26,143 nt of DNA, taken from positions 1 to 26,143 of the IMG/VR virus record IMGVR_UViG_3300036862_000011, one strand, 5' to 3'. This DNA comes from a virus. The notes beneath the pieces are model-generated. The model did no database searches, had not been told where the DNA came from, and worked only from the letters and a program-made list of their open reading frames with translations. Shown here piece after piece: positions 1 through 26,143 of the stretch. Made by a program: the position numbers and the translations under genes. Numbering within the stretch: the stretch's first letter is position 1; each line of letters opens with the position of its first letter.

Positions 1-219
1 AACGAACTGATGAGCCCGGAAGAAATTGAGCGGCTGAAGCGCTTAATAAGCAGTGAATTAGGTTATGGAACAAAGGATGGGTATTCATTGGCTGAGCTTT
101 GCAGAACCGCCCACGCCGCGCATGAGTACAAAGCAGAAAACGAAAAGCTGCGTGCTGAGCTAAAAGAATCTCAGCAATGGGAAGCGCATTACAGAGAAAA
201 AGCACGGAGATGTTTCTAG
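1..219 (+). CDS. Partial small accessory protein, C-terminal part (cut by left edge)
   Basis: The reading frame is open to base 1, and the first in-frame Met (base 10) has no visible SD, so the gene probably starts outside the window. About 72 residues are seen. They are charged and helical: a NELMSPEEIERL start-like segment, then a TAHAAHEYKAENEKLRAEL stretch that looks like a short coiled coil. The same two blocks recur in the next gene (DELMTLEDIEEF; ARAAHEWRMKY and EENEKLRAEI), so the two are probably paralogues. No catalytic motif is seen and the function is unknown. It lies in a rightward run of tiny overlapping genes typical of a phage accessory or early region. Confidence 0.6.
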   Translation, partial: NELMSPEEIERLKRLISSELGYGTKDGYSLAELCRTAHAAHEYKAENEKLRAELKESQQWEAHYREKARRCF

Positions 220-229
220 GATGAATAAT

Positions 230-814
230 ATGACTGACGAGTTGATGACCTTAGAAGACATCGAAGAGTTTATGACAGGCCAGCCCTACGCGCCCGTGGG
301 AATGATCGAACGACTTGTTGCAACGGCCCGTGCCGCGCATGAATGGAGAATGAAGTACGATGCAAGAAAAGTAGAAGTCGCCGCCATTTATTCGCATAAC
401 GAGAATCTTGCTTCGGGTTTAGCTGATGCGCTATCTCAGCGAGATATATTGATGAAGATTATCAACGATGATGGTTCGCTAGAAACTTTCGAACAGCATA
501 GAGAGATTCTTGTCGACATGCGAGCGGCTTACAATCACTTTCCTGAGTTGCAAGAAGAAAACGAAAAGCTCCGCGCCGAGATTGCAGAGTTGAGGAAGCT
601 TCTGTCTATAGCAAGTACGGCGCTCTCAATTGCCGATGATTGGAATTTAAGCGAAGTGCAGTTAGACCAGCAACAAGCCGAGATGATAACTAATTTTGCT
701 GCCACCGATCGTGAGGATGATGAGCATCCGCATGACGAAGGATGGGTTACGACATGCGGCATTTGCAATGCTATCGATGCCGCCATAGCCGCCGAGAAGG
801 AGCAAGCCAAGTGA
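230..814 (+). CDS. Hypothetical accessory protein with coiled coil, 194 aa
   Basis: I chose the ATG at 230 because AGGA lies 8 bases upstream. The ATG at 221 has its AGG directly abutting and is less likely. The N-terminus (DELMTLEDIEEF) and the AARAAHEW block resemble the preceding partial gene. A heptad-like EENEKLRAEIAELRKLL segment (about residues 105-125) predicts a coiled coil. The C-terminus has an acidic D/E/H-rich patch followed by CGICNAIDAAIAAEKEQAK, with one CxxC pair. The last codons (EQAK, stop) belong to a junction sequence repeated at other gene boundaries of this array. The stop overlaps the next start (GTGA). Function unknown; probably cytoplasmic. Confidence 0.65.
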   Translation: MTDELMTLEDIEEFMTGQPYAPVGMIERLVATARAAHEWRMKYDARKVEVAAIYSHNENLASGLADALSQRDILMKIINDDGSLETFEQHREILVDMRAAYNHFPELQEENEKLRAEIAELRKLLSIASTALSIADDWNLSEVQLDQQQAEMITNFAATDREDDEHPHDEGWVTTCGICNAIDAAIAAEKEQAK

Positions 815-1047
815 GCGAAGAACTTCACAGCTGTTCAAACTGCCGGCATTTATGGAAAGAAATAGAAAGCTGGGAACTTAGCCATATTTGGGGATGGAAG
901 TGTGAAGCAAAACCAAATATGTCAAATTTAAAATCATTTCCATTTAAACGAACAAAATGCAAAAGCTTCGAACAGCGTGAAATATCAGATTTTCCCGATA
1001 TGAAGGCATTGATGCTCTTGTGTAAAAGTGACGAGCAAACCAAATGA
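811..1047 (+). CDS. Small Cys-containing protein, 78 aa, GTG start
   Basis: The GTG at 811 overlaps the previous stop (GTGA) and has AAGGAG about 9 bases upstream, so the longer frame from 742 is not the real start. The product begins MSEE and carries HSCSNCRHLW near residue 8, then single Cys residues in WKCEAKP and TKCKSF. This could be a four-Cys zinc-binding knuckle, although the last two Cys do not form a canonical CxxC. It ends DEQTK, stop, which is a variant of the EQAK junction. It overlaps the next ATG by 4 bases. Not recognised as a named family. Confidence 0.6.
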   Translation: MSEELHSCSNCRHLWKEIESWELSHIWGWKCEAKPNMSNLKSFPFKRTKCKSFEQREISDFPDMKALMLLCKSDEQTK

Positions 1048-1238
1048 GCGAAGAGAAAAGCTACGGACAAATATTATGGGAAATAACGTACCCCACAGCA
1101 GTATGGAAATGGCCTGAACTGGAGAAATTATTGCAAGAGGACTTGGAAAGGCGCGCTCAGACCGTCATCTCCGAATTCCTGCGCCGCAATGGGAAGGGCT
1201 GTGGCATGGTTAGATCTAAGCAAGATGACAATGAGTGA
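1044..1238 (+). CDS. Small accessory protein, SEEKSYG / VISEFLRRNG type, 64 aa
   Basis: The start ATG overlaps the preceding stop (ATGA). The N-terminus MSEEKSYG and the C-terminal block VISEFLRRNG are shared almost exactly with the gene at 1416, but the middle (LWEITYPTAVWKWPELEKLL) differs. The shared C-terminal block is identical at DNA level over 32 bases (1162-1193 versus 1498-1529), which points to recent recombination between the two genes. After this block the reading frame runs into a short basic tail and may be a degenerated end. No catalytic residues are recognised and the function is unknown. Confidence 0.55.
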   Translation: MSEEKSYGQILWEITYPTAVWKWPELEKLLQEDLERRAQTVISEFLRRNGKGCGMVRSKQDDNE

Positions 1239-1419
1239 AGAGAATACATTAGAGCAAGTATTATCAAAAATAGAAAAGGCAAAATGTCTTCTCGAAGAGA
1301 CATTCCTAGATAAATCTATAAGCCCACACAGCCAAGTAAATATAAATGGCGTTTGCGATATTCTAGATAGTATCCTAGAAGAAATTAGGAAGGTAGCCTG
1401 GGAGGAGCAAGCCAAATGA
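1231..1419 (+). CDS. Small helical accessory protein, 62 aa
   Basis: I chose the ATG at 1231 because its first codons (MSEEN, DNA ATGAGTGAAGAGAA) match the starts of neighbouring genes and overlap the end of the preceding gene. An ATG six bases earlier (1225) is also possible. The product is acidic and predicted helical (LEQVLSKIEKAKCLLEE and CDILDSILEEIRKVAWEE). It ends EEQAK, stop, with the same junction DNA as the 230-814 gene, and overlaps the next ATG by four bases. No known domain is seen. The SD is weak, so translation is probably coupled to the upstream gene. Confidence 0.5.
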   Translation: MSEENTLEQVLSKIEKAKCLLEETFLDKSISPHSQVNINGVCDILDSILEEIRKVAWEEQAK

Positions 1420-1691
1420 ATGAAGAGAAAAGCTATGGCGATGTAGCCTATGAAGCATTCCACGCGAATGACAGAGATTTTGATATAGTAGCTAAGGCCG
1501 TCATCTCCGAATTCCTGCGCCGCAATGGGGAGCCGTTTTTATATCTAGATCCGGAAACCGGCGATACCTGCGGCAACAGAAATGAGGTTTATCATTTCCC
1601 CCTCTTCGCCGCGCCTCAGGGCGACAATAAATTACAACCGCATAGTCAACAATTGCACAAGCGCAGTACAAGCGAGCCCAGCGGCGATTAG
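1416..1691 (+). CDS. Small accessory protein, second SEEKSYG-type copy, 91 aa
   Basis: This begins ATGA-overlapped with the upstream gene. MNEEKSYG and AVISEFLRRNG repeat the gene at 1044. After that it continues with EPFLYLDPETG and VYHFPLFAAPQG, a pattern I associate with short phage proteins of unknown function. The final roughly 20 codons (about 1632-1691) lie antisense to a convincing small membrane-protein gene on the minus strand. The Ser/His/Gln-rich tail may therefore be extra sequence forced by that overlap. Function unknown. Confidence 0.55.
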   Translation: MNEEKSYGDVAYEAFHANDRDFDIVAKAVISEFLRRNGEPFLYLDPETGDTCGNRNEVYHFPLFAAPQGDNKLQPHSQQLHKRSTSEPSGD

Positions 1692-1778
1692 ATTAATTCT
1701 CCCGGAAGGAATGCCGATGGCGGCCAAGAAAAACAAAATGAAGGCGGCGACTAGTAGGATGATAATGAGTAAAGACAT
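1632..1778 (-). CDS. Hidden small membrane protein, 48 aa, two hydrophobic segments
   Basis: This minus-strand frame starts at an ATG preceded by AGGAGA at 6-base spacing, the best SD in this part of the window. The 48-residue product has one hydrophobic helix at about residues 2-22 (SLLIIILLVAAFILFFLAA), a short GIPSGRINL turn, and a second at about 29-46 (LIAAGLACTALVQLL). The SRINLIALGLA-like turn is a pattern I recall from small phage and bacterial membrane proteins of unknown role, so it may be a conserved family. It lies antisense to the end of the + gene at 1416-1691. No promoter was identified. A holin-like or superinfection role is only a guess. Confidence 0.65.
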   Translation of the reverse strand: MSLLIIILLVAAFILFFLAAIGIPSGRINLIAAGLACTALVQLLTMRL

Positions 1779-1801
1779 GATTTTCTCCTATGGCTTATAA
1801 G

Positions 1802-1972
1802 ATGAAGCCCACATATTTCAAGATTGAAATCGAACTTGATACAAAAGCAAGAATATATAGCAGATGGAAATCAGCTTATTATGATGAAATGGCCGGAAGA
1901 AATGTAAAATCAATTGGATTCTGGTTCGGCATTCTTTGCGTGAGGATTGTCATTAATGATGAACGAATATAA
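1802..1972 (+). CDS. Hypothetical small protein, 56 aa
   Basis: The frame also has an ATG at 1790, but that one sits directly behind a pyrimidine tract that is the complement of the opposite gene's SD. The ATG at 1802, starting MKPTYFKIEIELD, looks more natural, though its SD is weak. The protein is basic and aromatic-rich (SRWKSAYYDEMAGRN, then SIGFWFGILCVRIVIND), suggesting a small beta-rich fold rather than a membrane protein. It is divergent from the hidden minus gene at 1778. Function not recognised. Confidence 0.5.
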   Translation: MKPTYFKIEIELDTKARIYSRWKSAYYDEMAGRNVKSIGFWFGILCVRIVINDERI

Positions 1973-1999
1973 TCTGATCGATAGCGAACTAATGAGAAA

Positions 2000-2221
2000 A
2001 TGATTTCTATGAAACGTATCGCCCCGCAGGAAGATGATGACGATGATGTTTGTCACTATGAATTTCCTGACTGCGGGAGATTGATCCTAGATACCATCCA
2101 TGGTCGAATAATAATTGATGTACGCAAGAATGACGTAAATTCATTCGTGTTTGTGAATGGCGTGAGAATTGATAAGTTATTGATTCAAAATATCACTCAG
2201 GCAAATCATTCACATCATTAG
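2000..2221 (+). CDS. Hypothetical small acidic-start protein, 73 aa
   Basis: The frame starts at ATG 2000 with a poor, close GAGA; a second ATG at 2009 is an alternative. Residues 10-16 are a run of Asp (EDDDDDV). The rest alternates hydrophobic and polar residues (GRLILDTIHGRIIIDV, FVFVNGVRI), which suggests a small beta-sheet protein. Its last 29 bases overlap, tail to tail, the last gene of the leftward late operon, so this is the convergence point of the + array and the late genes. I see no clear intrinsic terminator at this junction. Confidence 0.5.
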   Translation: MISMKRIAPQEDDDDDVCHYEFPDCGRLILDTIHGRIIIDVRKNDVNSFVFVNGVRIDKLLIQNITQANHSHH

Positions 2222-2408
2222 TTGCCGTCGCCCTAGCCTCATCAAGCGCAGTCTGAATCGCCGCTTTTTCTTCTTCAGTCCAATCGTCTCGATTCGCAGC
2301 AATACGCGCTCCGATTGTGTCGCTCACTTTTTGCCATTCGGCTAATCCAATATTGGCAAGACGCAATATATCAACTGCGGCCGAGATAATTTCTAATTGA
2401 CTTGTCAT
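2193..2408 (-). CDS. Small helical protein at the end of the lysis cassette, 71 aa
   Basis: This is the last gene of the leftward late operon. It starts ATGA-overlapped with the lipoprotein gene and has GGAG 6 bases upstream. It is predicted all-helical, with an N-terminal amphipathic stretch (LEIISAAVDILRLANIGLAEW) and an acidic C-terminal half (WTEEEKAAIQTALDEARATA). It has no signal peptide or membrane segment. Short helical proteins of this look often lie beside phage lysis or tail-end genes, but I know no assigned function. Confidence 0.7.
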   Translation of the reverse strand: MTSQLEIISAAVDILRLANIGLAEWQKVSDTIGARIAANRDDWTEEEKAAIQTALDEARATATNDVNDLPE

Positions 2409-2776
2409 TGCGCTCCTCTCTTCTTGAGCGTGGATTGCAGGGCCTCCAGCAGGCTTGTGGCGGCGCCAAGATGCGCATTGGCAACATTAACGCTTCCAGA
2501 AGATAGCGCGCCCTCGGCGGACATTATAATGCTTCTGGCTTCGTCCGCCCTAGCAAGAAACTGCAAACCTTCAGCTCTGGTAATACGCTTGCGCACCGCC
2601 AAATCATCAATAGATTTATAAGTAGCAGTTAAGCTGGCCTTGGCATATTGAATACGATCTTCGGTCGTTTGGGGCGGCTGAAGTGATTGACAGGCGACAA
2701 TGAGGCCAGTAGAAAATATTGCGAAGATGGCAAACCATTGCGCCAATAAAGACCATTCTCGATTGTCGCGCCTCAT
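2405..2776 (-). CDS. Lysis-cassette lipoprotein, possible spanin component, 123 aa
   Basis: The N-terminus is basic (MRRDNRE) followed by a hydrophobic stretch and the lipobox-like LIVAC at residues 25-29. Signal peptidase II cleavage and lipid anchoring of Cys29 are therefore likely. The mature part (TEDRIQYAKASLTATYKSID and the helices after it) is helical with no transmembrane segment, as expected for a periplasmic lipoprotein. It overlaps the holin candidate (ATGA) and sits downstream of the endolysin. That position suggests a role in outer-membrane disruption (o-spanin-like). Classical o-spanins are usually shorter and Pro-rich, so the spanin call is an inference from position and topology. 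Confidence 0.6.
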   Translation of the reverse strand: MRRDNREWSLLAQWFAIFAIFSTGLIVACQSLQPPQTTEDRIQYAKASLTATYKSIDDLAVRKRITRAEGLQFLARADEARSIIMSAEGALSSGSVNVANAHLGAATSLLEALQSTLKKRGAQ

Positions 2777-2997
2777 GCGTTGTCCTTTCCTTTCTCCAAT
2801 ACGCTTTGTGTGGTATGAAATCGGATAAGTATGACCAAAATACCCATTATTCTGACCATGTTATCGTACGCCTCAGACCCCAAAAGTCCGGAGAATTGAT
2901 CCGCAATCAATGGCCACCAATTAGGCATCGATATGACCATGACGCCTAACCATGCAGTCCAGGATTTTAAGATTCCAAGTAGGTATTCGCTAAGCAT
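2773..2997 (-). CDS. Holin candidate, 74 aa membrane protein
   Basis: A strong SD (AAGGAGA) precedes the ATG. The protein has two hydrophobic stretches, at about residues 5-30 (YLLGILKSWTAWLGVMVISMP) and 45-60 (NMVRIMGILVILIRF), separated by an acidic/polar loop. It ends in a charged tail (LEKGKDNA). Its size, topology and position between a free endolysin without a signal peptide and a lipoprotein gene fit a phage holin, which would permeabilise the inner membrane to release the endolysin. No specific holin family is recognised. The downstream lipoprotein gene overlaps it by 4 bases. Confidence 0.65.
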   Translation of the reverse strand: MLSEYLLGILKSWTAWLGVMVISMPNWWPLIADQFSGLLGSEAYDNMVRIMGILVILIRFHTTQSVLEKGKDNA

Positions 2998-3009
2998 GAT
3001 TATCTCCTT

Positions 3010-3351
3010 TTATTTGACGCCATTAAATTCTAGAGAAAAATGGCCAGCATCTTTAGACTTAAAACGATATCCGGCTGATCCTCCAAGCTGCTCCCACTCC
3101 AAAACAAGCGGCAAATAGTCCTCTGGATCACTTGTATATTTTCCTCCAACGAATAAATTAAAATCCACTGCAAGCCGCTTAATATGTAAAGAATTGGCTA
3201 TTCCGATGCCTTTCTTAGCATTGAGCGCAGCCTGCTCTGGCGTGCGATAAGCTTCACCAAAGGTCAATTCGTATCCATGATCATAGCTCCATAGAATGAG
3301 CTGTCCGATCATCTTTGTAAACTGTCGCTGTTTCTCTGATAATGTACTCAT
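3010..3351 (-). CDS. Endolysin, M15-family peptidase, 113 aa
   Basis: This is a peptidoglycan peptidase of the M15 (VanY / T5-endolysin-like) type, cutting L-Ala-D-Glu or D-Ala-D-Ala bonds; the exact bond cannot be read from sequence. Visible marks are the substrate-side GEAYRTPEQ block (about residues 33-41), the zinc motif SLHIKRLAVDF (H-x6-D, about residues 54-64) and the terminal GHFSLEF block (third zinc ligand His, about 103). Length is typical of single-domain M15 phage lysins and there is no signal peptide, so it needs the holin for export. It starts in a 4-base overlap with the DUF1508-like gene and ends 12 bases before the holin candidate. Confidence 0.88.
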   Translation of the reverse strand: MSTLSEKQRQFTKMIGQLILWSYDHGYELTFGEAYRTPEQAALNAKKGIGIANSLHIKRLAVDFNLFVGGKYTSDPEDYLPLVLEWEQLGGSAGYRFKSKDAGHFSLEFNGVK

Positions 3352-3536
3352 TTCAATTCCACGATTTCAGCATTTTTCAGATCGGACTTCAGAGCCACAA
3401 TGATGTGATAAACGTCCGTCTTGTTCTTATAGCCCTCGCTTTGCGCAACCGTCTTTCCATTCGCCGCGACAACGCGGAAGTACCATTGCGTTCTGAATGT
3501 TCGAAACGATAGTCGAGAAAAAATATGAATTCGCAT
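3348..3536 (-). CDS. DUF1508/YegP-like protein, 62 aa
   Basis: The C-terminal two thirds contain the pattern YFRVVAANGKTVAQSEGYKN, which matches DUF1508 (UPF0339, YegP-like): a strand, AxNG-x-x-x-x-S-E-x-Y, then a helix. The N-terminus is basic and hydrophobic (MRIHIFSRLSFRTFRTQW). The family's biochemical role is not established. Here it is directly upstream of, and overlapping, the M15 endolysin. The domain occurs in bacteria and phages, and its presence inside a lysis cassette is unusual. Confidence 0.75.
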   Translation of the reverse strand: MRIHIFSRLSFRTFRTQWYFRVVAANGKTVAQSEGYKNKTDVYHIIVALKSDLKNAEIVELK

Positions 3537-3537
3537 A

Positions 3538-3762
3538 TCACGGCCCCATGAATTGCTTGGCGAATTCAGGATTGCTTTGTATCATTTGCAAGAACTGCAT
3601 TCGACTCATGGGTTGTTGTCCCGCTTCTACTGCCTGCGATACATGCTTTGCATAAGCATCTTGATTGCCGAGTATTCCAGCAGGTGAAGTCGGGCTCATC
3701 ATGCCTTTCAAGCGCGCCAGCCAGTTCATTCCGCCTTGTTGTGGTTGTCCATAGTCCGGCAT
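3538..3762 (-). CDS. Hypothetical small protein, Q/M-rich, 74 aa
   Basis: The ATG has AGGAGA at 6-base spacing. The product is Gln/Met/Pro-rich (MPDYGQPQQGGMNWLARLKG at the start; MSRMQFLQMIQSNPEF near the end) with no membrane segment. The composition resembles the N-termini of the large ejection-type proteins upstream, so it may be a small virion protein. It is the first gene of the minus-strand lysis segment after the interruption by two + genes. A promoter of its own in 3763-3837 is possible but I see no convincing minus-strand boxes. Confidence 0.6.
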   Translation of the reverse strand: MPDYGQPQQGGMNWLARLKGMMSPTSPAGILGNQDAYAKHVSQAVEAGQQPMSRMQFLQMIQSNPEFAKQFMGP

Positions 3763-3782
3763 GATCTTCTCCTATGATTCGG

Positions 3783-3812
3783 TTAACAGAAATTTATGCT
3801 ACTACAGATTAT
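3783..3812 (+). promoter_or_regulatory. Candidate promoter for the two + strand membrane genes
   Basis: TTAACA (3783-3788, 5 of 6 to the sigma70 -35 box) and GATTAT (3807-3812, 4 of 6 to the -10 box) are spaced by 18 bases and lie 26 bases before an ATG with a strong SD. The boxes fall in the short divergent gap 3763-3837. Confidence 0.4.
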
Positions 3813-3837
3813 GCTGTTTCCTCAATTAGGAGGAAAT

Positions 3838-3975
3838 ATGTTCTGGATAAAACTTATTGCGCAAATGTTTGCTCTTTTGATTCTGCCATTAATATTAGCA
3901 GCCATCATTCCGCCAATAGCCGTCTATGCCGTCGAAGCGCTTGTGATTCTTTATATTCATGGCGAGCTGTCATGA
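3838..3975 (+). CDS. Small membrane protein A on the opposite strand, 45 aa
   Basis: A perfect AGGAGG lies 5 bases before the ATG. The product is almost entirely hydrophobic (FWIKLIAQMFALLILPLIL, then AAIIPPIAVYAVEALVILYI) with a central Pro-Pro break, so one long or two short membrane helices are likely. The tail is polar (HGELS). It is read on the + strand while all flanking late genes are read on the minus strand, and it overlaps the next small gene by 4 bases (ATGA). Size and topology allow a holin, antiholin or membrane toxin-like role, but no family is recognised. Confidence 0.65.
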   Translation: MFWIKLIAQMFALLILPLILAAIIPPIAVYAVEALVILYIHGELS

Positions 3976-4109
3976 AAGTTATCATTGCCTTTTGTATCCT
4001 ATGTCTCGTCGCTTTTTCCGGGCATATCATTGTGCGGCTTTTTGCCATCTGCCTACGCGGCATAAATCGGCTGACTACTCCGCCCTGGACGCCTCCCGAG
4101 AAGGACTAA
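3972..4109 (+). CDS. Small membrane protein B on the opposite strand, 45 aa
   Basis: This starts in the ATGA overlap with membrane protein A, with GGCGAG just upstream. It has one hydrophobic helix at about residues 3-28 (IIAFCILCLVAFSGHIIVR and following), a basic stretch (CLRGINR) and a Pro-rich tail (TTPPWTPPEKD). The N-terminal half also resembles an uncleaved signal anchor. The last 35 bases are antisense to the 3' end of the 672-residue ejection-protein gene. A pair of co-translated small membrane proteins is reminiscent of holin/antiholin pairs; this is an inference only. Confidence 0.6.
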   Translation: MKVIIAFCILCLVAFSGHIIVRLFAICLRGINRLTTPPWTPPEKD

Positions 4110-6093
4110 GCGCTTTCTCAATCCGCAGGCGCATTTTTTTATCCTTCATCCTCCCTAATACGAATTTTAGGCCGCTTCCGATAGGCAGTGGCACACCGGT
4201 TGCGGCAAAAGTAATGCCGCCCTCAATAATCATGGCCTTGATGCTTGATGCCGTGTTGGAATAATTTACTGCGCCAGCGACGGGAATATTTAAGTCGTCA
4301 ATCACCTGAGAAAGCTCTCTCAATTTGGCTGCATTATTTTTGCCAAAAATAAGATCGAGCTTTTCATCGCTAATTGTCTTTAATGCCTTTGACATGCCAG
4401 CGGGAGAGACTATTGGCTGACCATAAGCATCAGTTACGGATTTATTTTTCGTGGCCTGTTCTTTTAACCAATCTATTGTTACGCCCTGCAAGTCTCTCCA
4501 TGCCTGCGCACCTTTTGGGCCGCCACGAAATAATGTAGTCCGAAGATTGCGTAGATCTTGAATGGAATATTCACCGGGAACTGCTTTTTGCCAAACATCC
4601 TCATAGGCAATAGCCCTATCAGTCGTTCCAGGTTTTGTCGCTAGAATTTTTGCAATCGCACCTTGATTCTTGAACTCGTTCGCGTATCGCTCATATGAGC
4701 GTCTAGCGGCTTTGTATGTTTCGCCGCCTTGTCCTTCAGTAAGTTGGTCAATGATTCTTTTTGCCGGCGGCCCAAAGTAAGAATTAGCGCCTTCTGTGGA
4801 ATTGGCCCCAATCGTTTTGCGAATTTCTTCCAGATCGTAAATCGGCAATGGTTTCCCCGTAGGAATCAAATCCCCTTCTGGACCGATTTCCGCAGCACCT
4901 AATCTTTTTAGCTCTCGACTTATTACATTTAAGACGGGCGCATTGGTGGCAGAAGAGATATTTTTGTTGGCATAATCAATGAGAGAATCTACCGGCAATT
5001 CATCATTCATTGCGCCTTGTTGCCTTGCAATTTTATATTTCGTGTCGACTTCAGACTTCGCCGCCATCATGCGATTCCGGGTAACATTATCAATACGCTT
5101 TCCTAGTTCGATCATTGTCGGCGCGGTACCTCCGGTCTGCTCTTGATAGACATCAAAATTTTGCATTAGCCGCGCATTGTTTTCTGCATTCCGCTCGCGA
5201 AGCGGTAGTCCTTCTTCAGTTTTTGCGATATCGCTCTCGAATTTTTGTTGTGTCAGATCGCGAGAAAGCGTCCCTTCTGTTGGCTTTACCGGCACCGGCA
5301 AATTCTCGGCTCTTGCCAATCGTTGGGCACGTAATTCAGCTTCTGCCGCCCCAACGCCAGGCATTGCTGCTATGGCCTCTTGAGGCGTCTTCGTGATAAA
5401 CTTTTCAAACAATGGTGAGACTGTTCTTCCGACGGCTTGCTCAGCCTTCATTGCTGCGCCGCCAATCCCGGCCTTGATAGCCCCAGTTGGGAATCCTGGA
5501 GATATTGGCGGCAATGAGCCAAGGACTTCAGCAGCCTTTTCGGTGATGGCTTGCCCGGTCTGGCTACGCGGCTGATAGGTTAATGCCCCCGCAGTTTCCA
5601 TTGCCTTCTGTTCCGCCTCTGGCATCGGCGCACCGCCAATACGCGCCGCCGCCCCACGAATACCGCCAGCAATACCGCCTAGCATTCCACTACCCATTGC
5701 CAGCGCTGTTTCCCCTGCGCCCATAGCGGCTTCTAGGCGAGGATATTCAGCCGCGAATTTTTCAGCCGCAGTTGGCCCTTGAGCCGCTGATTGCGAAGAG
5801 GCTTGGCCTTGTATGCCGGATGGAATTTGCTCCAGCATTTGCATGGGTGTTTTGGGCGCAGCCTTCGGCTCTGATGCGGACTCTTCAAGAATCCATCGAT
5901 CCTGTCTGGCTTGTTGCATTCGCGGCTGCGCCGCTTGGCCGATTGGCGCACCATTCCAATTCATAGCGATCATGCCTGGCGTAGGAGTTCGCCCAGGGGC
6001 GCGAACTTGCAGATTGGACGTTCCTTCCTTGATATCAGTCGCCGTAGTGCCCGGAGCACCCATTGGCTGATCGTCTTCGAGAACCCAAGGCAT
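4075..6093 (-). CDS. Large virion/DNA-ejection-type protein, 672 aa
   Basis: The start ATG is in a TAATG overlap with the previous stop and has GAGGG 8 bases upstream. The frame extends upstream to 6111 only through a TTG codon. The N-terminal roughly 130 residues are Gln/Pro/Ala-rich and low-complexity. Then follows an Ala/Gly-rich stretch (about 130-165: AMGAGETALAMGSGMLGGIAGGIRGAA) that could be membrane-active. A long charged helical region covers about 250-600, and a basic C-terminus ends MKDKKMRLRIEKAL. Third of three consecutive large proteins between tail fibres and lysis genes, in the position of podovirus internal virion (ejection) proteins such as P22 gp7/gp20/gp16. No lysozyme motif is seen. 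Confidence 0.65.
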   Translation of the reverse strand: MPWVLEDDQPMGAPGTTATDIKEGTSNLQVRAPGRTPTPGMIAMNWNGAPIGQAAQPRMQQARQDRWILEESASEPKAAPKTPMQMLEQIPSGIQGQASSQSAAQGPTAAEKFAAEYPRLEAAMGAGETALAMGSGMLGGIAGGIRGAAARIGGAPMPEAEQKAMETAGALTYQPRSQTGQAITEKAAEVLGSLPPISPGFPTGAIKAGIGGAAMKAEQAVGRTVSPLFEKFITKTPQEAIAAMPGVGAAEAELRAQRLARAENLPVPVKPTEGTLSRDLTQQKFESDIAKTEEGLPLRERNAENNARLMQNFDVYQEQTGGTAPTMIELGKRIDNVTRNRMMAAKSEVDTKYKIARQQGAMNDELPVDSLIDYANKNISSATNAPVLNVISRELKRLGAAEIGPEGDLIPTGKPLPIYDLEEIRKTIGANSTEGANSYFGPPAKRIIDQLTEGQGGETYKAARRSYERYANEFKNQGAIAKILATKPGTTDRAIAYEDVWQKAVPGEYSIQDLRNLRTTLFRGGPKGAQAWRDLQGVTIDWLKEQATKNKSVTDAYGQPIVSPAGMSKALKTISDEKLDLIFGKNNAAKLRELSQVIDDLNIPVAGAVNYSNTASSIKAMIIEGGITFAATGVPLPIGSGLKFVLGRMKDKKMRLRIEKALSPSREASRAE
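4110..4140 (+). terminator. Weak candidate terminator after the + membrane pair
   Basis: GCGC (4110-4113) can pair with GCGC (4129-4132), followed by A and seven T (4134-4140). The stem is only 4 bp with a 15-base loop. It lies inside the 3' end of the opposing gene. Confidence 0.3.
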
Positions 6094-7538
6094 TATTGCG
6101 CCCTCACCCAATCAGATCCGGTTGACGTCATTCGCATGCCGGTATCGGGATTCATAATGGTTCTGCCTTTATATTGGCGTGGATCTGGAAGCGAATTGAA
6201 AACTTGTTGCTTCTGTTCTGTTGGCGCGGCCGGCTCGCTCGCCTTCTGTTGCTTCCCTTGCAATACCGCGCTGCGGCGCAACTCTGAGATCTGTTTCAAT
6301 CCTTCCAGCTTCGAAACAATTTGCTGTGCATTATCATATTGGCTCGGCAAAAATGGTTGTACCGACGCTCTTTCTGCTGGTGATTGCGATGCGCCCAATA
6401 GTTCATGTGCCACCATTGCGGCTTCTTGGAACACCGCGCCTCTGGCTGATTGTTCTTGCGGCGTATCACCCTTACCAAGCAAGCTTTCCATGCCAGGGCC
6501 ACCAATCCAAGGAAGGTTGATCATCGCTCCCCGTCCTTGGGTGAAAACTTGTGGCTGTTGTTTAACCAATCCAATAGCCCTATCCAAAGTAGAAATACCG
6601 GCGGTTGTTGAATCAATCGTCTTTTGCTGATCGGCCGTGAGCTTTTCTTTCTTGCCAAGTTCGCCTTGTGGCCCAATGATTGGCCGAGCTTCACCAGTAA
6701 CGGCATTGATTGCCATACCCGACTGCGAGTCATATTGCCATCGGCCTTGCTCCTGCGCTTGCGCCGCGCGTTGATTAGTTGCAATCTCGCCAGGCGTCAT
6801 CGTTTTTTGAATGCCTGCTCCGATTGGTCTTCCCGTATAAGGATCTAATGCCGCAATGCTTCCACCAACATCCGCGAAATGCGCCTTTTCCGCGTCGGGA
6901 TTAAATGGCAGCACCTCATAAGAATTATCCTTGAGTAAATTCACTACCATACGTTTCCCGGTTTGCGGATCAGTAAATGTTTTTGTTTCTCGAACTTCCG
7001 GTTTTATCTCCTTTGCCAGATCAAACATTTGCTTTGCGAGAGCAATATCGGCAGGGCCGCCTCTCGCCATCATTCGCTGCCCGAATTGCATATATTTTTG
7101 ATATTCGGATATAGGCTTTTGTTGTGGCGCGGCAACTTCAGTCGGCGCATTCTGTATTGCTCCTGGCTGCATACCACTCATCGATTGCATAGCGCCTGGC
7201 TGTGCAGCACTAATCGGCTGCGCTTGTTGTCCAGACAATAATCCTTGAAAAGCCTTCTGTGATTCTGCTTGTTGTCTCAATTGTTGCGCCTTAAGTGCGC
7301 CTTCAATGTCGCCTTTTTGAGCATAAGCGCCCATCAGTTTTCCGAAATCAAATTGCTGTGTTTGCGGATTGAAGGCTCCTTGCGTCGCCTGCCGCATTGC
7401 TTGCTCATCTTGCAATGCACGTTGCGCTCTTTGGAGATTTATTTGTTCCATCATTTGCGCAAGCGCATTATGCTGTTGCTGCGTTTTGAAATTTTCGGCT
7501 TCGCGATAAGCATCGATTGGCGTATAAAAGTCGACCAT
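6093..7538 (-). CDS. Virion/DNA-ejection-type protein, 481 aa
   Basis: The ATG at 7538 has GGGGAT about 6 bases upstream; the frame's upstream extension to 7550 uses TTG. The N-terminal roughly 110 residues are strongly helical and Gln/Ala-rich (FKTQQQHNALAQMMEQINLQ; GDIEGALKAQQLRQQAES). The middle has a domain with TFTDPQTGKRMVVNLL and SYEVLPF, and the C-terminal part has LTADQQKTIDSTTAGISTLD then a helical region. This layout, a helical N-terminal arm plus central and C-terminal helical domains, is common in unnamed ejection or DNA-transfer proteins of podoviruses. Location supports this role. No enzyme motif is seen. Confidence 0.65.
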   Translation of the reverse strand: MVDFYTPIDAYREAENFKTQQQHNALAQMMEQINLQRAQRALQDEQAMRQATQGAFNPQTQQFDFGKLMGAYAQKGDIEGALKAQQLRQQAESQKAFQGLLSGQQAQPISAAQPGAMQSMSGMQPGAIQNAPTEVAAPQQKPISEYQKYMQFGQRMMARGGPADIALAKQMFDLAKEIKPEVRETKTFTDPQTGKRMVVNLLKDNSYEVLPFNPDAEKAHFADVGGSIAALDPYTGRPIGAGIQKTMTPGEIATNQRAAQAQEQGRWQYDSQSGMAINAVTGEARPIIGPQGELGKKEKLTADQQKTIDSTTAGISTLDRAIGLVKQQPQVFTQGRGAMINLPWIGGPGMESLLGKGDTPQEQSARGAVFQEAAMVAHELLGASQSPAERASVQPFLPSQYDNAQQIVSKLEGLKQISELRRSAVLQGKQQKASEPAAPTEQKQQVFNSLPDPRQYKGRTIMNPDTGMRMTSTGSDWVRAQ

Positions 7539-7540
7539 GA

Positions 7541-8998
7541 TTATCCCCAATTAATGAATTCGCCAGCGCCTTCGGTGCGCTGTGGCTGATTTTGCGCTTG
7601 ATAAGCAGCCATTGCTTGCGCCCATCGCGGATCGTTTTGAATAGCGCCAATGGATTGCGTGTAGGCGGAGCCGCCAAGCCCGCCATATGGTTTGGCATAA
7701 TTCAAATAAGCCTCGATGGAAGGATTGTCATATCCGCCGAATAAGTTGCGCAAATAATCGTAATTGACTATCTCGGAACCGCCCGGAAGTCCACCGGCAT
7801 TGGCTACTCTTTCATAGCCTGCCTGGCGAGATGGATCGGCGAATTGATCCGGAGTCAAAAACATTTGGCTTTGATCGATACTATTAGGATTGAATCCTCT
7901 TGCAGCCAGCTCATTGGCTATCGTCATTCCATGTTCTTGGTGCGCCTGTAATCGCTTTGCGCTCTCGGCATTGTCTCTAGAAATGCCATAGGCAAATAGC
8001 GCCGGTATGACGGCTGCGCTTGCCAGGGCACCATAGCCACCAGTGAAACCACCTGCACCAGCCGCCTCTGCACCAGTGGCCGCGCCGGTTCCTGCCGCAG
8101 TTCCCGCCGTTTCTGCCGCTGGAGTCAATGCAAGCTCACCAGTACCAGCAAGCCCTTGTGCGGCTTGTGTTTCCAATGCGCCCATTTGGCTCGCTGTTAA
8201 ACCACTACCGCCGACGCCACCAATTCCGCCCGTACTTCCGCCCGTGGCGAGGTCATATAGATAGTTTGATGTGCCAGGCGGAGTGCTGCTGAATGTGCTT
8301 CCTAAACTGCTACCGCCACCACCAGCGCCGCCAGAAGGCGCAATAGCAAGCTCTCCTGTGCCTGATAAGCCTTGAGCTGCCTGCGTATTCAATGCACCCA
8401 TTTCGGAAGCACTAAGCCCGCTACCGCCCATTCCGCCAATTCCTCCCGATGCGCCGGAACTTCCGCCTGCAAATAAATCCTTCAGATAATTCCCGCCCGT
8501 CTGCATAAGGCCGGAACCTTGTCCGCCCTTGCCGAATAATCCACTGGCCAATGATCCTAGCGCCTGGTTGGTGCCCTTGCTCTCGCTCATTGCACCCTGA
8601 TACCCAAACTGCGCGGCAGTCGCCGGATTGTTGTAGGCACCCGCGAGACGTGCCTGAAAGTCGCGCTCCTTGTCAAATTGTTGACCCGCATACCCTTGCG
8701 CTTGGTTTTGCAATGCCTCAAGAATATTGCCGGAGCCGAGGAAACCCTTACTAGCCATATTGCGAGTCAAGGCTTGCTGGCCTTGATCAAGCCCGAATTG
8801 ATAGCCGGGAAGTTGGGTAACTAGATTCGGATTGGTTTGCAATCCTTCCAATCGCGCAGCCGCCATAGGGCGATAAGTTCCATATGGATCGGCGTATTGC
8901 TGCGCTGCCTGTCCTGCCTGATTGGCCTGCTTTCCCGCATACCAGTTGGCAAGTGCATTGGCGCCAGTGCCGACTAGCGAACCCCAATCTATAGCCAT
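7541..8998 (-). CDS. Virion/DNA-transfer-type protein with internal repeat, 485 aa
   Basis: The ATG at 8998 has AAGGGA 7 bases upstream; the frame before it starts with TTG. The N-terminal roughly 150 residues carry LPGYQFGLDQGQQALTRN, ASKGFLGSGNILEALQ and QQFDKERDFQARLAGAYNNP, a pattern I recognise from proteins often annotated as phage DNA-transfer or tail structural proteins. Residues about 165-295 are Gly/Ser/Ala-rich and contain a duplicated ~50-residue unit. Near residue 320 an Ala-rich segment (GALASAAVIPALFAYGI) may be membrane-inserting. The C-terminus is a mixed domain with YLRNLFGGYDNPSIEAYLNY. First of the three large ejection-type genes. Confidence 0.7.
   Translation of the reverse strand: MAIDWGSLVGTGANALANWYAGKQANQAGQAAQQYADPYGTYRPMAAARLEGLQTNPNLVTQLPGYQFGLDQGQQALTRNMASKGFLGSGNILEALQNQAQGYAGQQFDKERDFQARLAGAYNNPATAAQFGYQGAMSESKGTNQALGSLASGLFGKGGQGSGLMQTGGNYLKDLFAGGSSGASGGIGGMGGSGLSASEMGALNTQAAQGLSGTGELAIAPSGGAGGGGSSLGSTFSSTPPGTSNYLYDLATGGSTGGIGGVGGSGLTASQMGALETQAAQGLAGTGELALTPAAETAGTAAGTGAATGAEAAGAGGFTGGYGALASAAVIPALFAYGISRDNAESAKRLQAHQEHGMTIANELAARGFNPNSIDQSQMFLTPDQFADPSRQAGYERVANAGGLPGGSEIVNYDYLRNLFGGYDNPSIEAYLNYAKPYGGLGGSAYTQSIGAIQNDPRWAQAMAAYQAQNQPQRTEGAGEFINWG
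8125..8493 (-). repeat. Internal duplication in the DNA-transfer-type gene
   Basis: Two copies of about 145-155 bases lie at about 8125-8268 and 8341-8493 (offset about 216-225 bases). At protein level both read YL-x-DL-(F)A-x-GG ... GGIGG-x-GGSGL-(T/S)AS-x-MGAL-x-TQAAQGL-x-GTGELA. They correspond to about residues 171-221 and 246-293, with a small indel in the Gly-rich part. Confidence 0.85.
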
Positions 8999-9013
8999 GT
9001 CAATTCCCTTCAA

Positions 9014-9349
9014 TCATGGATTCTTTTCCTTCATAATCTTTTGAATCGCTATCGTGCGCCTAGCTTGCTCGCGAGATATTATCTCCACATCCGTCCGCAA
9101 AGCCTTTAATTCCGACCTGATTTCCTTCACATTATCCACAAGCCACGGCCCAAGAAACTCTTGCCTTTCGTGAATTATCGCCACATCTTCTTTTAGCTTT
9201 GCTAGCGAAGAATTCATGTTAATTCCCCATGATCCGAGAAATGATAATATGCCGAAAAATATAAACGCAACGGTTGCCTTAGCGCTACTCCATATCATGG
9301 AGTTACGTTTATCATCTTCCTTTCTTCTTTTAAGGCCCTGTCGTTCCAT
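9014..9349 (-). CDS. Membrane protein with coiled coil, 111 aa
   Basis: A very basic N-terminus (MERQGLKRRKEDDKR) precedes one transmembrane helix at about residues 22-42 (ATVAFIFFGILSFLGSWGI). A long heptad-like region follows (SSLAKLKEDVAIIHERQEF, then VKEIRSELKALRTDVEII). The positive-inside rule places the coiled coil in the periplasm, the topology of an i-spanin or of small fibre-anchoring or superinfection proteins. It lies between the fibre gene and the ejection-type genes, away from the lysis cassette. The SD is poor for ATG 9349; an in-frame ATG at 9298 would drop the basic tail. Function uncertain. Confidence 0.6.
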   Translation of the reverse strand: MERQGLKRRKEDDKRNSMIWSSAKATVAFIFFGILSFLGSWGINMNSSLAKLKEDVAIIHERQEFLGPWLVDNVKEIRSELKALRTDVEIISREQARRTIAIQKIMKEKNP

Positions 9350-9395
9350 TGGTGCATGATATTCTCATTAAATGCCAGCGGCCAGCATGCTAAAG

Positions 9396-10958
9396 CTAGA
9401 GTCTAGCGTCCATATATATGGTTCCATTGGCATTATTCGGCGTCATGAATGCCGGTCTGTTGGCCGTTACCGCCGCATTGTTGACATTAATATTTACAGT
9501 ATCGATCGTCGTTAATGTTGACGCAACGGTTGTCCAGGCAGCATTAACACTGGCATCATTGGTGCTCCAGGATGTTGGGTTATTTACTGTAATAGTTGGA
9601 GCTACGCGCATCGGCACAGGCAAATACATAATCAATTCGCCGGATGTTGTGCCGGTTGTTCTTGCTGCTCCATATCGAGCGGATGTATTGCCGCCGATTA
9701 ACTTAAAATAGCGGCTTGCCTTATTGAATTCTGTTGGATAATCCGGCTGAATAAATGTCGTCGAGCCAATTCCATCTTCTAATTTTACCCGCCCCAGATC
9801 GAGCGTTACATTTTGTGCGGCGGTTCCCTCGGTCCATACCATGACCAGCAGGTTATTAATCGAAGACCCGCACGTGCCGGTAAGCACCGTTGCGTCCGTC
9901 CATGTATTAGCAGATGGGGTAATGCTGCCTACTGCGGTAATGGTAAGATTCGATGCGAGGAAAAAGTTTCCCGCTGTGTATGTGCCCGAAGTCCAATCAT
10001 TAACAACATCGGAAGTTACCGTGTCTGCTGTACCCGTCCATTCGAGAATGGCATAGCGCACAGCTTGAGAGTTGCTTATCCGCAATCGGAAGGACAAGGC
10101 TTGCGATTTGCCTCTGCTATCTCTGCAACTAGCCGTCTCGACTATCTGCGCAAGCCCCATCCGTTGCGCAGCGGCTTGATTCTGAGTCAATCGAATGTTG
10201 AAAGGTGTGCCATTTTCTTGATCGGATTGCTTCGTTATTTGGATCGAAGCGGTTTGTGTCAGCACATACCAGCAATCGAGACAGTAATTATCATCCGACA
10301 CCGACGTTGCGGAACCAAATCCGATTTGATCTATCTGAAATCCGGGATTGACGAGCTTATTCGCGCCAATGATTGATGCGGGAAAATCAGCCCCAACCAG
10401 TGCCCGGAACGCCGGAGTAGTTGCAGCACCGGACGCAGGCCCCGCCAGCATGATATTCGCGTTCTGATTATCGAGTGATAAAGCGAGCGTGCCGGATGAT
10501 ATAATCGGCGAACCGCCAACATCAAATATTCCGGTCGGCGTTGCAGTCAAAGCAACGCTAGTAACGGTTCCGCCGGGCGTTTTTATGCCGCCTGCCGCGG
10601 TCATTACCATGAAACCTGCGGCATGTGTATAAATCAATGTTTCCAGTGTCGCAAGTGTCACGGTGAGAATAATGCTATCCGTGCCGCTCACATCATACTT
10701 AACCGTAACCACGACACTCGCAGAGTCGCGGTTGTAGATACTCATAAAATCCACGTCACGAAGCGTAGACGCGGCCGGAGCTGCCAGAATATCGACATCA
10801 GTCGTCGAATTAAGCAGCGTTAACTGTTTACCGCTAGAGCCACCATAACCGGACGCGGTTTGATCGGAAAAACAAACAACGGCTTGTGGCTGTAGGCTTG
10901 CTACTGCGCCACCGAGAACCGCTTGAAGTTTGCTGTTAACATTATCCAACCGCAACAT
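9396..10958 (-). CDS. Tail fibre / receptor-binding type protein, 520 aa
   Basis: The ATG at 10958 has GGGAG at 7-base spacing; upstream Met/TTG codons lack this. The N-terminal roughly 110 residues form a possible virion-attachment domain. Around residues 115-195 lies a fibre linker seen in many phage tail proteins (GGTVTSVALTATPTGIFDVG; SGTLALSLDNQNANIM; PAFRALVGADFP). Then comes a beta-rich carbohydrate-binding-like domain (KLVNPGFQIDQIGFG; LSFRLRISNSQAVRYAILEW; LEDGIGSTTFIQPDYPTEFNKA), the latter typical of fibre distal modules. A C-terminal domain of about 90 residues is unique and Thr/Asn-rich, and is the likely host-contact part. Confidence 0.75.
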   Translation of the reverse strand: MLRLDNVNSKLQAVLGGAVASLQPQAVVCFSDQTASGYGGSSGKQLTLLNSTTDVDILAAPAASTLRDVDFMSIYNRDSASVVVTVKYDVSGTDSIILTVTLATLETLIYTHAAGFMVMTAAGGIKTPGGTVTSVALTATPTGIFDVGGSPIISSGTLALSLDNQNANIMLAGPASGAATTPAFRALVGADFPASIIGANKLVNPGFQIDQIGFGSATSVSDDNYCLDCWYVLTQTASIQITKQSDQENGTPFNIRLTQNQAAAQRMGLAQIVETASCRDSRGKSQALSFRLRISNSQAVRYAILEWTGTADTVTSDVVNDWTSGTYTAGNFFLASNLTITAVGSITPSANTWTDATVLTGTCGSSINNLLVMVWTEGTAAQNVTLDLGRVKLEDGIGSTTFIQPDYPTEFNKASRYFKLIGGNTSARYGAARTTGTTSGELIMYLPVPMRVAPTITVNNPTSWSTNDASVNAAWTTVASTLTTIDTVNINVNNAAVTANRPAFMTPNNANGTIYMDARL

Positions 10959-11053
10959 TGCGTAACTCCCATACATTTTTTGCTGCAATAGATTTTTTCA
11001 TTTTGGTTTCTTCTGAATCTTTGCGGCCAATCTGTGCTGTACTTATTTTTCTT
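10959..11053 (-). other. Short gap between fibre genes
   Basis: A 95-base AT-rich gap holds the upstream region of the fibre gene. A 19-codon frame starting near 11003 is present but has no SD, and I do not call it a gene. No strong hairpin is seen. Confidence 0.5.
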
Positions 11054-11362
11054 TTAATGTCTAGCCGCATAAGCGAGGATATCCGCCAGTTCCATTTGAT
11101 TAACCGTGAATGTCACCTGTCCCGGCGCATGCGTGATATCAATGCCATTGCCATCGACAAGCGTCTTATACTCGTTTGCCGTTCCGGTTGAATTAACCCC
11201 AAGGATCTGATTAGCAGAGCCCAATGCGGGCAGGAATTGCGATATTCCTTTCTGAAGACGGAAAAACCATCTCCACCAAGTATCGTGCATCTTGTTGGGC
11301 TTCTTCGGATCAATTAAATCCTGAAGCTGTGTTGGTATTGGTACAATATTATTTGTGGCCAT
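11054..11362 (-). CDS. Small fibre-associated tail protein, 102 aa
   Basis: The ATG at 11362 has AAGGA at 6-base spacing, formed by the last codons of the preceding gene. An ATG at 11377 would overlap that gene and lacks an SD. The N-terminal half has LQDLIDPKKPNKMHDTWWRW, an aromatic/basic stretch. The C-terminal half has NQILGVNSTGTANEYKTLVD and GIDITHAPGQVTFTV, a linker repeat commonly found in phage tail fibres. It may be an adaptor or N-terminal section of a split fibre, working with the 520-residue fibre downstream. Confidence 0.7.
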   Translation of the reverse strand: MATNNIVPIPTQLQDLIDPKKPNKMHDTWWRWFFRLQKGISQFLPALGSANQILGVNSTGTANEYKTLVDGNGIDITHAPGQVTFTVNQMELADILAYAARH

Positions 11363-11364
11363 AA

Positions 11365-13908
11365 TTATCCTTGCCATCCACTAATGTCAGGATCGGCAGA
11401 AGTCAGCCGAAATGCGGTATTTTGTGTATGTCTGAATTCCCAAGCGCGACGTTCGCTGGAGCCAAGTTGAGTCAATCTCGGTCGCCGCTTTGACATGTCG
11501 ACCAATCGATATTTGCTGAACGTCGAGTAATCATTGTCGGTATAGCGGATTGCTAGCTTGCCGGACGTATTATCTCCAGTAATGCCTAGAGAGTTATAAG
11601 CCTTGGGCGTAAGCGCCCCGAAGTCCTCTCTCTCTGTGCGCACATGCACATCAATCGGTGCGCCGACATCCTGGTAGAGATCTGTATCTAGTCTATACAC
11701 ATCGCCTGTCACTTCGTCCAGGATTAAATCCTCTGTCGGACTTCTGGCATAATAAGCACCAGGGAAGTAGGATGACGAATAAAATACTGCCGTCACCGTT
11801 CCCGTAATGGCACCGCTAACAGCCGTATCCGGCTGATAGCTGAATTGTGTTGAAGCATGCGCCGTCGGATCGTAGCGAAGATTGAATGAACCGTTAACAG
11901 TAGTCGGCGTAGCGCCAGCAATGACAACCGGATCGCCATCGCTTTGGCCATGCGGCAAAGGCATTGTCACCAGAATGGAACCGTCTGTTTGCACGGCAAT
12001 CGTACTGACAGTCGCCGCAGGAAATGCCGTCAGCTTATTGTCGGTTCCCCAATGCGTCATCATCTCATCGTAGACAAAGGTAATGATCGAAGTTTTCAGC
12101 GTGAGTCGATAGAAGACGTGTCCATTGAAGCGTACGACGAATGCGAAGATTGTCGCTAGATCATCACCATCGAGCACCCTGTCAACCCACGGCGTAGAAA
12201 CTTGCTTCGGGGATATCCCTTCAAACTTCATGACGCTTCTGCCCTTTTGCTTATGCTGACTCATGAAGTAAATCGTATTATCGCTATAGGCGATACTCGC
12301 GGCTGAGGCGCAGCCTACTTCTAACAGGGCATTCGGTACTTTAGCAAGAGGCGAGCCGGTTGCATTCCCTGCATCATAGAAAAATTCGATAGATGTTTCC
12401 TTGAAGGCAATGATCGTATCGAGTTGGCGTGCGATGGCGACGCCAGCATCAGCTTCCGCATTGGCGCTAATGAAATTCAACGCATTCCATGAAAGCGGAT
12501 TAAGGACATCGCTTCCATAGATGACACCAGCGGAATCCATCACATAGATGGTTCCGTCAAGATAGGCGGCACCATAGACAGTCGTCGCCGGATAATCGGC
12601 GTCCGTTACCTTTGTGATGGATGTGCCATCCCAAACCCATGCGTCTTTCGTGCTTTTGATGAACGCCTTTGGCGGCGTCGCGCCATTGCGCGGAATCAAT
12701 GCGACCTGGACTGGAAGGCAATTTTGCGTTGGTGTTGTTAATGCGGTAGTCGTCGCCGAGCCCGTAGAAGCGAAGTGTAGTTCCGATACGGCGGTTCCAT
12801 TTCCCTTGATTCCAGGGCCGATATACATCGTATTGTTATGCACCGTATGGCTAGCCTGCGCTCTAGCCGTCCACCCTGCCGCAGCCGTCACACTAGAGAA
12901 TGTACTTCCATCCGTCGAACTATAGACATCATCATCAACCGCCGTCATGCCGAGATTGGTAGCGCCCCCCGCAATCCATACTTTATTGTTGTACACCCAC
13001 GCGTGCGTATATTGTCGATCAGTGAAACCTGGCGCGGTATTTAATAATGCCCAAGTAACCCCATTGTCAGTTGAACGCCAGACATCATTGCGAACAGTTA
13101 CGGTGCCATCAAGACCCGCAATGATTAAAAGATTCCCCAAGAAGCTTACGAATTGACAGCGCGTTAGATTGCCAATCCCTGCTATGCCACCATTAATTGA
13201 TGACCATGTAGAGCCATTCGTTGATGCCCATATCTGCGGCGCAGCATTATTGACAGTAAGCAGCGCATACAACGTGCTGTTATGGATTATTAAACATTCT
13301 CCACCTCTTGTTCCACTTCCTACAATATCAGCGGTATTGTTTACCCAAGAAACCCCATCGGCGCTAGACCAAACGGCACGAGAATTTAATAGGACATAGA
13401 TTCTTCCACCTAACGATACAGCGCAATTCTGCGCAGAAAGAAGCGAGCCGACAAAAGGCGCGACAGCAAGAATAGTGTTCCACGTGGAACCATTATCAGT
13501 CGATTTATAGACTGATATGTTGGTATCTAAATTGTCTTTACCGCCTATGTGATATAAATTCCCAAGATGGGAAACCATGTAGCCGGATTTAGTCGTTCCA
13601 GGGCCATCATTATTTGTTGGTTTTGGCGGAGCAGTCGCGGAAGTCCAACTTGTACCTGCCGCGAATGGCTGTAGATTGCTATAGAGCGTGTCATTCTTGA
13701 TGAATAATGCTTCGCCATTGTAAGTCGTCGCGCCCTGTCCGCAGCCCGCGCCAAGTGCGTTCTGTATGGCTATTCCGGCGCGCTTGATGACCATTTGTCC
13801 AAGCGGGCCATTCTCTGAATAACAATTCGTGAGTCTGCCATCACGAGAAGCAATTGCATCTCTCGCCAGAAATGGAATCGTTAGCGGTCTACGTTGTCCG
13901 GGCATCAT
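11365..13908 (-). CDS. P22 gp10-like tail accessory factor with inserted propeller-like domain, 847 aa
   Basis: The core resembles P22 gp10, the hexameric portal-closing factor. Its N-terminus reads RRPLTIPFLARDAIASRDGR and CYSENGPLGQMVIKRAGI. The middle has YLDGTIYVMDSAGVIYGSDV and RQLDTIIAFKETSIEFFYDA. The C-terminus has LAIRYTDNDYSTFSKYRLVD and SSERRAWEFRHTQN. Between about residues 110 and 390 are five Asp-box/BNR-like motifs about 47 residues apart: STDNGSTW, SADGVSW, STNGSTW, STDNGVTW, STDGSTF. A second inserted segment near 630-710 (LPHGQSDGDPVVIAGATPTT) resembles a small beta domain of many phage tail proteins. It is much longer than gp10 (about 470 residues). ATG 13905 is an equally possible start with better SD spacing. 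Confidence 0.75.
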   Translation of the reverse strand: MMPGQRRPLTIPFLARDAIASRDGRLTNCYSENGPLGQMVIKRAGIAIQNALGAGCGQGATTYNGEALFIKNDTLYSNLQPFAAGTSWTSATAPPKPTNNDGPGTTKSGYMVSHLGNLYHIGGKDNLDTNISVYKSTDNGSTWNTILAVAPFVGSLLSAQNCAVSLGGRIYVLLNSRAVWSSADGVSWVNNTADIVGSGTRGGECLIIHNSTLYALLTVNNAAPQIWASTNGSTWSSINGGIAGIGNLTRCQFVSFLGNLLIIAGLDGTVTVRNDVWRSTDNGVTWALLNTAPGFTDRQYTHAWVYNNKVWIAGGATNLGMTAVDDDVYSSTDGSTFSSVTAAAGWTARAQASHTVHNNTMYIGPGIKGNGTAVSELHFASTGSATTTALTTPTQNCLPVQVALIPRNGATPPKAFIKSTKDAWVWDGTSITKVTDADYPATTVYGAAYLDGTIYVMDSAGVIYGSDVLNPLSWNALNFISANAEADAGVAIARQLDTIIAFKETSIEFFYDAGNATGSPLAKVPNALLEVGCASAASIAYSDNTIYFMSQHKQKGRSVMKFEGISPKQVSTPWVDRVLDGDDLATIFAFVVRFNGHVFYRLTLKTSIITFVYDEMMTHWGTDNKLTAFPAATVSTIAVQTDGSILVTMPLPHGQSDGDPVVIAGATPTTVNGSFNLRYDPTAHASTQFSYQPDTAVSGAITGTVTAVFYSSSYFPGAYYARSPTEDLILDEVTGDVYRLDTDLYQDVGAPIDVHVRTEREDFGALTPKAYNSLGITGDNTSGKLAIRYTDNDYSTFSKYRLVDMSKRRPRLTQLGSSERRAWEFRHTQNTAFRLTSADPDISGWQG

Positions 13909-14600
13909 GGACCTCGCAGAATATTTCCATATCGAGATCTGATCATCCCGCTAACTTCAAGCTGAACTTCATTCGTGCGCTGGCTGTTTCTTCGCTTTAC
14001 CGCAGCCAGAGACATTCGCGCATCTTCGCGCATCTGATCAGTGAGAATCCCGCCCTCAGCCGAATAATAAACAGCGAAATTATCGATCAAGGCTTTGCGA
14101 TAACCGGCAGGCAATGAAACGGTTGTCGTAGCCGAGGCGAATTCAGTTAGCTGGAGCGCTACCGTAAGGAACAATTCGCCCGATGCAGGATTTGGCCAGA
14201 GATGCAATACGCCCAATGGATAAGCCATGTCATACCAAAGCAGATAGGGTTGACCGACTTCGGTCTTTGTCGGCAAGACATCCCATTCTTGCTTTTGCAC
14301 TATTTTGAGCACCGGATAATCAATGCTATTAACGCGAAAGTAAGCGCTGAGAATCCGCTCAGGGCGCGTCACATTCAATGCGCCGCCGGAGCCGATGGTA
14401 TAAGACGTTGCGCCAGTCAAAGTCAGCGCGGTCAGCTCTTTCTCTTCGTAGAGCGTAATCTTCTCAGCATTCCATTCATCAATCATCGCATTAAGTGCAA
14501 GCAAGCCATTGGCAAGCTGCGTTGCATCGGCAGTCGAATCGATGTCGATAATGCGAAGACGGCGCATCCCAGCGTTGATAATGTCTGAAGCTAGAGCCAT
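13905..14600 (-). CDS. P22 gp4-like head-to-tail adaptor, 231 aa
   Basis: The N-terminal ASDIINAGMRRLRIIDIDST, then QLANGLLALNAMIDEWNAEK, matches the pattern of P22-type gp4 tail accessory factors and related gp11-like adaptors. These bind below the portal after packaging and stabilise packaged DNA. The middle carries YTIGSGGALNVTRPERILSA. The C-terminal helix (ALIDNFAVYYSAEGG, then MREDARMSLAAVKRRNS) is basic. It is longer than P22 gp4 (166 residues). AAGGA precedes the ATG at 7 bases. The stop overlaps the gp10-like start by 4 bases, consistent with sequential binding of the two factors. Confidence 0.82.
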   Translation of the reverse strand: MALASDIINAGMRRLRIIDIDSTADATQLANGLLALNAMIDEWNAEKITLYEEKELTALTLTGATSYTIGSGGALNVTRPERILSAYFRVNSIDYPVLKIVQKQEWDVLPTKTEVGQPYLLWYDMAYPLGVLHLWPNPASGELFLTVALQLTEFASATTTVSLPAGYRKALIDNFAVYYSAEGGILTDQMREDARMSLAAVKRRNSQRTNEVQLEVSGMIRSRYGNILRGP

Positions 14601-14609
14601 GATGATTCC

Positions 14610-14963
14610 TTAATTTAAGCCAAGTTCTTCTTTGATTCGCTCAATACCCCATCTTCCATCAATGGCAATGCCGACATCTTCAGCAAGCTGAATCAATTCT
14701 TCGCGGGTGAGTTCCTTTGGTTCCACAGCAGGGGCTTTGGGCTTTAATGAATGAACTTCTGTTTTTGTCGATACTGCGGGGGCGTGCATTGGCTTCACTT
14801 CTTCTTTTATCGTCACTTCTTTTTTTGCGGGCAGTGGCTCTACCTCTTTCTGGACTTCTTTCTTCTTCGCCACAGTCCAACCGCTCTTCAGAAACATATC
14901 AACATCGGATTCGGTGCATGGATATCGACCATGCTTGGGATGTTCCATCATGATAATAGCCAT
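14610..14963 (-). CDS. Small K/E/P-rich protein with HeH/Rho-N-like C-terminus, 117 aa
   Basis: AGGAGA lies 7 bases before the ATG. The N-terminal 30 residues (MEHPKHGRYPCTESDVDMFL) form a short conserved-looking module. The centre is a low-complexity Lys/Glu/Pro/Val linker (KKEVQKEVEPLPAKKEV). The end, LTREELIQLAEDVGIAIDGR then IERIKEELGLN, looks like a HeH/LEM or Rho N-terminal type helix-extended loop-helix module that binds nucleic acid or protein. Located between the decoration and gp4-like genes, it may be a head-completion or regulatory virion protein. Its role is not established. Confidence 0.6.
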   Translation of the reverse strand: MAIIMMEHPKHGRYPCTESDVDMFLKSGWTVAKKKEVQKEVEPLPAKKEVTIKEEVKPMHAPAVSTKTEVHSLKPKAPAVEPKELTREELIQLAEDVGIAIDGRWGIERIKEELGLN

Positions 14964-15013
14964 TGCGTTTTCTCCTATTCAATGCCAAGATATTAACGCT
15001 TTTCCTCGCTCGT

Positions 15014-15042
15014 GCCCCGTTTCATAGTGCGGGGCTTTTTTT
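15014..15042 (+). terminator. Intrinsic terminator facing against the late operon
   Basis: GCCCCG (15014-15019) pairs with CGGGGC (15030-15035), followed by seven T (15036-15042). Read on the + strand this is a canonical Rho-independent terminator. On the minus strand the hairpin is preceded by A and not followed by U, so it should not stop late transcription. It sits in the 82-base gap between the decoration gene and the 117-residue gene. Confidence 0.7.
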
Positions 15043-15045
15043 GTT

Positions 15046-15546
15046 TTACGAGGTCGCGAACGGCGTCGCTATCGAACCGGAGCCCGATACAACACCATCA
15101 ATAACCCACAACGTCGTTGATACTGCCGTCAATCGATAACGATCCCCGATAACGCCACCAGTCGTTGTGCCATTAGATGAAATAGCCACGTGAGTCGTTC
15201 CATTGGCAGCCGCAGCCAATGTCGTAGCAGACCCCGCAATCAACATATCCACCAAACCGACAATGAATGTCGTAGCAGCATCAGTGATAACCTTTGCTGC
15301 ATTACTGGTAATAGTGACAGTCGTTTGGAATTCGAACTGCATACCAATTGATGCGGAAGTTATCGCCGGTAAGGTATAAACAACACCGGCTGCCCTATCG
15401 AACAAGCAGAGCGCGCCGGATTCCTTTTCCAATAATGTACGAGTCGCGACGGCATCGCCGATGATTGCACGATGATTGCCGCGAAGCTGCGAGCGCGTCC
15501 CACCATAGGAGATTTGCTCATAATTGTCAGCAACAGTTGAGACCAT
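15046..15546 (-). CDS. Probable head decoration/capsid-associated protein, 166 aa
   Basis: AAAGGA precedes the ATG at good spacing. The protein is beta-rich and Thr/Ala/Ser-rich. It carries LLEKESGALCLFDRAAGVVY, TLPAITSASIGMQFEF, TTVTITSNAAKVITD and NGTTHVAISSNGTTTGGVIG. I recognise this arrangement from proteins encoded next to major coat genes in many phages, usually annotated as head decoration or hypothetical. It follows the coat gene, interrupted only by an HNH endonuclease gene. A capsid-surface role is an inference from position and pattern. No enzyme motif is seen. Confidence 0.65.
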   Translation of the reverse strand: MVSTVADNYEQISYGGTRSQLRGNHRAIIGDAVATRTLLEKESGALCLFDRAAGVVYTLPAITSASIGMQFEFQTTVTITSNAAKVITDAATTFIVGLVDMLIAGSATTLAAAANGTTHVAISSNGTTTGGVIGDRYRLTAVSTTLWVIDGVVSGSGSIATPFATS

Positions 15547-15561
15547 GATATTTCCTTTAGG

Positions 15562-16044
15562 TTAGAGGTGTTTCCAGGTATAGCGATGAACAATATCTCT
15601 GATTACGGTTGGATCAAGCATATATTCCTTAGCGAGCATGAACTGCCGCGCACCCATTGCAAATAGCCAGCGAATTTCGCGAATCATTTCTTCTGAATAT
15701 TTAGCCGTTGGATGCGTTTCGCCTTTTGCCGCTTCGCGACCGAGAACATGGAATAAATGTAGATTATTTTCTGAGGCGGTAACAATTTCCAGATTCTCGA
15801 CGCGATTATCAGAGCGATTGCCGTTTTTATGGTTTACGTGATACTTTTTAGGGATTGGACCAATGAAAGTTTTTGCGACAATTCTATGAATAAATCTTTC
15901 TCCATCTAGATTTCTAGTGAAATGAGGATATCCGGAATTCAATCGGCATTTAATTATTTGCCCACTTGAATTACGAATTCTTCCTTCAGAACTAATTTCG
16001 AAGATTTCTGAATTGCCAGCTTTTACAAACTTCCATTGCTCCAT
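15562..16044 (-). CDS. HNH homing endonuclease with NUMOD4-like N-terminus, 160 aa
   Basis: The ATG at 16044 (MEQWKFVKAG) has AGGAGA 7 bases upstream. An extension to 16092 would run into the coat gene and is rejected. Residues about 1-35 (EIFEISSEGRIRNSSGQIIK) match the NUMOD4 DNA-recognition motif. Residues 50-100 form the HNH core (HRIVAKTFIG; YHVNHKNGNRSDNRVENLEI; TASENN). The C-terminal part (SEEMIREIRWLFAMGARQFM; LDPTVIRDIVHRY) looks like a helix-turn-helix DNA-binding unit. It is a free-standing nuclease between coat and decoration genes and AT-richer than both, which fits a recently acquired selfish gene. It probably cuts homologous phage DNA near this site. Confidence 0.88.
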   Translation of the reverse strand: MEQWKFVKAGNSEIFEISSEGRIRNSSGQIIKCRLNSGYPHFTRNLDGERFIHRIVAKTFIGPIPKKYHVNHKNGNRSDNRVENLEIVTASENNLHLFHVLGREAAKGETHPTAKYSEEMIREIRWLFAMGARQFMLAKEYMLDPTVIRDIVHRYTWKHL

Positions 16045-16067
16045 TAGCGTATCTCCTAAGTCATTGA

Positions 16068-17249
16068 TTATGAAGTGATTCGCACGCCCCATTCAGGCCG
16101 CAATGCAGCGAATCCATACAAGATATCCACACGAGTAAGATATTCGTCATTTCGAATATCCCCATCCGACCATACTCGCAACGATATCCCGTCGTAGGTT
16201 TTGCGTGAGCATTCGCCAGGCATAATCGGCAAGTCAGCTGTCGCGAATGTATACGCTTCCTTGTGGTACATGAGATCTTGCGCGTAAGTCGTTGAGGCGG
16301 AACCAACGAACACGATGTCATCATTGTCAGCTGGAAGCTGCGTGACGTTTTGTCGCGGCCCAGAAGCATAGATAGCAGGTTGGAAGGTGATAAGCGTCGT
16401 CGTTGCCGCCGTCACGGTGAATTGCTGAAGATGCGAATACGCCTGTTTGGTTTCCGGATGAACCGCCTTTGAAAGCTCGAAAGTAAACACTGACCCGACA
16501 GTAGGCGCCGCCGTGAAGCCATCAACTGTCACAGTTGTCGCTCCTTCCGTCACGCCGCCGGCCATATTCACTTCACCGGCAACATCCGCGCCATTCGTAT
16601 GACGATAGGTCCGTTCATTGGCGTACCAATCAGCCATCGTAGTACGGCCAATAATACCTTCGCGATATTGCTGCTTGATTTGCGAAGCATCCTGGAATAG
16701 ACCCTTATTCGCCCCGACCATCTTCGCCATCGTAATGCTATTGACTTGCAGCGAACGATTGTCATCTTCAGGCGCTAGGTACTGATTGAGCTTGGCCTGC
16801 GCATTAGCAAAGATTTCCAAATCATTCGGGACCGTACCTGGCGTGCCGACAAGGTTGTAGGTTGCTTTCGTCATTGCGGTCAAATAGTCCGCCTCAATGC
16901 CGGAAACGAGAACAGCCATTGCTGGCTCTAAGATGCGCTTTGAATAATCATCCAGCTTTAAAGCTCGCTCGGCGGAAGTGAAGGCGATATCAACGCCATC
17001 CTGCGTCGCAACCGTCAATGCTACGCTTTCTTCGATGGTATCTTGTACGGCCATGATGCGAGAGTTTGTGCGTCTGACATATCGAACCGGCTTTCTGATT
17101 CGAAGCGTATCGCCGATCTTTGCGCCTGTCTTAGCGAAAGAGTCGTCATAACTACGGTCGGTTGTTGCAATGAATTTCGTTTTCTCGTGGGCGATGCGAA
17201 GCGCCTCGCGAGTGATCATATCGATCGTAAGTAAAGTATTGGTAGCCAT
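16068..17249 (-). CDS. Major capsid (coat) protein, P22 gp5-type, 393 aa
   Basis: This forms the icosahedral head. The N-terminus TLLTIDMITREALRIAHEKT, the DRSYDDSFAKTGAKIGDTLR block and IRKPVRYVRR are typical of the P22 coat family (HK97 fold with the N-arm first). They are followed by EESVALTVATQDGVDIAFTS and a C-terminal DILYGFAALRPEWGVRI. It is slightly shorter than P22 gp5 (430 residues). AAGGA precedes the ATG, and the SD follows a small hairpin in the leader. The scaffold gene lies upstream and the HNH and decoration genes downstream. A paralogue of the first ~58 residues is encoded at 20445-20744. Confidence 0.92.
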   Translation of the reverse strand: MATNTLLTIDMITREALRIAHEKTKFIATTDRSYDDSFAKTGAKIGDTLRIRKPVRYVRRTNSRIMAVQDTIEESVALTVATQDGVDIAFTSAERALKLDDYSKRILEPAMAVLVSGIEADYLTAMTKATYNLVGTPGTVPNDLEIFANAQAKLNQYLAPEDDNRSLQVNSITMAKMVGANKGLFQDASQIKQQYREGIIGRTTMADWYANERTYRHTNGADVAGEVNMAGGVTEGATTVTVDGFTAAPTVGSVFTFELSKAVHPETKQAYSHLQQFTVTAATTTLITFQPAIYASGPRQNVTQLPADNDDIVFVGSASTTYAQDLMYHKEAYTFATADLPIMPGECSRKTYDGISLRVWSDGDIRNDEYLTRVDILYGFAALRPEWGVRITS

Positions 17250-17334
17250 TTAAATTCCTTGGGAGGCATAAGCCTCTCTATCGGACTGCGCCGTCATCCC
17301 GACGGTGCGAACCGCGCCCTGCTAAGTTATGCGG
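17250..17334 (-). promoter_or_regulatory. Structured leader between scaffold and coat genes
   Basis: This 85-base gap is the longest inside the upstream half of the late operon. It can form two hairpins: GAGGC/GCCTC (17263-17276, 4-base loop), ending just upstream of the coat SD (17256-17260), and CCGTC/GACGG (17291-17305, 5-base loop). Neither is followed by a U tract in the transcription direction, so these are more likely RNA-stability or translation elements that favour coat over scaffold output. Confidence 0.4.
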
Positions 17335-18198
17335 TCATTTTCGTCCCAGTTGTCGATTGCGCTTCGCAATCCATGTCTCCATGTCATCATTGGACGAGGG
17401 CAAATCACTACTTGCATTCTTTCCCGTGAGTGGATCGATGGGCGGAGGCGCGGCTGATTTTACTTTCGACAATGACACTTCCAGCTTACCTAATTCCAAT
17501 AGCTGCTTGCTCGGTGATAGTTTTGAGATCCTTAGCGCTTCTTCCTTGTGCTTCCCCAAGTGATAGAGCAATTCATCCGGCTTGTCTGATTCCAAAATCG
17601 CCTCACCCATCAACGGCGTTATTTGAACATCGCTCGCAAAGGCTACCTCATGGAAATCCGGGAATTTCTTCTCGGCTTCTTCTGAGATGGAATTCAACTT
17701 CGATTGATGTTCTAGCACTCGCTGGTGTTGAGTCTGTACTAGCTCGCGATGCTTGGCTTCAGATTGTTCCTTCTGAATACGCTCTTGCTCCGCCTTCCGT
17801 TCCGCCGCGTAAACTTGCTTGGCCTCCCATCTGGCTATTGCGCCTTGATACTTCTCATAACTATCGAACTGTTCAAGCTGAGGCTGACCTTCCGATTTAT
17901 CGACATTGCCTGCATCTGATTGCGTTCGTCCCTTGCTGAGCAGATCCAACAATTGTCGGTTCTGATCCTCAATGACTCGCGCGCGTTCTTCTGCCGCCCG
18001 TCGTTGCGCTGTTAATTCGCTAAATCGTTTATTTAGCCCGTCTTGTTTCTTGTTAGCAGTGTCATTGCTTTGTTGAGGTGCTGGCGCCTCAACCTTATTC
18101 TGTTCCCAAGGGGGAACCTCAGCTTGCTGTGTTTCTTGAACCACCACCTCTTCCGCGGGCGGAGTTACGTCTATCGTTTGTGCTTCGTTTTCATTCAT
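17335..18198 (-). CDS. Scaffolding protein, 287 aa
   Basis: Its position directly before the coat gene and its composition identify it as the assembly scaffold. It is highly charged and helical with no Cys-rich or catalytic motifs. It has an acidic/Pro-rich N-terminus (IDVTPPAEEVVVQETQQAEV), a long coiled-coil middle (RFSELTAQRRAAEERARVIE; RWEAKQVYAAERKAEQERIQ) and a basic C-terminus (METWIAKRNRQLGRK). P22 gp8 binds coat through a basic C-terminal helix-loop-helix, and this tail could do the same. Length is close to P22 gp8 (303). The ATG at 18198 has GGGGA at 6 bases; the frame before it uses TTG at 18210. Confidence 0.82.
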   Translation of the reverse strand: MNENEAQTIDVTPPAEEVVVQETQQAEVPPWEQNKVEAPAPQQSNDTANKKQDGLNKRFSELTAQRRAAEERARVIEDQNRQLLDLLSKGRTQSDAGNVDKSEGQPQLEQFDSYEKYQGAIARWEAKQVYAAERKAEQERIQKEQSEAKHRELVQTQHQRVLEHQSKLNSISEEAEKKFPDFHEVAFASDVQITPLMGEAILESDKPDELLYHLGKHKEEALRISKLSPSKQLLELGKLEVSLSKVKSAAPPPIDPLTGKNASSDLPSSNDDMETWIAKRNRQLGRK

Positions 18199-18349
18199 GG
18201 GATTCCCCAAGGATTAACCCGGTCGCCACCGGCCGGTAGGTTTTGTAAAATCGATTAATATCTTCTCGTAAAACGTCTTCTCTTCTCACAAAGTCAATGA
18301 TTCTTCGAGTTTCTTCTTCACTATTTTTTTGTTGCTCATCATTGTTCAT
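18191..18349 (-). CDS. Small charged protein between portal and scaffold, 52 aa
   Basis: This frame fills the gap between the portal stop (18358) and the scaffold start, and overlaps the scaffold start by 8 bases. The product starts MNNDEQQKNSEEETRRIIDF and continues with VRREDVLREDINRFYKTYRP. It is highly charged and predicted helical with no membrane segment. Its SD is weak, so it may be translated by coupling to the portal gene. Tiny genes at this position are often overlooked. The overlap pattern, like other genes here, favours it being real. Function unknown. Confidence 0.55.
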   Translation of the reverse strand: MNNDEQQKNSEEETRRIIDFVRREDVLREDINRFYKTYRPVATGLILGESHE

Positions 18350-18357
18350 GGAACGAT

Positions 18358-20448
18358 TCATCCAATCGCCCCTAATTCCGATGCCTGCGGTTGCGCCACA
18401 GTTGCCATACTACGAATATTTTCTGCGTGCGATTCTTCAATCTTAGCTTGGACTTCCATCCGCTTCGTTTGGGCGTCAATCTGCGTTGCCTGGAGCTCCA
18501 TTTGCTTAATCTGTAGATCAATTTGCTTCATTTGAATGTCGGCGGCCTTGCTCACTTTTTCCATTTGAAGTTTTTGCGCTTCCATTTGCGCTTGCTGCAA
18601 CGCCTGCCCCATCTGTTGCATCTGCGCTTGCATTTGCTGCATCTGCGCTTGGAGCTCAGGCGGAATTGCCTGATCACCCTTCTCTAGCTGCTGTATCTGC
18701 GGCGGCAACATAGCCTTCCATCGGTCGGCTATCTGATCGGCACCAGGCCAATCATTGGCGCGGAAGAAGATGTCTCCGGCTAGCTGCAAGAATTGTGGAT
18801 TGCCTTGCATGATCTGGACCATCGCCTCGACAGCTTCTTGGCGTTTCGTCGTGTAACTTGGCCCAACTGTCGCCAGCACGTCATAGCGACCGACATTCAG
18901 ATTGTAAATTTTCTCTACCGTGCCACTCAAAAGCGTTGTTTCGCGAACCGCCTGCGGCTGCGATGGATCTATGCGCGCCACATCAGTGGAATTATCCTCA
19001 CCCAATATTTGAATGATCTGCGCCTTATCAAAAACGCGGGGAATCATATCAATGAGAATGCGCCCCTTATGCGCAATCGCCATCGATAACCCATCAATGA
19101 AGTGATAGGTCGCCGTATCGCCTTCGCGTTGCCTGGCAATGATTGCTTTGCCGCTTGTCTCATTGGAACGCTGGCCTAGGCTAGCTTCATATTGGCCGGT
19201 GACCATCTTAATGGCATCATTGGCCAGCTGAAGCCCTTCCATGACGCCTTGTGGTGCCATCGCAAGCTGCGAGCGCTGAGGCGGCCCGACAGGATTACCT
19301 TCCGCATCTCTCGTTTTATATTTAAGGTAAGGAAGATTTGCTGTATGCGCCCTATTCCAATCTGCCTCATTGTCTTCGATTTGACCATCAGCAACGAGCC
19401 ATGGCACTTTCGGCTGTAACGCTACTGCCTCAATAAATGTTGACCATTGATAATTGAACACACGTTGAGGATCAACCGCGTCACGCACCAATCCTTTGAA
19501 ATATCGCTGACCATCAATATCAACGATCAATCCCGGCACGCGGATGATGGGAATGTATTTGGAAGGGAAATCCATGCCTTCGATTCCGCCTTCGAGAATC
19601 TTGCCGCTAGTTAGCTTCCACCATTTGACTTTCGTTTCTTCCTCTTCCGCGTAAGCAATCGCACCCGGCCTAGTCGTATGGTCATAACCTTGCTCGGCAC
19701 TATATTGAGTCCAATACTCAGTCTCGGTTATTTTCTGATTGTTGATCAGCGTCATGACGTTCTTAGTCGTCGTGACCTTCTCGAAATACTCAGCGACTCT
19801 TACTGTCTTGCGCGTAACCCAATCGGAACTACCTGCGCTCTCGTCTGCCCATTTTCCGGCTTCTTCTCCGTATCGAGATTCAAATTCATCCTTGGGGATC
19901 TCATCGACAACAAAAGCGCAGACAGCATCAGACCCGACAGGGCACATAGCGTTAGCGTCGAGATAGATGCTAAGAGGATTATGGACAGGCTTGACATATA
20001 TTCCTTGTTCATTGTCTTCCTTATTCGTGTAATCGGTCGTCAGTCGAATGTAACCCCATCCGCCCGTCACTTGATGATTTACTCCTACATCAGTAGCAAT
20101 GTCGCCGCTGGAACAGGCATCAATATGGCGGATTACGCCATCAAATACCTCAGCCACATCTGTGCTGGCATTCATGCTGACAGGGCGGACCTTGATCGTT
20201 GGGCGATTCTGACGGATATCATTTACGACCTGATAGACATGCTGTGCGGTGACATTGATCTCTACACATGGTCGCGGACTTGGTGGCATTTCCCTATCGC
20301 GTCTTATTTCTTCTGGCCATTGATGCCCGGGCAAATGTGTAAAGCGCATGTCTTGCAACCAAAGCAGACGATTAGATTCCTCGCAATCGGACGCCTCTTT
20401 GAACTTCTTGCGGACCTTCTCCAGGAACTTGTCTTCAGAATCGCTCAT
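18358..20448 (-). CDS. Portal protein, P22-type, 696 aa
   Basis: This is the dodecameric ring at the DNA-entry vertex. The N-terminus (EKVRKKFKEASDCEESNRLL, LQDMRFTHLPGHQWPEEIRR) and the RPCVEINVTAQHVYQVVNDI and IRQNRPTIKVRPV blocks are characteristic of P22-like portals. The length is close to P22 gp1 (725). The last ~120 residues are a Gln/Met-rich continuous helix (LQAQMQQMQAQMQQMGQAL, then IQMKQIDLQIKQMELQATQI), matching the long C-terminal helical barrel of the P22 portal. It starts in a 4-base overlap (ATGA) with the Tat/coat-like small gene. Confidence 0.92.
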   Translation of the reverse strand: MSDSEDKFLEKVRKKFKEASDCEESNRLLWLQDMRFTHLPGHQWPEEIRRDREMPPSPRPCVEINVTAQHVYQVVNDIRQNRPTIKVRPVSMNASTDVAEVFDGVIRHIDACSSGDIATDVGVNHQVTGGWGYIRLTTDYTNKEDNEQGIYVKPVHNPLSIYLDANAMCPVGSDAVCAFVVDEIPKDEFESRYGEEAGKWADESAGSSDWVTRKTVRVAEYFEKVTTTKNVMTLINNQKITETEYWTQYSAEQGYDHTTRPGAIAYAEEEETKVKWWKLTSGKILEGGIEGMDFPSKYIPIIRVPGLIVDIDGQRYFKGLVRDAVDPQRVFNYQWSTFIEAVALQPKVPWLVADGQIEDNEADWNRAHTANLPYLKYKTRDAEGNPVGPPQRSQLAMAPQGVMEGLQLANDAIKMVTGQYEASLGQRSNETSGKAIIARQREGDTATYHFIDGLSMAIAHKGRILIDMIPRVFDKAQIIQILGEDNSTDVARIDPSQPQAVRETTLLSGTVEKIYNLNVGRYDVLATVGPSYTTKRQEAVEAMVQIMQGNPQFLQLAGDIFFRANDWPGADQIADRWKAMLPPQIQQLEKGDQAIPPELQAQMQQMQAQMQQMGQALQQAQMEAQKLQMEKVSKAADIQMKQIDLQIKQMELQATQIDAQTKRMEVQAKIEESHAENIRSMATVAQPQASELGAIG

Positions 20449-20744
20449 TGATAGCGCCCTTTATACTTAGTAGGCATCCTGATGCGCAAAGTATCGCCAA
20501 TACTTGCGCCTATGAGGCTAAAAGAATCCTCATAAGTTCGATCTATCCTCATCATGTCGTGCAATTGTTCAACGGCGAGATGGAGCGCCTCGCGAGCGAT
20601 AAGATCTACCGACAACAATCCATTGACAGCAAGAGACTGATTGGGAACAATCAATTGCCTAATAGGCATTAAGATCTCTGCCTTGACAATGGCAGGCGCA
20701 ATGCCGAATGCCAATATGCCTTCAAGAAATCCTCGCCTGTTCAT
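20445..20744 (-). CDS. Tat-signal-like protein fused to a coat N-terminus paralogue, 99 aa
   Basis: The ATG at 20744 overlaps the terL stop (ATGA); an ATG at 20756 is less likely. Residues 1-22 (MNRRGFLEGILAFGIAPAIV) look like a twin-arginine signal: RRGFL, then a hydrophobic stretch, then KAE. Residues about 40-98 align with the start of the coat protein: LLSVDLIAREAL versus LLTIDMITREAL, DRTYEDSF versus DRSYDDSF, and IGDTLRIR identical, about half of 58 positions by eye. Coat homology stops there and the stop codon overlaps the portal start. I infer a partial coat duplication fused to a small Tat-like phage protein. Secretion, or a role in coat assembly, is open. Confidence 0.75.
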   Translation of the reverse strand: MNRRGFLEGILAFGIAPAIVKAEILMPIRQLIVPNQSLAVNGLLSVDLIAREALHLAVEQLHDMMRIDRTYEDSFSLIGASIGDTLRIRMPTKYKGRYQ

Positions 20745-22021
20745 GCTCCCATCCATGCGGCTGATTGGCCTGTGTAAACAGCCCTAGTTGCACTTGGCGG
20801 CTTGGATCTGCTCGTCTTGTCTTGGGCCGATACCGCGAATCCCATAAACGCCGATGCGCCATGACTAGCCCAATTGTGCATAGGCTCCTTGCTGAACTGG
20901 CCGCCTTCCAATACCTTATATTGATAATGCCTGAGCGCATGAATGCCATCAGCGCAACGCTCGCGATCAAACCAAACATTGGGGAAAATCGTTCGGGCTG
21001 TATTGATTTGTGCCTCTATTGGCAGCAAAGGAATGATATTTATTTTGCGTCCAAGCTCTCTTGCTTGCTGCTCCAGGCTTTTCCCATTAGCTGCGAGTGT
21101 CTTATGTCGACCATCATGCGGTAGCCAATCGGTATCATATATATAAGGTCGCTTCTGGAGTTCTTGAATGTACCAACCAAGCGTCTGCTGTGAGCTTTCT
21201 AGATAGTCAATGACGCGCCATTCGAAGCCGATACGCTGGACAAACCAGATAGCCGTCGCATCAAAAAGGCCGAGATCCCAGAATGTGGAAACTGGCTTGG
21301 CGGGATTGTAAGGAACGCGAGTCAATCGGCATGGTTCTGCAGCCTCAGCATCAGACAGCTGCTTGGCAAAGACGGCGCCCTCGACAGCTTTCTTGCACAA
21401 CCCATCCCAAATGTTCTGGTAACCGCTGGGATCGCGCACGAGACAGTCTTTGCGCTCCTGCTCAAGCACCTCATTGAACCATGGATTATCACGCCAGCTC
21501 ATGCGGATCACGATGGAATCGGTGGGAGGAAGGACGACGAAGCGCTGGTAGGTTTCGTCTTCCTCAAGCTCTGGGTTGAAATCGATGTAGATCTCCGAGC
21601 CAGTCTTGCGAATAGTCGGAATCAGCGTATCCCATGACATTTTCGAGACAGTTTGCGCCTCGGTCACCCAACAATCGTCCGCGCCTTCCAACGACTTGAT
21701 GCTCTTGATGTTGTGCTTCAGGCCATGGAAAGTGAACAGCGTACCGTTCCTGCCGATGATCTCCGTCTTCTTAACATCGTAGAAGTTATGCAGTCCGAGA
21801 TTGTGGATCTGCTCCGACAGCAACGCGTGAACGGAATCATCAATCGAGTTCTGGAACTCGCGAGCACAGATGATTCTCCGCTTCTCGCTAGCACCTCTGA
21901 GCAGGAGTCGCCTTGAGATTCCCCACGAAGCCCCTTTGCCGCGGCCGCCGTAGACGATCTTATATCGTGCTGGCTTAAACAGCTGCTGAAGTTTTTCCGG
22001 GAATTGGGCCGAGACAATCAT
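20741..22021 (-). CDS. Terminase large subunit (TerL), 426 aa
   Basis: This is the packaging ATPase and nuclease. The N-terminal ATPase has an unusual Walker A (YGGRGKGASW, residues 24-33) with Lys shifted from the usual GKS/T position, Walker B ADDCWVTEAQT (about 114-123) and coupling motif IYIDFNP (144-150). The C-terminal RNase H-like nuclease has Asp residues in STFWDLGLFDAT (D249, D254), WLPHDGRHKTL (D303) and CADGIHALRHY (D358). This is the Terminase_3/PBSX-type layout and the length is normal. It overlaps terS by 4 bases at its start and the Tat/coat-like gene at its end. Confidence 0.93.
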   Translation of the reverse strand: MIVSAQFPEKLQQLFKPARYKIVYGGRGKGASWGISRRLLLRGASEKRRIICAREFQNSIDDSVHALLSEQIHNLGLHNFYDVKKTEIIGRNGTLFTFHGLKHNIKSIKSLEGADDCWVTEAQTVSKMSWDTLIPTIRKTGSEIYIDFNPELEEDETYQRFVVLPPTDSIVIRMSWRDNPWFNEVLEQERKDCLVRDPSGYQNIWDGLCKKAVEGAVFAKQLSDAEAAEPCRLTRVPYNPAKPVSTFWDLGLFDATAIWFVQRIGFEWRVIDYLESSQQTLGWYIQELQKRPYIYDTDWLPHDGRHKTLAANGKSLEQQARELGRKINIIPLLPIEAQINTARTIFPNVWFDRERCADGIHALRHYQYKVLEGGQFSKEPMHNWASHGASAFMGFAVSAQDKTSRSKPPSATRAVYTGQSAAWMGA

Positions 22022-22311
22022 TTATCGACAGGGACGAACTCGACAGTGATCTTGACTGGAATGTCAGAGCCATCCGGCCCGCTCATCTCTTGCGGGATAA
22101 GCTTCTGAGCGATCATGTAGAAATCCTTCGGATTCGCCTTACCCCAGTTCTTCAGATGCGCCGGATCAGCATCGTCCTCTTGCAGATAGTCGAACGCTTC
22201 CTTGAAGGCTTGGCGTACGCTCACAGTCAGCTTGTTCTGCACGCCCTTCTTGCGTCCTGAACCTTCTGATTTCTTGCCTCTCGGCTTTCCCTTTGGCCAT
22301 CCTTGAGACAT
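22018..22311 (-). CDS. Terminase small subunit (TerS), 97 aa
   Basis: The first gene of the late operon. The N-terminus is a basic DNA-binding region (GWPKGKPRGKKSEGSGRKKG, VQNKLTVSVRQAFKEAF), followed by a helical DYLQEDDADPAHLKNWGKAN segment and PKDFYMIAQKLIPQEM. These match a recognised short TerS pattern found before this TerL type. TerS would recognise the packaging site and load TerL. The ATG lies inside a 9-bp hairpin (22310-22334) with GGGA in the loop, so its translation may be controlled. The ATGA overlap links it to terL. Confidence 0.85.
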   Translation of the reverse strand: MSQGWPKGKPRGKKSEGSGRKKGVQNKLTVSVRQAFKEAFDYLQEDDADPAHLKNWGKANPKDFYMIAQKLIPQEMSGPDGSDIPVKITVEFVPVDK

Positions 22312-22334
22312 TCTGAAAATTTCCCTTTCAGAAT
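22310..22334 (-). promoter_or_regulatory. Hairpin that buries the terS start codon
   Basis: In the minus-strand RNA, ATTCTGAAA (22334-22326) pairs perfectly with TTTCAGAAT (22318-22310). The loop GGGAAAT carries the SD-like GGGA, and the A and U of the start AUG are in the last two base pairs. Folding would bring the loop SD close to the start, or block ribosome entry. Confidence 0.6.
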
Positions 22335-22362
22335 TTTCGCAGTGCGATATTTGTTAAATGAT

Positions 22363-22381
22363 AAATGACTCGCGGTCATTT
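22363..22381. promoter_or_regulatory. Perfect dyad, candidate operator in the divergent region
   Basis: AAATGAC (22363-22369), spacer TCGCG, GTCATTT (22375-22381): 7-bp perfect arms. No T tract follows on either strand, so an operator for a dimeric regulator between divergent transcription units fits better than a terminator. Confidence 0.5.
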
Positions 22382-22423
22382 GTGCTCAAAGAAAATTCTA
22401 CAACGTTTTGTGAGTTGTGTCAC

Positions 22424-22452
22424 TTGCGTCATCTTGAATAAGTAAGCATAAT
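22424..22452 (+). promoter_or_regulatory. Candidate promoter for the right + gene cluster
   Basis: TTGCGT (22424-22429) and CATAAT (22447-22452, 5 of 6 to -10) with a 17-base spacer lie 40 bases before the ATG at 22492, which itself has an AGGAG SD. The -35 match is poor (3 of 6). Confidence 0.4.
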
Positions 22453-22491
22453 TCATCTCATCAACAACGCAATACAACCAGGAGCAAGAAA

Positions 22492-22713
22492 ATGCAAACA
22501 GTATTCAATCGCAGCAAAACCGTTGTCTCGTTCTTTTACGGCAAACAAGCGTTCGGAATGAGCGCCCCTGATGCTAAAGAGTTTGCTGAGCAGGTCAAGC
22601 GAGCGCGCCACCAAGATGAAGCCAAAAGGGTAGAGAAGGCAGGGCAAATTCCATTTGCCGAATGGGCAAAATGGAAAGCAGTAAGGCTCTGCGGGAAGAG
22701 CATCCACTTATGA
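22492..22713 (+). CDS. Hypothetical small basic protein, 73 aa
   Basis: AGGAG sits about 7 bases before the ATG. The product is basic and helical (DAKEFAEQVKRARHQDEAKR, then FAEWAKWKAVRLCGK) with no membrane segment. It is the first gene of a four-gene rightward cluster reading away from the late operon across a shared control region. That position suggests an early gene, perhaps regulatory, but no DNA-binding motif is recognised. Confidence 0.65.
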   Translation: MQTVFNRSKTVVSFFYGKQAFGMSAPDAKEFAEQVKRARHQDEAKRVEKAGQIPFAEWAKWKAVRLCGKSIHL

Positions 22714-22734
22714 GATCTTGCAAGGACCATCTGC

Positions 22735-22920
22735 ATGAAATACAAGATCGTAGAACATGATGACATCGCTGGCGAACAGCGCACTATCGCCAGTGGCCTA
22801 ACGCGCCTTCAGGCTGAGCAATTGATGTTGGATCATGTCTGGAGCAAATCTGAAGAAGGCATTTGGCATGCCGTCCATCCTGACATAACCGCTGAGGATG
22901 CCTACGAGGAACCTTATTAA
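22735..22920 (+). CDS. Hypothetical small acidic protein, 61 aa
   Basis: AAGGA lies about 8 bases upstream of the ATG. The product (MKYKIVEHDDIAGEQRTIAS and onward) has the look of a small alpha/beta protein of the short modifier type: a strand, GLTRLQAEQLMLDHVW helix, then WHAVHPDITAEDAYEEPY. It is acidic overall. It is second in the + cluster, 21 bases after the first. Function not known. Confidence 0.65.
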   Translation: MKYKIVEHDDIAGEQRTIASGLTRLQAEQLMLDHVWSKSEEGIWHAVHPDITAEDAYEEPY

Positions 22921-22951
22921 CCAGATTAACAATCAATATAAGAGGATGATC

Positions 22952-23155
22952 ATGAGCGAGAAAATTACGTATTCGGAGAAGTACAAAAAAGGCACAATCG
23001 TAAGAGACAGTTTATTGCCTGAGCGATTGCCCTACATGTCGAGCGGCGCGAAGATATTCCGGATGGAATTGAAGCAAGCCGGTAATATCATGATAGATGG
23101 CGAAGAATATGAGTTTCAAGACATTAGGGTAATTTCTTACTATGCGCCAGACTAA
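22952..23155 (+). CDS. Hypothetical small protein, 67 aa
   Basis: The ATG at 22952 (MSEKITYSEKYKKG) has AGAGG at about 7 bases and is preferred over the longer frame from 22898, which would overlap the previous gene. The protein contains LPERLPYMSSGAKIFRMELK and GEEYEFQDIRVISYYAPD, and is probably a small beta-rich fold. It overlaps the next gene by 14 bases. No family is recognised. Confidence 0.6.
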   Translation: MSEKITYSEKYKKGTIVRDSLLPERLPYMSSGAKIFRMELKQAGNIMIDGEEYEFQDIRVISYYAPD

Positions 23156-23372
23156 CAATCATGGCGGCCTACGTCCCGGCGCAGGCCGTCCATCGCAAGG
23201 CAAGATACGTCGTACCGCATCATTCTCAGCCGAAACGATCAGGATCATTCTTGAGATCGGCGGCGGGAATTTCTCCCTTGGCGTGGAGATCGCCGCTAGA
23301 GTAACGCGAGCTTATAAAATCACATTTGGTAGAAATGTCAATAAAAAAGCGCCCTGTAAGGACGCTTTATGA
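23142..23372 (+). CDS. Small DNA-binding-like protein, RPGAGRP / RHH type, 76 aa
   Basis: The N-terminus has GGLRPGAGRPSQGKIRR, the basic Gly/Pro-Arg pattern common at the start of small phage DNA-binding proteins. It is followed by TASFSAETIRIILEIGGGNF and SLGVEIAARVTRAY, which resembles a ribbon-helix-helix (strand SFSAETI, helix, GGGN turn, helix). It would bind DNA as a dimer and is a candidate regulator for the dyads in the neighbouring control regions. No SD is seen at the start, so coupling to the overlapping upstream gene is likely. Its 3' end overlaps the terminator of the opposing operon. Confidence 0.65.
   Translation: MRQTNNHGGLRPGAGRPSQGKIRRTASFSAETIRIILEIGGGNFSLGVEIAARVTRAYKITFGRNVNKKAPCKDAL
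23343..23368 (-). terminator. Intrinsic terminator of the right leftward operon
   Basis: Read on the minus strand: AAAGCG-(mismatch)-CCT, loop, AGG-(mismatch)-CGCTTT, running into TTTTTT ATT (T tract at 23348-23343). The hairpin is at 23346-23368, 19 bases past the stop of the 23387-23713 gene. Confidence 0.75.
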
Positions 23373-23386
23373 TCTCCCAACACTGC

Positions 23387-23713
23387 TTATGGTTGCGAGG
23401 GGGTATTCTCCGCTACTGCCGTTGCAAGTTCGGCATCTTTTGCGCCAAGAGCATCAGAGAGCGCCTGGAGCGCCGCAGGATTACCGCTTGCAATACACTC
23501 GTCCAACTTCGCTTTAATGCCCTTAATCAACGTGATTGCGGAATCAATCACATCAGCATTTTTTGCTACCTGCGCCTGAAGCGCATCAAGTTCACCGGCC
23601 ATGACATTCACCTTTCTTGTGAGTAAATCAATCTTAGCGTTTAATGTATCAAAATAATGCTTGATCGCATTATCCGCAAACCGTAAGTTAACATCCAATT
23701 CCCACCTAGGCAT
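23387..23713 (-). CDS. Coiled-coil protein, 108 aa
   Basis: GGGG lies about 8 bases before the ATG. It is a helical protein with heptad-like spacing (FDTLNAKIDLLTRKVNVMAG, ELDALQAQVAKNADVIDSAI). The C-terminus LQALSDALGAKDAELATAVA is a pattern I recall from small phage coiled-coil proteins near virion genes. It is the last gene of the right leftward operon, just before a clear terminator. A trimerising or structural accessory role is plausible but unproven. Confidence 0.7.
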   Translation of the reverse strand: MPRWELDVNLRFADNAIKHYFDTLNAKIDLLTRKVNVMAGELDALQAQVAKNADVIDSAITLIKGIKAKLDECIASGNPAALQALSDALGAKDAELATAVAENTPSQP

Positions 23714-23760
23714 TATGAAGCCCCGCTGTCTTCAAAAAGACCGATATATGCTAGCCTCAT
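23713..23760 (-). CDS. Possible 15-aa leader peptide
   Basis: The ATG at 23760 opens a frame MRLAYIGLFEDSGAS whose stop shares a TAATG overlap with the coiled-coil gene. It fills most of a gap between two real genes, but there is no SD. It may be a leader for coupled translation or chance. Confidence 0.25.
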   Translation of the reverse strand: MRLAYIGLFEDSGAS

Positions 23761-23777
23761 GAAATGACAATGGCAAG

Positions 23778-23930
23778 TCACTTCTTTTTCGACTTTCCAG
23801 CATGTTTCTTGGCCTCACGCTGCACTGAGTACCCTATCGCGACAGCTTGTTTGGGATCTTTTCCAGACGCGATTTCTTTCGCTATGTTCTCTTGCCGTAC
23901 CTTGTTGCTGGCTGATTTCTTTAATGGCAT
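23778..23930 (-). CDS. Small basic phage protein, 50 aa
   Basis: The ATG overlaps the previous stop (TAATG) and has GGGGAAGG just upstream. The product (MPLKKSASNKVRQENIAKEI, then DPKQAVAIGYSVQREAKKHA and a KSKKK tail) matches a pattern I recognise from many short phage and bacterial proteins: LKKG-S-x-x-x-x-x-x-NI-x-x-E, then (K)QAVAIA-x-x-x-R. Very basic and Lys-rich, so nucleic-acid binding is possible. Its function is unknown in all the examples I recall. Confidence 0.75.
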   Translation of the reverse strand: MPLKKSASNKVRQENIAKEIASGKDPKQAVAIGYSVQREAKKHAGKSKKK

Positions 23931-24148
23931 TATCCTTCCCCTTTTACTTGTTGTCGCAGAGCCCTCTCCCGCTCCGAATACCCTTCACCCTTTTTGGCAT
24001 CCGTGAACCGCTGATAATGATTGGCCCGCAGCCACATAAGCATTTCCATAGTAGGCTCCTGCTCAATGACTTGCTCGATAGCCTGCTTGATGCCTACGCC
24101 CGCCCATACAAGCGCTTCAATTTCGTTTAACTCAGGATCGCTTAACAT
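23930..24148 (-). CDS. Tandem paralogue B, small helical protein, 72 aa
   Basis: It starts MLSDPELNEIEALVWAGVGI and contains EPTMEMLMWLRANHYQRFTD then AKKGEGYSERERALRQQ. The first ~57 residues align with the gene just upstream (MLSEEEFNSIEKLIWGGMNM; GSEPSMLLIMWLA; RFTDAKKG). It has a longer basic tail. It overlaps the end of its paralogue by 7 bases and the start of the next gene by 1 base. The sequence is amphipathic with a Met-rich centre rather than a clear membrane helix. Function unknown. Confidence 0.7.
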   Translation of the reverse strand: MLSDPELNEIEALVWAGVGIKQAIEQVIEQEPTMEMLMWLRANHYQRFTDAKKGEGYSERERALRQQVKGEG

Positions 24149-24324
24149 ACTTTCTCATCGCCCTTCTTGGCATCCGTGAATCGCCCATGATAACCACCAG
24201 TCGCCAGCCACATGATCAGAAGCATGGAAGGCTCCGAGCCGGTGACGAAGCGTACGGCGTCTCTCATGTTCATTCCGCCCCATATGAGCTTCTCTATCGA
24301 ATTGAATTCTTCTTCGCTTAACAT
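24142..24324 (-). CDS. Tandem paralogue A, small helical protein, 60 aa
   Basis: The ATG has AGAAAGA upstream, a weak SD. The product, MLSEEEFNSIEKLIWGGMNM then RDAVRFVTGSEPSMLLIMWL and GGYHGRFTDAKKG, is a clear paralogue of the following gene (shared LS-x-x-E-x-N-x-IE-x-L-x-W, EP(S/T)M-x-x-x-MWL and RFTDAKKG). The MLLIMWLA segment is hydrophobic but short. It follows the 264-residue virion-like gene. No known domain is seen. Confidence 0.7.
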   Translation of the reverse strand: MLSEEEFNSIEKLIWGGMNMRDAVRFVTGSEPSMLLIMWLATGGYHGRFTDAKKGDEKVC

Positions 24325-24332
24325 AGTTCTTT

Positions 24333-25127
24333 CTATATCCCTGCGAGGGTCAGATCAATGAACATTCCCTGAATTCTCGCGGTAACGTCAGGCGTACCGC
24401 TCGAAAGATCGGATACCCGCCATCCGAATCCGGTTTTCTCGGGGACAATGAGCGGAATATCTTGGGGAAGAACGAAGGGAGAATTCCCTCCAGGATTAAT
24501 ATGGAACACATTATCCCGCGTCAATATTCCGGTTGATGAAAAAAATTCCTGATTGAATGTCGCCACGGCATCAACCTTACCTGTTCCTCCAAGCACTTGA
24601 TTCAGACTTAAATAAGCCTGACCGGCCGCAGTCATGAGCATACTATTTTGACTCCCGGACGTACCGGCAGCCATATGTTGCATCGTTGCGCCCGGACCTG
24701 GAATACGCGCCGTAATTGCGCTGCCATTCGTTTGTAAACTGCCCGCAGTGGCAACTAGCAGTTTATTGATATGAATGTATTGATTGACAAGAGCGACTGG
24801 ACTCGTTCCATTCATTGTTATCGTCTCACTGACAGAGGCATAGGCCGCACCAACGCCTTGCGCTATGACGGTTCTTGCGCCGGTTCCCGCAGCCGTATCA
24901 TTAACGCCACCAAGAATCTCTACCGCCGTCGGCGTGGATCGCCACGTAAACGCGCCGCCCGTCCAAACATAAGCCGGTGCTGTAATCGCCGGAGCGAATC
25001 CCTTGAATATGGTTCTTGACCATCCAACAACCTGGCCAAGCGTTACACCAGCAAAAAAATTCCTATCGAATATTTTTCCGCGATTATCTAGAAAGAATGT
25101 TGAAGGGACTCCGCCGGATGTTCTCAT
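24333..25127 (-). CDS. Virion-like beta-rich structural protein, 264 aa
   Basis: The ATG at 25127 shares an ATGA overlap with the 42-residue membrane gene; the longer frame to 25139 uses TTG. After an N-terminal region (MRTSGGVPSTFFLDNRGKIF) with an Ala/Thr-rich stretch, residues about 95-260 contain SETITMNGTSPVALVNQYIH, INKLLVATAGSLQTNG, MLMTAAGQAYLSL and PLIVPEKTGFGWRVSDL. This alternating pattern is one I recall from virion structural proteins of environmental podoviruses. It is probably a head-surface or tail-associated protein. No enzyme signature is seen. Confidence 0.65.
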   Translation of the reverse strand: MRTSGGVPSTFFLDNRGKIFDRNFFAGVTLGQVVGWSRTIFKGFAPAITAPAYVWTGGAFTWRSTPTAVEILGGVNDTAAGTGARTVIAQGVGAAYASVSETITMNGTSPVALVNQYIHINKLLVATAGSLQTNGSAITARIPGPGATMQHMAAGTSGSQNSMLMTAAGQAYLSLNQVLGGTGKVDAVATFNQEFFSSTGILTRDNVFHINPGGNSPFVLPQDIPLIVPEKTGFGWRVSDLSSGTPDVTARIQGMFIDLTLAGI

Positions 25128-25252
25128 TGCTTGAAACAATAAATAATTACAGCAATAACGACAAAAAATAAGATCAATTCAAGAAGTAGACTGCCTATCC
25201 ACCCAGCAATATCAAATATTTTCTCTAACAATTCTTTTGAGTTTTCGTTCAC
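25124..25252 (-). CDS. Small membrane protein, GTG start, 42 aa
   Basis: The GTG at 25252 follows the previous stop by 4 bases, and its stop overlaps the next ATG (ATGA), so it fits exactly between two virion-like genes. The product has a charged N-terminus (MNENSKELLEKIFDIAGW) and a single hydrophobic helix at about residues 19-39 (IGSLLLELILFFVVIAVIIY). No SD is seen, so translation is probably coupled. It could be a small lysis or envelope-interaction protein. No family is recognised. Confidence 0.55.
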   Translation of the reverse strand: MNENSKELLEKIFDIAGWIGSLLLELILFFVVIAVIIYCFKQ

Positions 25253-25256
25253 TGGA

Positions 25257-25670
25257 TTAATCAGCCACAACACCGAAGACCAGCACATCGCCCGTAACTG
25301 CGGCCGTACTGCCTGTCGTCAGCGATAGATAAAGCGGCGAAGCGCTCTGTGCATCAGTCGCCAGTAATGCCCCCAGGGTTGCATCAGTGATCTTCCCTGC
25401 GCCCGACAGCCCTATCCATGACTGCGTAGCGGCCACCAGCGCGCTACCGCCCTTAGCGGCCGCTGTGTAGATTCCACCGGCACAAGCCACTGTTGCGCCG
25501 CCCGTCTTGCGAATCGCCAGGATTTTGGTGATAACGTAATTCGTACCGGCAAATTGTTTGGTAAGCGCTTGATCGGTCGTGAGCTGAAAGTCGAGACCTC
25601 GCCCAACAAAGAGCAGCTGTTGAGTATTAGCCGCGGATACTGGCGCCGAAGCTGAAGGGAAAGTACGCAT
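25257..25670 (-). CDS. Virion-like beta-rich protein, 137 aa
   Basis: The ATG shares a TAATG overlap with the upstream gene; there is no SD, so translational coupling is likely. The product is Ala/Thr/Gly-rich with predicted strands (LLFVGRGLDFQLTTDQALTK; TKILAIRKTGGATVACAGGI; SPLYLSLTTGSTAAVTGDVL). Composition resembles decoration or base-of-fibre proteins. It lacks signal peptides, Cys clusters and catalytic motifs. Together with the genes on either side it forms a second structural module away from the main late operon. Confidence 0.6.
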   Translation of the reverse strand: MRTFPSASAPVSAANTQQLLFVGRGLDFQLTTDQALTKQFAGTNYVITKILAIRKTGGATVACAGGIYTAAAKGGSALVAATQSWIGLSGAGKITDATLGALLATDAQSASPLYLSLTTGSTAAVTGDVLVFGVVAD

Positions 25671-25963
25671 TATGCGTAATAGCTGATATTCAGCTTGGCG
25701 GACGCCGCTTCTTCAGTGAAGCGGAGCACATCAAGCTGTGTTGTCGCCTCAAGCTCCGCGCCCACAAGCAACCGCATTCCCACTGTTGCCGACGGCGCGC
25801 TGCCTGTTTGGAGCCATCGAACGGCTTGGCCTTCTGCATGTATTAGCGCTTTTGTTGCTGGAGATCCGGTTACAGGGTCGAGGGGAATTGTTAATGCGGT
25901 AGAGCCAGTTAGACTCGTTATTTGCTGGAATCCGATACATCGATATAGGCGCGCACCTTCCAT
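25670..25963 (-). CDS. Virion-like small protein, 97 aa
   Basis: This is the first gene of the right leftward operon, with GAGG at 5-base spacing to the ATG. Its sequence includes LIHAEGQAVRWLQTGSAPSA, TVGMRLLVGAELE and LRFTEEAASAKLNISYY, a pattern I recall from small phage head- or neck-region proteins of ~100 residues. It is probably all-beta. The exact role is not established. Confidence 0.65.
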   Translation of the reverse strand: MEGARLYRCIGFQQITSLTGSTALTIPLDPVTGSPATKALIHAEGQAVRWLQTGSAPSATVGMRLLVGAELEATTQLDVLRFTEEAASAKLNISYYA

Positions 25964-26106
25964 TTTTCACCTCGCTTAGATCCGCTCTTTTTAACATGCC
26001 GGATGGTAAAAGTAAATGAGTCTTTTTTTGTTGATTGTATCACCATTAAGCTACGGCTATTTCGCATACAATGCAACTGTCAATAATGAAATCATCGAGG
26101 AAAATC
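25964..26106. promoter_or_regulatory. Second divergent control region
   Basis: This 143-base gap separates the right leftward operon from a + gene. I see TACAAT (26067-26072) as a possible + strand -10 inside the short dyad GCATACAATGC (26064-26074), and TTGACA on the minus strand (26083-26078) as a perfect -35 but without a good -10 at 16-18 bases. Promoters are likely but not fixed by sequence alone. Confidence 0.35.
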
Positions 26107-26143
26107 ATGGAGAAGTTAGCGAATACTCACGTATTGGTTGATG
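26107..26143 (+). CDS. Start of a + strand gene, cut by the right edge
   Basis: The ATG is preceded by GAGGA at 6-base spacing and starts MEKLANTHVLVD. The frame is open to the end of the window. Only 12 residues are visible, so no product can be named. Confidence 0.55.
   Translation, partial: MEKLANTHVLVD

Follow-up and report, generated by a model that had tools for sequence, protein, structure and literature searches.

The analysed window comprises 26,143 nucleotides of the virus record IMGVR_UViG_3300036862_000011, and all of its genes described here lie on the minus strand. The gene for the terminase large subunit, terL (20741..22021; PF04466, 6.4e-37), is followed by a small gene, P0001 (20445..20744; 99 aa plus stop), and by the portal gene (18358..20448; PF16510, 2.4e-166). 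The sequence-only reading had described P0001 as cleanly framed on both sides, and this is the case: the terL stop and the P0001 start share the ATGA at 20741-20744, and the P0001 stop and the portal start share the ATGA at 20445-20448. Downstream lie the genes for a scaffolding protein with a strongly basic C-terminus, AKRNRQLGRK (17335..18210; phrog_8865, 2.5e-40), and for a P22-type coat protein of 393 aa (16068..17249; PF11651, 5.9e-32; phrog_283, 2.4e-65). A Foldseek structure search showed that the coat model (pLDDT 67) resembles the solved coats of P22, Sf6 and CUS-3. In the predicted coat the long spine helix spans residues 99-134, and the C-terminal part consists of beta strand. The 3' end of the coat gene is overlapped by a gene for a free-standing HNH endonuclease (15562-16092; phrog_59, 4.9e-38), an enzyme that might favour breaks in the coat gene and its ectopic copying.

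P0001 begins with a Tat-type leader (residues 1-27, 20664..20744; MNRRGFLEGILAFGIAPAIVKAEILMP), assigned by the family leader profile and h-region hydropathy given below. It reads RRGFL...APAIVKAEILMP and its twin-arginine motif is NRRGFL, so that the Tat-like signal proposed from the sequence alone, an RR motif plus a hydrophobic stretch, is present. Residues 28-37 (IRQLIVPNQS, 20634..20663) form a linker of the IIVP type that is also found in three other family members (L001, L002 and L080). The remainder, which we call the passenger (residues 38-97, 20454..20633), is a copy of residues 1-60 of the window's own coat protein, encoded at 17070..17249. In a BLASTP comparison the two segments aligned without gaps at 31 of 60 identical residues (52%; 66.6 bits, E 7e-19), with IGDTLRIR as the identical run, which bears out the earlier alignment of the P0001 C-terminus to the start of the coat. 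A tblastn search of P0001 against the whole record matched P0001 itself and the coat N-terminus, and nothing else. The relationship was also recovered with a coat HMM, whose alignment includes the window's own coat: the P0001 C-terminus scored 4e-16 and none of 105 reversed controls scored better than 0.01. Searches of P0001 against the Pfam, PHROG and NCBIfam models gave nothing convincing, with PF11651 and phrog_283 silent as well. Chance similarity between P0001 and the coat was ruled out by the BLASTP E-value, the reversed controls and the rarity of such segments in other small ORFs (2 of ~21,800, see below).

On the predicted coat the copied stretch takes in two helices, that of the N-arm (9-23) and that of the F-loop (35-41), and reaches into the first part of the E-loop, the loop names being assigned by analogy with P22. 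The description of P0001 as a paralogue of the coat N-arm was therefore correct as regards the N-arm helix but too narrow, as the match extends into the F-loop and the beginning of the E-loop. P0001 38-97 is homologous to the N-terminus of P22-type coats (PF11651, phrog_283) and keeps the acidic residues of the N-arm as well as IGDTLRIR; it differs from them in having only 60 of 393 residues, in the preceding signal and in lacking complete P-, A- and I-domains, so that the full HK97-fold coat is absent. The AlphaFold model of P0001 had low confidence (pLDDT 54) and was uninformative; the passenger may be unfolded on its own.

When IMG/VR was scanned with P0001, two relatives were found, L001 and L002. 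Their first 34-38 residues are ~70% identical to P0001, and their C-termini are wholly different. We then gathered the family (RR family) from IMG/VR with a single DNA pattern encoding PAIVxxxxLMP, in which the arginines were not included; many of the contigs are partial. Among the matches listed the pattern identified more than 100 loci in uncultivated phages, and at least 110 family matches carry RR even though the pattern did not require it. The twin arginine was found 10-15 residues upstream in every clear, complete member among the matches listed except one (L091). The profile of 104 aligned leaders among the matches listed is [SNT]RR[GS][FL][LI]xGL...AAPAIV[RK]AxSLMP[VI][KR], which we take to be the look of an alphaproteobacterial Tat signal. 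An R or K stands directly before the presumed cleavage region in 93% of these 104 leaders; this rate is partly favoured by the pattern, in which PAIV and LMP were invariant and the choice of residue behind PAIV was limited. Candidate signal peptidase sites with small residues at -3 and -1, judged by eye, are A-P-A or V-K-A/V-R-A.

The leaders of the family and of the window share with Tat signals (PF10518, TAT_signal) the S/T/N-RR-x-F/L-L consensus, a moderately hydrophobic h-region (mean Kyte-Doolittle value 1.96; window 1.88) and a basic c-region residue before the cleavage region, the latter two being features of Sec avoidance. PF10518 itself matched two family members weakly (E 0.0047 and 0.067, under the model cut-off). 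The RR leaders differ from Tat signals in the strongly conserved SLMP[VI][KR] that follows the signal and in their cargo, a piece of a phage virion protein in place of a folded enzyme. A stricter leader pattern matched 10 loci in 85,000 bacterial and archaeal species genomes, including records of Bradyrhizobium, Rhizobium and Methylocapsa. Because there were only ten such loci, the family seems to live mainly in non-integrated phages. No leader was found in isolate phages by tblastn, a search of limited power given the short or divergent queries. The combination of an RR leader with a virion fragment was absent from the family libraries and open-access papers that we searched, and the family is apparently undescribed. 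The breadth of the leader family rules out a one-off fusion. The coat fusion had been singled out as the new element of this locus, rightly so, but this understated the matter: it is one case of a widespread pattern of leaders joined to virion fragments.

To identify the passengers, long record stretches were fetched around most loci and HMMs were built from their own large ORF families. Among the matches listed the passengers are open frames of 36-163 aa, and 25 of 105 distinct passengers matched a family HMM at iE ≤ 1e-3, compared to none of the 105 reversed sequences. Nearly all of these matches were to an MCP or a portal, namely P22-type coats (phrog_283), the major head proteins phrog_9953 and phrog_212, and T7-type portals (phrog_332). 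BLAST added phrog_1357 as a further head-protein source. For the remaining 69 passengers among the matches listed, Pfam identified four as tail-collar and two as gp23, and an additional gp23-like RR gene was found in L020, which by eye also has its own gp23-like ORF. All identifiable passengers are pieces of virion proteins (coat N-arm, spine helix, I-domain, C-terminal strands, T7-type portal, T4-type gp23 and tail collar), and the capsid families that supply them are unrelated to one another. About two thirds of the passengers among the matches listed match no source, so the virion-fragment origin is shown for about one third of the family. As some RR genes share descent, passenger counts do not equal independent events.

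Several passengers are mosaics of two pieces: portal 288-310 plus MCP 106-145 in L049, MCP 49-75 plus portal 288-312 in G006, coat 361-398 plus 95-126 in G063, and coat 95-111 plus 2-57 in G035. More than one RR gene can occur in a genome. There are three in G063, and G048 has a run of three genes, each with a different coat segment. In the same record (L211, 21051-21326) a small ORF with coat residues 243-322 (I-domain) and no recognisable leader lies directly upstream of two RR genes carrying other coat pieces; a full-length P22-type coat was not found in this record. We regard it as almost certain that P0001 and its family are built from a twin-arginine leader and a variable C-terminus made, wherever its source can be recognised, of one or more short virion segments of the carrier's own kind.

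As a control we considered ~21,900 ORFs of ≤200 aa in the same genomes. An MCP or portal segment was present in ~22 of 112 RR ORFs among the matches listed, compared to only 2 of ~21,800 other small ORFs. Both exceptions are G048 ORFs, of which one has a variant RR leader; one more ORF with such a segment proved to be an RR gene cut at the locus edge. We also compared each passenger to its own genome. In genomes of known MCP type among the matches listed, the capsid type of the passenger agreed with that of the genome in 19 of 19 cases (permutation p ~1e-5). In genomes with one of the three modelled MCP types, 19 of 29 RR passengers are recognised MCP pieces. Own-genome BLAST matches at 1e-3 were obtained for 17 of 107 passengers among the matches listed, compared to 1.3 per other genome, with RR genes cut at locus boundaries excluded from the count.

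The segments used are not spread evenly over the source proteins. For P22-type coats the passengers cover profile residues 2-63, 92-126, 228-322 and 361-398, and never the A-domain region. Passengers from phrog_212 MCPs cover residues 49-75, 106-145 and 286-340, and those from phrog_9953 MCPs residues 5-43 and 107-160. We read the 106-160 stretch of these other MCPs as their probable spine helix, and the N-terminus, spine helix and C-terminal strands recur as passengers across different MCP families. We considered whether passengers are visible merely as the most conserved stretches of their sources. This was rejected, since phrog_212 and phrog_9953 MCPs have equally or more conserved stretches that are unused, though the counts are small and some share descent. 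The N-arm of the P22 coat spans residues 2-30, of which D14, E15 and E18, together with R101, contact the scaffold hook (PMC9965877). At P0001 residues 47 and 52 the acidic D10 and E15 of the window coat are conserved, and the window scaffold has a basic tail. By analogy with P22 this combination points to a scaffold contact, though it is suggestive only, and the scaffolding protein is a possible binding partner of the passenger.

We then asked where the passengers came from. In a tree of coat N-arms, built on ~75 columns, the window passenger groups with the window coat (97/80) and apart from the L264 and L265 coats, and other RR passengers are placed elsewhere. On this tree the lineage of the window's own coat is the source of the window passenger. 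As the other RR passengers lie elsewhere, at least two captures of the coat N-arm by RR genes are indicated by these sequences. A single old RR-coat fusion inherited vertically was rejected, because the well-supported branches, with the window passenger beside its own coat, require two changes or more. Simple tandem duplication next to the coat was likewise rejected as the general origin, because most RR genes lie kilobases from the coat and they are frequently on the opposite strand; it is possible in G009 and G030, whose RR gene is directly upstream of the coat. In the closest relatives, L264 and L265, there is no RR gene between terL and portal. This junction holds two other genes in L264 (1279-2668; ORF calls of 97 and ~373 aa), terL and portal abut in L265, and it looks like a site for accessory genes. 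The window passenger has a branch length of 1.17, compared to 0.15 for the coat.

Our favoured reading, to which we give a probability of about 40%, is that the family acts as Tat-targeted mimics or baits of coat partners. The leader would bring the protein to the Tat machinery for export or retention at the inner membrane, and the passenger, shaped like a coat surface, would bind the protein that normally binds that surface. The bound partner would then be held at the membrane or leave the cytoplasm together with the protein, by analogy with Tat 'hitchhiking', the co-export of a partner bound to a protein with a Tat signal (PMC4273604). One candidate partner would be the phage's scaffold or coat, with a role in assembly control or in interference with co-infecting relatives. 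Alternatively, the passenger might act as a decoy for a host immune sensor of virion proteins. Bacterial immune sensors of capsid proteins exist for other phages, as the pairs CapRel-MCP (PMC9712102) and Thoeris-MCP (PMC11312562) demonstrate, and a decoy role against such immunity is conceivable because the class of protein that they sense, the MCP, also supplies RR passengers. The bait reading is the most economical account of a Tat leader, a segment of the own virion and the spread across unrelated phages. The low-confidence fold of P0001 speaks against it; Tat cargo is normally folded. The large share of passengers that match no source and the weak constraint on the window passenger also count against it. 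A broader version, which we put forward tentatively and consider rather doubtful, is that unrelated tailed phages independently build such baits from a Tat signal and selected segments of their own virions (N-arm, spine helix, I-domain, C-terminal strands, portal and tail motifs) and would thereby gather host immune sensors or the assembly partners of competitors at the membrane or remove them from the cytoplasm.

The strongest rival to the bait reading is that the leader alone matters: with its conserved SLMP[VI][KR] tail it would occupy the Tat translocase or act as a membrane peptide, and the passenger would be filler from nearby late genes. We consider this unlikely, though several observations speak for it. 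In the VIPFEP group, the sole RR group with close relatives, pN/pS is near 0 for the leader and mostly 0.2-0.5 for the passenger, so the leader is far more constrained, and across the family the passengers are extremely diverse while at least 110 members retain RR. The window passenger, moreover, evolves nearly as fast as relaxed sequence. On its branch omega is ~0.6 with a 5-95% range of 0.25-1.61 (a three-point estimate, with synonymous distances to the outgroup saturated), and because of this range purifying constraint on it is unproven. The view that the gene looks maintained and not decayed is thus supported for the family by its open frames and the low pN/pS of one group, but for the window passenger itself the estimate is inconclusive. 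Filler, however, should neither track the capsid type strictly nor favour the same structural elements across unrelated capsid families, it has no need of two-piece virion mosaics, and the passengers of the VIPFEP group are under purifying selection.

A weaker rival is that the genes are recombination debris, in which ectopic recombination among late genes leaves short, harmless fusions that persist and whose fragment has no selected function. The HNH endonuclease gene at the end of the window coat gene would fit such an origin, as would the terL-portal junction of the relatives with its other genes or none. A strong association of RR genes with terL was rejected, but the modest one that was observed (24 of 63 within 1 kb, compared to 22% for random positions) also speaks for a by-product. 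Nevertheless, passenger frames of ≥40 codons were found in 104 of 105 cases among the matches listed, compared to 42% for random frames in the same loci. The clean ATGA framing of P0001, a divergence that is old and has left the sequence recognisable, the occurrence in one genome of several RR genes with different capsid pieces and the low pN/pS of the VIPFEP group also argue against debris, which we consider improbable. Slightly less probable still is a structural role, in which P0001 is not exported and is a minor component of the virion or procapsid, its coat-like segment docking on the shell or scaffold near the portal. It would suit a gene located between terL and portal that carries the scaffold-binding part of the coat. 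However, phages of different capsid families keep the features of a Tat signal, namely the twin arginine, the hydrophobic stretch and a basic residue ahead of the cleavage region, and RR genes are often far from head genes or on the opposite strand. The capping, poisoning or nucleation of assembly that the sequence-only reading had suggested explains, on its own, neither the Tat leader nor the tail-collar passengers, which count against any pure capsid-assembly role.

Fv1 and P4 Sid are capsid-directed interference or size-control proteins, and the same is described for SaPI CpmA/B (PMC5644958). All of these act on capsid assembly or on incoming capsids, and some are capsid-like. They resemble the RR family in idea only, as they have no link to an export signal and do not form a set of short pieces taken from the encoder's own virion proteins. 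In the RR family one leader is common to phages with at least five major head protein types and repeatedly precedes virion pieces of the kind that its carrier has. If the passengers act as baits, a list of the capsid and portal parts that partners or host sensors recognise could be read directly from sequence. If the leader alone matters, phages would have in it a widely used tool against the host Tat system. Under either reading the family gives clear predictions that can be tested with simple constructs.

Among the passengers that match no source, one RR subgroup, 'VKVIPFEPYMLVRG...' (L024, L039, L046, L060, L085, L105, L107, L121, L123, L250 and others), has a long, selected passenger and, by eye, adjoins primase-like and methyltransferase-like genes. 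The passengers of L071, L074, L098 and L114 share a Cys-rich motif, PRCxxCxxxxGMCxxTGGPL, which is unlike capsid fragments and possibly metal-binding. Finally, L020, a T4-like fragment, encodes another Tat-like protein with a different leader (SRRNMFGLIGGAAATLPLAVSAMG; 3670-4449, minus strand), which adjoins two RR-family genes.

Follow-up and report, generated by a model that had tools for sequence, protein, structure and literature searches.

The A and U of the start codon of terS, the small packaging-motor gene, in an environmental phage lie in a perfect nine-pair inverted repeat that carries a Shine-Dalgarno (SD)-like sequence at its loop. The reading favored here, at about even odds (a probability near 0.5), is that in the mRNA the repeat forms a structure closing off the terS start and lowering TerS synthesis. 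In the folded transcript, the SD would sit at the tip of a nine-pair helix with the AUG at its base, and the 30S subunit would have to melt this helix before initiation, keeping TerS synthesis low. An SD- and AUG-occluding role is favored because such stems are rare at starts, the AUG is predicted to be paired, and relatives carry covarying, SD-holding hairpins at terS. The geometry, the rarity at starts, and the predicted stability are shown; we infer that the terS leader is transcribed, folds in this way in the cell, lowers translation, and was selected. A protein such as TerS, scaffold, or a host factor may tighten the hairpin. The DNA analyzed (the window) comes from IMG/VR, as a record 26,143 bases long.

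The terS start site and its predicted fold

The terS, terL, portal, scaffold, and coat genes all lie on the minus strand of the window. An HNH endonuclease (HNH_3, with a weak NUMOD4 match) is inserted beside the coat gene at 15562-16092. The features surrounding the terS start are as follows:

20741-22021, minus strand: terL (PHROGs 3717 and 2)
22018-22311, minus strand: terS, 97 aa, PHROG 11043 (unknown function), directly before terL
22310-22334, minus strand: perfect 9-bp inverted repeat, loop 22319-22325 (GGGAAAT)
22323-22327, minus strand: Shine-Dalgarno-like AAGGG, its GGG lying in the loop and 11 nt from the ATG (a sequence match)
22363-22381, no strand: perfect 7-bp dyad AAATGAC-N5-GTCATTT, operator-like, in the divergent intergenic region between terS and the 22492 gene
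22395-22423, minus strand: promoter-like GTGACA-17-TAGAAT (a consensus match)
22492-22713, plus strand: divergent open reading frame (ORF), 73 aa, with AGGAG before its ATG
23346-23368, minus strand: terminator-like stem between the minus-strand ORF at 23387-23713 and terS

The window TerS has no Pfam match, and the name is supported by the position of the gene before terL and by a C-terminal tail resembling that of the Terminase_2-type TerS (record G001) that adjoins the nearest TerL, which is 64% identical. Homologues with a common SQGW or GRKKGVQNK region back the start at 22311. A tail of the form SGPDG..IP.KI.VEFV is common to the window TerS (22018-22311) and the protein at L119:160-648, although the two belong to different TerS families; this tail is perhaps the part that meets TerL.

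From 22334 to 22310 the minus strand reads ATTCTGAAA GGGAAAT TTTCAGAAT. The first-pass annotation had described these arms as a perfect 9-bp stem around the loop GGGAAAT, with the A and U of the AUG inside the stem and the SD 11 bases away when unfolded, and all three statements are borne out: the terS ATG occupies 22311-22309, the outer two stem pairs include its A and U, and 11 nt separate the GGG from the ATG. Only two of the nine pairs are G-C. RNAfold adds one G-U pair and reduces the loop to 5 nt, so that the AAG of AAGGGA is also predicted to be paired; for the hairpin in isolation it predicts -9.3 kcal/mol at 37 C. Folding of 22280-22400 on the minus strand, the check that had been proposed, yields -29.8 kcal/mol (z -2.79), and 3 of 200 shuffles do as well.

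The predicted pairing of the A and U of the AUG is 1.0 and 0.99 at 10 C, 0.97 and 0.94 at 37 C, 0.96 and 0.92 at 42 C, and still 0.83 and 0.75 at 60 C. An RNA thermometer melts within growth temperatures; since the pairing is predicted to persist from 10 to 60 C, a thermosensor is unsupported. The earlier suggestion that the hairpin sets packaging-motor output, for example by temperature, survives in part: limited terS output is favored, and temperature control is not. Nor does the hairpin resemble an intrinsic terminator, in which a G+C-rich stem is followed by a T run; it is absent from the terminator scan, and GTCTC comes next. At the gathering score, the window has no match in Rfam.

The promoter-like site at 22423-22395 would place the hairpin in the terS leader, with the terminator-like stem at 23368-23346 cutting it off from the minus-strand ORFs further upstream; both features are consensus matches. 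Eight promoter-like sites were found in the region against 3.4 expected, and two terminator-like stems against 2.2 expected, which is chance level. The divergent arrangement also bears on a quite unlikely alternative, in which the repeat is a DNA operator bound by a phage regulator that controls the divergent promoters of terS and the 22492 gene. The intergenic region does contain a second perfect dyad (22363-22381) together with promoter-like sites; however, the 22310-22334 dyad has no other good copy in the window (one copy has 3 mismatches), and the promoter-like site would start transcription about 55-80 nt upstream of the dyad.

Rarity of the stem and the case for chance

The main rival to the closed start site is a chance inverted repeat that touches the start codon and may weaken terS translation, yet was never selected; we give it well under even odds. 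The window contains one perfect 9-bp hairpin with a loop of 3-12 nt, and its shuffles contain 0.97 on average. About one such hairpin per window is thus expected by chance, so that its mere existence is unremarkable; its place is unusual. No stem of nine pairs occurs at any of 658 ORF starts or 875 ATG starts in the fetched loci (two sets drawn from overlapping loci), which argues against chance. Among 37 chosen starts in the window, the terS stem is the longest, and the runner-up has six pairs. The energy needed to open the terS start (10.0 kcal/mol) ranks fourth of the 37, and the three starts that cost more have no long stem, a point in favor of chance.

Chance also gains from the search for the hairpin in relatives, which began with TerS scans that yielded 25 loci and then at least 80. 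No close DNA relative of the window was found in collections that may omit records very near it, and the 21-nt core of the hairpin is in no other viral contig searched. The eleven closest TerS starts among the matches listed (37-52% identity) have no stem of at least six pairs ending at -6 to +3; one of them, L131, has such a stem ending at -7.

Several other terS loci have hairpins of their own. At L142:1487-1509, the 7-bp hairpin GCAATAA-TAGGGC-TTATTGC stands one nt before the terS ATG, and the N-terminus of this TerS (MAWPKGKGRR) is somewhat like that of the window TerS. At L025:895-945, the terS start lies in a strong predicted hairpin with an 8-bp stem that includes the A of the AUG (-22.1 kcal/mol for a 65-nt fold); its two nearest TerS relatives lack the hairpin. 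In L008-L016, a small stem CGCTG-AAA-CAGCG and variants of it were seen by eye about 15-30 nt before the terS ATG.

In the first set of loci, a stem of at least six pairs ending at -6 to +3 was present at 10 of 91 terS starts, L142 and L025 among them (shuffle mean 2.3, with 0 of 60 shuffles as high), and at 12 of 423 other starts with intergenic sequence upstream, for a position bin that had been picked after the window and L142 had been seen. The repeat with the bin set beforehand found such stems at 3 of 120 new TerS starts (3 of 76 when counted by independent cluster), and no stem of seven pairs among them, in loci that belong mostly to other TerS branches. Family-wide enrichment of plain start hairpins was dropped after this failed repeat.

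A covarying motif at terS and scaffold starts of related phages

A different hairpin is found at the terS starts of a sister group whose TerL and TerS are 45-52% and 32-39% identical to those of the window. In alignment A2, made with MAFFT without structure from 15 distinct sister-group sequences, the outer 5-bp stem is paired in 75 of 75 cells, and four of its five pairs show double-sided changes (stems CUGAC/GUCAG, CCGAU/GUCGG, ACGAU/AUCGU, and CGCAU/GUGCG). When the partners are slid by 1-3 columns, pairing falls to 16-39%, and none of 500 shuffles reaches the covariation score of the stem. The sequences are related, so the cells do not count as independent events, and explaining them takes three or more separate sets of changes. 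An inner CC/GG pair includes the GG of the SD, giving the consensus stem-CAA-CC-loop-GG-A-stem with the SD inside. A covarying structure in the relatives is well supported. At the gathering score, Rfam matched only a tRNA in nine motif loci. The motif was assigned to the following starts:

terS starts: L204-L224, L071, L349, L359, L371, L380, L385, L387, L290
scaffold starts: L414, L415, L417, L419, L420

The sister-group hairpin, aligned without structure and holding the SD at terS, supports the closed-start reading of the window, and the occurrence of SD-holding hairpins at terS of related phages argues against chance. It also bears on a highly unlikely explanation, a host CsrA/RsmA-type site in which the hairpin presents GGA over the SD. 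The CsrA consensus is ANGGA in a hairpin loop. In the window, AGGGA begins on the last stem base and continues into the loop; in the relatives' motif, however, the GG pairs with CC and is not in the loop.

Like the motif, the window hairpin has the SD inside and a 3' arm ending close to the start codon. Membership was nevertheless rejected: the core CAA-CC-loop-GG-A is absent, model R2 matches neither 22310-22334 nor the window scaffold start, and model R1 places the hairpin at rank 3 with an E-value of 1.9. The window shares CUGA..UCAG-A-AUG with L146, L149, and L156, a sequence likeness that counts in favor of the closed start and is only suggestive of a tie to the motif. The window hairpin is most likely independent or strongly diverged, holding terS translation down. 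Counting against a closed start are the roughly one chance hairpin per window, the stemless closest TerS starts, the failed enrichment test, the missing R2 match, and the low share of G-C pairs.

The spread of the motif was followed with two models and a descriptor. R1, run over 260 loci at E-values up to 10, gave 17 hits. Seven are at terS starts: L071 (E 0.0003), L359 (0.003), L385 (0.05), and L349, L308, L035, and L116 (1.7-3.5). A further hit, in L143 (E 0.016), lies 12 nt before a terS start; another, in L335 (E 0.045), precedes another small gene; and eight are elsewhere, including L127 (E 0.02) before a 138-aa frame and L360, on the opposite strand. With filters off in 23 chosen loci, all 20 matches up to E 0.8 were terS starts (12 of them training sequences), and three loci had no match. 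R2 was built from these 20 matches and gave seven hits in 254 further loci: the terS starts of L079, L308, and L387, the L143 and L335 sites, and two elsewhere. The TerS of L071 belongs to another family (Terminase_2), and those of L085 and L035, which have no family match, are called terS only by their place before terL. Alignment A6 keeps 98.6% of 140 cells, but it was fitted to the model and leans towards it.

The descriptor (stem, [CTG]A[AC], CC, loop of 3-5, GG, A, stem) was written after members had been seen. Outside the training group, it gave 20 hits in about 1.3 Mb of non-redundant loci, against 7, 6, and 11 on shuffles of the whole set. Eleven of the hits, ten of them distinct, precede terS starts by 2-11 nt; the other nine lie elsewhere, two with an open frame nearby. 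L380, L387, L371, L085, and L290/L294 were first found by means of a descriptor. Among 202 distinct non-training terS starts of the family, the descriptor finds the motif at 8, and L116 and L079, seen by the model, bring the number to 10; the motif is a minority feature among terS starts. At L335:231-269, a CAA-CC-GTAA-GG-A hairpin precedes a small gene (MSKTETITFTTTPDVKAKV...) that is neither terS nor scaffold. Among 398 prophage genomes, alignment A1 matches four, and R2 hits one, antisense to a 216-aa frame and not at terS. Inspection by eye of seven named-phage records with related TerS, representing five distinct starts, revealed no motif.

An upstream frame of at least 60 aa stops near 16 of 20 motif sites, at 13 of them within 15 nt, several of these being close relatives; for the motif, translational coupling to the upstream gene is possible. 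No frame of at least 60 aa stops near the window site, so such coupling cannot act there.

The motif recurs at scaffold genes. For 18 motif loci, the complete records were searched with R2, which matched 24 sites at E-values up to 2: 15 at terS (most of them training sequences), one at the small L335 gene, and eight others. Five of these eight (E 0.015-0.72) are at the start of a PHROG 3927 gene, a head scaffolding protein, and three are at or before genes of 106, 302, and 499 aa. All five records with the scaffold-start motif also carry it at terS. A relaxed descriptor, applied to ten of these records in pieces (270 kb), gave 19 hits, of which nine were at terS, four at scaffold genes, one at a gene of 206 aa, and five away from any start. 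By tblastn with two of these scaffold proteins, the family is present in five of the ten records, with a fragment in a sixth, and the full scaffold genes carry the hairpin in 5 of 5 cases (four by the descriptor and G406 as a variant seen by the model). Forty further long records with a terS lacking the motif gave three R2 hits (E up to 0.5), none before a recognizable terS or scaffold start. A different conserved hairpin at the terS and scaffold starts of relatives hints at an undescribed way of restraining these genes. The corresponding site in the window is weak:

18198-18209, minus strand: probable scaffold start (ATG at 18198) with a 4-bp stem, TGGG-GAAT-CCCA, and without the motif

GGGAAAT was considered as a sequence common to the terS and scaffold starts of the window and was rejected, with 6 copies found against 4.9 expected and none at the scaffold start.

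A broader proposal, which we hold to be rather unlikely, is that a group of P22-like environmental phages has a packaging and head-assembly translational regulon. One hairpin, with a variable stem and a fixed CAA-CC..GG-A core holding the SD, would mark both terS and scaffold starts. A single factor, perhaps free scaffold protein, would recognize it, or ribosomes terminating on the gene upstream would open it, so that the amounts of motor and scaffold made would track capsid assembly. The window hairpin would then have diverged, retaining CUGA..UCAG-A-AUG while losing the core.

Known systems and the control of packaging genes

In the MS2/R17 coat-protein operator, a hairpin with a bulged stem lies at the replicase start and binds a known protein ligand. 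The window hairpin is alike in holding the SD and start codon of a phage gene; it differs in having no bulge, in belonging to a DNA phage, and in being a candidate element with no protein ligand assigned. Post-transcriptional autoregulation of the P22 scaffolding protein was reported long ago and is not known to have an RNA target. By analogy, the scaffold copies of the relatives' motif would be consistent with post-transcriptional scaffold control in a P22-like phage.

Phage T4 offers other comparisons. As described in an excerpt of PMC3014915, genes 38 and 25 have a split ribosome-binding site, in which structure between the SD and the AUG helps initiation. This is likewise a phage mRNA hairpin at a start site; by the same excerpt, it lies between an unpaired SD and an unpaired AUG, and it was rejected as a model for the window, where the AUG is in the stem and the SD at the tip. 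The portion of PMC3014915 on the T4 repressor proteins gp43, gp32, and RegA places a hairpin about 40 nt (gp43) and a pseudoknot 67 nt (gp32) upstream of the start. These cases share with the window phage translational control at or near the start, with structured RNA in two of them, and differ in that their repressor proteins are known. The cabRNA of staphylococcal phages, a trigger of CBASS that is about 400 nt long in phi80alpha, comes from terS-terL and so is also a structured RNA from terminase genes, but as presented in an excerpt of PMC10686824 it is not a start-site hairpin. Among the matches listed from open-licence PMC articles (titles and abstract openings), no literature on a terS or scaffold start hairpin was found, nor did an excerpt of PMC3185693 yield anything relevant.

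It has long been asked how phages balance scaffold and terminase against capsid. The window hairpin alone represents a smaller gain, as a candidate translation brake on a packaging gene; the covarying hairpin on the terS and scaffold starts of the same phages provides a concrete RNA element to test.
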